From the NCBI RefSeq assembly GCF_000255455.1, contig NZ_JH621257.1:1-64000 (forward strand): DNA of 64,000 bases. The letters are read 5' to 3'. Positions within the stretch are counted from its first letter, which is position 1; the number at the start of each line of letters is the position of its first letter. Below, one piece after another: positions 1-64,000 of the stretch. The DNA comes from Aquimarina agarilytica ZC1. GTDB lineage: Bacteria > Bacteroidota > Bacteroidia > Flavobacteriales > Flavobacteriaceae. The notes under the pieces were generated by a model. That model had not been told where the DNA came from, searched no databases, and saw nothing but the letters and a program-made list of their open reading frames with translations. Made by a program: the position numbers and the translations under genes.

Positions 1-1
1 A

Positions 2-631
2 CTAGCAATCACCATTATATTAATGCTTTTATGCGAAAATATTAAATTAAAATCGTATAACTTATTTATTCTAGGCTTAAAAAAGACAAAAATTAACACT
101 AAAAGTAATCTTACCACTGCCTTGCTGTTAATGGCGATGTTCATTTTAATGTTATTGCTCGTATCTCTGGATAGCAACCAAACTAATGCGTCACAACTAC
201 TAAAATATGGATCCATAGTAACAATCGTTGGAGGTATGACTGCTGCTTTTATTATGAAAATTTCTAAAGAGTTAGCTATTAAAAACCTATCCGCCACATT
301 AGTGGTTTCTCTTAGGTTTTATGGTTTATTAATCATTTCCTTGTTGGCATTAATCATTTCAAACCCCACACAACTTTTGGTTAAACCAATGCTACTTGTT
401 GAATTGTTTACACTCGCATTAACTTCAATGGCTTTACCCCTTTTCTTATTACAAAAAGCCTTAAAAACATTAAGCCCTTTATATGCTTCAATCATCATAA
501 CAGCCATTCCCGTGTTAACTTATTTCCTTCAGCTTATTACGGGCTATTATACCTTTTCTTCTATAAAATTGGGAATTACAATCTTATTCTGCATAACACT
601 ACTCTTTTTGGCCTATAAAAAGAAAAAGTAG
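2..631 (+). CDS. EamA/DMT-family permease, 5' end cut by window
   Basis: The frame is open from base 2, before the first ATG at 23, and the residues read there (LAITIILM) are hydrophobic and continue into the rest, so the gene starts outside the window. The visible part is about 210 residues with five or six hydrophobic segments and basic loops, ending in a KKKK tail. This looks like the second half of a 10-helix drug/metabolite transporter (EamA domain), an inner-membrane permease. The substrate cannot be told from sequence. The family call rests on overall pattern rather than a diagnostic motif; another multi-helix permease is possible. It is followed by a hairpin and then by a TetR regulator on the same strand. 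Confidence 0.6.
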   Translation, partial: LAITIILMLLCENIKLKSYNLFILGLKKTKINTKSNLTTALLLMAMFILMLLLVSLDSNQTNASQLLKYGSIVTIVGGMTAAFIMKISKELAIKNLSATLVVSLRFYGLLIISLLALIISNPTQLLVKPMLLVELFTLALTSMALPLFLLQKALKTLSPLYASIIITAIPVLTYFLQLITGYYTFSSIKLGITILFCITLLFLAYKKKK

Positions 632-711
632 TCCTGCATTCACTTTTACAATTTACACCTGCTTAAATAACTCATTCCCAAATAGGAGTAAAAATAGACA
701 CCTGAACTATA

Positions 712-769
712 ATACGATTTACTAACAAAAATTTCGCATATATGCTGAATTATTATCAGTAAATCGTAT
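712..769. repeat. Nested palindrome in intergenic DNA
   Basis: ATACGATTTACT (712-723) is perfectly inverted as AGTAAATCGTAT (758-769). The loop itself holds the palindrome GCATATATGC (about 736-745) flanked by TTC and GAA. It lies between the permease stop codon and the TetR promoter. It could be a terminator/attenuator for the permease transcript, a binding site, or the remnant of a small mobile repeat. There is no T-run after the outer stem, so a classical intrinsic terminator is doubtful. Confidence 0.55.
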
Positions 770-797
770 AATATAAAAAATAACAATTATAATTTGT

Positions 798-807
798 ACC
801 GAACGGT
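798..807 (+). promoter_or_regulatory. Probable TetR operator (ACCG-AA-CGGT)
   Basis: A perfect ACCG-N2-CGGT palindrome sits 21 bases before the ATG of the TetR gene. CGGTCTG/CAGACCG half-sites of this kind are common TetR-family operators. Its position at the presumed transcription start suggests autorepression of the two-gene unit that follows. Inferred from sequence only. Confidence 0.55.
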
Positions 808-828
808 CTGTTTGTTTATTTTTATAGT

Positions 829-1428
829 ATGAATTACAAGCATAATAAAGAAAAAGTAATCAAAAAAGGCATGGAACTATTTTGGTCTAAAGGCTTTCAC
901 AATTTGGGGGTTAATGAAATATGTAAAGAAACCGGAATGACCAAAGGTGCTTTTTATAATTCTTTTAAAAGTAAAGAAGCTTTTTTACTCACTACTATTA
1001 ACTCCTACGGGGAATTAATTGTAATTCATTTAAAGAATGAATTAGATAACAGCGAATTGTGTGCCTTTGATAAATTGGTTGAATTGTATAAAAATATGCT
1101 TACTGCACAAACAGAAAATAATTATAAAGGTTGTTTAGTCAATAATACGATGTCCGAAATGGGTGCTACGAACAATACTGTTGCTGATGCATTAAGCAAA
1201 CAGTTCACTAGTTTTTTAAAAGTTATTGAGCCAATAGTAAGCGAAGCACAGCAAAATGGAGATTTAATCCGTACTATTAGCTCAAATACATTAACAGAGA
1301 TAATACATACCACGTTTTTTGGTTTCTTGACAAGATCAAAAAGCACAAAGAATTCTGGTCATTTACTTATACTTATGACTTCATTTATAAATTCATTAAA
1401 ACCTAATTCCAATGCAAACAATTCATAA
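829..1428 (+). CDS. TetR/AcrR-family transcriptional regulator
   Basis: 199 residues, the usual length for the family. The N-terminal helix-turn-helix is clear at about residues 8-55: an EICKETGMTKGAFYNSF recognition region followed by K-x-KEAF. The C-terminal half is a helical ligand-binding/dimer domain with the segment YKGCLVNNTMSEMG, which is seen in the AcuR/NemR-like branch that responds to small reactive compounds. Its last 17 bases overlap the next gene, so the two are co-transcribed. A palindromic operator-like site lies just upstream. The inducer is unknown; the neighbouring NTF2-like protein is the likely target. Confidence 0.88.
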   Translation: MNYKHNKEKVIKKGMELFWSKGFHNLGVNEICKETGMTKGAFYNSFKSKEAFLLTTINSYGELIVIHLKNELDNSELCAFDKLVELYKNMLTAQTENNYKGCLVNNTMSEMGATNNTVADALSKQFTSFLKVIEPIVSEAQQNGDLIRTISSNTLTEIIHTTFFGFLTRSKSTKNSGHLLILMTSFINSLKPNSNANNS

Positions 1429-1768
1429 AATATGGGATACTTATAGAACTTGTTGGGCTAATAGTAACGCTATTCAAAGAACCGAAAAATTGAAAACAAT
1501 CCTAACTGATGACTTTGAATACAGTGATCCTAATTTTGAAGTTAAAGGATATGTGCAACTATCTGACTACATGCAACAATTTCAAGAACAATTTGAGGGA
1601 GCTTCATTTATCACCAATGAAATAAATACCCATCATAACAGATGCTTAATACACTGGAGTATGATTAACAGTACTAATGAAGTTATTAGCAATGGATCAA
1701 GTTTTGTGTTTTACGAAAATGATAAGCTGAAACAAATAACTGGCTTTTTTAAAGAAAGTGGATCCTAA
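1412..1768 (+). CDS. NTF2-like (SnoaL-type) protein
   Basis: 118 residues. The pattern is a helical N-terminus (TIHKIWDTYRTCWANSN), then DDFEYSDPNFEVKGYVQLSD, then beta-strands ending in ITGFFK. This matches the small cone-shaped NTF2-like/SnoaL fold used by enzymes and ligand-binding proteins. The start lies inside the TetR gene (17-base overlap), which implies translational coupling. It probably binds or converts the small molecule sensed by the regulator, but no catalytic residues can be assigned. A hairpin follows the stop codon. Confidence 0.65.
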   Translation: MQTIHKIWDTYRTCWANSNAIQRTEKLKTILTDDFEYSDPNFEVKGYVQLSDYMQQFQEQFEGASFITNEINTHHNRCLIHWSMINSTNEVISNGSSFVFYENDKLKQITGFFKESGS

Positions 1769-1774
1769 GAAATA

Positions 1775-1820
1775 TTAAATATGCTTAATCCATAATTTGA
1801 AATTGATTAAGCATATTTAA
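1775..1820. terminator. Hairpin after the TetR/NTF2 operon
   Basis: TTAAATATGCTTAATC (1775-1790) is perfectly inverted as GATTAAGCATATTTAA (1805-1820): a 16-bp stem with a 14-base loop, starting 6 bases after the stop codon. The stem is AT-rich and has no strong T-run, so it may end or stabilise the transcript. Confidence 0.5.
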
Positions 1821-1945
1821 ATAACAGCTATAAAGTCACAGTATGTATTGCCCAAGTACATTATCGATAAACCCACATTACGAACTATCAACTTTGTCAA
1901 ATAAATGAGACAATACAGACCGACCTAATATATGAATAAGAGAAT

Positions 1946-3247
1946 TTAAAACTCGTTTAGCAAGTTTACAATTTCAGAAAAACTAAGGCGCTGTTTCACC
2001 TCAGGTCGGGTACAATTGACAATTAATTCCTGGTATTTATTATATAAAATAGTATTACTTTCTTTTTCACTAACAAGATCTAATACTTCTTCTAACAAAC
2101 ATCCAAAGGCACTTACCTCAACACGCTCAATGCTATGAGAAATAGCTGAATTAACATCATAAAAAGAACCCGCTCCAAAATCTCCTAAAAGGCAATTGGC
2201 ATTTTTATTTATCAATATATTATGTGCATAAAGGTCTCCATGAGTAATTCCTTTTTCGTGTAGCTGCAAACACACCGAAGCAATACTTTTAGCTATTTTT
2301 AATAACTCCTCAAAGTTAAAAGCACATTGTTCATCATACACATCTCTAGTGCAGGTTTCCAAACTTGGCGGATTCCCTAGGTTCACATAATCGGCAGGAA
2401 TTAATTTCATTATCAAACCATTCTTCCCACCTGGATGTGCTTTAATTTTTCCTAAAATTGGAATCAAGTTTTTATGCAAACCTGCAGCAATACATACTTG
2501 CATTTCATCTTCGGGCCATCCATCACTTGTTACATCTCCTTTAAAAACTTTAATGGCAACATCTTCTTTTTTTGAATTCCAACTTGCTTTCGATATCAAT
2601 CCCGAAGCCCCTTCTCCTATGCGTTCTTTAATAGTAAAACCTTTCCAATCAAATGCTTCTAAATCATTTGACAATTGAATTTGATGAGAGGCAGGGTTCC
2701 CCTCAAATGCTACCCAAGACAACTTAGGCAACTCAAATAACCACTTAGGAATCTCCTTTAATTTGTTTGCCGAAATTCTCAGTAATTCTAAATTTACGCA
2801 TTGCGCCATTTCAGCAGGTAATTCTTCTATTTGGTTACCGGCTAACCCACATTTTTGAAGTAAACTCGCATTCCCTATACTTTTTGGTAATTTTTGCACC
2901 TTATTATCGGTTAAAATTAACCATCTTAATAATGGAGGGAATGCATTCTCAGGTACTTTTTGAATTTGATTGGATTTAAAACCAATCATACTCAAGCTAG
3001 AGCACTCCTTTAATATCCTAGGAAATTCGGTGAAATTATTATGAGCAAAAAAAATGATTTTTAAATGCTTAAGCTTAGAAATGCTATCCGGTAATGTAGT
3101 TAATTTATTATCTGATAAATCTAGTACTTCCAACGTTTCCGAAAGACTAATAATTTCTTCAGGAAACTCCTTTAAGCCACAGGCCAATTTTAAGCTTTTT
3201 ATCCCCTGTAATTGTCCTGATTTTAATTCCTCTAAAGTATGTGTCAT
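1946..3247 (-). CDS. Leucine-rich-repeat protein kinase fusion
   Basis: 433 residues with two parts. Residues 15-185 are about seven leucine-rich repeats of the bacterial/plant type (LxxLDLSDNKLTTLPDSI; LxxxGLAGNQIEELPAEM). Residues 204-433 are a eukaryotic-type protein kinase: glycine loop GEGASG (211-216), ATP lysine in VAIKVFKG (K233), catalytic loop HGDLYAHN (336-343) with D338, and DFG (356-358). HGD replaces the usual HRD, so it is a non-RD kinase. No signal peptide or membrane helix is visible, so it is probably cytosolic. It stands alone; the neighbours do not reveal a substrate. LRR-kinase fusions of this compact form are known in several bacterial phyla. The kinase call is strong, the role unknown. 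Confidence 0.9.
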   Translation of the reverse strand: MTHTLEELKSGQLQGIKSLKLACGLKEFPEEIISLSETLEVLDLSDNKLTTLPDSISKLKHLKIIFFAHNNFTEFPRILKECSSLSMIGFKSNQIQKVPENAFPPLLRWLILTDNKVQKLPKSIGNASLLQKCGLAGNQIEELPAEMAQCVNLELLRISANKLKEIPKWLFELPKLSWVAFEGNPASHQIQLSNDLEAFDWKGFTIKERIGEGASGLISKASWNSKKEDVAIKVFKGDVTSDGWPEDEMQVCIAAGLHKNLIPILGKIKAHPGGKNGLIMKLIPADYVNLGNPPSLETCTRDVYDEQCAFNFEELLKIAKSIASVCLQLHEKGITHGDLYAHNILINKNANCLLGDFGAGSFYDVNSAISHSIERVEVSAFGCLLEEVLDLVSEKESNTILYNKYQELIVNCTRPEVKQRLSFSEIVNLLNEF

Positions 3248-3385
3248 AGTTTAAAAATGATGATATGTAAATTTAACAAGAATAGTGTAATAGAAAATCT
3301 ATTTCGTTATGAAGTTCTCTAAATATAATTTTAAGAAATCATACCGCAATACAAAATTTAAATATGTCTTATAAAGAAATTGATA

Positions 3386-3418
3386 ATGTGAAACCTGCTT
3401 TATTTAATCAATTCACAT
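3386..3418 (-). terminator. Small hairpin at the end of the NHL gene
   Basis: ATGTGAA (3386-3392) is inverted as TTCACAT (3412-3418), overlapping the stop codon of the NHL-repeat gene. The rest of the 170-base gap (3248-3417) holds an AT-rich stretch with AGAAAATCTATTTCG, which resembles the core of the palindromic elements described elsewhere. Weak as a terminator. Confidence 0.35.
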
Positions 3419-4221
3419 CATCGTTCATATACACTAACTATTCCAGATTTGTAATTAACAACATAAAGTTGTTCCTTATAAATTAACATATCGGTAGGTT
3501 TTTTAATAGCTTCTGTTATTTCTTGAATTAGCTCATTTTCAAGAGAAACTACAAATACATGACTATTTTCAAAATCTGTAATAAACAGCTCCTTGTCTGC
3601 AACATAAATCCCCGTAGCAGCATTAATCCCTAAATTTTGCCCTAACACTTTTACAAACTGACCTGATTTATCAAATACTTGTACACGATGGTTATAGGCA
3701 TCAGCTACAAAAATGAACTCTTTGGTTATATGTACATCTGTTGGGTAATTGAACTTGCCTTCGGTGGTTCCTTTAGCGCCTATTTGTAACCAACTCGTTC
3801 CATTAAAAAAATGTACTGTGTTGCTATAAAAATTAGCTATAGCCATTTCCTTTCCTAATGTAAAAACTCCTGCAGGAGCATCCAATTTAGGAATATCACT
3901 TAAAAAAGCTTTCTTTCCTCCGGTATATGTCGAAATCGTATCTCTTCCATATTCTGGAATCAAAATTGTGTTTTCAGAAACCGCTATGTGCATAGGGCGA
4001 TCAAAATCAACAAGCTCTTTTTCTATTTTTCCATCTTCGTTAATTTGCACTAACCTATTATTATCTCCATCCGACAACCACAATTGATCATTTAAAACTA
4101 CTAAGCCAATAGGACCTACGTTGTCTAATTTTATTTCCTTTTTTAATTGCCAATCTTTTTTTGTTTTTGAGCATCCTACAAAAACTATACTAAGCAAAAA
4201 ACAACTTATAATTAACCTCAT
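3418..4221 (-). CDS. NHL-repeat lipoprotein
   Basis: 267 residues. The N-terminus MRLIISCFLLSIVFVGCSK is a lipoprotein signal with lipobox VGCS, so the mature protein is anchored to a membrane through C17. The rest is a six-bladed beta-propeller of NHL type, with repeats such as GxFNYPTDVHITKEFIFVAD and DAYNHRVQVFDKSGQFVKVLG. NHL propellers usually bind ligands or proteins rather than catalyse. Only one base separates it from the double-HMA gene upstream, so it is the last gene of that operon. This suggests a role in the same envelope metal-related process. Confidence 0.8.
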   Translation of the reverse strand: MRLIISCFLLSIVFVGCSKTKKDWQLKKEIKLDNVGPIGLVVLNDQLWLSDGDNNRLVQINEDGKIEKELVDFDRPMHIAVSENTILIPEYGRDTISTYTGGKKAFLSDIPKLDAPAGVFTLGKEMAIANFYSNTVHFFNGTSWLQIGAKGTTEGKFNYPTDVHITKEFIFVADAYNHRVQVFDKSGQFVKVLGQNLGINAATGIYVADKELFITDFENSHVFVVSLENELIQEITEAIKKPTDMLIYKEQLYVVNYKSGIVSVYER

Positions 4222-4222
4222 T

Positions 4223-4858
4223 CTAATGCGATTTTAAATTCGGGTTATTGTAATAACAACATACCGGCAAGGCTTCATAAACCTCTTTGGGAGCTGTTAT
4301 TTTTGCAGCATCATGCCCCGCTAAAGCTATATTTTTAGCAATTTTTTTAACAGAAATTTGCTGTCTATCGAAAGCTACTTCAAGCATTTTTGTTTCCACA
4401 TTCCAAAACGCTTTTTGAACACCTTTTGTAGACAAAGCGGCTGATTCAATACGTGCTTTACACATTTGACAATTCCCTTTAACATGAACCGTTTCTGTAA
4501 TCAATTGATCACTATCGGCATTTGAATTTACAGGAACCTCCAAGGTTTCCACAGCTCCATTTGAGCGTGTAATTTTTGCTGTTTTTGGTGTATAACCCGC
4601 TTTTTTAACCTGATTAACCACAGCATCCATTGTTAATTGTTTTTCTGTTGGATATTCAAATTTAAAATCCCCTGTCTGAATTTCAATTTGCACCTTTTTT
4701 ATTCCCTTAAATTCTTTGAACTTTTTTTCCAATCCATAAGCACAAAACGGACAGCCTAGCCCATCTACTTGAATTTGAAATTCATCCATACTTTTTTGAG
4801 CCGTAGCTGTTATCACAACCAATAAGCTTATAAGTAAACTATTTATTATTTTTTTCAT
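4223..4858 (-). CDS. Periplasmic protein with two heavy-metal-associated domains
   Basis: 211 residues with a cleavable signal peptide (MKKIINSLLISLLVVITATAQK). Two HMA ferredoxin-like domains follow: the first at about 25-95 with metal motif GLGCPFC, the second at about 118-185 with GNCQMC. Each CxxC pair is the usual site for Cu(I) or another soft metal. The C-terminus adds a CC pair (LPVCCYY). It likely carries or scavenges a thiophilic metal in the periplasm. It sits between an outer-membrane barrel (13 bases upstream) and an NHL lipoprotein (1 base downstream). The metal cannot be identified from sequence. Confidence 0.82.
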   Translation of the reverse strand: MKKIINSLLISLLVVITATAQKSMDEFQIQVDGLGCPFCAYGLEKKFKEFKGIKKVQIEIQTGDFKFEYPTEKQLTMDAVVNQVKKAGYTPKTAKITRSNGAVETLEVPVNSNADSDQLITETVHVKGNCQMCKARIESAALSTKGVQKAFWNVETKMLEVAFDRQQISVKKIAKNIALAGHDAAKITAPKEVYEALPVCCYYNNPNLKSH

Positions 4859-4871
4859 AATTACTAATTTT

Positions 4872-5636
4872 TTAAAATGTGTAACGTGTTCCTAAAAAAA
4901 CACTAAACTCTAATTTTCGTCCTTGAACAACATCATTAACCAGTGGCATTTGCACTGCTGCTTCCCAGGTAATATTTTTTAATGCATACTGTACCCCTTG
5001 TGCATACAGTAGTTGGTACCAATCTCGGTCCAACAACCAACTATTCGTATATTCAAAATATAAGTTAAGCTGCTTATTTGGATATTGTGGTTTTAAAAGC
5101 GGCAAACCAAAACCCAATTTCATTCGGAGTTCATCCAAATCGGCATTAGGCGACCAGTTATATCCCAATTCACTCGAAATACCATATTTTAAAGTTTCAT
5201 AACCTGCCACCAAGCCATAATAGCCTTGATATTCTTTAGTACTTTGTCCTATTAAATCGATGCGTTTTCCAGTAGGTAAGGTCTGTAAGGTTTTAGCCAC
5301 CATTCTAAAGGTTTTTCCTGTTTGATCTTTCCTAAAAAACTGATATTTCCCTTGTAAAATGATATCTGCTAATGCTGTTTCGTTAGACAATCCTTCCAAA
5401 TTATAACTCACTAAAGGAATATGCAGTGCCACCAATGAGTTTGAGGTAGGCAAATAATGCATCATTACAGGTGCATAAGTGCTTGTTCCTCGCTCCGTGG
5501 TTCTAATCTCGGTTAATGTTTTTACGGTAAAACTTTTTCCTCCGAGCATAATTGGTTTGTCTGCCGTAATAGGTGGTCCTTGTGCAAAAGCTTTACTAAC
5601 TAGCAATGACACAAAAACAATGATATATGTTTTCAT
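4872..5636 (-). CDS. Outer-membrane beta-barrel protein of a metal-handling operon
   Basis: 254 residues, signal peptide MKTYIIVFVSLLVSKAFAQ, then amphipathic strands with alternating aromatic residues, ending in FSVFLGTRYTF. The terminal phenylalanine is typical of outer-membrane barrels. It resembles the putative-transporter/MetA-type barrels that accompany copper or mercury genes in Bacteroidota, though no specific motif proves this. The start follows a clear signal peptide. Thirteen bases separate it from the double-HMA gene, so they are co-transcribed. Confidence 0.65.
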   Translation of the reverse strand: MKTYIIVFVSLLVSKAFAQGPPITADKPIMLGGKSFTVKTLTEIRTTERGTSTYAPVMMHYLPTSNSLVALHIPLVSYNLEGLSNETALADIILQGKYQFFRKDQTGKTFRMVAKTLQTLPTGKRIDLIGQSTKEYQGYYGLVAGYETLKYGISSELGYNWSPNADLDELRMKLGFGLPLLKPQYPNKQLNLYFEYTNSWLLDRDWYQLLYAQGVQYALKNITWEAAVQMPLVNDVVQGRKLEFSVFLGTRYTF

Positions 5637-5925
5637 TTATTTTAATATTTGACACATCCATAATAGTCCAAATCACTCGTGTTATAAACTATTAGAAATA
5701 CTATTGTTTTTAATTAGACATATACCAATTAAGCATTAAAACGACATAAAAATAAGTGCTATTTTCCTAATTAATACATTACAAAATGTTTCCGTAGCTT
5801 GAGCTATGCAAAAATTTAGCGTCTTGTACCTAGAAAAATATCCTATTATTTTAAAATATCTTTTTTAAACTTAATTGATATTATTTTTCATATCCCTTAA
5901 CGGGAGAAGAAAAACAAATTCTTAA

Positions 5926-6081
5926 ACCAGATTATGCAGAGTAACTTTGTTATGAGTATTGAAAGCTCAATAAAATCAAGTGCTTTCTTAATTTTAGCAT
6001 AGCACTACTATGCTTAATTAAAAAAATACAGTGAATACCGAGATTCCGATACGGAATAGATTTTCTATTGTATGCTCTGGT
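5926..6081. repeat. Palindromic intergenic element, copy A
   Basis: The 463-base gap 5637-6099 has no gene. Most of its right half is this element: ends ACCAGA...TCTGGT, an arm AACTTTGTTATGAG, and a centre GTGCTTTCTTAATTTTAGC followed by a second hairpin. In reverse complement the centre matches copies at 10719-10888 and 12238-12403 (for example GTGCTATGCT-A-AAATTAAGAAA). It begins 18 bases after the stop codon of the HYC_CC_PP gene. The left half of the gap (5637-5925) is AT-rich with nothing recognisable. Confidence 0.6.
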
Positions 6082-6099
6082 GCTGATTGAAACAATAAA

Positions 6100-6522
6100 T
6101 CAAATACGAAATACTTGAAAAAGCACACTCCTATCCCGAAGCAGTAAGGGAGGTGAATAATTTAAAAAGGGAACATTAGTTTGGGTTGCTACATACTCAA
6201 AATTGTCATTAACAAAGTGAAATTGAGTATGTAACAGTGACTTTGTTACATCAAAATCAACAGGATCCTTTTTTTGAAGCAGCTCGTTCTGAGCTTTTTT
6301 TTCGATATGTTTATTACTACAGCATGACTTTTTTGAAACGCTAGTGATCTTTTTAATAGCCTTTGAAGCTATTGTAGATGAACAGGTTTTAACGCTATCT
6401 GTAAAACTGTAAGCAATTAATTGTTCGCCACAAAAATGCGTACTAAAACTTAGCGAGCTTGTCGCCAATACCACCAGCAAGGCTAGTAATAGAGCACTTA
6501 TTTTTTGAAAAACTTTTTTCAT
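6100..6522 (-). CDS. HYC_CC_PP family protein (putative metal-binding)
   Basis: 140 residues with a signal peptide or membrane anchor (MKKVFQKISALLLALLVVLA). Three landmarks of the HYC_CC_PP family appear in order: HFCG (about residue 30, in place of HYC), SCCSNKH (about 68) and YSPPLLLRD near the C-terminus. Family members are small Bacteroidota envelope proteins often found beside heavy-metal transport genes; their histidine and cysteines could bind metal. An in-frame GTG sits one codon earlier (6525); I chose the ATG. It is upstream of the barrel/HMA/NHL genes on the same strand, though separated from them by a 463-base gap with a palindromic element. Confidence 0.75.
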   Translation of the reverse strand: MKKVFQKISALLLALLVVLATSSLSFSTHFCGEQLIAYSFTDSVKTCSSTIASKAIKKITSVSKKSCCSNKHIEKKAQNELLQKKDPVDFDVTKSLLHTQFHFVNDNFEYVATQTNVPFLNYSPPLLLRDRSVLFQVFRI

Positions 6523-6705
6523 CACATTACAAAAATACGAAAAACAAAATTCCCAGATAGCTTATTTTCCATCGTATAAGATTCTTTTTCCTGTAGGTTA
6601 TATAAATAACGACAAAAATCAGTCCACATTACATTTTTATAAAATTGACAAATACAATTTCTGGTTTTTTAGTTGGTTTGTTTAAATTTGCTCCACATTG
6701 CGTAA

Positions 6706-6791
6706 GGGGTTGCAGCGGCATCCTTTTTTATTTTTTGCCTTTATTTATTGTATTCATTGGCAAAAAATAAAAAAGATATAGCGGAAGACCC
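6706..6791. repeat. Long inverted repeat upstream of serS
   Basis: The gap 6523-6826 contains CTTTTTTATTTTTTGCC (6723-6739), perfectly inverted as GGCAAAAAATAAAAAAG (6759-6775). The stem is flanked by GGGGTTGCAGCGGC on the left and TAGCGGAAGACCC on the right, which partly extend the symmetry. It is followed by CGACCCGATAGGGG. The arms form a 17-bp stem with a 19-base loop, and the second half has a T-run in one direction and an A-run in the other. It may terminate transcription between the flanking genes or be a dispersed genome repeat. No promoter for serS is obvious. Confidence 0.55.
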
Positions 6792-6826
6792 GACCCGATA
6801 GGGGTACGCCCAAATAACAAAACAGC

Positions 6827-8098
6827 ATGTTACAAGTAGCATTAATTAAAGATAATTTTGAAGCCTACATTAAAGCACTTCAAAAACGAAATATAGACGC
6901 CAAACCTTTACTTGAAAAAGTACTATTATTAGATGAAAACCGAAGAGGTACGCAAGCTAGTATGGACGAAAAATTGGCTGAATCCAATAAATTATCCAAA
7001 GAAATTGGCATGCTATTTAAAAGTGGTGAACAACAAAAAGCCAACATTTTAAAGGAAAAAACGGGACAATTAAAAGAAGCTACCAAATCACTAGCTGAGC
7101 AACTAAATAACATCCAAGAGGAATTAAATAGTTTATTATATACTATTCCGAATATTCCTGATGAATTGGTTCCTGCCGGTAATACTGATGAAGATAACGA
7201 AGAGGTGTTTGCCGAAGGTGAGGTTCCTAAATTACATGATGCTGCCTTACCGCACTGGGAATTAGCAAAAAAATATGACCTTATTGATTTTGAATTGGGG
7301 GTTAAAATTAGTGGCGCTGGATTCCCTGTTTACAAAGGAAAAGGAGCGCGACTACAACGTGCTTTAATTAACTACTTTTTGGATAAAAATACAGCCGCTG
7401 GCTATAAAGAAGTACAAGTACCTCACTTGGTGAACGAAGCCAGTGGGTATGGTACTGGGCAATTACCCGATAAGGAAGGGCAAATGTATCATGTTACTGG
7501 AGATGACCTTTACTTGATCCCAACTGCCGAGGTTCCTATTACAAACATGTTCCGCGATGAATTAGTTAAAGAAGCTGATTTACCAATTACCTATACAGGT
7601 TACACGCCTTGTTTCCGTAGAGAGGCTGGATCCTATGGTGCCCATGTACGTGGTTTAAACCGTTTACACCAATTTGACAAAGTGGAAATTGTTCGTGTTG
7701 AAAAACCTGAAAATTCATACGCTGCTTTGGACGGCATGGTGGAGCATATTAAAGATATTTTACGGGAACTTAAATTACCTTACCGTCTATTACGCTTGTG
7801 TGGTGGCGATTTAGGTTTTACTGCTGCTATTACTTATGATTTTGAATTATTTTCGACTGCTCAGGATCGTTGGTTAGAAATTAGCTCTGCATCAAACTTT
7901 GAAACCTTTCAAGCAAATCGTTTAAAATTACGTTTTAAAGATACCGATGGTAAAAATAAATTGGCTCATACTCTTAATGGAAGCTCATTGGCTTTACCTA
8001 GAGTTTTGGCCGGTATTTTAGAAAACTACCAAACCGAAGATGGCATTAAAATACCTGAGGTTTTAGTTCCTTATTGTGGTTTTGATATGATTAATTAA
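6827..8098 (+). CDS. serS: Seryl-tRNA synthetase
   Basis: 423 residues, normal length. It charges tRNA-Ser (and tRNA-Sec where present) with serine using ATP in the cytoplasm. Residues 1-110 form the tRNA-binding coiled-coil arm (charged heptads such as KLAESNKLSKEIGMLFK). The class II core follows, with motif 2 FRREAGSYG and the linked LNRLHQFDKVE. Motif 3 is LNGSSLALPRVLAGILEN. The start ATG gives the usual MLQVALIKDNFE beginning. An inverted repeat precedes it and a TPR gene follows 53 bases later. Confidence 0.97.
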   Translation: MLQVALIKDNFEAYIKALQKRNIDAKPLLEKVLLLDENRRGTQASMDEKLAESNKLSKEIGMLFKSGEQQKANILKEKTGQLKEATKSLAEQLNNIQEELNSLLYTIPNIPDELVPAGNTDEDNEEVFAEGEVPKLHDAALPHWELAKKYDLIDFELGVKISGAGFPVYKGKGARLQRALINYFLDKNTAAGYKEVQVPHLVNEASGYGTGQLPDKEGQMYHVTGDDLYLIPTAEVPITNMFRDELVKEADLPITYTGYTPCFRREAGSYGAHVRGLNRLHQFDKVEIVRVEKPENSYAALDGMVEHIKDILRELKLPYRLLRLCGGDLGFTAAITYDFELFSTAQDRWLEISSASNFETFQANRLKLRFKDTDGKNKLAHTLNGSSLALPRVLAGILENYQTEDGIKIPEVLVPYCGFDMIN

Positions 8099-8151
8099 CG
8101 ATTGATTTCATATTCGCATAAAAAACGTACGCATTTTGCTATCTTAGCTTT

Positions 8152-9939
8152 ATGCGTATTTTTTTTGCTTTTATTTTCTTTTTTGGGATACACTTGGGTT
8201 ATACTCAAAATATTCAAATTGCTCGTAATTATTACGAGCAAAGTAAGTTTGAAAAAGCTTTGGCTAGTTATGAAACTATCTACAGCAGAACACCATCAAA
8301 CTCACAAGCTGTCATTGGTTTAGCTAAGTGTTACCGCCAATTAAATCGTTCCAATGATGCAATAAGTCTTTTGAACAAAAACCATCAAAATAATCCCAAA
8401 CAATTAATTTATTTAGTGGAACTAGCAGTGACTCATAACCTAAATAGTCAAGCTGAAAAAACTGAAGCAACCTTTAATAAAATAATTACATTACTGCAAG
8501 ACAATCCTAGAAGTGGTAGCTACATTGGCAATGCTTTACAACAATACAATTTGCTAAAACCTGCTATTGCATGCTATAAAATAGCTATGGAACAAAATGC
8601 AAATTTTGTATATGATTTGGAAATTGGACGTATGTATGGGGAACTAGGCGATTTTGGAAATATGTTTTCGAGTTACTTAGATTACATTATAAAAAAGCCA
8701 AACTATATCGGTCTTATTAAACGTAGAATGGACGAGTTCATTTCTGAAGATCCGGAAAACGAGACCAATATCATTTTCAAGAAAACACTTCTTAAAAAAA
8801 ATCAAATAGAACCTGATATATTGTATAACGAACTATTGAGCTGGTTATTTGTACAGCAAAAGCAGTTTAGAAAAGCTTTTTTACAAGAAAAGGCGATCTA
8901 CAAAAAAACAGACGATGGCATACCTCAACTTATTAATTTAGCCTTTACTACTCGAAAGGCTAAAGCTTATGAAATTTCCAAAGAGATCCTAAATTTTGTT
9001 ATTGACAATACCGAAATTGAATCTTTCAAAGTAAATGCGCATAGGGAATTAATGCAAATTAGAACTGAAACTAGTTCGCCGATCAATTATGCTGGCATTA
9101 ACAAAAAATACTTGGATTTAATTGAGCTTTATGGAAATGGCCGATACAACATGGGGATTCTCCTTGATTATGCACGCTTTGTAGGCTTTAAACAAGATAA
9201 AAAAACAGAAGCTATTAGTTTTTTAAAAAAGCTACTAAAAAGAAATCTACCTAATATTCAAAAGGCCAAAACCGAAATTTTATTGGCGGATATTTTAGTA
9301 CTAAATGATAAATTCAACCAAGCTTTGGTACATTACACCAAGGCCGAAAAAAGAGTTAAAGGCGATCCTCTTGCGCAAGAAGCACGTTTTAAAATAGCTA
9401 AAGCAAGCTACTACAAAGGGGATTTTGATTGGGCCAAAACCCAACTTAACGTATTAAAATCGTCCACCACCCAACTTATTGCTAATGATGCCATGCAACT
9501 GGCTTTAGCTATTGAGGACAATACCAAAGAGGATGATTCCTTATCTATTGTTGCTTTAAAATTATATGCTAAAGGGGAATTATATACTTTTCAAGAACAA
9601 ACCCAAAAGGCTATTGACAGCTACCAACAAATTATAGATAAGCACAAAGGCAACGAAATTGAAGATGAAGCACTTTTTAAACAAGCAAACTTGTTTTTAA
9701 GCCTAAATGACACCGAAAAAGCTGCTGCTAATTTCGAAAAAATCATTCAATTCTTTCCAACTAGCCTACTAATCGATGACACCTATTTTATTTTAGCCAA
9801 CCTTTATGTTTCCTTAGAGAAAACCGCAGAAGCCAAAAACTTGTATGAAAAAATTATTTTTAATCATGCCGATAGTATTTATTACGTAGATGCTAGAAAA
9901 AAATACCGTAAATTAAGGGGTGATGATATTGTAAATTAA
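8152..9939 (+). CDS. TPR-repeat periplasmic or outer-membrane protein
   Basis: 595 residues. A signal peptide (MRIFFAFIFFFGIHLGYTQ) is followed by many tetratricopeptide-like helical pairs along the whole length, for example YEQSKFEKALASYETIY near residue 30 and FKQANLFLSLNDTEKAAANFEKII near the C-terminus. TPR proteins form scaffolds for protein binding; no catalytic domain is visible. A weak -7-like box (TATCTTAG) lies just upstream. A longer overlapping frame starting at 8102 lacks family features and is a shadow. The partner is unknown. Confidence 0.8.
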   Translation: MRIFFAFIFFFGIHLGYTQNIQIARNYYEQSKFEKALASYETIYSRTPSNSQAVIGLAKCYRQLNRSNDAISLLNKNHQNNPKQLIYLVELAVTHNLNSQAEKTEATFNKIITLLQDNPRSGSYIGNALQQYNLLKPAIACYKIAMEQNANFVYDLEIGRMYGELGDFGNMFSSYLDYIIKKPNYIGLIKRRMDEFISEDPENETNIIFKKTLLKKNQIEPDILYNELLSWLFVQQKQFRKAFLQEKAIYKKTDDGIPQLINLAFTTRKAKAYEISKEILNFVIDNTEIESFKVNAHRELMQIRTETSSPINYAGINKKYLDLIELYGNGRYNMGILLDYARFVGFKQDKKTEAISFLKKLLKRNLPNIQKAKTEILLADILVLNDKFNQALVHYTKAEKRVKGDPLAQEARFKIAKASYYKGDFDWAKTQLNVLKSSTTQLIANDAMQLALAIEDNTKEDDSLSIVALKLYAKGELYTFQEQTQKAIDSYQQIIDKHKGNEIEDEALFKQANLFLSLNDTEKAAANFEKIIQFFPTSLLIDDTYFILANLYVSLEKTAEAKNLYEKIIFNHADSIYYVDARKKYRKLRGDDIVN

Positions 9940-10005
9940 CCTTTATGTTCATTATTATTTTTTAATAATTGATTTATTATTGCTGGTTTTAACAAAAGTA
10001 ACTCC

Positions 10006-10707
10006 ATGAAAAAAATATACACTACAGCTGTTTTATTGGTGGTATTTTTTTCAATGCTCAACTGTAACAAAAAGCAACCTATTCCTAAAAAAAAGACCCC
10101 ACAAAGTGAACGCAAACCAACTCCTATAAACACTGCTCCTATAAAGGGTTTAACATTATTGACTGAAGCTACGGGAGATTTAACTAATGATGGAATTCCC
10201 GAAAAAATTAATGTGTATGATACTCAAAAGGAAACTGATTTTGGTACGGAAAGACTGATCCATATTTTAAAAAAAAATGACACTAAATGGGTCTTATGGA
10301 AAAAATCAATTGGTCCCATATTACCAAGTGCTCATGGAGGAATGCAGGGAGATCCATTTGAAGGTATTTCAATAGAACGAAATTGTATTGTAATTCATCA
10401 TTCTGGCGGGAGTCACCAAAAATGGAGTTATACCCATAGGTACCGTTATCAAAATAATGAATGGCAATTGATTGGTGCTACCACGCATTTTGGGGCTGCT
10501 TGTGATTATTTTGAAACTTATGATTATAATTTATCAACAGGCAACATTAATTACAGGAAAGAAATTGAAAATTGTGAAACAGCACATACTAAAATTGAAG
10601 AGCAACAATTCTATAAAAAATTAAAATCACTCCCCTTAATGGATGGGTTTTACCCTGGAAATAATGAATTAAAACTCCCTAATACTGACCTGCTTATTTT
10701 TTACTAA
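10006..10707 (+). CDS. Hypothetical lipoprotein
   Basis: 233 residues. MKKIYTTAVLLVVFFSMLNCNK is a lipoprotein signal with lipobox LNC. A lysine/proline-rich linker (about 24-45) precedes a globular domain that begins GDLTNDGIPEKINVYDT, a calcium-loop-like D-x-N-x-DG pattern seen in FG-GAP/VCBS-type repeats. The rest is beta-rich (HSGGSHQKWSYTHRYRYQ). I do not recognise a named family. It follows the TPR gene by 66 bases and precedes a palindromic repeat; the next gene is convergent. Confidence 0.6.
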   Translation: MKKIYTTAVLLVVFFSMLNCNKKQPIPKKKTPQSERKPTPINTAPIKGLTLLTEATGDLTNDGIPEKINVYDTQKETDFGTERLIHILKKNDTKWVLWKKSIGPILPSAHGGMQGDPFEGISIERNCIVIHHSGGSHQKWSYTHRYRYQNNEWQLIGATTHFGAACDYFETYDYNLSTGNINYRKEIENCETAHTKIEEQQFYKKLKSLPLMDGFYPGNNELKLPNTDLLIFY

Positions 10708-10718
10708 TGAAGTCCTTT

Positions 10719-10888
10719 AACCCAAATTATGCATTAAAAAATCTATTACGTCTGCGATCTACTTCAAATACTATCGTAAACTGTATTTTTTAATTTAACC
10801 ATAACGGTGCTATGCTGAAATTAAGAAAACACTAGTATTTATTGTATATCTCAGCCTCATGACAAAGTTTCAATGCATAATTCGGGTT
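10719..10888. repeat. Palindromic intergenic element, copy B
   Basis: A 170-base element. Its outer arm AACCCAAATTATGCATT (from 10719) pairs with the end AATGCATAATTCGGGTT, which finishes at the stop codon of the BamA-like gene (10888-10890). The centre holds CTGTATTTTTTAATTTAACCAT and GAAATTAAGAAAACACTAGTAT. Both stretches occur almost unchanged in copy C (12238-12403). It fills the whole space between two convergent genes and may serve as a bidirectional terminator or RNA stabiliser. Confidence 0.75.
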
Positions 10889-12153
10889 TAAAAATATTGT
10901 CCTATTCCAAAAACAAAACCATTAGTTGCATCTTTGGAAACGCCATAACCATAATCAATTCTGAACGTCGCATTAAATATTTTTTTATGAATAAATCGAA
11001 GCCCTAGCCCTGGGTATATCCTAAAATTATCTGGATCGGAAAAATCACTAAAGTCTCCTTTAGGGTTACGCCAACTACCTGCATCAATAAAGGCATTACT
11101 TTGTAAAATAAACCAATCTTTTTCATACAACGTATGTCGGTACTCTGTATTTAATACGATAACTCCGGTTCCCCTATCAATAGTATTCCCTACTCCTCGT
11201 ACATTAATATTGTTATCAACCGCAAAGGGAGCAAACGGCGAATCATCATTTGTTGCTAAGCCCATACGTAACCTGGAGGCCCAATTCCCCTTTCTATTCA
11301 CTCTACGGTAATAAAAAAAGTCATTCCACCCAATAATAAAACTAGGCAGCACACCTTCGGTACTTTTTACATATTGGAAATTTAATAAACTTTTAAAACC
11401 CGATACATATTGAAAATTATAAGTTAAGTTATTGTATTCATAAATAAATTTATATAGTAACTTATCTACGTTAAAATCTGTAGGCACATTGGAATCTGTT
11501 GCGCCATTTAGGTACAAATAATCTTCGTTAAAATAGTTCGCTCCTACCTCGACACGATTAAAAAAATTAAATTGATACAAGCCTAATAATTCATATGAGG
11601 TATTATTGTATTTATATTCCGCTGTTCCGTTATTTAAAAAAACAGGTTCCTGAGTAGTCAAATTACTGTAATTAAAAGATAGTCCTAGCTTAGTACTAAA
11701 TAAAAATGGAGCTCTAAAACTAGCTCCGAAAGAATCAAAAACATCACGTTGGTACCATCCTCCTGTAGTAATATTTTTACCTAATAAATTAAACTCAAAC
11801 AAACTTACTCTAAAAGCAAATTCATCTTCATCGGTAGTATACACATTAGCTCCAGGTATTAGTGTAAAATTTTCAACAATAGTAAAAAATATATTGTACC
11901 CTCCTTCATGTTTTTCTATTTTGTATTGCGCATCAGCTATTGCGGGCAAGCGTATTAAACGTTTCTTATCTTGTGCTACCTCTGCTTCATTAAACTCACT
12001 ACCTACATTAGTATGAATCACTTTTAACAAAGCTGATGTCTTTGTTTTTTTGTTACCAATAAAGTCTATTCCTGTTACTACACTTGTCTGTCCTTGCAGC
12101 AAAAAGCAAAACAACAAAAAACAACATATCGATAACCGCTCTCTCATACACAT
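10888..12153 (-). CDS. BamA/TamA-like outer-membrane protein (POTRA plus barrel)
   Basis: The reading frame is open from a GTG at 12195, but residues before the ATG at 12153 (or the second ATG at 12147, MRERLSICCFLLFCFLLQGQ) do not fit a signal peptide, so I start it at 12153 (about 421 residues). After the signal, one POTRA-like domain (about 20-100: VTGIDFIGNKKTKTSALLKV) precedes a 16-strand-type barrel of the Omp85 surface-antigen family, with repeated aromatic strands and a C-terminal FGIGQYF. This short one-POTRA form may secrete or insert a few client proteins rather than act as the essential BamA. It ends exactly at the palindromic element B and is followed upstream by copy C. Confidence 0.75.
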   Translation of the reverse strand: MCMRERLSICCFLLFCFLLQGQTSVVTGIDFIGNKKTKTSALLKVIHTNVGSEFNEAEVAQDKKRLIRLPAIADAQYKIEKHEGGYNIFFTIVENFTLIPGANVYTTDEDEFAFRVSLFEFNLLGKNITTGGWYQRDVFDSFGASFRAPFLFSTKLGLSFNYSNLTTQEPVFLNNGTAEYKYNNTSYELLGLYQFNFFNRVEVGANYFNEDYLYLNGATDSNVPTDFNVDKLLYKFIYEYNNLTYNFQYVSGFKSLLNFQYVKSTEGVLPSFIIGWNDFFYYRRVNRKGNWASRLRMGLATNDDSPFAPFAVDNNINVRGVGNTIDRGTGVIVLNTEYRHTLYEKDWFILQSNAFIDAGSWRNPKGDFSDFSDPDNFRIYPGLGLRFIHKKIFNATFRIDYGYGVSKDATNGFVFGIGQYF

Positions 12154-12210
12154 ATACTCGTTTTTATTTGCAATAGTAAACAAAAACAATTTCACACTAA
12201 ATAACTAAAA

Positions 12211-12411
12211 GCCATTTCAACAACTACAAAGTATATAAACCCAAATTATACATTAAAAAATCTATTCCGTCTGTAATATACAATGAATACTAACGTTAAC
12301 TGTATTTTTTAATTTAACCATGGCGGTGCTAAAATTAAGAAAACACTAGTATCCATTTGTATATTACAGACTCATAACGAAGCTCTAACGCATAATCCGG
12401 GTTGAAATGGC
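12211..12411. repeat. Palindromic intergenic element, copy C
   Basis: The outermost arms GCCATTTCAAC (12211-12221) and GTTGAAATGGC (12401-12411) are perfectly inverted. Inside, AACCCAAATTATACATTA (from 12238) pairs with TAACGCATAATCCGGGTT (to 12403), and GTCTGTAATATACAA pairs with TTGTATATTACAGAC. The centre matches copy B. Differences between the two arms are mostly A/G or C/T transitions, which would form G-U pairs in RNA read from the minus strand. It lies 32 bases after the stop codon of the barrel gene. Confidence 0.75.
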
Positions 12412-12442
12412 TTTACTTTTACTAAACTTAAAATCTATTTTT

Positions 12443-13402
12443 TTAAAATAAGGCTCTTAATCCCAAACTAAATGTTTGACCTAATCCTTGAAAACTTTCA
12501 CCACGTACAAATTTACCGTACGATGCCTCTAAATTAACAACTCTGGTTACTTGGTATTTGGCACCAAAACCTAGCTGCGTCCCATTTTGTGAAAAATTTT
12601 CTCCTCCAGCAGATTGAGGGTTATCAATCCCTATTAAAAAGGCTTGTTGAGCATTTATAAATACTGTTGATTTTGACGATGGAAAATAACTTAAAAAAGC
12701 ACTAATAGGCAGAAACAAACTATCTCCTGCAAATCTTTCTGATGAATTTTTATCATTTGCTACATTTTCTCTGTTATCTCCAAAATTAAATTTAAAATCT
12801 ATCTCGGTAAATAACTGCCACTTATTAGCTCCAAAAGTTCGGTCATAAAAAAACTTTGTATCCCAAGCAAAACTACGTTGATCTAAAAACGAATCAACTC
12901 CATCATCAGCAGCGGCATCTGCCTTATCTTCAAAAACAGGAATAAAAAATGAACTTGTAAATGAAAAATTTCCAATATTTTTAAAAGGCTGCACTCTTAT
13001 TGATGGCGCAATAGTTGACAAACCAGATCTTCTATCATTTCTATTATCCTCAAAACTGAATACATCTAGTGGTGATTGCCCATTAAGGGCATTTGATCGT
13101 ACCTGAAAAATAAAACCTACGTTTATTCTAGATGTATTACTTATACCTGTAAAAATTTCAGTGGTATTTGTAAAAAAAGTTTGCCTTGTAATATCTACTT
13201 TTTCAGAACCTGCATCAGTTTGCTCAGTTTGGGTGTAAATACTGTTAAAAAACTTAATATCCCATTGTCCTTTCTTTAATAACTTTGATGGAGTAAAAGT
13301 TTGTATGTTGGAACCTGATTGTTCCTCTTCTTCTTGCGCTGTTACTGCCGCAGACATAAAGGCAATACTTACCACTGCCAGCATTTTTTGTGTTAGCTTC
13401 AT
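12443..13402 (-). CDS. Outer-membrane beta-barrel protein
   Basis: 319 residues with a signal peptide (MKLTQKMLAVVSIAFMSAAVTAQ), an acidic/serine-rich stretch (EEEEQSGSN), then many amphipathic strands ending in FSLGLRALF. The conserved start TFTPSKLLKKGQWDIKFFNS is seen in uncharacterised Bacteroidota barrel proteins. Function is unknown; a porin-like or structural role is possible. It is bracketed by palindromic elements (copy C downstream, hairpin D upstream) and shares its strand with the DUF547 gene 91 bases upstream and the BamA-like gene downstream. Confidence 0.65.
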   Translation of the reverse strand: MKLTQKMLAVVSIAFMSAAVTAQEEEEQSGSNIQTFTPSKLLKKGQWDIKFFNSIYTQTEQTDAGSEKVDITRQTFFTNTTEIFTGISNTSRINVGFIFQVRSNALNGQSPLDVFSFEDNRNDRRSGLSTIAPSIRVQPFKNIGNFSFTSSFFIPVFEDKADAAADDGVDSFLDQRSFAWDTKFFYDRTFGANKWQLFTEIDFKFNFGDNRENVANDKNSSERFAGDSLFLPISAFLSYFPSSKSTVFINAQQAFLIGIDNPQSAGGENFSQNGTQLGFGAKYQVTRVVNLEASYGKFVRGESFQGLGQTFSLGLRALF

Positions 13403-13438
13403 AATCTAGTTTTATTTATAATATTTTGGGGTTTAATT

Positions 13439-13490
13439 CGAATTAGGCATTAAAAATCTATTCCGTATCGAAGTTTTAATGCCTATTTCG
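13439..13490. repeat. Short palindromic element, copy D (arms only)
   Basis: CGAATTAGGCATTAAAA (13439-13455) is inverted with one mismatch as TTTTAATGCCTATTTCG (13474-13490), around a loop ATCTATTCCGTATCGAAG. The loop sequence recurs in copies A and C (AATCTATTCCG). It begins 3 bases after the DUF547 stop codon. It looks like the same element without its centre. Confidence 0.65.
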
Positions 13491-13493
13491 AGC

Positions 13494-14201
13494 TTAAGCT
13501 TTATTCAAAGACCAATCGTAGGTATAAAATGAAAGTTTAGATCCTTCTGGTAATTTTGTTGTTCTGTATGTATTGATAAACTTAAATACACCACCTGCCG
13601 ATTTAAAATCCTTGTCATACCACTCAAAAATTTGAGAGATCTTCGTTTTTTTACCATCAACTCTAATAAAATTAGGGTCATTTAACGCTAATTTAGTTTG
13701 CGTTGTCAACTGAGTATCTAAGGTGCTTGGCTTGTACGCTTTTGCTATTATTGGAGGACAACCTAAACCTGCGCAAACTAATACAAAATGAAAGCGCGCT
13801 TCATTAGGAAAAGCTTTAAACAATATGCCTTTTTCTATTCCATTAAGACTTACTTTTTTTCCCGCAATAGTGTAATTTAAATTATCGAAAAAACCGCCTA
13901 TATTTGTTGGGGATTTTGTAGGATACTTATCAACGATTCCTTTTATAACCGATAAATTATAAGCGTTTATGTAAAATGCCTGAAAGTCTTTCGTATTCGA
14001 CTTTGACACTTTGGCTACCGCCATCATATCAATAAGTTCATTTAATGATGAGCTATCTGCTTTTATTTTGTCATAATGTACACGTCCGTTGGACACATAG
14101 GTTTTAAAAAATGCATCTGCCTTTTCAAAAAATGAAGTATTTCCTTGTGCTATCCCTAATTGAGCAATAAATAACGTGATTAATATAAGTATCTTTTTCA
14201 T
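13494..14201 (-). CDS. DUF547-domain secreted protein
   Basis: 235 residues, signal peptide MKKILILITLFIAQLGIAQ. The DUF547 landmarks are present: AFYINAYNLSVIKGIVDKYP (about 80-100), then RFHFVLVCAGLGCPPI (about 136-151), the conserved cysteine loop, then IFEWYDKDF. DUF547 is related to papain-like folds, but its activity in bacteria is not established. The gene is first of a three-gene minus-strand run (DUF547, barrel, BamA-like), each followed by a palindromic element. Confidence 0.85.
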   Translation of the reverse strand: MKKILILITLFIAQLGIAQGNTSFFEKADAFFKTYVSNGRVHYDKIKADSSSLNELIDMMAVAKVSKSNTKDFQAFYINAYNLSVIKGIVDKYPTKSPTNIGGFFDNLNYTIAGKKVSLNGIEKGILFKAFPNEARFHFVLVCAGLGCPPIIAKAYKPSTLDTQLTTQTKLALNDPNFIRVDGKKTKISQIFEWYDKDFKSAGGVFKFINTYRTTKLPEGSKLSFYTYDWSLNKA

Positions 14202-14390
14202 TGTGTTTTTTTAATATTGAAAATTTATTTTCACCCCATTTAGTTCGAATTGCATCTATTTAACTTACACGTCATTTTATTATTTCGTAAAAATACCATT
14301 AAACATTAGCTGTTTTTTTCTTCAAAGTTTATTCTAGAACCTCTTTTTTAATAGAAACTATTCTTTACTGTTTCCCTATACACAATTGCT

Positions 14391-14398
14391 TACCTTTG
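14391..14398 (+). promoter_or_regulatory. -7 promoter box TACCTTTG
   Basis: A perfect match to the Bacteroidota -7 consensus TAnnTTTG, 17 bases before the ATG at 14416. It lies inside an upstream extension of the frame that starts at 14386, so translation must start at 14416. Confidence 0.65.
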
Positions 14399-14415
14399 CA
14401 ACAAAATCAAGCTTT

Positions 14416-14724
14416 ATGTATATTTTTAATATCACCACTAATATTTCCGAAGAAATTGAAAAAGAATGGATTGCGTGGATGAATGATACTTTTATTCCTG
14501 CAATGCTTGCTACAAAAAAATTTAGCAAAGCACTCATGACTCAAGTTGAAGTTGAAGAAGAAATGGGCGGTATTACCTACAGCACTCAGTATTTTACCGA
14601 TAGTAAAACGACATTAGATACTTTTTTTAAAGAAGATCAATCCAATATACTTCAAAAACACACAAAATTTAGAGGGCAATATGTTGATTTTAATACTACA
14701 CTAAAAGTGATAATTGAACACTAA
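14416..14724 (+). CDS. DUF4286-family protein
   Basis: 102 residues. It begins [22 protein letters not shown] and continues with a ferredoxin-like beta-alpha pattern, as in DUF4286 (dabb-like small proteins). Residues [10 protein letters not shown] and [17 protein letters not shown] are typical. The upstream in-frame ATG at 14386 is rejected because a promoter box lies between the two. The stop codon shares one base with the rsmA start (TAATG), so the two are translationally coupled. Function is unknown. Confidence 0.8.
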
Positions 14725-15584
14725 TGGAACGACGACCAAAAAAGAAAAAAAAGTACCATAAAGATGATTTTAAAACGGCCACTACTTCGCCCGTAAAGGC
14801 AAAAAAACATTTAGGTCAACACTTTTTAACCGATGAGTCCGTTGCCCAACGTATCGGTGAAACACTTACAAACAATGGGTATGACAATGTTGTCGAAATT
14901 GGTCCTGGAACAGGTGTTTTAACTAAATACATATTAAAAAATGCGATCCATTTAATTGCCATGGATTTGGATACCGAATCTATTGCTTATTTAAATGAAA
15001 ATTTTAGTATTGAGCATGCATCTAAAATTAATAAAACGGCTTCATTCAAAGTAATTGAAGCTGATTTTTTAAAGTTTGATTTAGCCAGTCTTTTTAACGG
15101 AGCTCCCTTTGCTATTACTGGTAACTTCCCATACAATATATCATCACAAATTGTTTTTAAAGCCATTGAATTCCGTCATTTAGTTCCCGAATTTACAGGA
15201 ATGTTTCAAAAAGAAGTTGCTCAGCGTATTTGTGAAAAGGAAGGCAGTAAAGCTTACGGAATTCTATCCGTACTTACGCAAGCCTATTATAATGCTGAGT
15301 ATTTATTTACGGTTGGACCTGAAGTTTTTAATCCTCCTCCTAAAGTAGACAGTGGTGTATTGCGTTTAACTCGAAAAGAAGACTACGATCTACCTTGTGA
15401 CGAAAAATTATTTAAAGCCGTTGTCAAACAAGCTTTTAATCAACGTAGAAAAACCTTGAGAAATAGTTTGAAATCTTTTGAAATACCCGAAGAAAAAACA
15501 GAAAACAATATATTACAAAATAGACCAGAACAACTATCCGTTGCCGACTTCATTAAACTCACGCAACTCATTGAACGTATTTGA
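14724..15584 (+). CDS. rsmA: 16S rRNA (adenine1518/1519-N6)-dimethyltransferase
   Basis: 286 residues, family length plus a lysine-rich N-terminal tail. RsmA (KsgA) dimethylates two adjacent adenines in helix 45 of 16S rRNA using S-adenosylmethionine, late in 30S assembly. Visible motifs are [14 protein letters not shown]-binding [12 protein letters not shown], and catalytic [11 protein letters not shown] (N-F-P-Y in place of N-L-P-Y). The C-terminal [13 protein letters not shown] helical domain is also typical. Starts at the ATG overlapping the DUF4286 stop. Confidence 0.97.
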
Positions 15585-15608
15585 CGTATTTGATTGCACT
15601 AAATACTA

Positions 15609-15764
15609 GTGAAACTTAGTAATAGAAATTATAAAAAAAGCAGCATCACTAAGTTTGGCAGCCACCGTTACATTTGGTACAAAAGTGATAAACGTAAAAC
15701 TAAATTATTAGTTGCATTGGGAGTTACCGATTTTAAAGCGGATATACTTGCATTAAATCCCTGA
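15609..15764 (+). other. Possible small ORF or gene remnant between rsmA and mgtE
   Basis: The gap 15585-16043 holds a 51-codon frame that starts with GTG at 15609 and ends with TGA at 15762-15764. It begins VKLSNRNYKK, is lysine/arginine rich, and has the segment KLLVALGVTDFKADILALNP. I do not recognise it. AAACTTAGT (15612-15620) and ACTAAGTTT (15648-15656) form an inverted repeat at its start. It could be a small basic protein, a decayed gene, or chance. The rest of the gap is AT-rich apart from the mgtE promoter box. Confidence 0.25.
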
Positions 15765-16003
15765 GCGTTTTCAAAAGTGGTTTGCTCTAGTGATTTGTTC
15801 CTTTATTTTCTGTTTTTCATTAAGTTTAACTATTTTAACAAACTGATTAACATATACATAAAACCAAAACTCTTCTCAAAAACAAGCACTTAAAATGACT
15901 AGAATATTAATTTGCCTACACGAACTCAAAAAATTGAATCCAATATACCCCAATAATCAAATTTTTAAGAATGAAAAAACCTTTACACTTTAGCATAAGT
16001 AAG

Positions 16004-16011
16004 TATCTTTG
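16004..16011 (+). promoter_or_regulatory. -7 promoter box TATCTTTG for mgtE
   Basis: Perfect TAnnTTTG match, 32 bases before the mgtE ATG. The expected -33 TTTG is not clear; CTTTAC near 15981 is the nearest candidate. Confidence 0.6.
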
Positions 16012-16043
16012 CTAACAGTTTTACACCCCAAAAATCGCGCGTT

Positions 16044-17393
16044 ATGGCTTTTGAATTAACGAAAGAACTTACTGACGAAATTAAAGACCTCATTACCAGT
16101 AAAAATGAGTCGCGATTAAGAAATACATACAATGATTTCCATTTTGCAGATTTAGCAGAAATCCTAGAAGCCTTAAACATTGATGAAGCCACTTATTTAA
16201 TCAAGGTTTTAGATACCGAAAAAACTTCGGAGGCCTTAATGGAAGTAGAAGAGGATTTTAGAGAAGATATTTTAAAAAAATTATCTGCTAAGGAAATCGC
16301 TGAAGAACTGGATGAGTTGGATACGGATGATGCCGCCGATATAATTAACGAACTCCCCGTTGATCGAATTGAAAATGTAATTGCTGAAATTGAAGATGAG
16401 GATCATGCCGAAAATATTGTAGACCTACTTCGATATGAAGATGATACTGCTGGGGGGCTTATGGCCAAAGAGCTTGTTAAAGTAAATGAAAACTGGTCGG
16501 TCACACAATGTTTAAATGAAATTCGCTTACAAGCAGAAAATGTGACTCGTGTGCATTCCATTTATGTGGTTGACAATTCGGATAAACTTAAAGGGCGTCT
16601 CTCATTAAAAGATTTAATGGTTGCCCCGGCAAATTTTAACATATCGCAAGTATATATTCCTAAAGTAGACTTTGTTTCGGTTACCACCGAAGATGAAGAA
16701 GTTGCTCGAATAATGCAAAAATATGATTTAGAAGCCATTCCTGTTATTGACGAAATAGGAAGACTTATTGGACGTATTACCATTGATGACATTGTTGATT
16801 TTATTAAAGATGAAGCAGAAAAAGATTACCAATTAGCTGCGGGTATTTCAAGTGATGTAGAAGCTGATGATAATATTTTTGATCTTACCAAAGCCCGTTT
16901 ACCATGGTTAGTATTAGGCTTATTTGGTGGTTTGGGAAGTGTTTATATAATGAAAGGCTTTGAAAATGCCTTAGAAAATTTCCCAATACTCTTCTTTTTT
17001 ACGCCACTAATTGCTGCAATGGCAGGAAATGTAGGTGTACAATCAAGTGCCATCATTGTACAAGGTTTAGCTAATGACAATGTAAAAGGAAGCTTATGGG
17101 ATCGATTAATAAAAGAGGTGAGTTTAAGCCTTATTAACGGTATAGCCCTAGGTCTATTAGTTATTTTATTTGGTTTTATTGTTGGGCAAGAATCTTTGGT
17201 TAGTTTCACTATAGCCATATCTATGCTCTCTGTTATTATAATCGCCTCATTGATAGGCACATTTGTCCCCATTATTTTAGACAAAAAGGGCATCGATCCT
17301 GCCATTGCTACCGGACCTTTTATTACCACAAGCAATGATATTTTTGGAATATTCTTATTCTTTTATATTTCTAAAGTTATTTTAGGCTTTTAA
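16044..17393 (+). CDS. mgtE: Magnesium transporter MgtE
   Basis: 449 residues, normal length. Inner-membrane Mg2+ channel gated by cytosolic Mg2+. Order: N-terminal acidic helical domain (about 1-130, LDELDTDDAADIINELP), two CBS domains (about 140-260), a plug helix, then five membrane helices (about 285-449). The pore signature appears as AGNVGVQSSAIIVQG, and the last helix region carries ATGPFITTSNDIFGIFLFF. It has its own promoter box and is a single-gene unit. Confidence 0.95.
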   Translation: MAFELTKELTDEIKDLITSKNESRLRNTYNDFHFADLAEILEALNIDEATYLIKVLDTEKTSEALMEVEEDFREDILKKLSAKEIAEELDELDTDDAADIINELPVDRIENVIAEIEDEDHAENIVDLLRYEDDTAGGLMAKELVKVNENWSVTQCLNEIRLQAENVTRVHSIYVVDNSDKLKGRLSLKDLMVAPANFNISQVYIPKVDFVSVTTEDEEVARIMQKYDLEAIPVIDEIGRLIGRITIDDIVDFIKDEAEKDYQLAAGISSDVEADDNIFDLTKARLPWLVLGLFGGLGSVYIMKGFENALENFPILFFFTPLIAAMAGNVGVQSSAIIVQGLANDNVKGSLWDRLIKEVSLSLINGIALGLLVILFGFIVGQESLVSFTIAISMLSVIIIASLIGTFVPIILDKKGIDPAIATGPFITTSNDIFGIFLFFYISKVILGF

Positions 17394-17794
17394 GCCCTAA
17401 ACTCATATTTACAGATAAAATTCCTGTCTCTTTTTCTGCTTTACGCTACAACTAGCTCACAAAATTTAAACTTCACATACTTTTTTGTGTTTACCCCTTG
17501 TAGGTATACCTCTATTTGTCTTTAAAAGACTACATATTGTGCTTTTATTAACATTCACATAACTTTTTGGAAAAATATTTTTAACATTTCTTATGGCATT
17601 CCCCAATCACTATCAGTCAATAACTTACAATTTGTAAGACTTAAAAAGAACTACTTCACAGATATAAAATCCTTAAAATACTCCTTCAAAAAATAACTAT
17701 AACGTTAGCTTAACTATATTTTATTGACCAATCCTTAATAAACAACAAAAAAAATGCTAAAACATTTTCTTTTAAAATCAATTAAAATTAAGCT
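17394..17794. other. 401-base intergenic region before the GH16 gene
   Basis: No reading frame, RNA gene or strong palindrome is visible. A small imperfect inverted repeat spans the mgtE stop (TTAGGCTTTTAAGCCCTAA). The second half is A/T-rich and must hold the promoter and any regulator site for the GH16 gene, but I see no clear -7 box. Confidence 0.5.
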
Positions 17795-20506
17795 ATGAAA
17801 AAATTAGGACTACTCTCTTTATTTACTTTTTTAACAATAACCACCAATGCGCAACGTGATTGGGATAATGTTCCAATTCCACCCGATCCAGGACCAGGTA
17901 GAACATGGGTATTACAGGAAGCTCCTTCCGATGATTTTAATTATACATTTAATGGTTCTTCAAATCGAGTAAATTTTGGCCCATCTGGTCAACCTGCCAA
18001 ATGGTACAATCAATACCACGATCAACCTAACGGTAGACCAAATGTTTTCCCTGGACCTGGCCCAACTATATGGACCAGAGATCATATTTCCGTTGGAGGC
18101 GGAACATTAAATATTATCGCTTCACGTGTGCCGGGAGAGTCTAAAATAGATCTTAATGGAGTTCAAACCTATAATTTTTCATCACGTAGTGGTTGTATGA
18201 CCAACTTAAATAGAGTGATTTATCCGGTATATGTAGAAGCCCGAGTGCAAATAATGAATTCCATGCTAGCATCTGATGTTTGGCTTTTAAGTCCTGATGA
18301 TACTGAAGAAATTGATATTATTGAAGCCTATGGGGGTGCTGGTGATGATGGTCGTAATCAATTTTTTGCTGAGCGTATACACCTAAGTCACCATGTATTT
18401 ATACGCCAACCTTTTAGGGATTACCAACCTAGAGACATTAATAGTTTTTGGAGAAGACGTGCCGTAAACCAATGGGGAGGAAGAACAGTAAATATAGGAG
18501 TATACTGGGTTTCGCCAACTAGACTTGAATATTATATTGATGGTCAATTACAACGTATTGTAGATAATAATGCGGTAACATCTCGATTAATTGACGAACA
18601 ATTTCAGGCTACATATCCAGCCGGAGTAACAAGTACAGGAAGAACTGGTGAATTATTCTTTGACCCTAACTTACCTGGTTTTCAACAAATGAATGTAGCA
18701 TCTAGTTTAGAAGAGGCACAACAGTTATCTAACATTAGTGTTATTGATCCTTTTAATCATTTACAAAATGGTCGTCGTTTCTCAAAAGAAATGGATATTA
18801 TTATTAATGTGGAAGATCAAAGTTTTCAAGCAGATGCTGGTCGCTCACCAAGTGACGCAGAAATAAACAGACCGGAGGATAATGTGATGAGAGTAGACTG
18901 GATACGTGTATACAAACCAGTAGCAGTTAATGGACCACAAAATGCACCTGTAAATACCGATAGAGAGCGTTCTTTGGTATTTACAAATAGAAATTTATTT
19001 GCTCCAAGTGGTGCAATAGACCCCGAATTTGAAGCTGGAGAAGAAGTAAGCTTAAGTTTTGATTATGCTACTGGTAGTGAAAATGGTAACGAAGAGGCTA
19101 TTAATTACATTGCTGTTTTAGTTAGAGAAATAGACGAAAATGGGGATGAAGTTGCATCAAGTCCTTTTACTGCAGTTATTGATGTAGATAGAACACCCGA
19201 TTTAGCTAATCAAGGTATTGCTAATTTTGCATACACTATACCAAGTACTTTTGATGAAGCAGGGAATAATCCAATTCCATCTTCGGATGAACTTGAGGAT
19301 GGCCATCAGCTATTATTAGTCTTATTTATGTCGGTAGATAATGATGCCGCCTTTGCCGATGCTACTACTACAATTACTTATAGTAATGATATTAACACTA
19401 ATATTCCAATTATTAGTCCAGCCCCTGTAATAATTGACACAAATCCTGATGTATCATTTTCTAACCCAAGCAACAACGCTAATTTTAGTGTAGGTGACAA
19501 CCTAGGTGTTACTGTAAATGCAAGTGATTCCGATGGAAACATTGCCAATGTTCGTTTATTTTTTGATGGTAATTTAGTTCGCCAAGAAAACATCTCGCCA
19601 TATAATTGGGGGACTGACAACTCAAATAATGCTGATAATAGCATTAGAAGTTTAAGTGCCGGAAGTCATATCCTTGAAGCTATAGCTACTGATAACAATG
19701 GAAATAGCATTACAGAATCTATTACAATTAACGTAATTACTCCTACACCAATACCTAATCCAACTCCTGCACCTGTACCAGCGCCTGTTTCAAACCCAGG
19801 AGGCGCTACTGTCAGAACTAATATTGCCTTAAACAAAATAGCAACACAATCAAGTACGCTTTTTGATTTAAATGCTAGTTTTGCTGTTGATGGAGATCGA
19901 AACAATTTTAACCATACGGATGAAGATGCAAATGCATGGTTGGAAATTGATTTAGGAGATCGCTTCAATATCAATCAAGTTACTATATGGAATAGATTAG
20001 ATTGTTGTGCAGATCGTTTACGTGAATATCAATTATTCATTTCCGATCAAGCTTTTTCTTCAACGGATATAGTTACTACTGCAAATCAACCTGGTGTTGG
20101 TGTTTTTTTCCAAAGTGATATGGCTCTAAGGCCTACTAGTGTTGGTCTTAATAGAATTGGAAGATACGTTAGAGTGCAACTAATTGGCACAGGAATATTA
20201 CATATTGCAGAAATTGAAGTCTTTGGAAGCCCTGTCACTTCGGGTGCTAAAAAATTAACTCCTAACATTGTTGATGATTCCAACAAAGGTTTAATTATTT
20301 ATCCTAATCCAGTTTCTAGAGGCAATGCTATTAGTATTGAAAACACCCGCATTGGAAATACGTTTTCTATAATTGACTTTTCTGGAAAATTAATAAAAGT
20401 GATTAAATCTACAGAAGGTCAAACTTTAGTAGATACCACCAACTTAGCAACGGGTATTTACTTTATTCAATTAGATAGACATGTATTCAAATTAGTTATT
20501 AATTAA
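17795..20506 (+). CDS. Secreted GH16 agarase-like enzyme with F5/8C domain and T9SS sorting signal
   Basis: 903 residues. Signal peptide (1-19). Residues 22-380 are a GH16 domain that opens WDNVPIPPDPGPGRTW with SDDFNY, as in beta-agarases of marine Bacteroidota. The catalytic site is EEIDIIEAYGG: nucleophile E172, assisting D174, acid/base E177. Then come a beta-sandwich region, an Ig-like domain (about 550-645: SDSDGNIANVRLFFDGN), a Pro/Thr linker (PTPIPNPTPAPVPAP) and an F5/8 type C (CBM32/47-like) domain (about 675-815, opening NIALNKIATQSS). The C-terminus (about 828-903) is a type A T9SS sorting domain (YPNPVSRGN...GIYFIQL). It should cleave agarose-type galactans endo-fashion outside the cell; porphyranase is an alternative. 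Confidence 0.88.
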   Translation: MKKLGLLSLFTFLTITTNAQRDWDNVPIPPDPGPGRTWVLQEAPSDDFNYTFNGSSNRVNFGPSGQPAKWYNQYHDQPNGRPNVFPGPGPTIWTRDHISVGGGTLNIIASRVPGESKIDLNGVQTYNFSSRSGCMTNLNRVIYPVYVEARVQIMNSMLASDVWLLSPDDTEEIDIIEAYGGAGDDGRNQFFAERIHLSHHVFIRQPFRDYQPRDINSFWRRRAVNQWGGRTVNIGVYWVSPTRLEYYIDGQLQRIVDNNAVTSRLIDEQFQATYPAGVTSTGRTGELFFDPNLPGFQQMNVASSLEEAQQLSNISVIDPFNHLQNGRRFSKEMDIIINVEDQSFQADAGRSPSDAEINRPEDNVMRVDWIRVYKPVAVNGPQNAPVNTDRERSLVFTNRNLFAPSGAIDPEFEAGEEVSLSFDYATGSENGNEEAINYIAVLVREIDENGDEVASSPFTAVIDVDRTPDLANQGIANFAYTIPSTFDEAGNNPIPSSDELEDGHQLLLVLFMSVDNDAAFADATTTITYSNDINTNIPIISPAPVIIDTNPDVSFSNPSNNANFSVGDNLGVTVNASDSDGNIANVRLFFDGNLVRQENISPYNWGTDNSNNADNSIRSLSAGSHILEAIATDNNGNSITESITINVITPTPIPNPTPAPVPAPVSNPGGATVRTNIALNKIATQSSTLFDLNASFAVDGDRNNFNHTDEDANAWLEIDLGDRFNINQVTIWNRLDCCADRLREYQLFISDQAFSSTDIVTTANQPGVGVFFQSDMALRPTSVGLNRIGRYVRVQLIGTGILHIAEIEVFGSPVTSGAKKLTPNIVDDSNKGLIIYPNPVSRGNAISIENTRIGNTFSIIDFSGKLIKVIKSTEGQTLVDTTNLATGIYFIQLDRHVFKLVIN

Positions 20507-20535
20507 TATACTGTCCATCCCACCTTAATAAAACC

Positions 20536-20580
20536 AAAACCCCAGATTCTTCTTTTTTAGAAATAATCTGGGGTTTTTCT
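20536..20580. terminator. Bidirectional terminator between GH16 and GH8 genes
   Basis: AAAACCCCAGATT (20536-20548) is inverted as AATCTGGGGTTTT (20565-20577), with runs of A on one side and T on the other. It lies between two convergent stop codons (20506 and 20590). Confidence 0.9.
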
Positions 20581-20589
20581 ATTTTTTTC

Positions 20590-23500
20590 TTATCTAATTA
20601 AACTAAAATGACCCGTTTCCTGCTGACCATCTTTTAATGTAGCAACGAACCAATAATCATCCGCTGGCATATGGAGATCATTGTAAGTTCCATTCCAACG
20701 ATCAGTTGGTTTTATACTCACTAACAATTTCCCATACCTATCATATATCTCAATATATTCGATTAGCGCTATGGTCTTAGTACTTACTTCCCAATAATCA
20801 TGTTGTGTATCACCATTAGGTGTAAAAAATAATGGATAGCCTCTATCTTTTGGTGGATTTACTCTTACAATAAGACTTGAATTACTACTCGCAGGACAAT
20901 CGCCTCCAGTTTCCATTATTTCATAAACCACTTCCTGTACCTGATCTGTTGTATTTACTAATACATCAGAAATAATTCGAGATTGAGAATTAAATGTATT
21001 TTCCCCTTCAATAAAAGCCACTTCACTACTTGCTTGCCATGAAAAAGAATTTTCTAATACTCCCATGTTAAAAATCAAATCATAATCGACCGATTTACCA
21101 CTCTCAATAGTAATCGTATCAAACTGAGGCACTTTTTCTGGCGCTACCGATATCGTAAACGAAACTCTTTCACTTTCACAATCAGAAGCATCTTTTTGAG
21201 AAACATAGTAAGTAGTATCCGAAGCAACACCCGTATTAATTATTGGTTTTGTAATTTTTGAAGCTGTTGTTGCATCTCCATACCAAACTAAGGTTTCAGT
21301 TACCGAAATAAAGGTTTCGATTGCCAAAGGAACATCACCAAAACAAAATGAAGCATTATTCACCAAAGGTGGCAAAACCATTGTACAAGGTACAGGGCCA
21401 TCATTATCTTCTATAGTCCCAATAGCGGTTTGCTCAATTGGATTGGGCATCCCATCAACATTTACAATTCTCAATTCTAAGGTTTCTGTGTTTTCTTCAA
21501 TAAGATCATCTATAGTTTCCAAAATAAAAACAGTATCATTTGATCCAGCTAGTATAAGAGCCGACAAAGTAACCTTACTATAATCTTCAGGAAATACTGT
21601 GGTTACATCTCTAACTTCAAATGTAACTTCTATATCCTTTGTGGCTACTTCTGTTAATGTAATAGGAAAAATTAAATTCCCCCCTTCAACAACAGTAGCT
21701 CCACTATTAATAATAGCCGTTAAAACAGTAGCAGTTGGCAATACAGTCACCTCTAATGTAGAAGGCTCAGGAGCACAACCTGCCGAAGGATTCGCAGTTA
21801 TTGTATAAGTGACTACCTGTGGTACTGTCGAATTATTAGTTAATCCATCTGCAACTACATCCGAATTTAAATTCACAACAGTTTCACCAGTCACATTATC
21901 ATTACTTGTTGCTACTATACTAATACTTCCTGCTTCTAGTCCCATTTCGGCAACAATATCATAATTCACTGTAGCTCCATTAATAATGGTCTTAGTTTTA
22001 AATTGTCCAACATCACCTTCTTTAATACGGATGCCAACTTGTACACGATCACTTTCGCAATTTGCTGGTGTTATTTGAGCAACATAATAAAAAACAGTAG
22101 TCGCAACTGATGTATCTATAATTGGTTTACTAATCGGTGTAGTACTTAATGCGTCTGCATACCATACTATAGTTTCTGTAGCAGTAACATAAGTTTCTAT
22201 ATCCGTAATAGGTTCCCCAACACAAAGTTCAATAGTTGCTACAACTGGTTTATCAATAACAGGGCAAGCCATATCATTGTCCTCTATTTCACCATTAGCC
22301 GTGGATACAATTGAGTTGGGCATCGCATTTACATTTACAATAGCGACTTCCAATGTTTCGAGTAATTCTACCTCTGTATCGTCAATTGTCGGAATCACAA
22401 AAATGGCTTCATCACTACCTGCTAAAACTGTTATACTTGTGTTTGTTATGTTATAATCAGCCGGCAATGTTGAAATGTCAGATACTGCAATAGTGACCTC
22501 AACATCTGTAGCCGCAATTTCAGTCAATTTAACTACAAACTCCAAATCCTCACCTTCGGTTACGGAATCACCAGTAATAAATGCTGATAATGTAGTGACT
22601 GGCGGTAATACCGTAACTACCAGTTCCGATGGCTCAGGCGCGCAACCAGTTGTAGGCACCGATGTAATAGTATAAGTAATCGTTTCGCTTAGGCTAGAAG
22701 TATTCACTAATACATCAGTTATCACATCGGATGTTACTGATGCTATAGATTCTCCCATTACATTCGTATTATCAATAGTTTCCCAACTAATGCTCCCAGG
22801 CTCTAATCCCATTTCTGTCTCAATATCGAAATCTACAGCAACGCCACTTTGAATCGTTTTTGTTGCTGATTGAGAAGCCGCTCCAGTTTTCACTTCAACT
22901 ACTACCTCAACACGATCACTTTCGCAATCATCAGCTGTTTTTTGCGCCACATAATATGTTGTATTAGAAGCTACAGCTGTGTCAATTATCGGTTTGCTTA
23001 TGGCCGAAGTACTCACCTTATCCACATACCAAACTATAGTTTCTGTTGCAGTAATATAAGTATCAATATCATTTGCTATTTCTCCCACACAAAATACAGG
23101 TACATTTTGTGTAGGTTCGTCAACATCTACTAAAGCACAAAGGTCTGCTCCACTACAATCTAAAATAGCTTGTGCACTCACAAAATCCTTAGGTAAGCCT
23201 AAAGCATTTGTATACGCTAGATTAATAATTTTGGAGGTTGCTGAAGGGCATGAAGCTATTTCTCCTTTCCACGAATAGGTAACCTCAGTATCTGCTAATA
23301 CAGGTCCTGATATAATAGGATAAGTAACCACCCCAGCAGTATTTACCCCTGAATCTGCTGCCGAAACAAAATTAATTTCTGCTGGAATTGGGTCCGTGAT
23401 TTGTAAATCAAATGCAGAATCTAAACTAGATTTATAGGCTATCAATTGATGTATTCCGGAATTATCTGAAGCACTATTAGGGTATCCATTTATTACTCCC

Positions 23501-26500
23501 GCATAACCCGCTCTTATTGGTAAGCCTGTTACTGTCCAAGTAGGGGTTGGAGTAGTCGTATTCCCCATCCATACTTGTAATTGATCATCTACTAATTGTA
23601 GTTTAATTTTTGCTGGATTTCCTGAAGGTGTTATTCCTGTTGCTTTTATTGGTCTAGTTCCGTCAAACACTTCTGTCTCTATATTACCACCACCAAAATT
23701 AGGTTTAAAAACAATATAAATTCCATTATCAATAGCGCCTCCAGTATGCCGCAAAGCAAATCCATAAGCTTGACTATCTGCAAAATTAACTTCGGCCTCA
23801 ATGGTCCCATTTGTTCCATGGGAAAAATCATGCGTAGAAACCGCTACACTATTTGATACATTTGATACACCCACATTAGGTGTCACTGTCATAGCAGGTC
23901 CACTTTGGGTAGTCCATGACCTAGTGAAATCTGCCTCAAAAGGAGAACCGTCAGTATTTTTATAACTCAATGTATAAGTTACCTGATCACCAACCACAGC
24001 CGACTTTGGTAAAACCGTTTTTGTCATTGACGAAGGCGGCGGAGGTAAAATTACTGGAGTACATGTAATAGTTACTTCGGCAGTATCAATTACTGGCGAC
24101 TCATTTTTAGCTTCAATAGAAGCAGTATTAATTTGAATTTCATCAGCTCTAGGGCAAGTTCCCGATGAAAAGTTTGCCGTTGCTAAATAACTAAACGCCC
24201 CTTTTTCTTTTACTTGCATCGCACTTTTTTTCCAAGTAATTGTACGCGTAGCTTTATCGTAAGTGGCCTTCTCCCCTAAAATTTCAACCGTATCTCCTAA
24301 ATTTTTTCCTGTAGCATCCACAAAACCTACAAATGTAAAACCGACAGGTAACACATCTGTTAATACCACATCTTCAACTTCTCTTCCAGGCACTGGACTA
24401 TTTCCAAAAATTCTACGCCAAGTAAATCCATCCCATTCTTCAACCAAAACATTATCAATAGTAATAGTAGGTTTTTCACAAGCCTCATTATGATATTCAG
24501 TTACGGGTACATCTGGGTTATCTGGATCTGTCCAGTTATTTGTTACGGGATAATACAAGCCGTCATCGCCATCACTCACTGCTGGATTCCATGACCAATC
24601 ATCATCCCATTGTACATTACCCCAAGCACTCGTATGCATTTGCCATTTCGCCCTTAACGGATTGGCCCCTCCTTGATGTACTCGTCCGCCTGTTAAACCA
24701 AAATAGCGCGAAATATGTGGTGTTATAGTGGCCAATTGCTCCGAAAATTTAACAATCACACGTTGATTCCATGCACCTTTAGCATCTGATCCAGGAATAA
24801 TTTTTTCACTAGTGATACTTACTTTAGATCGATCTCCTCCTTCATAAATTTGAGCATCCAAGGCCCATCCCGTCCCAGTACACCCTGGAGTTCCTGCGAC
24901 ACAATCCACAGCATTATCATTTAAAAATAATGAAATCCTATAATTACCATAATCAATATAGGGCTCTGCTGCTCCGTGATATAATCTAATTTTAACATCA
25001 CGTTGATTGGTAGTCCCACCATGACCACTATGCGCATAAGCAGGAATCACATCTTGTCTCCCACCATTTAAAAAACCACCCGATGATGCATTTTCAAAAT
25101 CTACGGTGTAAGTAACTTGATCTCCTGGATTTACTGTCGCATTATCCACTGTTTTTTCAATTTCCAATGCTTTTTCTGCCACATCAAAACAATTACGTTG
25201 CATTACAGCAGTTTCCTCATTCGGAAATTCATTAGAAGTCCATCCTTTTCCGTTTGAAGTTTCTATATCAAATTCAGTACAAATTCGTCCCGTAGTTCCT
25301 TTGTCTATTTTTAAAATCATTTTCACCTCTCCAGTAGTAGGTGAAATTCCAGTTGCTGTTTTAAAACCTGGTACTGTTCCAATATCCCAAGTTACAGTTC
25401 CTCCTGCGTTCACACCTCCATTGGTTGCCGACACAAAACTCATCCCTTTTGGAATAAGTGTACTAATCTTAACATCTTTTCCATCGACCGAAGCATAATT
25501 TCGGTAAGCCACGGTAAATTCAACTTCATCGCCTGTAAAAGCAAAAGTTTTATCTACACTATGATATACTTTTAGATTAGACTCTAATATAGTTTCTGCC
25601 GGAGAATGATGATTCCCCGAAAGCGTTAACATCCCTAATAACCTAAAAAATCCATGAAAATACCCCGGAATACTTGTTAAATAACCATCTCCAGCAGTAG
25701 TTGTATCCCATTCAATAACACATTGACGGTATAATTTACCCATTAAATCATAATCTTCTGCTGCAATTGCTGCAGGAGATCCTGTACCCGCTAACCAATT
25801 TAATGGAAAAGCTCCTATTATTTTCCCTGAATTAGGATCATATTGTTGTCTTAATTGAGAAACTCCATTGTATGATAAACTTGGACCACCTGTTGCTACC
25901 CAGCAATCATTTGACCAAGGTGCTTGACCAGGGTTCTTCATGAAAGTAGCTAATCTTTTTCCTATATTTTTTTCAAACGAATTACCTCCTGCCTCAACTT
26001 CATGTATCGAAGGATTCCAACTAGTTTTAGGATCACCATGCCATACATAATTCAATATCGTTCTCCATGGATTTCTAAAATCTTCACCTTCAGAAAAACT
26101 ACTATATATTGGGTTATTTGCTGCGTCTAAATCAACCCAGCCCGCCAACGGAAGTGTTGCTGGATTATCTAACATTTTACCCATTAACCAATCTGATGAT
26201 GCTTCTGCTCTTTTAAACTGATCTATATTCCACCCTTGATCGCGAGTATCTCCATTATCTTCTAAAAATTTTTGAAAAGCATGAAAATATGCAGGTGCAT
26301 TATAATCAATATGATGAGGTGTGTTTGGCCCATATTGTGGTTTAGGGTTTATCAAAGTAGCTGACCATTTTGATAACTCCAGCCATGTATTCCCCCCTTT
26401 TTGATAACCATCAAAACCAATGATACCTGATGTAAAATCTTCATTTCCTTTTACGTTTCCTTCAAAACGTTCTACCAAACCTCTAATTACTTTTAATGCT

Positions 26501-27129
26501 TCTTCTTTGTAATTAATTACATTCCCGCAACCATCTTTATGCCCTGAATCTCCTCCCCACTGTTTATAGGCAACAAGTAACGCTAAGGCAATATCAACAT
26601 CCCCATCCGCAGCACTATCAGATCCTGGTAAACCTTTCTCAGATATTGATAAATCTCCCCATTGATAATTTTTATCTGGCACAACACAATCTTTATATCT
26701 AGGCTGCTTTATCATTTTTAAATCATGCACCCTAAACCAAAGTCCATCAAAAGTAGTTTTATCAGCCATTTCCGCAGCCCCTAACATGGCATAACCATCT
26801 CCTTCAGTACAATCATGTGGACATCCTAAATTACCTATAATATATTTCACCCCTGCATGGCTCTCTCCCGTATATTTAAATCTGTTTGCCATTATTTGCC
26901 AAGCATCTTTGGTAGCCTGTTCCATTTCGGCATGTGTAATTCCCGGAGCATTATTTGTAGCTAAATTTCCTAATTTATGATTCGCCGATTCATAAGCTAA
27001 AAACTGCGGAAAAGGAAACGCTGGATTTCCGGAGTTAATATCAACAAAAACTTCGGGACTTGTAGGAGGTTGCGAAAAACTTACAAGTGCCAGAAAAAAC
27101 ACAAAAAAACAAGTGTATAATTTATTCAT
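20590..27129 (-). CDS. Giant secreted GH8 glycosidase with adhesin-like repeats and type B T9SS sorting domain
   Basis: 2179 residues from the ATG at 27129 (an in-frame TTG at 27135 gives two more codons). Signal peptide 1-20. Residues 30-530 are a GH8 (alpha/alpha)6 domain: TEGDGYAMLGAAEMAD with likely acid E109, SAADGDVDIALALLVAYKQW (GH8 signature), DYNAPAYF, and EDFRNPWR with likely base D350. GH8 enzymes hydrolyse beta-1,4-glucans, chitosan or xylan. Then follow three DUF11-type repeats (about 545-1400), one interrupted by a LamG-like region. Next are three CHU-associated Ig-like and two Calx-beta domains (about 1330-2090). A CHU_C/gliding-type sorting domain ends it (PLFFTPNGDTQHDYW...). 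It is likely surface-attached or secreted by T9SS. Confidence 0.85.
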   Translation of the reverse strand: MNKLYTCFFVFFLALVSFSQPPTSPEVFVDINSGNPAFPFPQFLAYESANHKLGNLATNNAPGITHAEMEQATKDAWQIMANRFKYTGESHAGVKYIIGNLGCPHDCTEGDGYAMLGAAEMADKTTFDGLWFRVHDLKMIKQPRYKDCVVPDKNYQWGDLSISEKGLPGSDSAADGDVDIALALLVAYKQWGGDSGHKDGCGNVINYKEEALKVIRGLVERFEGNVKGNEDFTSGIIGFDGYQKGGNTWLELSKWSATLINPKPQYGPNTPHHIDYNAPAYFHAFQKFLEDNGDTRDQGWNIDQFKRAEASSDWLMGKMLDNPATLPLAGWVDLDAANNPIYSSFSEGEDFRNPWRTILNYVWHGDPKTSWNPSIHEVEAGGNSFEKNIGKRLATFMKNPGQAPWSNDCWVATGGPSLSYNGVSQLRQQYDPNSGKIIGAFPLNWLAGTGSPAAIAAEDYDLMGKLYRQCVIEWDTTTAGDGYLTSIPGYFHGFFRLLGMLTLSGNHHSPAETILESNLKVYHSVDKTFAFTGDEVEFTVAYRNYASVDGKDVKISTLIPKGMSFVSATNGGVNAGGTVTWDIGTVPGFKTATGISPTTGEVKMILKIDKGTTGRICTEFDIETSNGKGWTSNEFPNEETAVMQRNCFDVAEKALEIEKTVDNATVNPGDQVTYTVDFENASSGGFLNGGRQDVIPAYAHSGHGGTTNQRDVKIRLYHGAAEPYIDYGNYRISLFLNDNAVDCVAGTPGCTGTGWALDAQIYEGGDRSKVSITSEKIIPGSDAKGAWNQRVIVKFSEQLATITPHISRYFGLTGGRVHQGGANPLRAKWQMHTSAWGNVQWDDDWSWNPAVSDGDDGLYYPVTNNWTDPDNPDVPVTEYHNEACEKPTITIDNVLVEEWDGFTWRRIFGNSPVPGREVEDVVLTDVLPVGFTFVGFVDATGKNLGDTVEILGEKATYDKATRTITWKKSAMQVKEKGAFSYLATANFSSGTCPRADEIQINTASIEAKNESPVIDTAEVTITCTPVILPPPPSSMTKTVLPKSAVVGDQVTYTLSYKNTDGSPFEADFTRSWTTQSGPAMTVTPNVGVSNVSNSVAVSTHDFSHGTNGTIEAEVNFADSQAYGFALRHTGGAIDNGIYIVFKPNFGGGNIETEVFDGTRPIKATGITPSGNPAKIKLQLVDDQLQVWMGNTTTPTPTWTVTGLPIRAGYAGVINGYPNSASDNSGIHQLIAYKSSLDSAFDLQITDPIPAEINFVSAADSGVNTAGVVTYPIISGPVLADTEVTYSWKGEIASCPSATSKIINLAYTNALGLPKDFVSAQAILDCSGADLCALVDVDEPTQNVPVFCVGEIANDIDTYITATETIVWYVDKVSTSAISKPIIDTAVASNTTYYVAQKTADDCESDRVEVVVEVKTGAASQSATKTIQSGVAVDFDIETEMGLEPGSISWETIDNTNVMGESIASVTSDVITDVLVNTSSLSETITYTITSVPTTGCAPEPSELVVTVLPPVTTLSAFITGDSVTEGEDLEFVVKLTEIAATDVEVTIAVSDISTLPADYNITNTSITVLAGSDEAIFVIPTIDDTEVELLETLEVAIVNVNAMPNSIVSTANGEIEDNDMACPVIDKPVVATIELCVGEPITDIETYVTATETIVWYADALSTTPISKPIIDTSVATTVFYYVAQITPANCESDRVQVGIRIKEGDVGQFKTKTIINGATVNYDIVAEMGLEAGSISIVATSNDNVTGETVVNLNSDVVADGLTNNSTVPQVVTYTITANPSAGCAPEPSTLEVTVLPTATVLTAIINSGATVVEGGNLIFPITLTEVATKDIEVTFEVRDVTTVFPEDYSKVTLSALILAGSNDTVFILETIDDLIEENTETLELRIVNVDGMPNPIEQTAIGTIEDNDGPVPCTMVLPPLVNNASFCFGDVPLAIETFISVTETLVWYGDATTASKITKPIINTGVASDTTYYVSQKDASDCESERVSFTISVAPEKVPQFDTITIESGKSVDYDLIFNMGVLENSFSWQASSEVAFIEGENTFNSQSRIISDVLVNTTDQVQEVVYEIMETGGDCPASSNSSLIVRVNPPKDRGYPLFFTPNGDTQHDYWEVSTKTIALIEYIEIYDRYGKLLVSIKPTDRWNGTYNDLHMPADDYWFVATLKDGQQETGHFSLIR
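21150..23110 (-). repeat. Tandem modular repeat within the GH8 gene
   Basis: Three copies of a CHU-associated Ig-like module occur about 870-880 bases apart, at roughly 23110-22880, 22240-22030 and 21360-21150. Shared residues include TETIVWY, SKPIID and CESDRV. Calx-beta modules (ending GEIEDND, GTIEDND) follow the first two. Protein-level similarity is clear; the DNA has diverged, so the duplication is not recent. Confidence 0.8.
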
Positions 27130-27372
27130 TCTCAAGAAGTGTATAGTGGTTTAGTTCCCTTGTGTAACGCCACTTTAGCTCAAAAATTACCTGTTAAAAA
27201 TCACTTAAAATATATACCTAAACCCCAACTTCCTTTTAACTTAAAAAAGTAACCTTATAACACCTTATTATTTTTTTGTTTAAATAAAAAATAAAGAAAA
27301 AAACTACAAAAAAATCAGGTTCTTCAATTTTAAAAAAAGCTTCCCTCCAATATAGAATTACGCTACTTTGGC

Positions 27373-27380
27373 TATATTTG
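27373..27380 (+). promoter_or_regulatory. -7 promoter box TATATTTG for the TerB-like gene
   Basis: Perfect TAnnTTTG match, 21 bases before the ATG at 27402. The rest of the 272-base gap 27130-27401 is A-rich without clear structure. Confidence 0.6.
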
Positions 27381-27401
27381 TGCTTCTAAAAAAACATACT
27401 T

Positions 27402-27827
27402 ATGTCATTTAATGATTTATTCGATAGCGGAAAGCATAAAAAAAACTTAGGTCACTTTGCTTCTATAGTGACTCTAGCTGCCGCTGATGGTGCTGTAAAC
27501 GAAAATGAACTTAGTTTACTTAAGCGTTTTGCACGTAAACTTGATGTTGACGACAGTGAATTTGAAGAAATTTTAAAAACGCCAAAACGCTACCCTATTA
27601 ATCCTCCAAATAACTCTGGAGAACGCTTAGAGCGTTTATATGATTTATTTAAAATTATATATGCCGATAATAGCATGGATGAAATTGAAAGTAAACTAAT
27701 AAAAAAATATGCTATTGGTTTAGGTTTTTCTGCCGAAAGCACCGAAAGCTTAATTAAAAAATCTATTGAACTATTTAGTGGTAAAATTAAATTTGATGAT
27801 TATAATACTATTATAAATTCATTATAA
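27402..27827 (+). CDS. TerB-like (tellurite-resistance TerB family) protein
   Basis: 141 residues, all helical. The N-terminal half has the TerB pattern: FASIVTLAAADGAVNENELSLLKRFARKLDVD, with an acidic DGxVxExE metal-binding loop. A second similar loop, ADNSMDEIESKLIKKYA, follows. TerB domains bind metal and occur at or near the membrane in stress-related complexes; most bacterial members have no proven role in tellurite resistance. No other ter genes are nearby. It is monocistronic, with its own promoter and a strong terminator. Confidence 0.8.
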   Translation: MSFNDLFDSGKHKKNLGHFASIVTLAAADGAVNENELSLLKRFARKLDVDDSEFEEILKTPKRYPINPPNNSGERLERLYDLFKIIYADNSMDEIESKLIKKYAIGLGFSAESTESLIKKSIELFSGKIKFDDYNTIINSL

Positions 27828-27849
27828 TTTTTTTAGTAACATCACTTAC

Positions 27850-27892
27850 AAAACGACAAACCCCAATGAATATCATCGGGGTTTGTCGTTTT
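27850..27892. terminator. Strong bidirectional terminator
   Basis: AAAACGACAAACCCC (27850-27864) is perfectly inverted as GGGGTTTGTCGTTTT (27878-27892), a 15-bp stem between the convergent stop codons of the TerB-like gene and the hybrid kinase. Confidence 0.93.
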
Positions 27893-27918
27893 GTATTCTA
27901 ATTATTAATTTAATAAAC

Positions 27919-29463
27919 CTATGAATACTGTTTCCCTTTCCTTTTAAAAAGCTTGGTGATTTTACCTACTAACAACTCTTCCGAAAAAGGTTTTGCTAAA
28001 AATGAATCAATACCATTTATAGCACATAAATTTTCGATATTTAGTGTTTTAATTGCGGATATTCCTAAAATAGGCACGTCTTTTATAAACTCGTCCGCAT
28101 AGTCTTTTCTGATTTTTAGTGCCAAATCAAAACCGGACATTCCCGACAATTTTATATCTAGAATAAGTAAATCATAAGTCCTGTTTTCTATTGCTTTTAT
28201 TGCTTCTTCAGCAGATGAAACTACATCCACAAAAAAACAGCCTTGGTTTAATAGCAAACGGGTAATTAAATATTGCGTACTTCTTTTATTTTCTACTACA
28301 AGTACTCTAAATCGTCCTGACTTAGGCGCTTTTAGTTTAGCCACCTTTGCTACCTCTTCTTCTTGATTGCCTGTATCATGCCTTAAACTAATATCCAATG
28401 TAAACTTTGTTCCCTTTCCGGGTTCACTTTCCACTTCAACAGAGCCATTCATTAGGTGCACTAAATTTTTGACCACATGGAGACCTAAACCAGATCCTTC
28501 CCCTTTATCATTATGCTGAACAAAAGCTTCAAAAATAGAGACCTGATTTTCTTTTTCAATTCCAATACCAGAATCTTCAATCTCAAATTGTACAATCTGC
28601 TTTTTGTATTTCCCTCCTTTTTTAGAAACTTTAAATTGAACAAAGCCTTTTTCTGTATACTTAAATGCGTTGTTCAGTAAATTATTTACAATTTGATATA
28701 TCCTTGTTTTATCTCCATACATTTGAGCATTAAGTTTGGAATCAATACTCACCTTAAACTCAAGTGCATTTTCTGCCGCTATATGTTTATACGAATCTAC
28801 TATGGATTCTATCAACTCTATTAAATCAAAAGGTTCTTCCAGTAATTTAAATGTTCCTGTTTCAATTTTAGAAAGATCGAGCATATCACCAAAAATACGT
28901 TCTAAATGTTCACTTTCTCTTAATATAATTTGAACTAGTTCCTCTTGCTCGTAACTTAAATCTGTTTTTTTAAGCAAATCCAAAAATCCTTTTATGGATG
29001 TAATAGGCGTACTTACCTCATGATTTATGTTTGCTATAAAATCATTTTTAAATGATTCTTTTTCTAAAAGTAATTTGTTAGAAAATGCTAATTCCTGACT
29101 CCTTATTATTGACTCATTCCGCTCTTGAGAAATTTTATTCAACTCTTTATAAGTAAGCGTATAATCAAATATGACTATGTGTATTTCGGCTAAATCAATG
29201 GTAATATTAACGTCACAGATTCTATCATCAGACACCTGATCCATTGCTAAATGCACACACGGAAAACTAAATTCATTATCCGTGGGTGTATACGTTTGTA
29301 ATAAACCTTTAATTACTTCAAAAAAAGGATGCAATTCATAAATTACGTCCCCTTCATTAATAGTATTAAATAAGTTTGCATCCGTAAAGGATACAATCCC
29401 TTTATGATTAATTGTAATTAACTGGACTTTATCATTAAATTTTTTCTTATTCAAATCACTCAT
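27919..29463 (-). CDS. Cytosolic hybrid histidine kinase (HisKA-HATPase-REC)
   Basis: 514 residues, no membrane helix. Residues 15-105 are a PAS-like sensor (HKGIVSFTDANLFNTINEGD). A coiled linker (105-140) leads to HisKA with NHEVSTPITSIKG and phospho-acceptor H148. The ATPase domain has the N box NLLNNAFKYT (261-270), DSGIGI (297-302) and GSGLGLHVV (323-331). A receiver domain (about 385-510) carries phospho-acceptor D436 in LILDIKLSG and the switch KPF. One of the two usual acidic residues at its start is replaced (VVEN). It is the last gene of a four-gene operon, 12 bases after a Ras-like GTPase, so it may act as output or input of that switch. No response regulator with a DNA-binding domain is nearby. 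Confidence 0.93.
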   Translation of the reverse strand: MSDLNKKKFNDKVQLITINHKGIVSFTDANLFNTINEGDVIYELHPFFEVIKGLLQTYTPTDNEFSFPCVHLAMDQVSDDRICDVNITIDLAEIHIVIFDYTLTYKELNKISQERNESIIRSQELAFSNKLLLEKESFKNDFIANINHEVSTPITSIKGFLDLLKKTDLSYEQEELVQIILRESEHLERIFGDMLDLSKIETGTFKLLEEPFDLIELIESIVDSYKHIAAENALEFKVSIDSKLNAQMYGDKTRIYQIVNNLLNNAFKYTEKGFVQFKVSKKGGKYKKQIVQFEIEDSGIGIEKENQVSIFEAFVQHNDKGEGSGLGLHVVKNLVHLMNGSVEVESEPGKGTKFTLDISLRHDTGNQEEEVAKVAKLKAPKSGRFRVLVVENKRSTQYLITRLLLNQGCFFVDVVSSAEEAIKAIENRTYDLLILDIKLSGMSGFDLALKIRKDYADEFIKDVPILGISAIKTLNIENLCAINGIDSFLAKPFSEELLVGKITKLFKRKGKQYS

Positions 29464-29475
29464 AAAACAAAAAAT

Positions 29476-29970
29476 TTAATTAGTTAAATCAACTGCAATT
29501 TCAACAAACAACTCAGCTACATTTTCTCCTGTTTTGGCACTTGTCAAGCAATCATAATTCACATTATGTTCTTCTAAACTTTTTTTAACCCGTTTTAAAG
29601 CTACCGTATCTAATTTATTCCCTATAATTTTTATGAGCACATTAGGATAGTTCTTTTTTAAAAAATCAATTTGTTCATTGATATTTTTATAAGTATCGAT
29701 TCGCGTTAAATCAAACACATATATAAAGGCATGAGATCCTAACAAATAAGAACTTCTACTTTGCGAAATTTCTTCATGCCCTTCAGTATCCCACAAAATC
29801 ATGGATAAAGCTGTCCCATTATCCATCTGTATTACTTTTTTTTGAATCTGTACTCCTAAGGTCGATTTGTAATCTTCCGAAAAAGCATCATCAATAAACC
29901 GACGAAATAACGAAGTTTTACCTACTCCAAAAGGGCCTACTAAGGCAATTTTTTTAGACAATTTGCTCAC
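29476..29970 (-). CDS. Ras-like small GTPase
   Basis: 164 residues, a single G domain without extensions. P-loop GPFGVGKTS (12-20), switch I STLGV with T37, G3 WDTEGHE (60-66), G4 NKLD (118-121), G5 SAK (144-146). This layout matches Rab/Rho-like bacterial GTPases rather than the Era/TrmE group. The residue matching Ras Q61 is a histidine (H65), which may give slow hydrolysis and a need for a GTPase-activating partner. It starts with GTG at 29970 inside the upstream gene (17-base overlap), so translation is coupled to the roadblock/longin-like partner. Confidence 0.92.
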   Translation of the reverse strand: MSKLSKKIALVGPFGVGKTSLFRRFIDDAFSEDYKSTLGVQIQKKVIQMDNGTALSMILWDTEGHEEISQSRSSYLLGSHAFIYVFDLTRIDTYKNINEQIDFLKKNYPNVLIKIIGNKLDTVALKRVKKSLEEHNVNYDCLTSAKTGENVAELFVEIAVDLTN

Positions 29971-30769
29971 TAAAATATATTTTTAAACGTGATGAAAATA
30001 CTTCACTATTATTAATTTCTTCTTTTGAAATCCCTTTTTCGGCAAAATCTAAGATTTTATCTTCTAAAATATCCTTAAACTCATTGGTATATGTTCCATT
30101 GACCACAGCAGTTACATAATAATTATGAAAACTTTGAATGTGAAGCGTGTACAGTTCATAGGAAATGGTTTCCAAATTCTGTCCTCCCAACTTAAAAGCA
30201 TCCTCTACAAAACTTTTTATAGCCGTTAACATCCCTGCAATCAAATCATCATCCATGGTGTCATATTCCTCTTTTGCATATTTAGCCACCAGTAATCCAG
30301 ATGCTTTTTCTATAACAAAAATTTGCAAGACATTCGCCTCGTTGGAACTTGCTATAATTTCATTAGCTATATCTTTTTTACCAAACTTACTCCTAAAAAA
30401 ATTCTTGAATGAAAAAGCTTTTTTCAATTGCTTATTAATTCTTTCATTAAGTAATTTAATTTCGTTGGCAATGTATTTCTTGATCATTTTCCCTATAATA
30501 GGAAATAAGGCTTCAACTACTGCATCTTGAGAATTCTTAATTTCTGCTTTTAAAGCACTTGTTATAACTGGTGATAGTTTTTGAGGCATATCATCAATCA
30601 ACTTTTTAATCTTTTTGTCTATTAAAGGATCTACCTTTTGGGACAATTCTAATGGTTCGTTTAAAGTACTAGATAGCTTCTCTACATCAGCAATCAAAGA
30701 GTCTGTAACCTCTTTTGTATCTGCTAGTAGAATTTTTTTAAGCAGTTTTAGTCGCTCATTTTGCTCCAT
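29954..30769 (-). CDS. Coiled-coil plus roadblock/longin-like domain protein, GTPase partner
   Basis: 271 residues from the ATG at 30769 (a TTG three codons earlier is the other choice). Residues 1-120 are helical and charged, likely coiled coil (LIDDMPQKLSPVITSALKAE). Residues about 145-245 look like a roadblock/longin fold: LQIFVIEKASGLLVAKYAKE, then DDDLIAGMLTAIKSFVEDAF, then YELYTLHIQ and NYYVTAVVNGTY. This strand-helix-strand order is that of MglB-type regulators of small GTPases. No OmpA peptidoglycan-binding motif is present. It overlaps the GTPase gene by 17 bases and follows the coiled-coil gene by 16 bases. Likely a GAP or effector for that GTPase; this is inference. Confidence 0.7.
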   Translation of the reverse strand: MEQNERLKLLKKILLADTKEVTDSLIADVEKLSSTLNEPLELSQKVDPLIDKKIKKLIDDMPQKLSPVITSALKAEIKNSQDAVVEALFPIIGKMIKKYIANEIKLLNERINKQLKKAFSFKNFFRSKFGKKDIANEIIASSNEANVLQIFVIEKASGLLVAKYAKEEYDTMDDDLIAGMLTAIKSFVEDAFKLGGQNLETISYELYTLHIQSFHNYYVTAVVNGTYTNEFKDILEDKILDFAEKGISKEEINNSEVFSSRLKIYFSEQIV

Positions 30770-30785
30770 TATAATCAATTATTGA

Positions 30786-31142
30786 TTACTCACTAATTTG
30801 ATTCCCTAATTTCACCAAAAGTTGACCTAATGCTTTTTTATCTACTTTTTTGGCTTCTAAATCTTCTGCTTTGTCAGCAATAGACCCTTCTAATTCAGTA
30901 ATTCTAATATTTAGATCTGTACTTAGATTATCAATCAGACCGTTTAATTCTTTTCGGGTTTCTTCTATAAAATCCTTAAGCTCATCTCTTTTTTGAGCAA
31001 TTTCTTTTTTTAAGGAATCAAACTCCGAATCATAAGCTTGTATATTCTCCCCAAAAATCAAATTCTTGATAGCTTCAATTTTTGACCCGGCATCTAGAGC
31101 ACCATTAGGGGGAGTTTCAGTTTCAATATTATTTTTAGACAT
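30786..31142 (-). CDS. Small coiled-coil protein of the GTPase operon
   Basis: 118 residues, soluble. Residues 40-105 are almost entirely heptad-like and charged (FDSLKKEIAQKRDELKDFIE, ELNGLIDNLSTDLNIRITEL). A basic segment KKVDKKALGQLLVKLGNQIS ends it. No enzymatic motif is visible. It is the first gene of the operon. Near-consensus -7 boxes (TATCTTTA, twice) lie about 40-75 bases upstream. It may act as a scaffold or tether for the roadblock-like protein. Confidence 0.7.
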   Translation of the reverse strand: MSKNNIETETPPNGALDAGSKIEAIKNLIFGENIQAYDSEFDSLKKEIAQKRDELKDFIEETRKELNGLIDNLSTDLNIRITELEGSIADKAEDLEAKKVDKKALGQLLVKLGNQISE

Positions 31143-31255
31143 GATATTTATTGAATTCAGTGTTGGCTACTTCTTTGTAAAGATAGCATTTTCTTACATA
31201 AAGATACGAAACTCTAAATCCTTAACTAAAGTTTTATCAATTAGGTTAAGTTACG

Positions 31256-31263
31256 TAAATTTG
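31256..31263 (+). promoter_or_regulatory. -7 promoter box TAAATTTG for lysC
   Basis: Perfect TAnnTTTG match, 57 bases before the aspartate kinase ATG; GTTTT at about 31231-31235 could be the -33 element (spacing 20). Confidence 0.55.
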
Positions 31264-31320
31264 ATGCTAAATTTTTTAAAACAAATATCAAGCCAAATAA
31301 TCGCTTGAAACAAAAAAAGC

Positions 31321-32574
31321 ATGAGAGTATTTAAATTTGGAGGTGCATCTGTTAAAGACGCTGCAGGAGTTAAAAATGTAGTAAGTGTATTAGAAAAAGT
31401 GGGACACAAAAACACACTTGTTGTAGTCTCTGCTATGGGAAAAACAACAAATGCTTTGGAAGTCGTTATTGAACAATACCGAGACAAAAACCCTGAACTT
31501 ACCAACAGTATCAAGGCATTAAAAGAAAGTCATGCGAGTATTTTAACAGATCTATTTAAAAGTAATCAGCACCCTATTTTTAACAAAATCAATGCTATTT
31601 TTGATGATTTAGAAACACTTTTGCAACGTAATAAGTCTCCTAAATACGACTATATATACGACCAAGTAGTAAGCTATGGTGAAATTATTTCCACCACAAT
31701 TTTAAGTAATTTCCTTACATTTAAAGGACTTGAAAACGATTGGCTAGACGCCCGTACTCTTGTTAAAACCGATAGCACTTATAGAGATGCTAAAGTTGAT
31801 TGGGAAACTACTCAAACAGCAATTACCAATAGTGTTAATAAACAAAACTTAAGTATCACTCAAGGTTTTATTGGCGCCGATACTAATAATTTTACAACAA
31901 CCCTTGGACGAGAAGGAAGTGATTACTCTGCTGCTATTTTTGCTTATTGTTTAAACGCAGAAAGTGTAAGCATTTGGAAAGATGTAGATGGCGTATTAAA
32001 TGGCGACCCACGAGTTTTTGAAAACACGAAATTATTGAATCAAATATCCTACGAAGAAGCAATTGAATTAGCTTTTTATGGTGCCTCTGTAATTCACCCA
32101 AAAACACTACAACCTTTACAACAAAAAGAAATCCCTTTATATGTAAAATCTTTTATTCATCCAGAAAACCCCGGAACTGCCGTTAGCAAAGGACAAACGT
32201 TGGAACCTTTTATCCCTTGTTTTATAGTTAAAAAGAATCAAGTTTTAATTTCACTTTCATCATTAGACTTTTCATTTATTGTTGAAGAAAATATAAGTGA
32301 AATTTTTAGCCTTTTTCACAAGTACCAGATTAAAGTGGACTTAATTCAAAATTCCGCTATTAGTTTTGCCGTATGTGTGGATAACAAATTTGGTCATTTA
32401 CAGGAGCTGATTACCGAACTTAAGGCTAAATTTAAAGTTACTTTTGAAGAAAACGTATCCCTTTACACCATAAGACATTTTGATAAAGCTGCTGCGGAAG
32501 GCTTAGAAAAAGGAAAAAACATATTACTAAAACAACTAGGTACTGAAACCTACCAAATTGTAACCAAAGAATAA
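31321..32574 (+). CDS. lysC: Aspartate kinase (monofunctional)
   Basis: 417 residues. It phosphorylates aspartate with ATP, the first step to lysine, threonine, methionine and diaminopimelate. N-terminal KFGGASVKD (usual KFGGTSV), VVSAMGKTTN, and GREGSDYSAAIFA with KDVDGVLNGDPR mark the kinase domain. The C-terminal 120 residues are two ACT-type regulatory domains (FSLFHKYQIKVDLIQNSAIS), so feedback control is likely. There is no homoserine dehydrogenase fusion. It has its own promoter and is divergent from the GTPase operon. Confidence 0.95.
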   Translation: MRVFKFGGASVKDAAGVKNVVSVLEKVGHKNTLVVVSAMGKTTNALEVVIEQYRDKNPELTNSIKALKESHASILTDLFKSNQHPIFNKINAIFDDLETLLQRNKSPKYDYIYDQVVSYGEIISTTILSNFLTFKGLENDWLDARTLVKTDSTYRDAKVDWETTQTAITNSVNKQNLSITQGFIGADTNNFTTTLGREGSDYSAAIFAYCLNAESVSIWKDVDGVLNGDPRVFENTKLLNQISYEEAIELAFYGASVIHPKTLQPLQQKEIPLYVKSFIHPENPGTAVSKGQTLEPFIPCFIVKKNQVLISLSSLDFSFIVEENISEIFSLFHKYQIKVDLIQNSAISFAVCVDNKFGHLQELITELKAKFKVTFEENVSLYTIRHFDKAAAEGLEKGKNILLKQLGTETYQIVTKE

Positions 32575-32647
32575 GCTTGAATTAACACATTAATAAAATA
32601 CGACACTTACATTTATCGGCTTTAATTTCTCTAATTAATCTCTTTAA

Positions 32648-34417
32648 ATGAGTCTAGTAACTATTAATGACATATCAAAACTACTACATATTACAAAGCT
32701 TGGACCAATTGGTAGACTTATCAGTTGGTTCATTCTTAAAGTGACACGTATTAGTAAAATTAATAAGCGATATTTAAAAAATAAACACCTATCCTGCCAA
32801 AATTTTATTGATATCACTTTAAAGGAATACAAAATCACCTACCGTATTCCTAAAAAAGATTTAAAAAACATACCAGAACAAGGTCCTTTTGTTACCATTT
32901 CAAATCATCCTTTTGGAGGAATTGAAGGCTTGATTATACTCAAAACACTTCATAAAAAAAGACCCGATTACAAAGCCATTGCCAACTTTTTATTACAACG
33001 CGTTGAACCTTTGTCGGAATCCATAATTGCTGTAAATCCATTTGAAAACCATAAAGACAAAAAATCAAGTCTCGGCGGACTTAAAGAAGCTATTTTTCAC
33101 CTAAAAGAAGGTAAATGTTTTGGTGTTTTCCCTGCTGGAGAAGTAAGCAATATAAAAAACGGCAATCAATACATTGACAAACCATGGAATGATGGAGTGA
33201 TGCGATTAATTAGAAGAGCTAAAGTCCCCGTTATTCCTTTTTATTTTCATGGAAAGAATAGCGCCCTTTTTTACAAACTAGCCGCCATACATCCACTATT
33301 ACAAAGTGCCAAATTGCCTAGTGAATTATTCAGTCAAAAAAACAAACTAATAAAAATACGTATTGGCAAACCTATTAGCGTAAAAAAGCAGCAAAACTAT
33401 ACCGACATTAATGAATACAACACTTTTTTACGTAAAAAGACCTATATACTTGCTAAATCATTTGATAAAAAAAAGCCATTAAACAGAATACAAAAAAAAG
33501 TTTCTATAAAGAAAGTAAAGAATATTGCTTTGCCTATTAAAAAAGAAACTATTCTCGAAGAAATAGAAAACTGTAGCATAAAACAACTTTGTATTTATCA
33601 AAACGAAGGTTTTAAAATGTTTTTAGCCACTAAAAAAGATATCCCTAATATTTTAATCGAAATTGGGCGTCTACGCGAAATTACATACCGAACTATTGGC
33701 GAAGGCACTAACCAAGCTATTGATTTAGATAAATACGACAATTATTACCATCATCTTTTTTTGTGGGACAATAACAATAAAGAACTTGTCGGTGCTTATC
33801 GTATGGGAATTGGAAGTGAAATTTTAGCTACACATGGTATTAAAGGCTTTTATTTACATCGTTTGTTTAGATTTGAGCCCGAATTACATGCCATGATGGG
33901 AAAATCCATTGAAATGGGCAGAGCCTTTATAAGAAATGAATATCAAAAAAAACCTTTGCCTCTTTTTTTACTCTGGAAAGGCATAATGCATTGTACGCTT
34001 AAATTTCCAAATCATGATTTTTTGATTGGAGGAGTGACTATAAGCAATCAATTTAGTACATTCTCCATGTCCCTTATGGTCGAATTTATGAAATCTAATT
34101 ATTACGACCCTATAATTGCTCAATTTGTTAGACCAAAAAAAGAATACAAGGTAAAACTAACCGATACCGATAAAGGTTTTGTTTTTGAAGCTTCGGAAAA
34201 CAGCCTTAAACAGCTTGAAGAATTTATCGCAGATATTGAACCAGAAGGATTACGCATTCCTGTACTCCTAAAAAAATACGTCAAACAAAACGCAAAAGTT
34301 ATTGCCTTTAACGTGGATCCACTGTTTAACAATGCTGTTGATGGATTAATGTACATTAAAATAAGTGACCTTCCCGAAAGCACCGTTAAACCTTTGCTTC
34401 AACAAACTAAAATTTAA
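32648..34417 (+). CDS. olsF: Bifunctional ornithine-lipid synthase, OlsF-like
   Basis: 589 residues with two acyltransferase domains. The N-terminal half (about 50-280) is a PlsC-type O-acyltransferase: SNHPFGGIEG (85-94), where E replaces the D of HxxxxD, and FPAGEVS. The C-terminal half (about 315-540) is an OlsB-type N-acyltransferase: ELVGAYRMGIG, KGFYLHRLFRFEPEL, SIEMGRAFIRNEYQ. This order matches OlsF, the bifunctional enzyme known from Flavobacterium and Serratia that makes phosphate-free ornithine lipids from ornithine and acyl carriers. Membrane-associated. It follows lysC by 73 bases, perhaps with its own promoter. Confidence 0.88.
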   Translation: MSLVTINDISKLLHITKLGPIGRLISWFILKVTRISKINKRYLKNKHLSCQNFIDITLKEYKITYRIPKKDLKNIPEQGPFVTISNHPFGGIEGLIILKTLHKKRPDYKAIANFLLQRVEPLSESIIAVNPFENHKDKKSSLGGLKEAIFHLKEGKCFGVFPAGEVSNIKNGNQYIDKPWNDGVMRLIRRAKVPVIPFYFHGKNSALFYKLAAIHPLLQSAKLPSELFSQKNKLIKIRIGKPISVKKQQNYTDINEYNTFLRKKTYILAKSFDKKKPLNRIQKKVSIKKVKNIALPIKKETILEEIENCSIKQLCIYQNEGFKMFLATKKDIPNILIEIGRLREITYRTIGEGTNQAIDLDKYDNYYHHLFLWDNNNKELVGAYRMGIGSEILATHGIKGFYLHRLFRFEPELHAMMGKSIEMGRAFIRNEYQKKPLPLFLLWKGIMHCTLKFPNHDFLIGGVTISNQFSTFSMSLMVEFMKSNYYDPIIAQFVRPKKEYKVKLTDTDKGFVFEASENSLKQLEEFIADIEPEGLRIPVLLKKYVKQNAKVIAFNVDPLFNNAVDGLMYIKISDLPESTVKPLLQQTKI

Positions 34418-34448
34418 TCCATTACCCATTTCCTTAAACTCATTATAC

Positions 34449-34527
34449 AACCTGTATTATGCAGTGAAACCTTTGACTTTACAGAGATTTTGATTCGTAA
34501 TAGATTTTCTAAGTCATAGCACAGGTT
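34449..34527. repeat. Palindromic element, copy E
   Basis: AACCTGTATTATGC (from 34449) and its inverted partner ending CATAGCACAGGTT (to 34527) flank a core with GATTCGTAATAGATTTTCTAAG. In reverse complement the core reads CTTAGAAAATCTATTACG, close to the cores of copies A-D. It lies 31 bases after the olsF stop codon. Differences between the arms are again transitions. Confidence 0.55.
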
Positions 34528-34682
34528 TAACCTAAGCTTTTCTTTTATTCTAATTTAAACTCCTCATCTATACATAAAATATTATTTCTCATTACTTTAA
34601 CGCTAATAATCAGAAAAAATATAATTTTTCTTGTTAAGTTTAACATATCATAGCGACAGTATACCTATTAATAATTACAAAA

Positions 34683-35159
34683 ATGTCTTTTAAAATAACT
34701 TTTCTGTTACTTCTTTCGGTTATATTTAACCTTAACGAAGGAAGAATTTTTATTTCTGAAAGTTTCCCCTCGGGACAAAAAAAAGCTGAAGGCTGGATGA
34801 TGAACTCAAAAAAAATGGATTATTGGCATTATTTCTACGAAAATGGAAATGTGAAATCCAAAGGGAATTACACCAATAATTTAAAAAATGGCTACTGGTT
34901 TTTTTACAACACTAACGGCAACCTTAGCAAAGAAGGACATTTCACTAACGATATTCCTACTAAATGGTGGGTTTATCACAATACAAACAACCATTCAAAA
35001 GAAAAATGCTTGTACCAAAGTGACGGGACAACACGTTTCTGTTTAGTATACAACAACAAACAACTCGTAAAAGCCTGTAAATATCGAAATGATATTTTTT
35101 TACAACAATGGACAAGCATTAGTAGTTTTAAGCGCGATAACCCTCATTTTTCATTTTGA
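34683..35159 (+). CDS. MORN-repeat protein
   Basis: 158 residues with a hydrophobic N-terminus (MSFKITFLLLLSVIFNL), probably a signal peptide. It has two or three MORN_2-type repeats: YWHYFYENGNVKSKGNYTNN, LKNGYWFFYNTNGNLSKEGH, and TKWWVYHNTNNHSKEKC. MORN repeats form beta-hairpin surfaces, often for protein or lipid contact. It overlaps the next glycosyltransferase gene by 4 bases (TTGA), so it belongs to that operon. Its part in glycan or lipid transfer is unknown. Confidence 0.75.
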   Translation: MSFKITFLLLLSVIFNLNEGRIFISESFPSGQKKAEGWMMNSKKMDYWHYFYENGNVKSKGNYTNNLKNGYWFFYNTNGNLSKEGHFTNDIPTKWWVYHNTNNHSKEKCLYQSDGTTRFCLVYNNKQLVKACKYRNDIFLQQWTSISSFKRDNPHFSF

Positions 35160-35848
35160 AATATCCCCAAATAAAAGTAATTATTCCTGCTATTAATGAG
35201 GAAGACTCCATTCCAAAAGTAATTGCCGAAATACCTAATATTGTTTCTGAAATTATTGTAGTTAATAATGGCTCCACAGACAAAACTGCCGAAGTAGCAA
35301 AAAAAGCTGGAGCTACAGTAATGACCGAACCAAATAAAGGCTATGGCAATGCTTGCTTAAAAGGATTACAGTATATAGCCGAACTTGACACTCCTCCAGA
35401 TATTGTTGTTTTTTTAGATGGTGATTATAGTGATTACCCTCAAGAAATGATTAATATATTAGCCCCTATTATAAATAAGGATATAGACCTTGTTATAGGA
35501 GCTCGCGTTAGTGAATACCGCGAAAAAGGATCCATGACACTACCACAACGATTTGGTAACTGGCTGGCTACTTTTTTAATGCGTATACTGTTTAAATCGA
35601 CCTTTACTGATTTGGGTCCTTTTAGAGCAATTAAATATAATAAGTTAGTTTTACTACAAATGGAAGACAAAACTTATGGTTGGACAGTAGAAATGCAATT
35701 AAAAGCATTACGACAAAAACTAACCTACGCGGAAGTGCCAGTTCACTACAAAAAACGAATTGGAGTTTCAAAAGTGAGTGGCACGATTAAAGGTGCTATA
35801 TTTGCGGGCATTAAAATACTAAGTTGGATTTTTAAATACAGTTTTTAA
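35156..35848 (+). CDS. Family 2 glycosyltransferase, dolichyl-phosphate-mannose-synthase-like
   Basis: 230 residues. Begins KYPQIKVIIPAINEEDSIPK and has VVNNGSTDKTAEVAKKAG, VVFLDGDYSDYP (the DxD metal site) and TDLGPFRAIKY, all as in GT2 synthases that load a sugar onto polyprenyl phosphate. No membrane helix is seen. The only start that fits is TTG at 35156, which overlaps the MORN stop codon (TTGA); an internal ATG would remove the sugar-nucleotide-binding strand. It probably makes a polyprenyl-P-sugar donor for the GT-C enzyme two genes on. Confidence 0.88.
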   Translation: MKYPQIKVIIPAINEEDSIPKVIAEIPNIVSEIIVVNNGSTDKTAEVAKKAGATVMTEPNKGYGNACLKGLQYIAELDTPPDIVVFLDGDYSDYPQEMINILAPIINKDIDLVIGARVSEYREKGSMTLPQRFGNWLATFLMRILFKSTFTDLGPFRAIKYNKLVLLQMEDKTYGWTVEMQLKALRQKLTYAEVPVHYKKRIGVSKVSGTIKGAIFAGIKILSWIFKYSF

Positions 35849-35851
35849 CAT

Positions 35852-37327
35852 ATGGACTTGGCAATTGTTATTACATACACTCTCGCCTTAATTTTTATCT
35901 TTTTATACAGCTTAGCTCAGCTTAATTTACTGTTTGCTTATTTAAAGGCTAAAAAAAAGGCACAAGAAGACGGCCCTGTTTTTGACTTATCAAAACCAGA
36001 CGAAACTCCGTTTGTTACTGTACAGCTCCCTGTTTACAATGAGCTATACGTAATGGAACGATTATTAGATAATATAGCACTACTCGATTATCCAAAAAAC
36101 AAGCTAGAAATTCAAGTTTTAGATGACTCTACCGACGAATCGATAACTACTACGCTTACCAAAATAGAAGATCTAAAAGCTAAAGGCTTGGATATTGTTC
36201 ATATCCATCGCACTAATAGAGCTGGTTTTAAAGCAGGAGCGCTAAAAGAAGGGCTATATAAAGCCAAAGGAGAATTCATTGCCATTTTTGACGCCGACTT
36301 TTTACCAAAACCGGATTGGTTAAAACAAACTGTCCCCCATTTTAAAAACCCTAAAATAGGCGTAGTACAAACCCGTTGGGGACACATTAACAGAAATTAT
36401 TCTGTACTCACAAAAATTCAAGCTTTCGCTCTTGATTTTCATTTTACTATGGAGCAAGTAGGCCGTAATATAAAAAAGCACTTTATAAATTTTAATGGTA
36501 CAGCTGGTATTTGGCGAAAATCATGCATATTGGATGCTGGAAACTGGCAAGGCGACACTCTTACTGAAGATTTAGACTTAAGCTACCGTGCCCAACTTAA
36601 AAAATGGGAATTCAAATATTTAGAACAAGTTGAAACTCCTGCTGAATTACCTGTAGTGATTAGCGCAGCTCGCTCACAACAATTCCGTTGGAATAAGGGA
36701 GCTGCCGAAAACTTTAAGAAAACTTTTAAAGCCGTATTAGCCAACAAAGAATTATCCTTTAGCACCAAAGTACATAGCTTTTTTCATTTACTTAATAGCT
36801 CCATGTTTTTATTGGTCTTGTTCGTTGCTATCATGAGCGTTCCTATTCTTTACATAAAAAACAACAACCCTATATTTGGTTGGTATTTTAATGTTATAGG
36901 CTTTTTTGCTTTTAGTACCGTTATCTTTTTTACTTGCTATTGGGTTACTTATAAAGAAATACATGGCTCGGGAGCAAAAAGCTTTTTATCCTACATTAAA
37001 ATGTTTTTCACCTTCTTTTCTGTTGCCATGGGCTTTTCTGTTCACAACAGTGTTGCCGTACTTGAAGGACATTTAGGAAAACGTAGCGAGTTTGTTCGCA
37101 CCCCTAAATTTAACATGAAAAACTTAGGAGATTCCTGGAAGGATAACAAATACATTAATAAAAACCTATCAACTAATACTATTGTCGAAGCCCTATTAAT
37201 GTGCTATTTTGCTTTTGCTTTATACAGCGGTTATCAGCTTCAAGATTTTGGTCTAGCTATTTTTCATTCCATGCTGTTTTTTGGGTTTGCCTTTGTATTT
37301 TTTAAATCCATATTATCAAAAGTATAA
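35852..37327 (+). CDS. Membrane family 2 glycosyltransferase, cellulose-synthase-like
   Basis: 491 residues. One N-terminal helix (about 5-28), a GT2 domain (about 50-310) and four C-terminal helices (about 320-490). Processive-type motifs appear in order: VQVLDDSTDE region (D), FDADFLPKPDWL (DxD), LTEDLDLSYR (ED) and QQFRWNKGAAE (QxxRW). It resembles the CsbB/CESA-like beta-glycosyltransferases that make glucan- or mannan-type chains or glycolipids. Three bases separate it from the previous gene and its stop overlaps the next start. Confidence 0.88.
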   Translation: MDLAIVITYTLALIFIFLYSLAQLNLLFAYLKAKKKAQEDGPVFDLSKPDETPFVTVQLPVYNELYVMERLLDNIALLDYPKNKLEIQVLDDSTDESITTTLTKIEDLKAKGLDIVHIHRTNRAGFKAGALKEGLYKAKGEFIAIFDADFLPKPDWLKQTVPHFKNPKIGVVQTRWGHINRNYSVLTKIQAFALDFHFTMEQVGRNIKKHFINFNGTAGIWRKSCILDAGNWQGDTLTEDLDLSYRAQLKKWEFKYLEQVETPAELPVVISAARSQQFRWNKGAAENFKKTFKAVLANKELSFSTKVHSFFHLLNSSMFLLVLFVAIMSVPILYIKNNNPIFGWYFNVIGFFAFSTVIFFTCYWVTYKEIHGSGAKSFLSYIKMFFTFFSVAMGFSVHNSVAVLEGHLGKRSEFVRTPKFNMKNLGDSWKDNKYINKNLSTNTIVEALLMCYFAFALYSGYQLQDFGLAIFHSMLFFGFAFVFFKSILSKV

Positions 37328-38715
37328 TGAAATCAACTACAAATTTGGGACTCAGCTTATTTGTACTTTTTTGTAGTTGCTTACTTTATATTTATGTTGG
37401 CTATTTTTTACCCAGAACTTCATTCTACACGCTATTAAGCTGTTGGATTGGTTTATTTGGTGCTAGCTATTATTTAATAAATTACTCCAGCTTCTCATTT
37501 AAACAGTTGGCTGTAATAGCTATTGGCTTCAGACTTTTATTAATAGCCGAAATACCCAATTTATCTCAAGATTTTTATCGTTTTATTTGGGATGGACGTA
37601 TGTTACTCAATGGGTTTAATCCTTATTTATACACCCCAAAAAATTTAATTGAACAAGGAACAGCAACTGTTCATCATGCTCAAAAATTAGTTGAAGGAAT
37701 GGGAACACTTAATGCAAGCCATTACACCAACTACCCTCCTTTTAGTCAATTATGCTACTTTATTGCCGCTCTTTTTGGAAGTAAATCGATAGTAACAAGT
37801 GTAGTTGTAATGCGGTTACAAATTATTTTAGCTGATATCGGTATCCTCTATTTTGGCAAAAAAATCCTTGAACAATTAAGGTTACCTATCAATAATAGTT
37901 TCTTATACCTACTAAATCCTTTTGTAATTATTGAATTAACGGGAAACTTACATTTCGAAGCAGTAATGGCATTTTTCTTGGTACTCAGTTTATATTTTCT
38001 TTTAAAAAACTTGTGGGTATTAGCTGCTGTAATTCTAGGAATTTCAATTAGTGTAAAACTACTCACATTACTCTTTTTACCAGTATTCACTTTATATTTT
38101 GTGCGCAATCTATTTCACAAAAAAGATTGGTTTGTAACGAACAAAAATGACATACTAAAATATAGTAGTTTTTGTTTTATTGTAATTGGAACCAACATTT
38201 TACTGTTCGCGCCATTTTTATCGCCTCAATTTATAGCAAACTTTAGCAAAACCATCAGTCTTTGGTTTCAAAATTTTGAGTTCAATGCCAGTATTTATTA
38301 TATAGTACGTTGGGTTGGTTATCAAGTTGTCGGCTGGAATATTATTGCTAAAGCGGGAAAAATACTTCCTTTAATTGCTATTCTTATCATTGGTATTTTA
38401 AGCTTGGCGCGAAAAAACTACAACCCCAATACACTTCTGGAAAGCATGTTATTTTGTATCACGGCCTATCTATTATTATCCACCACTATACACCCGTGGT
38501 ACTTAAGCATTCCCTTGACACTTTCGTGTTTTACAAAATTTAAATACATATGGGTATGGAGCTTAACTATTATTCTTAGTTATTTTGCGTATTCTAACCC
38601 TGAATTTAAAGAAAATCTATGGCTTGTTAGTATAGAGTATAGTATAGTGATTCTTTTTTTTATTTACGAGTTAAGCAAAAAAAATCCCACTCTAGTAAAA
38701 CTAAAGCAGGATTGA
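37327..38715 (+). CDS. GT-C fold membrane mannosyl/glycosyltransferase
   Basis: 462 residues with about ten to twelve membrane helices. After the second helix a periplasmic loop carries SQDFYRFIWDGRMLLNGFNPY, with the acidic pair typical of GT-C enzymes that use polyprenyl-P-sugar donors. It starts at the ATG that shares one base with the previous stop (TAATG). With the DPM1-like GT2 it forms a donor-and-user pair; the acceptor is unknown. It converges on the pseudouridine synthase gene, 23 bases apart. Confidence 0.82.
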   Translation: MKSTTNLGLSLFVLFCSCLLYIYVGYFLPRTSFYTLLSCWIGLFGASYYLINYSSFSFKQLAVIAIGFRLLLIAEIPNLSQDFYRFIWDGRMLLNGFNPYLYTPKNLIEQGTATVHHAQKLVEGMGTLNASHYTNYPPFSQLCYFIAALFGSKSIVTSVVVMRLQIILADIGILYFGKKILEQLRLPINNSFLYLLNPFVIIELTGNLHFEAVMAFFLVLSLYFLLKNLWVLAAVILGISISVKLLTLLFLPVFTLYFVRNLFHKKDWFVTNKNDILKYSSFCFIVIGTNILLFAPFLSPQFIANFSKTISLWFQNFEFNASIYYIVRWVGYQVVGWNIIAKAGKILPLIAILIIGILSLARKNYNPNTLLESMLFCITAYLLLSTTIHPWYLSIPLTLSCFTKFKYIWVWSLTIILSYFAYSNPEFKENLWLVSIEYSIVILFFIYELSKKNPTLVKLKQD

Positions 38716-38738
38716 TAATTCTATGAATACGATATATA

Positions 38739-39581
38739 TTAAGCTAGCATTCCCATATTAATCACCTCTTGTTTGGTCAGCTCTCTCCAACGGCCACGTG
38801 GAAGGTCTTTTTTAGTAAGTCCTCCAAAAACCACTCGATCTAAATGATTTACTTTATACCCTAGTGCTTCAAAAATTCGAATAACAATTCTATTTTTTTG
38901 CGAATTTAATTGAATCCCCACTTCTCTTTTTGATGAATCGTCTACAAACGAAAGCTCTTGCACTTTAACAATATGATCATCGATACGTACGCCTTCTAAA
39001 ATTTTCTCAAAATCTTGTTGTACTAAATTTTTATCTAACTCCACATGATAAATCTGACGAATCCTTCCTGAACCATTCATATTTCCTAAAAATGAATCAT
39101 CATTAGAAAGTAACAACAAGCCAGAACTATTACGTTCCATTTTACCAACTGGCTTTAAAAATGATTTAGATGCCGATTGTAAAAGCGCATATATTGATTT
39201 CTTCTCATTACTTGTATTCGCTGCTATAGTGTATCCTTTAGGCTTATTAATAAGTATATATGAACTTTTAACAGGGCGAATCAACTGTCCATCGAAACGC
39301 ACTTCATCTGTTAACTTTACCTTGTATCCCATTTCGGTAATCACCTCTCCATTCACCTTTACACTTCCTGTAGAAATATATAAATCGGCATCTTTGCGGG
39401 TACAAATTCCCGAATTACCAATGTATTTATTTAAACGTATAGTATCTGGATCTTGTAATGCTTGTTTTTTAGACTTTACAGGACGTACACTTTGGGGTTT
39501 TGCTATGTTCTTTTTTTGAACACTTTTCCCTTTTCGTAATCCTGATGTTTTTTTGTTTCGATTATTCTGAGCTTGACTCAT
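38739..39581 (-). CDS. RsuA-family pseudouridine synthase with changed catalytic residue
   Basis: 280 residues. A basic N-terminal tail (1-45), an S4 RNA-binding domain (about 48-100: IRLNKYIGNSGICTRKDADL) and a RsuA/RluB-type pseudouridine synthase domain (about 105-270). The motif that normally reads GRLDxxTxGLLLLTND reads GKMERNSSGLLLLSND, so the catalytic aspartate is glutamate (E149, codon 39135-39137). The family isomerises uridines in 16S or 23S rRNA; activity here is uncertain. The C-terminal LPRGRWRELT motif is intact. A -7 box lies 17 bases upstream of the ATG. Confidence 0.85.
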   Translation of the reverse strand: MSQAQNNRNKKTSGLRKGKSVQKKNIAKPQSVRPVKSKKQALQDPDTIRLNKYIGNSGICTRKDADLYISTGSVKVNGEVITEMGYKVKLTDEVRFDGQLIRPVKSSYILINKPKGYTIAANTSNEKKSIYALLQSASKSFLKPVGKMERNSSGLLLLSNDDSFLGNMNGSGRIRQIYHVELDKNLVQQDFEKILEGVRIDDHIVKVQELSFVDDSSKREVGIQLNSQKNRIVIRIFEALGYKVNHLDRVVFGGLTKKDLPRGRWRELTKQEVINMGMLA

Positions 39582-39597
39582 AACTTAAAAATTTGCG

Positions 39598-39605
39598 CAA
39601 AGATA
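39598..39605 (-). promoter_or_regulatory. -7 promoter box TATCTTTG for the pseudouridine synthase gene
   Basis: On the minus strand TATCTTTG (plus strand CAAAGATA) is a perfect TAnnTTTG match, 16 bases before the ATG at 39581. Confidence 0.6.
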
Positions 39606-39725
39606 GGCTATTATACGTGCGCTTGCTTTGTTTTTATTAATGAACTGATTTAAATTTCCTAATTAACACCAATTGTGAATTAAAATAAGCTTTTAACCAA
39701 GACACTTATTCTAAAACTTATAAAA

Positions 39726-40634
39726 TTAATATAATCTTTTAAGCCAAGATAGTTCTATTAACATGATACTAAAAACCCCTACGACAATAACAAATTTGAG
39801 TAAATTATGCAGGATCACATATTGTTTTTTAGTATTGGATTTCCTGAGCAACATACTAAAAATCAACAACACTCCAGTTGTCATCCAAAAAAAGTAATGC
39901 ATTTTACCTAATGGAAACGCGTATACAAGTACCATTGCCGTAACAATACAAGCGATAGACAATCCAGTTAATATTTTTTTCACCATAGATTCCCCATAAA
40001 CTATAGGCAAGGTGCTGTTACCAACGGCAGCATCTCCTCGCAAATTTTCTAAATCCTTAACTAATTCGCGCATAAAAATAACTAAGCTTAGAAAAGTTGC
40101 ATGCACAAAAATTACAGGATCGTAATTTTTGTAATAAATAAAGATGGCAAAAAAAGGCAGAATAGCTAAAAACGTTGCAACTAAATTTTTAACTAATAAA
40201 ATCCGCTTTAATTTATGAGAGTACAACCAAATTCCAAAAATATAGGCCGAAAAAAACAACACTGCCCTAAACGACACATAACTAGCTACTATAACAGCAA
40301 TAAAATTGGCTATGAAATAGATAGTTAGTTTGGTTTGCTGACTTACCAAACGATCCAAATGGTATTTTTGCGGTCGGTTTATTAAATCCTTTTCACTGTC
40401 ATAAAAATTATTAATAATATAACCTGAAGCTATGGTGATAGCAGATGCTAAAACAATACACAAAAGACTTTCATCAAACAGTACTGCTCTAAACGATTTT
40501 TTAGCAGAAAGGATAAAAATGCTTGTTACATATTGTGCTACTAAAACAACCAATACATTATAACCTCGTATTACCGAAAGCATACTAAATGACTTATAAA
40601 AAAACCATTTGATTTTTCTAGATATATTGAGCAT
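39726..40634 (-). CDS. UbiA-family prenyltransferase (geranylgeranylglycerol-phosphate type)
   Basis: About 302 residues from the ATG at 40634; an earlier in-frame ATG at 40679 is possible but its 15 extra residues are not typical. Multi-helix membrane protein with both UbiA aspartate motifs: NNFYDSEKDLINRP (about residue 82) and RELVKDLENLRGD (about 200). These bind Mg2+-prenyl diphosphate. The Bacteroidota relatives near mevalonate genes are usually called geranylgeranylglycerol-phosphate geranylgeranyltransferases. It is four bases downstream of the mevalonate kinase stop region, so prenyl donor supply and use are in one operon. Confidence 0.8.
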   Translation of the reverse strand: MLNISRKIKWFFYKSFSMLSVIRGYNVLVVLVAQYVTSIFILSAKKSFRAVLFDESLLCIVLASAITIASGYIINNFYDSEKDLINRPQKYHLDRLVSQQTKLTIYFIANFIAVIVASYVSFRAVLFFSAYIFGIWLYSHKLKRILLVKNLVATFLAILPFFAIFIYYKNYDPVIFVHATFLSLVIFMRELVKDLENLRGDAAVGNSTLPIVYGESMVKKILTGLSIACIVTAMVLVYAFPLGKMHYFFWMTTGVLLIFSMLLRKSNTKKQYVILHNLLKFVIVVGVFSIMLIELSWLKRLY

Positions 40635-40682
40635 GTATGAATTGTATTTATGCGGGGTTGCACAAATAAAAGTAAGCATATT

Positions 40683-41618
40683 TTAGAAATGATACACCAC
40701 TTCCAACTTATAATCTTTTAATGCTTTTTGTGCTTTTCCAAAATCTTCAGTAAAACCTAAAATATAGCCTCCGCCTCCTGAACCACACAATTTTAAATAA
40801 TAATCGTTTGTTTCAATACCATGTTTCCAAAGGGCATGGAACTGAGAAGGAATCATTGGTTTAAAATGATCTAAAACCGTACGAGATAATTGTTTTATAT
40901 TCGAAAATAGCGAGGTTACATTTCCACTTAAAAAATCATCAACACAAGCATCGGTATGCTTTACAAACTTATTTTTAAGCATATTACGAAAACCGTCCTG
41001 CTTCATTTTTTCCATAAAAATATTTACCATTGGCGCCGTTTCACCAACAATACCACTATCTAACAGAAATACTGCTCCTTTGTTTTCATGTTGCTTTTGC
41101 GAAGGAATCCCTGCCGTTTCCACATTATCCTTGGAATGGATTAAAATAGGCAAACTTAAGTAACTATTTAAAGGATCTAAACCCGAACTATTTCCGTGAA
41201 AAAAAGATTCAACATAAGCAAATATTTGCTTTAACTTTAGTAGTTTATCACGTGTTAAGTTTTCAAGAATGGTTATTTTATTCTCGGCATATTTGTCATA
41301 AATAGCTGCAACTAATGCTCCACTACTCCCTACTCCATATCCTTGAGGAATACTACTATCAAAATACATTCCTGCAGCAATATCAGCAAGTAACTTATCG
41401 GTATTAAAAACAACCAAATCTGGCTTTTGATTTTCACTTAAATAGGTCGCTAATTTCAATAAACTTTTGTTAGAATCAGTTGCTTTAGTATCTAATTCCT
41501 TAGCTGTCTTTAAAGCTCCGTTATAAAAATTATAAGGTATAGAGAGTCCTTTGGAATTTTTTATAATTCCATACTCCCCAAAAAGTAGAATTTTAGAATA
41601 AAATAAAGGTCCCTTCAA
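40683..41618 (-). CDS. Mevalonate kinase (GHMP family)
   Basis: 311 residues. It phosphorylates mevalonate in the mevalonate route to isopentenyl diphosphate. GHMP motifs are visible: FGEYGIIKNSKGLSIPY near the N-terminus, the phosphate loop QGYGVGSSGALVAAIYDKY (about 92-110) and the C-terminal LCGSGGGGYILGF. The segment HGNSSGLDPLNSYL is typical of the flavobacterial form. It is the middle gene of a mvaD-MVK-UbiA operon, 29 bases after mvaD. Confidence 0.9.
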   Translation of the reverse strand: MKGPLFYSKILLFGEYGIIKNSKGLSIPYNFYNGALKTAKELDTKATDSNKSLLKLATYLSENQKPDLVVFNTDKLLADIAAGMYFDSSIPQGYGVGSSGALVAAIYDKYAENKITILENLTRDKLLKLKQIFAYVESFFHGNSSGLDPLNSYLSLPILIHSKDNVETAGIPSQKQHENKGAVFLLDSGIVGETAPMVNIFMEKMKQDGFRNMLKNKFVKHTDACVDDFLSGNVTSLFSNIKQLSRTVLDHFKPMIPSQFHALWKHGIETNDYYLKLCGSGGGGYILGFTEDFGKAQKALKDYKLEVVYHF

Positions 41619-41647
41619 ACTATCTATTTTTTAAAGTTGTCACAAAA

Positions 41648-42727
41648 TTACATTTTTTTTATTCCAATTCCTAGATAATCACATATATACTGCCTATTCT
41701 GACATTTTTCTGCCAACTCTGCTTCAATAAAAGCCAAAACAGCTTCTTTATCTTTTTCCGGATACAGCACATGTACGTTTGCCCCTGCATCCAAAGTAAA
41801 ACAAACTGGTACACCTGTTTCTTTTCGATAATTCCAAATACTATTAATCATCTCCAGGGTATTTGGTTTCATTAAAATAAAATAAGGTAACGAAGTCATC
41901 ATCATAGCATGTAGCGTTAAGGCTTCACTTTCCACAATTTCTATAAATTGAGCAATGTCTCCATTTTGGAGTACGCTACTCAACTTGTCTAAATTAGCAT
42001 TAGCCTGTTCAAATCGTGTTTTGGCAAATGGATGGCCATGCATTAAATTATGACCTACGGTACTACTCACCTGTTTTTCTCCTTTATCAATAAGCAATAC
42101 AGTATCCTGATAATTTTTAAAAACTGAAGCTATTTCGTGCTCAAAAGGCACCGCAAATTCATCACTTGATCCTTTTATTTTTTGATGTTTCCCCCAAATA
42201 GTAATAGGCCCTTCAATACTTCGACAAGCACTTCCCGATCCTAATCGCGCCAAAAAAGAGGCTTTTTCTATTCTTTCTTCTGCGCTAAGCGAACCGCCTA
42301 ACTCATTTTCTATTTCAACTAAACACATTGCTAAGGCACTCATCCCACTTGCCGATGATGCAATTCCACTACTGTGTGGAAATGTATTTTTACTATTAAT
42401 AATAAATTCAAAGTCATTTAAAAAAAGACAATAAGGAGCTATACGATCAAAAAAAGTATGAATTTTAGGTTCAAAACTTAGCTTAGGTTCTCCTTCGAAC
42501 AAAAATGCAATCGAAAAGCCTACTCCTTTATCCTTTCTTCTTTTGTATGTAATGGATGTTTCTGTACGACATTCGCTTAATGTAAAACTTAACGAGGCAT
42601 TCTCCGGAAGTTGTACCGGTCGTTTTCCCCAATATTTTACTAATGCTATATTACTTGGAGCTGTAAAAGCTACCTTGCCTTGATCCTTCTTGTATAAAGA
42701 GTCAATTGATCTATATGTTGTACCCAA
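41648..42727 (-). CDS. mvaD: Diphosphomevalonate decarboxylase
   Basis: The frame is open from a GTG at 42805, but a perfect promoter box lies within it (42742-42749), so the likely start is the TTG at 42727, giving 359 residues, near the usual length. Motifs: APSNIALVKYWGKR (about 28), HSSGIASSASGMSALA phosphate loop, LGSGSACRSIEGP and FTLDAGANVHVLY. The enzyme converts mevalonate diphosphate to isopentenyl diphosphate with ATP. It leads the operon with mevalonate kinase and the UbiA prenyltransferase, and is divergent from tspO. No ATG fits near the start, so TTG is used here by inference. Confidence 0.9.
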   Translation of the reverse strand: MGTTYRSIDSLYKKDQGKVAFTAPSNIALVKYWGKRPVQLPENASLSFTLSECRTETSITYKRRKDKGVGFSIAFLFEGEPKLSFEPKIHTFFDRIAPYCLFLNDFEFIINSKNTFPHSSGIASSASGMSALAMCLVEIENELGGSLSAEERIEKASFLARLGSGSACRSIEGPITIWGKHQKIKGSSDEFAVPFEHEIASVFKNYQDTVLLIDKGEKQVSSTVGHNLMHGHPFAKTRFEQANANLDKLSSVLQNGDIAQFIEIVESEALTLHAMMMTSLPYFILMKPNTLEMINSIWNYRKETGVPVCFTLDAGANVHVLYPEKDKEAVLAFIEAELAEKCQNRQYICDYLGIGIKKM

Positions 42728-42741
42728 AATGAAATTTTCAA

Positions 42742-42749
42742 CAAATATA
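42742..42749 (-). promoter_or_regulatory. -7 promoter box TATATTTG for the mevalonate operon
   Basis: Perfect TAnnTTTG on the minus strand, 14 bases before the TTG at 42727; a TTTA at spacing 20 could be the -33 element. It shows that the longer mvaD frame upstream is not translated. Confidence 0.6.
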
Positions 42750-42819
42750 AGTTTTGATTGACCGATATTTAAAATGCTTTTCAAAAAAAATAGTATTTTA
42801 GACACATAGTGTTAAAAAA

Positions 42820-43293
42820 ATGAATAAAAAAATTATTAAAATTATCATTGCAGTAACTGTATGCCTTGTTGCAGGAGTCATTGGAGCCGCGGCTACTCAA
42901 ACCTCAGTAAACACTTGGTATACGACACTATCAAAACCTTCGTTTAATCCTCCAAATTATGTCTTTGGACCTGTATGGACTATACTATATATTCTTATGG
43001 GTATCTCCGCTGGTAAAATTTGGAATCATGGCTTTTATCATAAATGGGTCAAAACTGCGTTATATCATTTTGGATTTCAATTAATACTAAATATTACATG
43101 GTCTTTAGTGTTTTTTGGACTCAATGAAATTTTCGGAGCACTTTTAATAATTATAGGACTTTTAGTCTTACTGCTTTTTACCTACAAATGGTTTAAAATA
43201 GTAAATACTAATGCTGCCTATTTACTTATTCCATACATTTTATGGGTATCGTTTGCTTCCGTTTTGAACTTTAGTATATGGCAATTAAATTAA
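42820..43293 (+). CDS. tspO: TspO/MBR-family membrane protein
   Basis: 157 residues with five membrane helices. Typical motifs are NTWYTTLSKPSFNPPNYVFGPVW near the first loop (split here as WYTTLSKPSFNPPNYVFG) and WSLVFFGLN. TspO proteins bind porphyrins and related compounds and modulate stress responses. A near-consensus -7 box (TATTTTAG) lies about 20 bases upstream, in a short space shared with mvaD. It precedes a TetR gene by 7 bases. Confidence 0.92.
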   Translation: MNKKIIKIIIAVTVCLVAGVIGAAATQTSVNTWYTTLSKPSFNPPNYVFGPVWTILYILMGISAGKIWNHGFYHKWVKTALYHFGFQLILNITWSLVFFGLNEIFGALLIIIGLLVLLLFTYKWFKIVNTNAAYLLIPYILWVSFASVLNFSIWQLN

Positions 43294-43300
43294 TTTAGAT

Positions 43301-43861
43301 TTGAATAAAAAATCCCTCATCCTCCAAGTTACTCTAGAATTAATTACAACAAAAGGAATTGAAAATACTTCCTTAACCGATATTATTAAAGCCGCTGATG
43401 TAGCTAAAGGAACGCTCTATCATCACTTTAAGAAAAAGGAAGAAATTATCGAAGAACTTTACACCATTCTTACAGAAGATTTTGGAACCGTAATTATGCG
43501 TAACACAGAAAACACTGAAGATGGAAGAAAAAAATACCAAATAATGTGGTTAAATTTATACCACTATTTTATTGACAATCCATTAGCATTCATTTTTTCG
43601 GAACAAATTGGTCGTTCTCCTGAAATCCCATTGCGATTAAAAGAGAAAACTCGAATTTATTACGCCGATATTGAACAGTTTTTTAGAAAAAGAATCCAAG
43701 AAAAAACATTTCGTCAATTTAACACTTTGGTGATGCAAGAACTGTTTTTTGGAAGCGTAGTATCTATTGTGAAAATTCACGAAAACGAGTTAGTCGACTT
43801 AGAGGAACGCCACATTAAACAAGCCATTGAAATTTCATGGAAAGGATTTTGCAGGCATTAA
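43301..43861 (+). CDS. TetR/AcrR-family regulator
   Basis: 186 residues. Helix-turn-helix in the first 50 residues: LTDIIKAADVAKGTLYHHFK, then KKEEI. The C-terminal part is a helical ligand domain. The start is TTG at 43301; no ATG lies near enough upstream, and the HTH would be lost with a later start. It follows tspO by 7 bases and so is in the same transcript; tspO is its likely target. It converges on the yhiN-type gene with only two bases between the stops. Confidence 0.85.
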   Translation: MNKKSLILQVTLELITTKGIENTSLTDIIKAADVAKGTLYHHFKKKEEIIEELYTILTEDFGTVIMRNTENTEDGRKKYQIMWLNLYHYFIDNPLAFIFSEQIGRSPEIPLRLKEKTRIYYADIEQFFRKRIQEKTFRQFNTLVMQELFFGSVVSIVKIHENELVDLEERHIKQAIEISWKGFCRH

Positions 43862-43863
43862 AA

Positions 43864-45084
43864 TCAAACTGAATCATTAGTAATAGATTGTGCTGCAATA
43901 TAGCCTCCAGTCCATGCATTTTGGAAGTTGAAGCCTCCAGTTATGGCATCAATATTAAGCACCTCTCCTACTAAATAACAATCTTTGAGTTTGTTACTTT
44001 GATAGTTTTTAAAGTTGATTTCTTTTAAATCAACACCTCCTGCTGTTACAAATTCATCTTTAAAAGTACTTTTCCCGTCTATGTGAAAAGTACTTCTGAC
44101 CAATTGATTTGCTAGGGCTGTTAACTGCTTTTTATTAACATCTGCCCAACGTTGATTTTCAAAAATTCCACTTGCCAGAACTAATTGCAGCCACAATCGT
44201 TTTGGCAATTCGTATAATGGATTTTTAGCGACTATCTGTTTCGAATTTTCTTCTTTTATATCCTGCAAAAAAGGACGACAAGCTTCGAAGCTATCAAACT
44301 TAGTCCAGTTAACCACAAGGTCAAACTTATAATTCAACTCATGCAACACCCGTGCCCCCCATGCTGAAAGTTTTAAAATAGCAGGACCACTAAAACCCCA
44401 ATGAGTAATTAATAACGGACCTTCGGTCTTTAATTTTGTTTGATTCACCGAAACACCTACCTGTACCGCAACACCCGGTATAGAAGCTATTCTATTATCC
44501 CTAGAATTAAAAGTAAACAATGAAGGTACTGGCGCTATTGTTTTTATTCCTAAATCACTTAATTGTTTCCATATTTTGGTTTGACTCCCAGTAGCTATCA
44601 CTAATTTTTGAGCACTAAATTTGTCCGATTTTGTATGTATTTCCCAACCTAAATCCAAAGGTTTAAAATCAACCACCAATTGTTGTTTTTTAATTTCAAT
44701 TCCTAATTTTTCTGCTTCTTCCAAAAAACAATTAATAATTGTTTCTGAAGAATTTGAAACTGGAAAAATTCGTCCATCATCCTCTATTTTTAAAGCAACA
44801 CCACGCTGTTCAAACCACTCCATGGTATCTCCAGTCATAAAACTATGAAATGGCCCACGCAATTCCTTCTCCCCGCGAGGGTAATTTTTAACTAATTCAT
44901 TGGGAATAAACTCGGCATGCGTTACGTTGCAACGACCTCCGCCAGAAATACGCACTTTTTGAAGTACATTTTTTGCACGTTCCAATATTAACACCGAAAG
45001 CTTAGGATTTAAAGTAGCCACATTAATTGCTGTAAAAAAACCCGCAGCACCTCCTCCTACAATAACAACATCATAACTTTTCAT
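43864..45084 (-). CDS. FAD/NAD(P)-binding oxidoreductase, HI0933/YhiN family
   Basis: 406 residues. N-terminal FAD-binding Rossmann motif VIVGGGAAGFFTAI, the family hallmark SGGGRCNVTH (about 46-55), LVIATGSQTK and C-terminal GFNFQNAWTGGYIAAQS. HI0933-like proteins are flavoproteins whose reaction is not settled. It is third in an operon with trmN6 and the phosphodiesterase gene (14-base spacing). Confidence 0.92.
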   Translation of the reverse strand: MKSYDVVIVGGGAAGFFTAINVATLNPKLSVLILERAKNVLQKVRISGGGRCNVTHAEFIPNELVKNYPRGEKELRGPFHSFMTGDTMEWFEQRGVALKIEDDGRIFPVSNSSETIINCFLEEAEKLGIEIKKQQLVVDFKPLDLGWEIHTKSDKFSAQKLVIATGSQTKIWKQLSDLGIKTIAPVPSLFTFNSRDNRIASIPGVAVQVGVSVNQTKLKTEGPLLITHWGFSGPAILKLSAWGARVLHELNYKFDLVVNWTKFDSFEACRPFLQDIKEENSKQIVAKNPLYELPKRLWLQLVLASGIFENQRWADVNKKQLTALANQLVRSTFHIDGKSTFKDEFVTAGGVDLKEINFKNYQSNKLKDCYLVGEVLNIDAITGGFNFQNAWTGGYIAAQSITNDSV

Positions 45085-45098
45085 GTAACTCTTTTAAT

Positions 45099-45776
45099 TT
45101 ATAATAAATTGGGGTGATCCGAAATAATTCCACTAATATCCAGGACTTGCATTTTTTTTATATCAGCGGGTTTATTTACCGTCCAAACATATAGATTTAA
45201 ATTTTTCAGCTTTGCCATTCGCACCAACCTACTTCTCAATTTTTCGTGATATATGTAAATATTCTCGTAACCATTATCAACCGCAATAGCAAAAGCTTTA
45301 CTTGTTTTAGATTCCGCAATAAGTCCTACTTTTATTGCTTTATTACGCGCCCTTACTTTATTTAAGCGCTTAGCATCAAAACTAGATACATATAATTGAT
45401 CATAAGACCATCCCCCTTGTTTTACCTCTTCCTCAATAAGCATACAAACTGCTTTTGCCGTCCCTTTTCCTTTCAACTCAATATGTAATGAACATTTTCC
45501 TTTACACACATCTAACACTTCCTTTAATGTAGGTACTTTATGCATGTGTTCTGTTCGCAACATTGACAACTCATTATAAGTCAAATTAACCACCTTCCCC
45601 CTACCATTTGTAGTACGCTTTACCGTTTCATCATGAATAACCACAAGTTCACCAGTTCGGCATTTATGCACATCAATTTCAATAGCATCAACCCCTAGCT
45701 CGATAGCTTTTTTTATTGAAGGAATTGTATTTTCATCCATTAAGGCTTTGGCGCCTCTATGACCGATCTTTTGCAT
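45099..45776 (-). CDS. Glycerophosphodiester phosphodiesterase
   Basis: 225 residues, cytosolic form without a signal peptide. GDPD TIM-barrel motifs: IGHRGAKALMDENT at the start, AIEIDVHKCRTGELVVIHDE with the metal/catalytic E-x-D...HD, HIELKGKG, and the C-terminal WTVNKPADIKKM. It hydrolyses glycerophosphodiesters to glycerol-3-phosphate and alcohols, recycling phospholipid heads. Nine bases from trmN6 and 14 from the YhiN-type gene. Confidence 0.93.
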   Translation of the reverse strand: MQKIGHRGAKALMDENTIPSIKKAIELGVDAIEIDVHKCRTGELVVIHDETVKRTTNGRGKVVNLTYNELSMLRTEHMHKVPTLKEVLDVCKGKCSLHIELKGKGTAKAVCMLIEEEVKQGGWSYDQLYVSSFDAKRLNKVRARNKAIKVGLIAESKTSKAFAIAVDNGYENIYIYHEKLRSRLVRMAKLKNLNLYVWTVNKPADIKKMQVLDISGIISDHPNLL

Positions 45777-45785
45777 AGTTGTAAG

Positions 45786-46505
45786 TTACATTTTTAAATA
45801 AAAGTCTTGTACTAATTTAATATAATCATCGGTATAATTATGTCTTTCTTTTTCAATAATTAATTGATCTATTTCCAGTTCATTTTCACCTACATTGAAC
45901 TGAAAAGCAATTAAACTTCGCTTAATTGGCGCTTGCTCATTTCCTTTTACATGTGTTATTTTTGCTGGCAACAAGTACATTTTTTTTGCTATTAGTAACA
46001 CCTGTTCTTGCTGTTCATAGGGAATTATAAGGGCGAATGTCCCTTGTTCCGAAAGTAATTTTGAAGCCCCATATAACAAATGCTCAAAAGGCAATGCATC
46101 TTCAAAACGCGCCATATTACGTTGTTTATTTGGCGACTTTTGTGTGGCCGCAAAATATGGTGGATTACTTATAATTAAATCATAAGACTCCTCCATTTCC
46201 TGAAAAAATTCCTGAAACGATGCATGGTAACAAAACATCCGATCTCCCCAAGGGGAATTTTCAAAATTTGTCATGGCCTGCTCATACGCAGCAGTATCAA
46301 TTTCAATAGCCTCAACATCCGCATCAAAAAAACGCTGCGCCATCATTAGCGCGATAACGCCTGTACCTGCCCCAACATCCAACACATTAAATGGACGTTC
46401 TTTAGGTTGTACCCAAGCCCCTAATAATACTGCATCGGTACCAATTTTCATGGCACATTGATCTTGAGCCACTACAAACTCTTTGAACTTAAAGGGTTTT
46501 GACAT
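45786..46505 (-). CDS. trmN6: tRNA1(Val) (adenine37-N6)-methyltransferase
   Basis: 239 residues. Class I SAM methyltransferase: FKFKEFVVAQDQCAMKIGTDAVLLGAW (the family's start, from F5), SAM loop VLDVGAGTGVIALMMAQR and catalytic ISNPPYF. These match TrmN6/YfiC, which methylates A37 of valine tRNA1. It is first of the trmN6-gdpD-yhiN operon. Confidence 0.92.
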   Translation of the reverse strand: MSKPFKFKEFVVAQDQCAMKIGTDAVLLGAWVQPKERPFNVLDVGAGTGVIALMMAQRFFDADVEAIEIDTAAYEQAMTNFENSPWGDRMFCYHASFQEFFQEMEESYDLIISNPPYFAATQKSPNKQRNMARFEDALPFEHLLYGASKLLSEQGTFALIIPYEQQEQVLLIAKKMYLLPAKITHVKGNEQAPIKRSLIAFQFNVGENELEIDQLIIEKERHNYTDDYIKLVQDFYLKM

Positions 46506-46558
46506 ATAATTTTCAGATTTTTATTTAGGGAAATCAACGATTATAATACACCCCTTAT

Positions 46559-46625
46559 ATCCGAAACATCAAACTTGGTAATAGAAAAATATATTCCATA
46601 CCAGAATTTTATTTTAGAATCGGAT
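46559..46625. repeat. Palindromic sequence after rimM
   Basis: Ends ATCCGA (46559-46564) and TCGGAT (46620-46625) are inverted; inside, TTGGTA and TACCAG form a second stem around AATAGAAAAATATATTCC, which resembles the core of the palindromic elements elsewhere. It lies 24 bases after the rimM stop codon. Probably a diverged member or terminator. Confidence 0.4.
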
Positions 46626-46649
46626 TTAACAGAAGCCAATTATAATTAA

Positions 46650-47174
46650 CTACAAATATAAATCTATTAACCCCTCGGGAGTATCAACAATAAGTAATTT
46701 ATTTGCCTTATCTAATTTATGAATAAAGCTATCATTCATGGGAATAAGAATTTGCTTCCCTTTGTTATCAATCTCAAACAATGCTTGAGAAGTAGTGTCA
46801 TTTATGGCAGTAATTACTCCTATTTTACCTTTAACAAGATCTTCCACTTCAAAACCTATAATATCATGAAAGTAAAATTGATCTTCATCTAATTCTGGAA
46901 GTAAATCTAAAGGCAAATACAATGCTGCTTTTATTAAATCGTCAGCATCTGCTTCGGTATCTACATCTTCAAACTTTACTCGAAGTAAACTTGATTTATG
47001 CAACCGAGCTTTTTCAACAAAAAATGGAACCAAATTATTGTTGTAATCAACAAAAACCGATTCCATTTCTTGATAAATCTCAGGGTAATCGGTATCTAGT
47101 TTTACCAAAACCTCTCCCCTAAAGCTAAACTTACTTACAACTTTGCCTAAATAGAAACATTTTTCTTTTTGCAT
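46650..47174 (-). CDS. rimM: Ribosome maturation factor RimM
   Basis: 174 residues. RimM binds S19 and helps assemble the 30S head. The N-terminal barrel starts CFYLGKVVSKFSFRGEVLVK, and the C-terminal PRC-barrel has FYFHDIIGFEVEDL and ILIPMNDSFIHKLD. It follows rpsP by 18 bases, the common rpsP-rimM order. Confidence 0.95.
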   Translation of the reverse strand: MQKEKCFYLGKVVSKFSFRGEVLVKLDTDYPEIYQEMESVFVDYNNNLVPFFVEKARLHKSSLLRVKFEDVDTEADADDLIKAALYLPLDLLPELDEDQFYFHDIIGFEVEDLVKGKIGVITAINDTTSQALFEIDNKGKQILIPMNDSFIHKLDKANKLLIVDTPEGLIDLYL

Positions 47175-47192
47175 TATTGTAATTTAAAAGAT

Positions 47193-47714
47193 TTACTCTT
47201 CTTCGTTAGCTGATTCTTCAGTAGCTGCTGCTTCTGCCTCAGCTTTTGCTGCTGCCTCCGCCGCTTCTGCTGCTGCATCTGCTTCACGCTTAGCATTCAC
47301 TTCTTTTTCTGCTTCTAATGCTTTTGCCTTTGCTGCTGCTGCATCTTTAGCCAAACCATCTTTTTTTGCATTAACTGCTCCTTCTTTTTCAGCAACCCAA
47401 GCTTCGAATTTTGCATCTGCTTGTTCCTGCGTTAAAGCTCCTTTTTTAACCCCACCAGCAAGGTGATTTTTCAAAAGAACCCCCTTGTATGAAAGAATGT
47501 TTTTTGCAGTATCAGTTGGCTGAGCACCATTCTGTAACCATTTCACAGCTCCATCAACATCTACATCAATAGTTGCAGGATTTGTATTTGGATTGTAAGT
47601 CCCTAATTTTTCAAGGTATTTACCATCTCTTTTTGAACGTGCATCAGCTGCTACGATCCAGTAAAAAGGCTTTCCTTTTTTACCGTGTCTCTGTAATCTT
47701 AATTTAACAGGCAT
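47193..47714 (-). CDS. rpsP: 30S ribosomal protein S16
   Basis: 173 residues from MPVKLRLQRHGKKGKPFYW at 47714. The frame is open to 47762, but a -7 promoter box overlaps that point, so the longer form cannot be made. Residues 1-80 are the conserved S16 fold, including VAADARSKRDGKYLEKLGTY. Residues 100-173 are an Ala/Glu/Lys-rich helical tail (AAEAAEAAAKAEAEAAATEE), an extension common in Bacteroidota. First gene of rpsP-rimM. Confidence 0.96.
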   Translation of the reverse strand: MPVKLRLQRHGKKGKPFYWIVAADARSKRDGKYLEKLGTYNPNTNPATIDVDVDGAVKWLQNGAQPTDTAKNILSYKGVLLKNHLAGGVKKGALTQEQADAKFEAWVAEKEGAVNAKKDGLAKDAAAAKAKALEAEKEVNAKREADAAAEAAEAAAKAEAEAAATEESANEEE

Positions 47715-47753
47715 AAAAATTAATTTTGGAGGTTCGCGACCTCGGTTATAATT
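47715..47753 (-). promoter_or_regulatory. Short structured leader of rpsP
   Basis: Between the predicted transcription start and the ATG, the minus-strand RNA holds a GAGGU-CGCGA-ACCUC hairpin (47729-47743), about 14 bases upstream of the start codon. It is GC-rich against an AT-rich background. It could be a binding site for S16 itself or for another protein that sets rpsP-rimM expression. Confidence 0.4.
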
Positions 47754-47759
47754 AGGGCG

Positions 47760-47767
47760 CAAATGTA
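47760..47767 (-). promoter_or_regulatory. -7 promoter box TACATTTG for rpsP-rimM
   Basis: Perfect TAnnTTTG on the minus strand (CAAATGTA on the plus strand), 46 bases before the rpsP ATG. It fixes the start of S16. Confidence 0.7.
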
Positions 47768-48015
47768 CGTCTTTTTACAGAATTACAATACGTTAATCCA
47801 ATATAATTTAATTAGCTAGCAAAAGTTGAAATTCTTAACCTCATTAGTAGCTTTTTTTCAAAAAAACTATTTTTAATGCAACATCAAAACAATACTGGTG
47901 TTACTATAGTATGTTTTTTTTAACGATCAACAGTTGTGAAATTTTAATTCAATATTTAACAATTCATAATTCGTAATTGGTAATTCCGATATATATTTAC
48001 ACAAAAGACTAACTA

Positions 48016-48936
48016 ATGATTTTTTCAAAAATAGTTTGGAACCCCTCAATAGGAATTGACCTTGGATTTTTCACTATACATTATTATAGTTTAATGTTTG
48101 TTATCGCTTTTTCATTAGGGTATTACTTAATGAAAAAAATATACATTAACGAAGGCCAAAAAATGGAACACTTAGAGTCCGTTTTTATGTATGCCGTGAT
48201 TGCTACTTTACTTGGCGCACGGATGGGGCACGTCATTTTTTACCAACCAGAATTATTTAAAGAAGATTTTTTTAGTGTTTTTCTACCTGCTCAATTTAGA
48301 CCAGAATTTAAATTCACTGGATTTCAAGGATTAGCTAGTCATGGAGCCGCAATTGCTTTTATAATTGCCATGTATTTATATTCTAAAAAAGTAATAAAAA
48401 AACCAACACTTTGGACATTGGATCGGGTTACTATTCCAGCTGCTTTTGGAGGTATTTTTGTACGTATTGGTAATTTTATCAATTCAGAAATCATCGGAGA
48501 AAAGACTGATTTTGTTACTGGAGTACGTTTTATTAAAGAATCTATTCCAGAATATCAAGCTATAAAGCTAACAGGAATAAAAAAAGCAAGTAAGGCTTAC
48601 GATGCTATTGTAAACAAGCCTAAATTTCAATCTATTTTAGAACAAGTAGATTACCGACATCCTGCACAATTATATGAGGCTTTTGGTTATATTTTTGTTT
48701 CTTTTATTTTGCTTTATCTTTATTGGAAAACAGATAAAAAAGATCAACCAGGATTTTTATTTGGCACGTATATGCTACTCATATTTTTTGTTCGTTTTTT
48801 AGTCGAATATGTAAAGAAAAGTCAAGGCGGATTTGAAAATGTTCTTGGCCTTATGTCAACTGGACAATGGCTAAGTATTCCCTTTATGGGAATTGGCATC
48901 TATTTTTTATGGAACGCATCAAAAAAAAACACCTAA
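48016..48936 (+). CDS. lgt: Prolipoprotein diacylglyceryl transferase
   Basis: 306 residues, seven membrane helices. Lgt moves diacylglycerol from phosphatidylglycerol onto the lipobox cysteine of prolipoproteins, needed for the lipoproteins seen elsewhere in this window. Motifs: IHYYSLMFVIAF, GLASHGAAIAF, the Lgt signature GNFINSEIIGEKTD and DYRHPAQLYEAFGY. The loop between signature and RHPAQ is longer than in many bacteria (KKASKAYDAIVNKPKF), as in other Flavobacteriia. Confidence 0.96.
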   Translation: MIFSKIVWNPSIGIDLGFFTIHYYSLMFVIAFSLGYYLMKKIYINEGQKMEHLESVFMYAVIATLLGARMGHVIFYQPELFKEDFFSVFLPAQFRPEFKFTGFQGLASHGAAIAFIIAMYLYSKKVIKKPTLWTLDRVTIPAAFGGIFVRIGNFINSEIIGEKTDFVTGVRFIKESIPEYQAIKLTGIKKASKAYDAIVNKPKFQSILEQVDYRHPAQLYEAFGYIFVSFILLYLYWKTDKKDQPGFLFGTYMLLIFFVRFLVEYVKKSQGGFENVLGLMSTGQWLSIPFMGIGIYFLWNASKKNT

Positions 48937-48998
48937 CACCCATTACTATACTAAAATAATTACTTCTAATTTTATGTAATATAATATCAATTATTCAA

Positions 48999-50153
48999 AT
49001 GAATTTGATTATTGACTTTATTTTAGTGGTGGGATTTACTATTTCAATAGTAATACTAACACTCACATTTAAATCAAACCAAAAAAAGCTTACAAAAAAA
49101 ATTCTTGGAGCTATACATGCTATTGCATTACTCTATATTCTCAATTTCTATTTTGAACTTCACAACTTAGAAATACTCTCATTTTTTGCTTATCTATTTA
49201 CTGGCGGCTTACTCTTGTGTCTGGGCCCTTTATTGTTATTTTATACCAAATCAATTTGTACCACAAAAAAAAGAATCGAAAAAAGTGAATTGATTCACTT
49301 CATTCCACACCTAGCTTATTGGACAATTATAACTATCCCTTTTTTTATTAATACCCTTAATGAAAATGATACTTTTAAGCATCTAGCATTTTTAGAAAAT
49401 TATGACATTCCCTATTGGTTCGAAACCTTAATGAGTATAGGCTATATTGTATTTTCTATAAAATTATTTTCACGATACAAATCTATTTTAAAAAGTAATT
49501 TTTCATCTCTAGATCTTAATAATTTAAAATGGTCTCAATTCTTTTTAATAGGTCTACTTATTGTAATGTTAGTTGATGTAAGCGGCAGTATTGTACATTT
49601 ATTTATTGAAATTAAATGGGATACCGGATTTGTTACTATAATAAGTTATATTAGTATTCTTACTTATCTGGGCTACTATGGCATTAATAACAGTAATGTA
49701 CTTATTCCCGAAACTTTACTTAGCATTACTAATAGTGGATCCGAAAAAAAAGTTTCACATGAACCTCGAAAATGTTTAATTCAAAATAAAGAAGATTATT
49801 TTGTTTTAGAACAAAAACTTAACAACATCCTCCAAACTCAAAAACCTTATTTAGATGAGAATTTATCTTTAAATTCATTAGCCAATTTAGTAGGTACTAG
49901 CGACAAAAAGCTATCTATATTACTCAATCAACATTTAAAAACTACTTTTTATGATCTAATTAATAAAAAAAGAGTTGATGCCGTTAAAGAAAAAATAAAA
50001 TATGGCGAATGTGAAAAACTCACTATTCTTGGTGTAGCCCATGAATCTGGCTTTAAATCCAAAAGTAGTTTCAACAGAATTTTTAAAAAAGAAACAGGAC
50101 AATCCCCTACAGAATATAAAAATGCAATTCTAAATAGTAGTAGATTAACATAA
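48999..50153 (+). CDS. AraC-family regulator with membrane N-terminus
   Basis: 384 residues. About seven hydrophobic segments (1-225), no recognised sensor domain, then a cytosolic AraC double helix-turn-helix (about 285-378: NSLANLVGTSDKKLSILLN; then ESGFKSKSSFNRIFKKETG). Such membrane AraC proteins are common near polysaccharide genes in Flavobacteriia. It precedes the GH5/CBM3 gene by 128 bases on the same strand and probably controls it. Confidence 0.87.
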   Translation: MNLIIDFILVVGFTISIVILTLTFKSNQKKLTKKILGAIHAIALLYILNFYFELHNLEILSFFAYLFTGGLLLCLGPLLLFYTKSICTTKKRIEKSELIHFIPHLAYWTIITIPFFINTLNENDTFKHLAFLENYDIPYWFETLMSIGYIVFSIKLFSRYKSILKSNFSSLDLNNLKWSQFFLIGLLIVMLVDVSGSIVHLFIEIKWDTGFVTIISYISILTYLGYYGINNSNVLIPETLLSITNSGSEKKVSHEPRKCLIQNKEDYFVLEQKLNNILQTQKPYLDENLSLNSLANLVGTSDKKLSILLNQHLKTTFYDLINKKRVDAVKEKIKYGECEKLTILGVAHESGFKSKSSFNRIFKKETGQSPTEYKNAILNSSRLT

Positions 50154-50181
50154 CTCATTTTGTTACACTAAAAACATCAAC

Positions 50182-50206
50182 TAATTAAAAATCAGTTAAT
50201 TAAAAA
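50182..50206. promoter_or_regulatory. Direct repeat TAATTAAAAA, possible AraC site
   Basis: TAATTAAAAA occurs at 50182-50191 and 50197-50206, a 15-base period, in the space between the AraC gene and the GH5 gene. Spacing near one and a half helical turns and AT-rich context make this weak. Confidence 0.25.
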
Positions 50207-50281
50207 CTAATACTAATTACAAAAGACTAATTATTTAGTACATTTAAGGAATAACAACTATAACTTAAAACACTAAATATT

Positions 50282-52741
50282 ATGAAAGCTTTATTCAAAG
50301 GCTTAGTAGTCACTTTACTGCTCATCCTAACCGCATTTATTCAACTCAACGCTCAAACTCAAAATTACTTATCCTCTTCAGGAAACAAACTATTTGACAG
50401 TACAGGAAAGGAAGTTCGAATGACTGGTGTCAATTGGTTTGGTTTTGAAACCGCCTTATACAGTCCTCATGGTATATGGTCCCGAGACATGAAAAGCGTA
50501 CTACAACAAATTAAGGATCTAGGTTTTAACACCATACGTGTCCCTTGGTGTAATGAAATGTTAGACCCTGGAGCTTCAGTTAAAATAAATTCCTATGGAA
50601 CAGACCCATACAGTGGAATTTCACCTATGAATGAAGAAGAAACTACAGTAAGTACCCCTATTGAATTACTAGATATTTTTGTGAATTGGTGTCAAGAAAA
50701 CGATATGAAAATTGTTCTGGACAATCACTCCCGAGCAGCAGATGGTTTTTTAAATGAAGCTTTTTGGTATACTCCCGAGTATTCTGAAGAACGCTGGATT
50801 AACGACTGGATTTTTATGGCCGAGCGTTACAAAGGGAAATCTGCGGTGGTTGCTATGGATTTAAATAATGAACCGCATGGATCAACTTGGGGAAACAGCA
50901 CCCCTGCTACAGATTGGAATAAAGCTGCTGAACGTTGCGGAAATGCCGTACTCGCCGTAAACCCCGATGTACTAATTATTATTGAAGGCGTTGGCGAATT
51001 TGAAGGTGATTCTTATTGGTGGGGAGGTCAACTAAAAGGTGCTGAAAAATACCCTATACAATTATCAAATCAAGAAAAACTAGTGTATTCTGCCCATGAA
51101 TACGGCCCAGAGGTTGCTCAACAAGATTGGTTCGAAGCTTCTAATTTTCCTAGTAACATGCCCGGCCTTTGGGAAGAGCACTTTCACTTTTTATATGAAA
51201 ACAATAGCTCTCCTATTTTTATAGGTGAATTTGGTATTAAAAATCAAGAAGCTTTTGACGGTATTGCATTTACATGGTTTACCGAATTTATGGATTTCAT
51301 GGGTGATATATACTCTTGGACGTTTTGGACTATGAATCCCAATTCTGGAGATACAGGTGGTATTTTACAAGATGATTGGCTTAGTGTTAACCAATGGAAA
51401 ATGGATGTACTATCTCCTCATTTTGCACCTTTAATTCCTAATACAATTAATGGATCTCCTCTTCCTAACCGGGCACCAATAGCTAGTTTTTTTGGTAGTA
51501 TTACTATTCCATGTGTTAATCCTGACCCTAGTGTAAGTTTTGGAGACTTCGATGCTAGTAATTCCTCAGATCCGGATGGTGATACACTTACATATACATG
51601 GGATTTTGGCGATGGTACTACGGGAACTGGCATAAATACTTCTCACTCTTATTCCTCTATCAATACAGTTGATGTAACACTAACCGTATCAGATGGGGAA
51701 TTAACTGATTCTATAACACAACAATTTGAAGCCTTGGCGCTTCCATGCCCACCTCCTACAATTGAGTCCATTAACATTGAAGCAAGCACTATTACAGGTG
51801 TAGCTCCTTTAGAAGTATCATTTGAAGCTATGGCAATAGCTTTCAACATTCCACCTTCTTCTATAACTTATTCTTGGGATTTTGATAACGGCGATTCTAA
51901 CAATGGCTCTATAGTTTCTACCATTTTTACAAATCCTGGCACCTATGACGTAGTAGTTAATGCCAGTAGCAATAATAGCCAAGCGTTTCAATCAATAGCA
52001 ATTACAGTTACACCTACTACTCCTTTAGAAAGCGACCTTTCTTTAAACTACCGAAACGGTGTTGACAATGATACAGACAATGCTATAAATCCTCATTTTG
52101 AAATAGTAAATAATGGAGACACTACAGTTGCTTATTCCGATTTAGCAATTCGTTATTGGTTTACCTCCGAAGATAATAATGATCTTAATTTTTGGTGTGA
52201 CTGGGCGCAATTAGGTACTGGGAGTGTCCAAGGAACTTTTGGCACAGCCAATGGAATGGATTATTTAGAGATTACTTTTGACAATAGCGCCGGTAACCTT
52301 AATGCCAACTCTAATTCTGGAGATATACAAACGCGATTTTCTAAAACTAACTGGAGTAATTTTAATGAAAATGATGATTATTCATTTGATCCTAGTAAAA
52401 CTTCATATACGTCACATGACAAAGTAACACTATACCAAAACGGGAACCTTGTTTGGGGTAATGAACCTACCTCAACTGGAGCAAAATTAGTTAACGAAAC
52501 TTCTTTTAGTATTTTCCCAAATCCGGCTAGTGATCAAATTAATATTCAAAATGATACTTTTGAATTAACTAATTCGGTTATTAACATTTATGATTTAAGT
52601 GGCAAGCAAATTAAATCGATTACTGATTCAATTCCAACTACAAATTCAAGCATCAATATTTCTGATCTAAACTCTGGTGTTTATGTTATAGAAATTAGCA
52701 GTCCTAACAAAAAACAAACAAAAGTACTGGTTATAAAATAA
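50282..52741 (+). CDS. Secreted GH5 endoglucanase with PKD, CBM3 and T9SS sorting domains
   Basis: 819 residues. Signal peptide (1-24). Residues 30-385 are GH5, subfamily 1-like: GVNWFGFETALYSPHGIWSR, LDLNNEPHG-type DLNNEPHG with acid/base E197, and IFIGEFGIK with nucleophile E316. Two PKD-like domains follow (about 405-590, with YTWDFGDGTTG and YSWDFDNGDS). A CBM3 (about 595-725: LSLNYRNGV, NFWCDWAQLG, TLYQNGNLVWG) binds crystalline cellulose. The C-terminus (about 740-819) is a type A T9SS sorting domain (IFPNPASDQINI). The enzyme should cut beta-1,4-glucan (cellulose or a similar glucan) outside the cell. Confidence 0.93.
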   Translation: MKALFKGLVVTLLLILTAFIQLNAQTQNYLSSSGNKLFDSTGKEVRMTGVNWFGFETALYSPHGIWSRDMKSVLQQIKDLGFNTIRVPWCNEMLDPGASVKINSYGTDPYSGISPMNEEETTVSTPIELLDIFVNWCQENDMKIVLDNHSRAADGFLNEAFWYTPEYSEERWINDWIFMAERYKGKSAVVAMDLNNEPHGSTWGNSTPATDWNKAAERCGNAVLAVNPDVLIIIEGVGEFEGDSYWWGGQLKGAEKYPIQLSNQEKLVYSAHEYGPEVAQQDWFEASNFPSNMPGLWEEHFHFLYENNSSPIFIGEFGIKNQEAFDGIAFTWFTEFMDFMGDIYSWTFWTMNPNSGDTGGILQDDWLSVNQWKMDVLSPHFAPLIPNTINGSPLPNRAPIASFFGSITIPCVNPDPSVSFGDFDASNSSDPDGDTLTYTWDFGDGTTGTGINTSHSYSSINTVDVTLTVSDGELTDSITQQFEALALPCPPPTIESINIEASTITGVAPLEVSFEAMAIAFNIPPSSITYSWDFDNGDSNNGSIVSTIFTNPGTYDVVVNASSNNSQAFQSIAITVTPTTPLESDLSLNYRNGVDNDTDNAINPHFEIVNNGDTTVAYSDLAIRYWFTSEDNNDLNFWCDWAQLGTGSVQGTFGTANGMDYLEITFDNSAGNLNANSNSGDIQTRFSKTNWSNFNENDDYSFDPSKTSYTSHDKVTLYQNGNLVWGNEPTSTGAKLVNETSFSIFPNPASDQINIQNDTFELTNSVINIYDLSGKQIKSITDSIPTTNSSINISDLNSGVYVIEISSPNKKQTKVLVIK

Positions 52742-52768
52742 CAACAAACATAATCAACCACTTTTACT

Positions 52769-52803
52769 ACATGAGAAGCTCAAAAAGCTTCTCATGTTTT
52801 TTA
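52769..52803 (+). terminator. Intrinsic terminator after the GH5/CBM3 gene
   Basis: ACATGAGAAGCT (52769-52780) and AGCTTCTCATGT (52786-52797) form a perfect 12-bp stem with a 5-base loop, followed by a T-run. Confidence 0.95.
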
Positions 52804-52907
52804 TTCTTATTCCTCAGAAAACACACCATAAAACAATAGACCTAAACCTCTGAAAAACAACAAAAAAACTTTATATTTATTTCCAAACACATCTTAAAAA
52901 GGAACAA

Positions 52908-54005
52908 ATGAAACCGATAATCATCTTACTTCTCTTTATCTATTCCATTTCTTACTCACAACAATTAAAAACGAACACGGCTAACAAGTTTGAAGTAAAA
53001 AAAGGAACCAACATCGCGCATTGGCTATCTCAAAGTGGTCGTAGAGGTAAAAAACGAGCACTTTTTTTCACTGAATCTGATATTGCTAAAATTGCAACTA
53101 TGGGCTTTGACCATATTCGCCTACCTATTGATGAAGAACAAATGTGGGATAAAAACGGCAAACAATATAATGATGCTTTTCAATTAATGATAAATTGCAT
53201 CAATTGGTGTGCTACATATAATTTAAAAGTGATTGTTGACCTACATATTCTACGTTCACATCATTTTAATGCTGCTGTAAAGCCCTTATGGACAGATAAG
53301 CAAGAACAAGAAAAATTCTTTAATTTATGGATACAGCTTTCTGAAAAACTAAAACAATTCCCTACTAATTTAGTAGCCTATGAACTCATGAATGAAGCTG
53401 TCGCTGACGACAATGAATCATGGAACCAACTGATTGCTTCAGCTTTTTCCAGACTTCGAGAAATAGAACCCAAACGTACCATTGTAATTGGCTCCAACCA
53501 ATGGCAATCAGTCCATACTTTTAATGATTTAAAAGTACCGCCCAACGATTCCAATATCCTATTAAGTTTTCATTTTTACGAACCCTTTTTACTTACTCAT
53601 TACCACACCAATTGGACCGAATTAAAAAATTACATGGGTCCCGTACACTATCCAGGAGTAATTTTAACCGAAAAAGAATTTAATAAGCTTCCTGAAAAGG
53701 TAAAAACTGTAGTCAAAAAATGGGTAGGTAAAGAATTCAACAAAGCACATATCTTAAAAATGTGGCAACAACCCATTGAGAAAGCAAAAGCATTAGGACT
53801 CCCTCTTTACTGTGGTGAATTTGGAATCATCACTCAAGCTCCACAAAATGATCGTTTAAAATGGTACAAAGATGTTGTTCAACTTTTTAAGGAGAACAAT
53901 ATTGGTTATGCCAATTGGAATTATAACAGTGATGAATTTGGACTGATAGACAACAAGATTTTAAACAAAGAATTGATTCAAATCATTTCTGACAGAAAGC
54001 AATAA
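52908..54005 (+). CDS. GH5 glycosidase (cellulase-like)
   Basis: 365 residues, signal peptide MKPIIILLLFIYSISYSQ. One GH5 domain (about 30-355). Motifs: IRLPIDEEQMW, VIVDLH, YELMNEAVADD with acid/base E163, and YCGEFGIIT with nucleophile E304. It has no carbohydrate-binding or T9SS sorting domain, so it is likely periplasmic. It may act on oligosaccharides made by the neighbouring secreted GH5. The subfamily cannot be fixed by eye. The terminator after the previous gene means a separate transcript. Confidence 0.88.
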   Translation: MKPIIILLLFIYSISYSQQLKTNTANKFEVKKGTNIAHWLSQSGRRGKKRALFFTESDIAKIATMGFDHIRLPIDEEQMWDKNGKQYNDAFQLMINCINWCATYNLKVIVDLHILRSHHFNAAVKPLWTDKQEQEKFFNLWIQLSEKLKQFPTNLVAYELMNEAVADDNESWNQLIASAFSRLREIEPKRTIVIGSNQWQSVHTFNDLKVPPNDSNILLSFHFYEPFLLTHYHTNWTELKNYMGPVHYPGVILTEKEFNKLPEKVKTVVKKWVGKEFNKAHILKMWQQPIEKAKALGLPLYCGEFGIITQAPQNDRLKWYKDVVQLFKENNIGYANWNYNSDEFGLIDNKILNKELIQIISDRKQ

Positions 54006-54271
54006 TTTTTTACATAGAAAATAATTATATGATAAGCTTTTGACCAACTCCACACTTTTATTTAGTTAATAAATGTATGAGTTTTATCAACTTCAGTTAT
54101 TAGAAAAATCTATAACAACTACAACTCTAAAAAACAATAAATTATACAACTACTTTTTTTAACTTTTTAGCGTCTCACTAAGCTCATAATACGTCCCAAT
54201 GGAAGCATTGAGTCCTTCATTTGAATTATTCTGCATTCCTTTGGCTTAGTATTAACCAACCACTAACACGC

Positions 54272-56638
54272 ATGAAACAGCAACTCTTACTGGTCTTATT
54301 TTTTTGCTTTGGCTACTTGATTTCCTTTGCTCAACAATACACAATAAGTGGAACTATTAAAGATCAAAAAAATGGAGAAACACTTTACGGAGTAAACATT
54401 ATTTTAAACAATACTACTAAAGGAACAGTGACAAATGAATATGGTTTTTTTTCCATAACCGCTCCTCAAAACACTTACACGATTAACATAAGCTATTTAG
54501 GATATCAGAGCATCCAAAAAGAAATTAACCTTAATCAAAACACTAAACTCAATATTGAATTAACAGAAGACACTGTTTCTCTCAACGAAGTGGTGGTTTC
54601 CAATAATAAAACCAATATTAAAACACCACAAATGAGTGTTAACAAACTAACTGCTAAAACTATAAAAAAAATACCTGTAGTTTTAGGAGAGGTTGATATT
54701 TTAAAAGCTATTCAATTATTACCAGGAGTAACTAATAGCGGTGAAGGAGCATCGGGCTTTAACGTCCGGGGTGGAGCTGCCGATCAAAATTTAGTGTTAT
54801 TAGATGAAGCCCCTTTATACAACACCTCACATCTTTTTGGATACTTTTCTGTGTTTAATGCCGATGCAATTAAAGATATTAAATTATACAAAGGAGGCAC
54901 TCCCGCCCAATTTGGGGGACGCATCTCTTCCATTTTAGATGCACGCCAAAAAGATGGAAATAATAAAGAATATCATTTTAATGGAGGCATCGGACTAGTT
55001 TCAAGTCGTTTGTTAGTTGAAGGTCCCACAAAAAAAGAAAAAGGTTCTTTTTTACTCGCAGGAAGAACCTCCTATGCTAATTTATTTTTAAAACTAGCCA
55101 ATATAGAAAGCCGAGTTGGCTTTTATGATATTAATGCTAAAATTTCACATCAATTCAATGATAACAATCGACTTTACCTGTCGGGTTATTTTGGAAATGA
55201 TAATTTTGAAATTGCTAATCTATTAACTAATGATTTCGGAAATAACACGCTTAACTTACGTTGGAATCACCTATTTTCTGATCAAATTTTTTCAAATTTA
55301 TCATTCATTTATAGTAAATACAATTATAAATTAGGCTTCAACTTTTTAAATTTTGAATGGGTATCTTTTATACAAAACACTAATTTAAAATATGATCTGA
55401 GCTACTATTACAGTGACAAATTAAAATTCAACTTTGGGGTAAATGGCTTGTTTTACAATTTTAATCCAGGAGAAATTAAACCCACCTCAGTAGATTCTTC
55501 CATTAATGAAGATAAACTAGATCAAAAACGTGCTTTTGAGCCCGCCGCTTACGTTAGCTTAATTCATAAAGTTACTCCAAAACTACACTTAGAATATGGT
55601 CTGCGCTACAGCCTGTTTTATAGATTAGGAGGTCAACCGCTTAACATTTACGAGAACAATCAACCGGTAAACTACAACCCAACCACTAATGTGTATAGCA
55701 GTGCAGATCCCATTGCTACCGAAAATTTTGGCAAAAGTGATGTCATTAAGTCCTTTGATGGTCTTGAACCCCGATTTGCTGCTTCATTTCAACTAAATGA
55801 CAACACTTCATTTAAGGCGAGTTACCAACGCATGAATCAGTACATCCATCTCATTTCAAACACAAACGCCCCTACTCCTTTAGATGTTTGGACACCTAGT
55901 GGGAAATTTATAAAACCACAAATTTCTGATCAATTTGCTGTCGGTTATTTTAAAAATTTAGCTGACAACAACTATTCCTTAGAAACCGAATTATATTACA
56001 AAACCACCGATAATAGAATTGATTATATTGACGGGGCAGATATTATTGCTAATAATGAAATAGAAACCGTTATTTTGAACGGAGAAACCAGAGCTTATGG
56101 TTTTGAATTATTAGTAAAAAAGAATACCGGTAAACTTACAGGCTGGTTTGCTTACACGCTTTCCAAATCGGAACAACGCACTCCTGGTAGAACTGCTACC
56201 GAAACAGGAATTAATAATGGAAATTGGTATAACACCCCATATGACCGTACACATGATTTATCAATAACAGCCATGTATACGTTATCCAAAAAGTGGAACT
56301 TTGGTACTAATTTCGTATTTCAAACAGGCCGTCCAACCACCTACCCCTCTGGACAATATCTTTTTGATGACATCACTGTACCCAACTTTACTTCCAGGTA
56401 CGACGAAAGATTACCTTCATACCATCGTTTAGACATATCGGCAACACTTACACCAACACAAAAAAGAAAACGAAAATGGAAAAGTGAATGGGTATTTGGT
56501 GTGTACAATCTTTATTTTAGAAGAAATGCTTCATCAATCAACTTTTTTGAAAATGAAGAAACTGGCTTAAATGAAGCACGAAGAATATCTATATTCGGTG
56601 CTGCCATTCCTGCAATTACCTACAACTTTAAATTTTAA
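54272..56638 (+). CDS. TonB-dependent outer-membrane receptor
   Basis: 788 residues from the ATG at 54272; an upstream in-frame TTG at 54221 gives an unlikely extension. Signal peptide MKQQLLLVLFFCFGYLISFAQ, then a CarboxypepD_reg-like domain (about 22-105: YTISGTIKDQKNGETLYGVN), plug (GFNVRGGAADQNLVLLDEAP) and a 22-strand barrel. Not a SusC: no SusD follows. Instead a DUF4249 gene lies 3 bases downstream. The ligand is unknown; the GH neighbours hint at a sugar. Confidence 0.9.
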   Translation: MKQQLLLVLFFCFGYLISFAQQYTISGTIKDQKNGETLYGVNIILNNTTKGTVTNEYGFFSITAPQNTYTINISYLGYQSIQKEINLNQNTKLNIELTEDTVSLNEVVVSNNKTNIKTPQMSVNKLTAKTIKKIPVVLGEVDILKAIQLLPGVTNSGEGASGFNVRGGAADQNLVLLDEAPLYNTSHLFGYFSVFNADAIKDIKLYKGGTPAQFGGRISSILDARQKDGNNKEYHFNGGIGLVSSRLLVEGPTKKEKGSFLLAGRTSYANLFLKLANIESRVGFYDINAKISHQFNDNNRLYLSGYFGNDNFEIANLLTNDFGNNTLNLRWNHLFSDQIFSNLSFIYSKYNYKLGFNFLNFEWVSFIQNTNLKYDLSYYYSDKLKFNFGVNGLFYNFNPGEIKPTSVDSSINEDKLDQKRAFEPAAYVSLIHKVTPKLHLEYGLRYSLFYRLGGQPLNIYENNQPVNYNPTTNVYSSADPIATENFGKSDVIKSFDGLEPRFAASFQLNDNTSFKASYQRMNQYIHLISNTNAPTPLDVWTPSGKFIKPQISDQFAVGYFKNLADNNYSLETELYYKTTDNRIDYIDGADIIANNEIETVILNGETRAYGFELLVKKNTGKLTGWFAYTLSKSEQRTPGRTATETGINNGNWYNTPYDRTHDLSITAMYTLSKKWNFGTNFVFQTGRPTTYPSGQYLFDDITVPNFTSRYDERLPSYHRLDISATLTPTQKRKRKWKSEWVFGVYNLYFRRNASSINFFENEETGLNEARRISIFGAAIPAITYNFKF

Positions 56639-56641
56639 CAC

Positions 56642-57487
56642 ATGAAAACGATATCCATATATTTCAGCTTACTTTTATTGGTATTCACATCTTGTGATGA
56701 TGTGGTAAACATAGACCTAAAAGACAACCCACCTAAATTAGTTATTGAAGCCCTTATTAATTGGGAAAAAGAAACTACTGGTAATGAACAAACTATTTTT
56801 TTAAGGGAATCTACCTCTTTTTTTAAAGAAGAAATAATAAACGCTACTGGAGCAACTGTAAGTGTTACTCATGAAAATGGAAGCGTTTTTAATTTTACGG
56901 AAACTAACCCTGGAGAATACAACACGACCGAATTTATTCCTGAAATTGACGCTACATACACCTTATCAATTACCTATAAAAATGAAGAGTATACTGCTGT
57001 AGAAAAAATGATTCCAGTAGTCCCCATCAAAAGAGTGGATCAACGTATTGAAGATATTGCTGATGAAGAAATACCCGTGGTTGTATTTTATTTTGATGAT
57101 CCTGAAACTGATAAAAACTTTTATTTAGTCAACTATTTACCCGATTTTCAAGAAAAGAAAAGCTTTGGATTTGGGCGAGACGAATTTCAAGATGGTAATG
57201 AAATAGAAATTATACTTGATAGTGAATATATTATTCCCGATAGCGATGAGGAAATAAGAGATTTTGCTAGTGGTGATATTATTGAAATCAAACTATTTGG
57301 AATTTCCCGACAGTTTCATGATTATTTTAATATACTAGCCGAACAAGCCGAACCTAACACCGGACCATTCTCCTTAGCTCCTGCAGCTGCTAATGGTAAT
57401 TGTATAAATATCACCAATCCTCAAAATAGACCTCTGGGATATTTTAGATTGAGTGAGGTAGACACCGAAATTTACACCTATAGGTAA
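56642..57487 (+). CDS. DUF4249 lipoprotein, TonB-receptor partner
   Basis: 281 residues. Lipoprotein signal MKTISIYFSLLLLVFTSCD with lipobox FTSC. The mature part is beta-rich and matches DUF4249 (KLVIEALINWEKET; YTLSITYKNEEYTA; ILAEQAEPNTGPFSLAPA). DUF4249 proteins are regularly found next to TonB-dependent receptors with a CarboxypepD_reg domain and are thought to sit over the receptor at the surface. Here the gene is 3 bases after the receptor. Confidence 0.85.
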   Translation: MKTISIYFSLLLLVFTSCDDVVNIDLKDNPPKLVIEALINWEKETTGNEQTIFLRESTSFFKEEIINATGATVSVTHENGSVFNFTETNPGEYNTTEFIPEIDATYTLSITYKNEEYTAVEKMIPVVPIKRVDQRIEDIADEEIPVVVFYFDDPETDKNFYLVNYLPDFQEKKSFGFGRDEFQDGNEIEIILDSEYIIPDSDEEIRDFASGDIIEIKLFGISRQFHDYFNILAEQAEPNTGPFSLAPAAANGNCINITNPQNRPLGYFRLSEVDTEIYTYR

Positions 57488-57570
57488 TGATCACATTTTA
57501 TTGGTCTCAAAAATAGTTAAAACTATGCACTTTAATGCATCTCGCTTTTAACTTCTAAAAATAGGACAAA

Positions 57571-57646
57571 GAGCTATTGGCAGTTAGCTTTTAGCTCTTG
57601 GCTTTTTAAATATTTATCAAATTTCTATTGCTAATAGCTAAGAGCA
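57571..57646. repeat. Imperfect AGCTATTGGC-type repeat
   Basis: GAGCTATTGGCAGTTAGC and TTTAGCTCTTGGC (57571-57602) are followed by an imperfect inverted copy, GCTAATAGCTAAGAGC (57630-57645). Degenerate repeats of GCTATTAGC-like units occur in spacers of many Bacteroidota. It sits between two convergent genes in a 242-base gap and may end both transcripts. Confidence 0.45.
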
Positions 57647-57729
57647 AAAATGGATGTTTAAAAAGATGGTAACTTTCAGTCCATAATGGTTCATTTAATC
57701 AACTTTTAGTTTCCAATTACATGCATGTA

Positions 57730-60700
57730 CTACTTCAAAAAAAACTTAAAATCAAACTCATAATCCTTTGCTTGAATACTATGTTCTGGTCTTGGAGCCG
57801 CTTTTAAACTCCATGAGTTATACCCTGCCACTCCTTGTTGCTTGTAATCCAAATTTAAAGTAAATGCCTTTAATTTTGTTAACTCACATTGATTTTCTGC
57901 TTTGTCTAAATCCGCAGTTTTATAGGGATATGTACTAAATTCAAACACACCATCCGAGCTAATTTGTAAAGTAGTCTTTGCACTTTCAAACTTAGTATAT
58001 CGCACTTCGGTTCTATTCCCGTAGGCTTGTGGAAATACATAAGAAGCACTAAAATCATTTAAGTTTTTTTCATAAACACCTACAAAAGCGCCATCATTTC
58101 GGTCTACATAATTTTCATGAGGGCCTTTACCATACCACGATACAGTTTGGAATGAGTCCCTCAATTCGGTTTGCACTCCTATTCTCGGCAGATTAGCTAA
58201 TGCTTCATTACAAGTAAATGTATTATGCATTAACACCTCTCCAGTTGGATAGATAGTATAAACACTAGTAAAAAACACTTTTTTACCTCCTAATTGGTAT
58301 TTACTAATCACTTCAACGTTCTCTCCTTTTGACTTCTTTTTAAAAGATAGTAATTGTTGATTTTGGGTGGCTTGTTTCCAAAATTTAATTGCAGGTATTC
58401 GTTGTATTACCGCTCTGTCATTATCCGTTACTGCACGCCAAAAATTTGGTTTTATAGGACTCGACAATAAACTTTTATCATCCACTGTAAAATTGGTAAC
58501 ATAACCCGAAGTGCTATTAAATTCTACTCTAAAGTTTTTACCGCTCACTTCTAATTTAGTTTTCGTTTCTGTAATAGTTAAATCACTTCCTGTTTTAGCT
58601 TGTTTTACTAAGCTTTCTTTTTTGAATGGAAATTCAAATTGCTCTGAAGCAACCACGTAACCTTTTTCCGCCCAAGCGGTATTATTTTTTTGCTTAGCAT
58701 AAACGTTTATAAAATACGCTCTCTCTTTTTTCATAGTAAAGGAAGGCAACGGAATTGTACTTATTTCAAAGGGGGCTGTATGCTCAACTGTTAACATTCC
58801 GCTTTTAATTGCTTTTCCATTTTCAATTAATTCATATGAAAAATCATATACCGAACTAGTAGTAAAAGCTGTTCTATTTTTTATAGTAAAGCTTCTTTTT
58901 TCAGGATTAAAGCTTCCAAATTCAAAAGGCTGAAACACATATTTACATTCGGACATTACTGGTTTTACCGTTTGATCGGCATTGATAATTCCGTTCAAAC
59001 AAAAGTTCCCATCATTATCTGCCTCACCAAAATAACCGCCATAAGCAAATTGCTCACAGCCCTCTTTTGTTTTTACTGCTATTCCTTGATCCATCCAATC
59101 CCAAATAAATGCCCCGGCAATTCGCGGGTGTGATCTGGCTACATCCCAAAACAATTTTAAACCTCCGTTTGAATTCCCCATGGCATGTGAATATTCACAA
59201 GTAATTACCATTTTTTCTCCTGGTTGAGATTCATCCATTTCGGCAAACTCCTCAATAGAAGGATACATACGCGAAATCATGTCGGTAAAGTCATAAGGAT
59301 CTTTTGGTGTATTTCGAGATTGCGGTGATAGTATTCCTCCATAAGATTCTGAGCCCTCGTAATGGATTAAACGTTCTGGATCATTCCATTTTAAATAACC
59401 AGCCATGGCAGAATGATTAGCCCCAGCTCCCGATTCGTTACCTAACGACCACGAAAAAATACATGGATGATTTTTATCTCTCTGGTACATTCGTACTGCT
59501 CGATCCATAAAAGTTGTTGTCCATTCTGGGTGGCTTGCCAACTCACCACCAGAACCTCGTGTCCCATGTGATTCAACATTAGCCTCATCCATTACATAAA
59601 TACCATATTGATCACATAAATCATAAAATTCCACATTATTGGGGTAATGACTACAACGAACCGCATTAAAATTATAAGCTTTTAATAGCATGATATCTTT
59701 TTTCATGTTTTCAACACTTACCGTTTTGCCTGTTTGAGCATTATGGTCATGTCTGTTTACTCCATATAATTTTACAGGCTTTCCATTGACTAAAAACACC
59801 CCTTTTTGAGTCTCGTATTTTCGAAAGCCTACTTTGGCAGATTTACTTTCAATTATATTTCCTTTATCATCTTTTAAACTTAGTACTAAAGTATATAAGT
59901 ATGGATTTTCGGCAGACCATTTTTTTGGTTGTTGTACTGGTATATTAAACACGTCGTATTTAGGATTCCAACGTTGACCATAAAAAATATTAGCTATTTT
60001 GTCTGCATTTTCTGTTTTAGAAACTACCTTAACCTTTTTATCAAATAAGGTCGCAACTAGACTATATTTTTTGGCACTAATTGATTTTGGAAATGAAACT
60101 TTTGGACTTATTTTTAAAACAGCATTGGTATACGTTTTATCTAGTTTAGTTTCTATTTTAAAATCTGAAATACTAGTCTTTGGTTCTGCTAAAAGCATAA
60201 CATCTCTATGAATTCCAGATAAATCCCAATGATCCTGAGACTCTACATAAGAACCATCGCTCCAACGAAACACTTGTAATAGCACTGTATTCTTTCCTTT
60301 TTTTAGGTATGAAGTAATATCAAATTCTGCTGGCGTTCGACTTCCTTGACTATAACCAACTTTTTTCCCATTAATCCATAGATAAAAAGCTGAAGTAACT
60401 CCTGCAAAATGAATACGAATATTCATATCCTTCCAATTAGCCGCTATTTCAAATTCTTTTTTATAAATACCTACTGGGTTTGCCGTAGGTGCTATTTTAG
60501 GCCAATCCAAATGCCCCCATGAATGTCGTTGATTGGTATATATACGTTCCCCATAACCCTGCATTTCCCAATTCATAGGCACTTTTATAGTATCCCAATT
60601 ATTGAAATTCACATCTAAAAAATTAGCTGGAACAGCTTCTATACTTTCCGAAAAATAAAACTGCCAGTCTCCATTCAATGAAGCGACACGATCACTTTTA

Positions 60701-60873
60701 GTTTTATCTCCTAGCAATGCTTTTTCTTCTGAGACAAAAGAATACATAGTAGCCCTTGGTGCTAACTTATTTATTCCTATTACTGCTGGATTTTCCCAAT
60801 CATTTTTTTGCTGTCCTATCAAAATTGTATTTGACAAGAATAAGATAATGCCTAGTACTATTAATTTTTGCAT
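57730..60873 (-). CDS. Secreted GH2 beta-galactosidase (LacZ-type)
   Basis: 1047 residues from the ATG at 60873 (the frame reaches a TTG at 60918, which is rejected because a signal peptide, MQKLIVLGIILFLSNTILIG, starts at 60873). Full LacZ domain set: sugar-binding jelly roll (about 60-230, VPMNWEMQGYG; RWSDGSYVESQDHWDLSGI), Ig-like, TIM barrel with GVNRHDH, SLGNESGAG (acid/base E480) and ITCEYSHAMGNS (nucleophile E560), and the C-terminal beta-sandwich domain 5 (SWYGKGPHENY). It probably removes terminal beta-galactose in the periplasm, possibly from agar- or carrageenan-type oligosaccharides. Confidence 0.95.
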   Translation of the reverse strand: MQKLIVLGIILFLSNTILIGQQKNDWENPAVIGINKLAPRATMYSFVSEEKALLGDKTKSDRVASLNGDWQFYFSESIEAVPANFLDVNFNNWDTIKVPMNWEMQGYGERIYTNQRHSWGHLDWPKIAPTANPVGIYKKEFEIAANWKDMNIRIHFAGVTSAFYLWINGKKVGYSQGSRTPAEFDITSYLKKGKNTVLLQVFRWSDGSYVESQDHWDLSGIHRDVMLLAEPKTSISDFKIETKLDKTYTNAVLKISPKVSFPKSISAKKYSLVATLFDKKVKVVSKTENADKIANIFYGQRWNPKYDVFNIPVQQPKKWSAENPYLYTLVLSLKDDKGNIIESKSAKVGFRKYETQKGVFLVNGKPVKLYGVNRHDHNAQTGKTVSVENMKKDIMLLKAYNFNAVRCSHYPNNVEFYDLCDQYGIYVMDEANVESHGTRGSGGELASHPEWTTTFMDRAVRMYQRDKNHPCIFSWSLGNESGAGANHSAMAGYLKWNDPERLIHYEGSESYGGILSPQSRNTPKDPYDFTDMISRMYPSIEEFAEMDESQPGEKMVITCEYSHAMGNSNGGLKLFWDVARSHPRIAGAFIWDWMDQGIAVKTKEGCEQFAYGGYFGEADNDGNFCLNGIINADQTVKPVMSECKYVFQPFEFGSFNPEKRSFTIKNRTAFTTSSVYDFSYELIENGKAIKSGMLTVEHTAPFEISTIPLPSFTMKKERAYFINVYAKQKNNTAWAEKGYVVASEQFEFPFKKESLVKQAKTGSDLTITETKTKLEVSGKNFRVEFNSTSGYVTNFTVDDKSLLSSPIKPNFWRAVTDNDRAVIQRIPAIKFWKQATQNQQLLSFKKKSKGENVEVISKYQLGGKKVFFTSVYTIYPTGEVLMHNTFTCNEALANLPRIGVQTELRDSFQTVSWYGKGPHENYVDRNDGAFVGVYEKNLNDFSASYVFPQAYGNRTEVRYTKFESAKTTLQISSDGVFEFSTYPYKTADLDKAENQCELTKLKAFTLNLDYKQQGVAGYNSWSLKAAPRPEHSIQAKDYEFDFKFFLK

Positions 60874-61288
60874 GTTTTGTATATCAAGCTTAATATCATT
60901 CGTTATACTAACATACAATAAATCATAGGTAATAAAAAAAGTAAACCAATGAAGAAAAGATTCCTTCTAGTTTATTAATCATAAGGTGTAGTAATACTAT
61001 TTAAAAACACCATTTTTCAAATTAAATACACTATTCATCTAAAATTATAATCGCTAAAACCACCTGTAAAAACAAATATTCAAAAAATGGGATAAAATAC
61101 ACTAAAAACCGATTAAATGTTTTTAAAAATAAATAAACACAAGTTAAAAATTGCTCTTAAAACAAACAAAATAAGCTTAAAATTCATAAAATAAGCATAT
61201 TATAAGTTGTTTTTCACTACATTACTCCCATAACTAGTAATTTTTTACAAATAATCACTTAGAGTAAAATTCCTACAAAAATATAATT
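60874..61288. other. 415-base divergent promoter region
   Basis: It lies between the divergent GH2 and beta-helix genes. Very AT-rich; I see no reading frame, RNA gene or clear operator. Both promoters must be here. Confidence 0.5.
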
Positions 61289-63115
61289 ATGCGGCTCAAA
61301 CATAAAAATCGACTTTTTTTTGGACTTTTGGTTTCCTTCAATTTATTAACAACTTATTCCAAAGATTTTTTTGCCAAAAGCACCTCCTACATTGATGTTA
61401 AAACCGCTATCAATTTAGCCTCAGCTGGAGACACTGTTTTTTTGCCTTCGGGCGCTAGTGATTGGGGCACCAACACCCTGTATGTCCAAGGTGGCATCTC
61501 TATTATTGGAAATGGCCCCAACAACACCATTATAAAAAGGACAAAATCCCAACGAAGACATCTTATTGTTTTTAATGGCTCCAATGGTTTGCCAAATGAG
61601 CTACATAACATTGCTTTTGAAGGCAAATACAACAATGATAATGTCTATGGAAAAGCGGTTGGTTTTTTATATGGCTGTATCAATTTTAAAGTTTCGGGGT
61701 GTAAGTTTACTGGGTTTGCAAACTGCGCATTATGCATTGGTAATTCCAATGTTCAAAAAGGAGTTGTTTTTAAAAATGAATTTATTAATAATTATTATCC
61801 TTCTATAATGAATTTTGGGTACGGCATAGCTATATACGGTGGCGGATCATGGTCTAATTTAGAGCTAGGTAGTGAAAATGCCGTTTTTATTGAAGATAAT
61901 TTTTTTTCAGGAAATCGCCATCATGTGACCTCCAATAACAATTCAAAATTTGTGTTTAGGTATAACAATGTTGTACATACCAATGCCACAAAAAACTTTA
62001 ACATGGTTGATGTTCATGGAAAAACAGATTGGGCATCGGGATCTAGAAGCTTTGAGATTTACAATAACAACTTCAGCACTTCGAAAAATTTAACCACCAA
62101 AGCGAGAACCGCTATTGGAATCAGAGGTGGTGATGGTGTTATTTTTAATAATTTATGTTACAACACAATATTTAGAACTATTGAACTTTGGAACGAAGGA
62201 TTTACTTGTGGCAAATTATCCACAAAATATCAAACCAGATCACTTCATATTTGGAATAATGAAAATCATGACGAACTTGGATCTAGAATAAATGAAGTTG
62301 TCAATAATTGTAACTTATCAATAAGGAAAAACAAAGATTATTTTATATCAAAAAAACCCAAATACACCCCATTTACTTATCCGCACCCATTGCGAAATAT
62401 TGCATTAAAAAAGCCTTCAATATCTTCTAGCAAAGACACAAATCACCCAAGCTCATTTGCAGTTGATGGAAATCTTGATCGCAATAGGTGGTGGGGAGCA
62501 AATCCATATACAGCTCCTCAATGGTTTCAAGTAGATTTAAAACGTGTACATGCCATTAATAAAATTACGGTTACCCCTTATTATGATGGAAAAAGGTATT
62601 ACTATTACAACATTGAAACATCCAAAGATGGAATTCATTGGAAAAAGATCATTCAAAAAAACAACAATATAAGTGCTGTTAAAATGGGGGACACCTACCA
62701 AATCCCAGAAGCAACACATACTAGATACGTAAAAATAAACATGACCTACAATTCTGCAAATACAGCTGTGCATCTAATTGAATTTGAAGTTTATGGCGCT
62801 CCAGCTCCGGAATTTATGAACCCATTTGCTCTTGACTCTAAAACAAAACAGCTTGCATTAAATAATTTATTAGTTTACCCCAATCCTATAAAAGACAATC
62901 AAGTCATTACTTTAAATTTTGACAACCCTTATCAACATAAAGTAGCTACTCTTAAAATTTCGGATATTGCCGGAAACATATTAAAAAAGGAAACATTTGA
63001 TATCAATATGGGTGCTAACACACAAAAAATAAATCTACCCTCATTAAACCATATATATAACATGGTTTCATTGGAAATTGGAAAAAAGACAATTCAAAAA
63101 AAACTAATTTTTTAA
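61289..63115 (+). CDS. Secreted beta-helix protein with F5/8C domain and T9SS sorting domain
   Basis: 608 residues, hydrophobic N-terminus (signal). Residues 30-340 look like a right-handed parallel beta-helix (repeated short strands; SIIGNGPNNTIIKRTKSQ; IEDNFFSGNRHHVTSNNNSK), the fold of pectate lyases and many polysaccharide lyases or hydrolases. Residues 370-505 are an F5/8 type C (CBM32-like) domain (NIALKKPSISSSKDTNHPSS...VHLIEFEVYG). Residues 530-608 are a type A T9SS sorting domain (VYPNPIKDNQ). Catalytic residues cannot be assigned. Its stop overlaps by 12 bases the convergent barrel gene. It may act on a surface glycan or algal acidic polysaccharide. Confidence 0.82.
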   Translation: MRLKHKNRLFFGLLVSFNLLTTYSKDFFAKSTSYIDVKTAINLASAGDTVFLPSGASDWGTNTLYVQGGISIIGNGPNNTIIKRTKSQRRHLIVFNGSNGLPNELHNIAFEGKYNNDNVYGKAVGFLYGCINFKVSGCKFTGFANCALCIGNSNVQKGVVFKNEFINNYYPSIMNFGYGIAIYGGGSWSNLELGSENAVFIEDNFFSGNRHHVTSNNNSKFVFRYNNVVHTNATKNFNMVDVHGKTDWASGSRSFEIYNNNFSTSKNLTTKARTAIGIRGGDGVIFNNLCYNTIFRTIELWNEGFTCGKLSTKYQTRSLHIWNNENHDELGSRINEVVNNCNLSIRKNKDYFISKKPKYTPFTYPHPLRNIALKKPSISSSKDTNHPSSFAVDGNLDRNRWWGANPYTAPQWFQVDLKRVHAINKITVTPYYDGKRYYYYNIETSKDGIHWKKIIQKNNNISAVKMGDTYQIPEATHTRYVKINMTYNSANTAVHLIEFEVYGAPAPEFMNPFALDSKTKQLALNNLLVYPNPIKDNQVITLNFDNPYQHKVATLKISDIAGNILKKETFDINMGANTQKINLPSLNHIYNMVSLEIGKKTIQKKLIF

Positions 63116-63709
63116 ATAATAAAGCACTCCAAATTCAAATTGATAATAATTATTGCTAGAAGCCTTATTAGATACTGATATTTTTGGTGTAACCTGTAAA
63201 TTTAAGTCTAGTTGTTTTCCTATTGGATAATTAATTCCTCCTCCTATATTAACAGTTATATTGGTAAGGTCATTAAAAAAACTAACACCAGGTCCAATAG
63301 TTCCATACATAGATACTTTTTTTATTCTTTTTGAACTATAAGATGGTTCATTATATAAAAAGTAATACTTATACATAGCATCAATCCCAAAAAAATCAAT
63401 ATCCTTAGTAGGAAATCCATTATTAAACTTTTTATTGGTTTTAAACCTGTTAAGTAAGGTTTTCAATTCAAGCCCATGTTTGGCATTCATTTTTTTCTCT
63501 ACAGAAAATTTAAAAGGCCTTGAAAAACTGTAATTCGTTTTAAAATTAAATAAACCATCATTACTAAGTCCTGAATCATTAATAGCATTTAAGCCAACAC
63601 CTAAAATCCAAACTCGATCCCTACTACTTTGAGCATTTACCTCACCTACTAATAAAAATAGTAGCATAAAAAAATTCCACACTAGCATTTTTGTAAAATA
63701 ATTCATCAT
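63104..63709 (-). CDS. Outer-membrane barrel protein beside a Wzc-type kinase
   Basis: 201 residues. Signal (MMNYFTKMLVWNFFMLLFLLVGEVNAQ region, cleavage after NAQ), then a short barrel (WILGVGLNAINDSGLSND; YGTIGPGVSFFNDL; FGVLYYLKN at the C-terminus). Similar small barrels follow exopolysaccharide tyrosine kinases in flavobacterial capsule loci. It is 6 bases downstream of that kinase gene, so co-transcribed. Confidence 0.7.
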   Translation of the reverse strand: MMNYFTKMLVWNFFMLLFLLVGEVNAQSSRDRVWILGVGLNAINDSGLSNDGLFNFKTNYSFSRPFKFSVEKKMNAKHGLELKTLLNRFKTNKKFNNGFPTKDIDFFGIDAMYKYYFLYNEPSYSSKRIKKVSMYGTIGPGVSFFNDLTNITVNIGGGINYPIGKQLDLNLQVTPKISVSNKASSNNYYQFEFGVLYYLKN

Positions 63710-63715
63710 TGTTTT

Positions 63716-64000
63716 TTAGCTCCTTTTTAGATTTTTTAATGAAGAAAATAATTTAGAAAATCTTCCTTTTTTTAAAACATTCACATCTTCTCCATAAACA
63801 TAACTATACTTTCCTCCGTAATCTAAATTTTCGAGTGTTACATCATTTATTATATATGCCATATTATTAAGTTTAGCATTTTCTTTTAATTCTTTAGAAA
63901 AAGCTAACAAATCTTTATCCGTTTTATTTGCTCTAACTACAAACAAAGTAACATCGGCATATTTAGCTATGTTAAACGTATCCGATACTGGTAAAGTTGG
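63716..64000 (-). CDS. Exopolysaccharide tyrosine autokinase (Wzc-type), C-terminal end
   Basis: The frame is open to the window edge. The last 95 residues read PTLPVSDTFNIAKYADVTLF and on to RANKTDKDLLAF, which is the end of a BY-kinase domain (usual pattern: D-A-x-x-L-S-x-Y-A-D-x-T-L-y-V-V-R). The tail KYSYVYGE holds a small tyrosine cluster. Wzc-type proteins control chain length and export of capsule or exopolysaccharide. The ATP-binding part lies outside the window. Confidence 0.82.
   Translation of the reverse strand, partial: PTLPVSDTFNIAKYADVTLFVVRANKTDKDLLAFSKELKENAKLNNMAYIINDVTLENLDYGGKYSYVYGEDVNVLKKGRFSKLFSSLKNLKRS

Follow-up and report, generated by a model that had tools for sequence, protein, structure and literature searches.

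A palindromic repeat family of Aquimarina agarilytica ZC1 as a probable IS1380-mobilised MITE with a conserved inner fold

The window analysed here is a 64,000-nt stretch of the genome of Aquimarina agarilytica ZC1 (NZ_JH621257.1, positions 1 to 64,000), in which the original prediction recognised four palindromic stretches with a common core, placed directly behind stop codons. The covariance model R1, run on the window with filters off, finds all four (179, 139, 89 and 46 bits, the two highest scores being flattered because copies B and C are in, or very near, the set from which R1 was built), confirming that they share homology, and it adds a fifth copy and one doubtful remnant:

5927..6080, plus strand (opposite orientation): copy A, older; 89 bits over 5920-6086; left flanking 5-mer TTAAA, right end decayed
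10716..10720, no strand: left target duplication of copy B, TTTAA, the same as the right one
10721..10886, minus strand: body of copy B, full length, CCC...GGG, 166 bp; 179 bits over 10716-10892; young-subfamily member by its identity, the minus strand being the folded strand
10887..10891, no strand: right target duplication of copy B, TTTAA
10888-10890, minus strand: stop codon of ORF 10888-12195, within the right duplication of copy B
12240..12401, minus strand: body of copy C, older, full length; 139 bits over 12235-12407; flanking 5-mers ATAAA and TTGAA, decayed
13437..13492, minus strand: copy D, internally deleted; the outer stem remains, as do the two sides of the first inner loop; 46 bits over 13432-13498; flanks TTTAA and CTTAA, the latter carrying the stop codon of ORF 13494-14201
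34451..34525, plus strand: copy E, the fifth, 75 bp, internally deleted; 34 bits over 34445-34530, and nhmmer; right 5-mer TTTAA
3272..3334, minus strand: weak, doubtful match that may be what remains of a deleted form; 15.6 bits, E 0.17; still carries AGAAAATCTATT and GAAGTTCT

The four stretches are copies of one MITE (miniature inverted-repeat transposable element), about 167 bp long, multicopy and with no gene inside, both termini of which are formed by the terminal inverted repeat CCCGnnTTATGCATTAG. Among 194 distinct full copies, both ends are readable in 179, and the CCC-to-GGG length is nearly constant (165-168 in 152 of the 179). The flanking 5-mers are identical in 123 of these copies, and TTWAA stands on both flanks in 114, with the same middle letter in 112 of the 114. 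Pairing between the flanks would give opposite middle letters, so this agreement marks a duplication, i.e., insertion at TTWAA with 5 bp duplicated. Empty sites are also seen. At one locus, occupied in G001, the empty site is a single TTAAA in G002 and G029 and TTAAC in G019; at a second, G002, G004 and G019 are empty. Deletion derivatives occur among the genomes, and a separate mobile class of short forms finds no support, one and the same site being occupied by a full-length element in G002 (L084) but by deleted ones in G004 and G001 (L164, L165). Fifteen copies make up a young subfamily with an identity of 91.5-100% (median 96%), to which the earlier statement that the outer arms differ while self-complementarity is kept does not apply, although it holds for distant copies.

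The original prediction depended on further copies in the genome, and a blastn search with copy C alone already recovers the family. ZC1 has 47 distinct element places, 35 of them near full length, and the AACCCGAATTATGCATT end pattern (at most two mismatches) occurs 75 times in its genome versus 0 for the reversed pattern, which excludes chance for the family. Covariance-model matches are present in 35 of 52 genomes of the genus and absent from the other 17. An exact-motif scan of GTDB returned at least 113 stretches, every title being Bacteroidota, and in an even draw of 395 genomes of the phylum, with eight candidates scored per genome, the fold was found in only four, ZC1 included. Viral contigs, plasmids and phages gave no match over the element, and a search of the open-access literature, other journals lying outside it, found no description of this repeat family. 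Capture of a known host RNA was rejected for want of an Rfam match: Rfam 15 has nothing over any copy in the window at gathering score, and at four further loci, with E up to 10, it matched no copy, with one exception, a sub-threshold CRISPR-DR40 match that overlaps the L281 copy at its end by 6 nt.

Insertion sequences (ISs) of 1393-1394 bp with the ends of the element are found in G059 (L380), G064 (L323) and G014 (L321). Against NCBIfam transpos_IS1380 (cut-off 180), the transposase of L321 reaches 250 bits and that of L379, which is the same place as L323, reaches 226 bits; that of L380 scores 89 bits to Pfam DDE_Tnp_1. L380 is flanked by TTTAA on both sides, and L323 by TTAAA on both sides when a small right-end insertion is read past; in these two ISs with concordant duplications, the transposase genes are not one open frame. 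The transposase of L321 is intact (438 aa) and its flanks are discordant (TTAAA and TTTAA), as are those of L320 (GTTAA and TTAAA). Elsewhere in the genus, PF13701 loci mostly lack element-like ends. Six places with an IS1380 match were read in three further assemblies, and a single end matching in 18 or more of 21 letters lies near three of them (Aureispira L410, Saprospiraceae L411 and Cyclobacteriaceae L419); of the others in the Cyclobacteriaceae assembly, L415 and L421 show no end and L409 just a 17-letter match. The control for these end matches, with 30 other loci and shuffled letters, gave 0 matches of at least 17 letters in 193,880 positions. No IS1380 match was found in ZC1, 15 of whose 40 fetched contigs are wholly N, or in G021, both of which are copy-rich. 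The listed end matches of ZC1, inspected by eye, include no inverted pair at IS distance that could mark an autonomous version with element ends, a script over the fetched loci likewise found none, and no transposase was recognised by eye in the small ZC1 contigs (9 readable of 24).

The ends and the target duplication are thus shared with IS1380-family ISs of two other genomes of the genus, and together with the empty sites and the young subfamily this shows that, among the readings first offered, the non-autonomous mobile element was the right one. Judged from sequence, an IS1380-family transposase would recognise the CCCGnnTTATGCATTAG ends, act on the element in trans and insert it at TTWAA with 5 bp duplicated. 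That the element is a ~167-bp MITE moved in trans by IS1380-family transposases, with this target and this duplication, is very probable in our judgement. For this repeat family, whose hosts are AT-rich and mostly marine bacteria, there is thereby a rule for the target and a probable enzyme partner. The IS1380-family ISs have ends, TTWAA target and 5-bp duplication in common with the element (seen in L380 and L323), whereas the element is gene-free and no counterpart of its inner ~140 nt was detected in the IS1380 loci. For IS1247, a member of the same family, PMC3281130 lists end repeats of 16/13 and a repeat of 5 bp. The CCC-type ends and TTAA duplication of eukaryotic piggyBac transposons, for which IS1380 is described as serving as an outgroup (PMC10813416), are similar to those of the element, which differs from piggyBac in its TTWAA target, its 5-bp duplication, its bacterial host and the lack of a transposase inside.

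A palindromic, intergenic element with a one-strand fold could also be a REP/BIME-like element moved as a single strand by a RAYT (Y1) transposase, and in ZC1 the locus L037 does carry a RAYT gene (82.6 bits to NCBIfam REP_Tyr_transpos). However, Y1 transposition is not known to yield a target duplication, whereas 112 of the 114 readable TTWAA pairs agree and empty sites exist; moreover, the RAYT locus bears a different palindrome of its own and no element copy, and no Y1 gene locus of ZC1 matches the element profile. A RAYT link is scarcely credible.

The inside of the element keeps its base pairing across several Bacteroidota orders. At no more than 85% identity, 68 non-redundant sequences were kept from 215, of which 52, with one young-subfamily copy added, form the 53-sequence alignment A1 (40 of the 53 make up A2). 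Over 60 base pairs, 90.9% of the cells of A1 are paired; the choice of A1 favours the structure, as 16 degenerate or insert-bearing sequences were left out by judgement, and the structure itself was derived from the 68. The compensating stem changes on which the original prediction had also depended are present: both-sided change is seen at 45 of the 60 pairs, in 458 cells, compared with 142 ± 13 after shuffling and no more than 98 when the structure is slid. A structure-free mutual-information ranking of the 68 sequences places its top 16 column pairs either on the four antidiagonals formed by the helices or on the target duplication. When all 68 are counted, 82.3% of the inner-helix cells hold Watson-Crick pairs and 238 of 3070 hold G.T, and facing mismatches are conserved, namely T.T at columns 27 and 152 (67 of 68 sequences), G.G at 29 and 150 (61 of 68) and A.A at 32 and 147 (60 of 67).

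Counted on the folded strand of the 68 sequences, 238 G.T versus 73 A.C mismatches fall in the inner helices, whereas the outer 13 bp contain 30 G.T and 34 A.C (inner versus outer, p = 6e-6). Composition alone predicts more G.T than A.C inside (356 and 197, respectively) and therefore accounts for part of the excess; after correction, A.C amounts to 0.37 of the expected number and G.T to 0.67. The asymmetry is not clear in the apical helix P5 (16 to 14) or in the mini-hairpin (11 to 5). Since the inner asymmetry goes beyond composition and the outer ends lack it, the inner fold looks selected as a single strand, be it RNA or DNA. Correction in the course of replication makes palindromes more perfect, and the deletion derivatives indicate an unstable hairpin, both of which would suit a covariation that is a by-product of template-switch repair rather than of selection. 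Such an origin is improbable, however, given that the inner T.T, G.G and A.A mismatches are kept instead of corrected, that the asymmetry is confined to the inside and that the length of the element is nearly constant.

A single-strand fold could also be expected of host-recruited RNA elements, in which a 3′ or 5′ UTR structure is retained because it serves the host by stabilising or processing mRNA, mobility being mere spread. Consistent with this, in the 103 tandem gaps the folded strand is sense to the neighbours 65 times (65 versus 38, p = 0.01; counts of gaps and orientations omit copies without a flanking ORF on one side) and to 45 of the 67 genes starting within 100 nt, and none of 168 copies lies within an ORF of at least 90 aa, despite 77% of the TTWAA sites at those loci being genic; as these ORFs are mechanical, a gene-breaking insertion could look intergenic. 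However, about one third of the copies are in the other orientation, orthologous sites in close relatives are variously occupied, deleted and empty, and 17 of the 52 genus genomes have no match. The sense bias is also inseparable from a leading-strand bias (90 to 55), both being about 2:1, so that replication and transcription cannot be told apart as its cause. We therefore consider recruitment by the host unlikely, although the one-strand fold and the 65 to 38 bias are compatible with an RNA role, such as that of the RNA stabilisers first suggested.

Returning to the mobilised MITE, we infer that its inner ~140 nt are selected for folding as one single strand. In an RNA version, the fold would form when a transcript from a neighbouring gene runs through the element; in a DNA version, the template exposed as a single strand at the replication fork would fold into a hairpin and pull both ends together. 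We hold the two to be about equally probable. The selected unit could then be the ends plus a long-lived folded strand: in full copies, a hairpin of nearly constant length with conserved non-canonical loops would work in cis, whether as RNA or as DNA on the lagging strand, and aid spread or tolerance. Together with IS1380-type ends, this fold would have moved through several Bacteroidota orders. We give this proposal somewhat less than an even chance.

The usual view holds MITEs to be passive leftovers with an unimportant interior, whereas here the interior is nearly constant in length and paired, yet it is not found in the ISs that share the ends. ERIC is likewise a short palindromic MITE with borrowed end repeats and predicted folding in transcripts. 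The same features, i.e., short length, borrowed ends and predicted transcript folding, are described for the Correia elements (CREE; PMC9330008) and the Tn3-derived TIMEs (PMC4133298). The present element differs from these known systems in two respects. First, its ends and target are other than theirs (CREE mostly at TA, TIMEs with Tn3 ends). Second, it differs from all three in its nearly constant length and in a fold common to several Bacteroidota orders. Conserved inner loops and covarying stems are also what Rfam structured RNA families show, none of which matches a copy in the window at gathering score. If the fold is needed in cis, the element would be a testable transposon case of dependence on single-strand structure without HUH enzymes.

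The placement behind stop codons is seen in the window, where copy and stop codon are 0 to about 41 nt apart (the codon lying inside the flanking 5-mer for B and D), and is weaker over 168 copies of many genomes, in 19 of which the duplication overlaps a stop codon, compared with a share of 6.4% among non-genic TTWAA sites (p = 0.024). Whichever strand is read, TTWAA includes a TAA, so that an insertion can leave the protein intact; the placement is thus, at least partly, a matter of target choice, which helps account for such hairpins on stop codons. It gives no support to the reading as unusual terminators, the gaps being tandem in 103 cases, convergent in 38 and divergent in 27, with both orientations occurring. 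Neighbours that end towards a copy do so within 35 nt in 52 of 179 cases, and those that start towards one in 28 of 157.

Further copies of the palindromic family described in the original prediction were indeed found elsewhere in the genome that carries the window (a draft of 4.25 Mb). Searching with copy C (E ≤ 0.001) returned 42 matching rows, including a few opposite-strand echoes of the palindrome, and a profile search of the fetched loci resolved 47 distinct places, 35 of them near full length (at least 165 of the 178 model positions covered). A covariance model also gives 47 matches in this genome, with palindrome echoes possibly among them. A young subfamily, which includes copy B, comprises 15 copies in this genome with identities of 91.5–100% (median 96%). 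The two window copies named here are as follows:

10721–10886, minus strand: copy B, member of the young subfamily
12240–12401, minus strand: copy C, older full-length element

Aligned copies share the order TTWAA-CCCGnnTTATGCATTAGAAAATCTATTACG-variable arm-TTTMACCRTAGCGRTGCTATGCTRAAA-variable arm-CTCATAACGAAGTTCTAATGCATAAnnCGGG-TTWAA, and the distance from the terminal CCC to the terminal GGG is 165–168 bp in 152 of the 179 copies with readable ends.

The left and right flanking 5-mers are repeats of each other, and where TTWAA stands on both flanks the middle letter is the same in 112 of 114 copies. This letter varies among young-subfamily copies, both letters being present, and is therefore derived from the target. 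Comparison with other genomes (denoted by G numbers) revealed both occupied and empty sites. At locus 1, aligned across seven genomes of which G067 is too divergent for reading, the element is present in G001, as a short remnant in G004 and as a copy from another subfamily in G026, whereas a single TTAAA is found in G002 and G029 and a single TTAAC in G019. G002 is 99% identical to G001 at this locus yet empty, and G004 97% identical yet occupied, which requires either that G002 lost the element precisely or that insertion took place twice. A full element stands at locus 2 in G001 and G029, and a remnant in G026, whereas the empty sites of G002, G004 and G019 read TCTAA in place of the TTTAA found at the element.

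A likely partner of the element, judging from sequence comparison, is an IS1380 transposase. Matches to PF13701 occur in 9 of the 52 genomes of the genus, and insertion sequences (ISs) with the same ends as the element were found in G059, G064 and G014. Those of G059 and G064 have concordant TTWAA flanks (in G064 with an insertion read past) and lack a single open transposase frame, whereas in that of G014 the frame is open (438 aa) and the flanks are discordant; the G014 and G064 proteins are IS1380 transposases by NCBIfam. In 18 further or repeated genomes, the IS1380 model matched in 7, with 2 above the cut-off, and it gave no match in the element's own genome or in G021. A matching single end lies near an IS1380 match in three element-holding assemblies (Aureispira, Saprospiraceae and Cyclobacteriaceae) and is absent at further IS1380 loci in the Cyclobacteriaceae assembly.

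A separate small element with ends CAATGTCGTTAAGTTAAG was observed inside an IS1380 right end (locus L323, about 1502–1650), with an apparent 10-bp duplication. In G021, a 435-aa DDE transposase frame lies between ends near-identical to CAATGTCGTTAAGTTAAG (L382, 1188–2627), and the two may represent another pairing of a MITE with an IS.

Between its ends, the element has a 60-pair structure that is formed in 90.9% of pairing cells across 53 sequences, a percentage flattered by the derivation of the structure from a larger set holding most of these sequences. Both-sided changes occur at 45 of the 60 pairs (458 cells, vs. 142 for shuffles and at most 98 for slid structures), and a structure-free mutual-information ranking gives the same helices. 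In inner loops, conserved unpaired stretches lie opposite each other. The inner helices, read on the strand that has GAACTTCGTTATGAG close to the 5′ end, contain 238 G·T and 73 A·C cells (356 and 197 expected from column composition), with G·T exceeding A·C in 57 of the 60 sequences with unequal counts, whereas the outer 13 bp contain 30 and 34 (46 and 46 expected). Relative to column composition, A·C is thus depleted more strongly than G·T inside the element and not outside; p values on pairing cells serve as guides only, since cells are not independent, and the asymmetry is not clear for helix P5 alone or the mini-hairpin alone. This contrast suggests that recognition of the outer ends takes place on double-stranded DNA, whereas the interior acts as a single strand that folds.

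Element copies were also observed in another family of the phylum (L423, L424, L427, L429, L431, L433 and L435, from G198 and G281). These keep the apical hairpin and have the first inner loop changed on both sides, as if its two sides co-evolve.

Overall, the element is very probably a miniature transposon with IS1380-family ends and target plus an unusual, conserved inner fold. A miniature transposon with these ends and this target is well supported; confidence in the overall reading is slightly reduced because both ISs with concordant flanks lack an open transposase frame.

None of 168 copies lies inside an ORF of at least 90 aa; 103 are between tandem, 38 between convergent and 27 between divergent genes. 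The folded strand is the sense strand in 65 of the 103 tandem cases, and in 90 of 145 cases it coincides with the G-rich strand. Overlap between the target duplication and a stop codon occurs in 19 of the 168 copies, vs. 6.4% of available non-genic sites.

Model matches (E up to 1e-5) occur in 35 of the 52 genomes of the genus. An exact-motif scan of GTDB gave at least 113 stretches, in which the profile found at least 95 full and at least 36 partial copies; among the matches listed, all are titled Bacteroidota; Aquimarina accounts for many, and further ones belong to Flavobacteriales, Saprospirales, Marinilabiliales and Cytophagales. Only 4 of 395 evenly drawn phylum genomes match, own genome counted, so the distribution of the family is broad yet uneven. 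Viral contigs, plasmids and phages gave no element match at the settings applied.

Other features of the window are as follows:

708–774: apparent second palindromic repeat around AATACGATT(W)AC...ATTTCGTAT, also in the flanks of L006 and L113 and adjoining some element copies
6695–6799: Rfam Flavo-1 RNA (46.6 bits); an ORF resembling seryl-tRNA synthetase by eye lies downstream
27846–27897: long terminator-like hairpin TTACAAAACGACAAACCCC...GGGGTTTGTCGTTTTGTA
47719–47752: Rfam S16-Flavobacteria leader (37 bits, cut-off 35.7)

Among the fetched loci, four (L033–L036) match an IS200-like transposase in its C-terminal part only, with near-identical scores. The usual RAYT motif is HxH; a RAYT gene at L037 (1243–1809) has HVN, with its own short palindrome close by.
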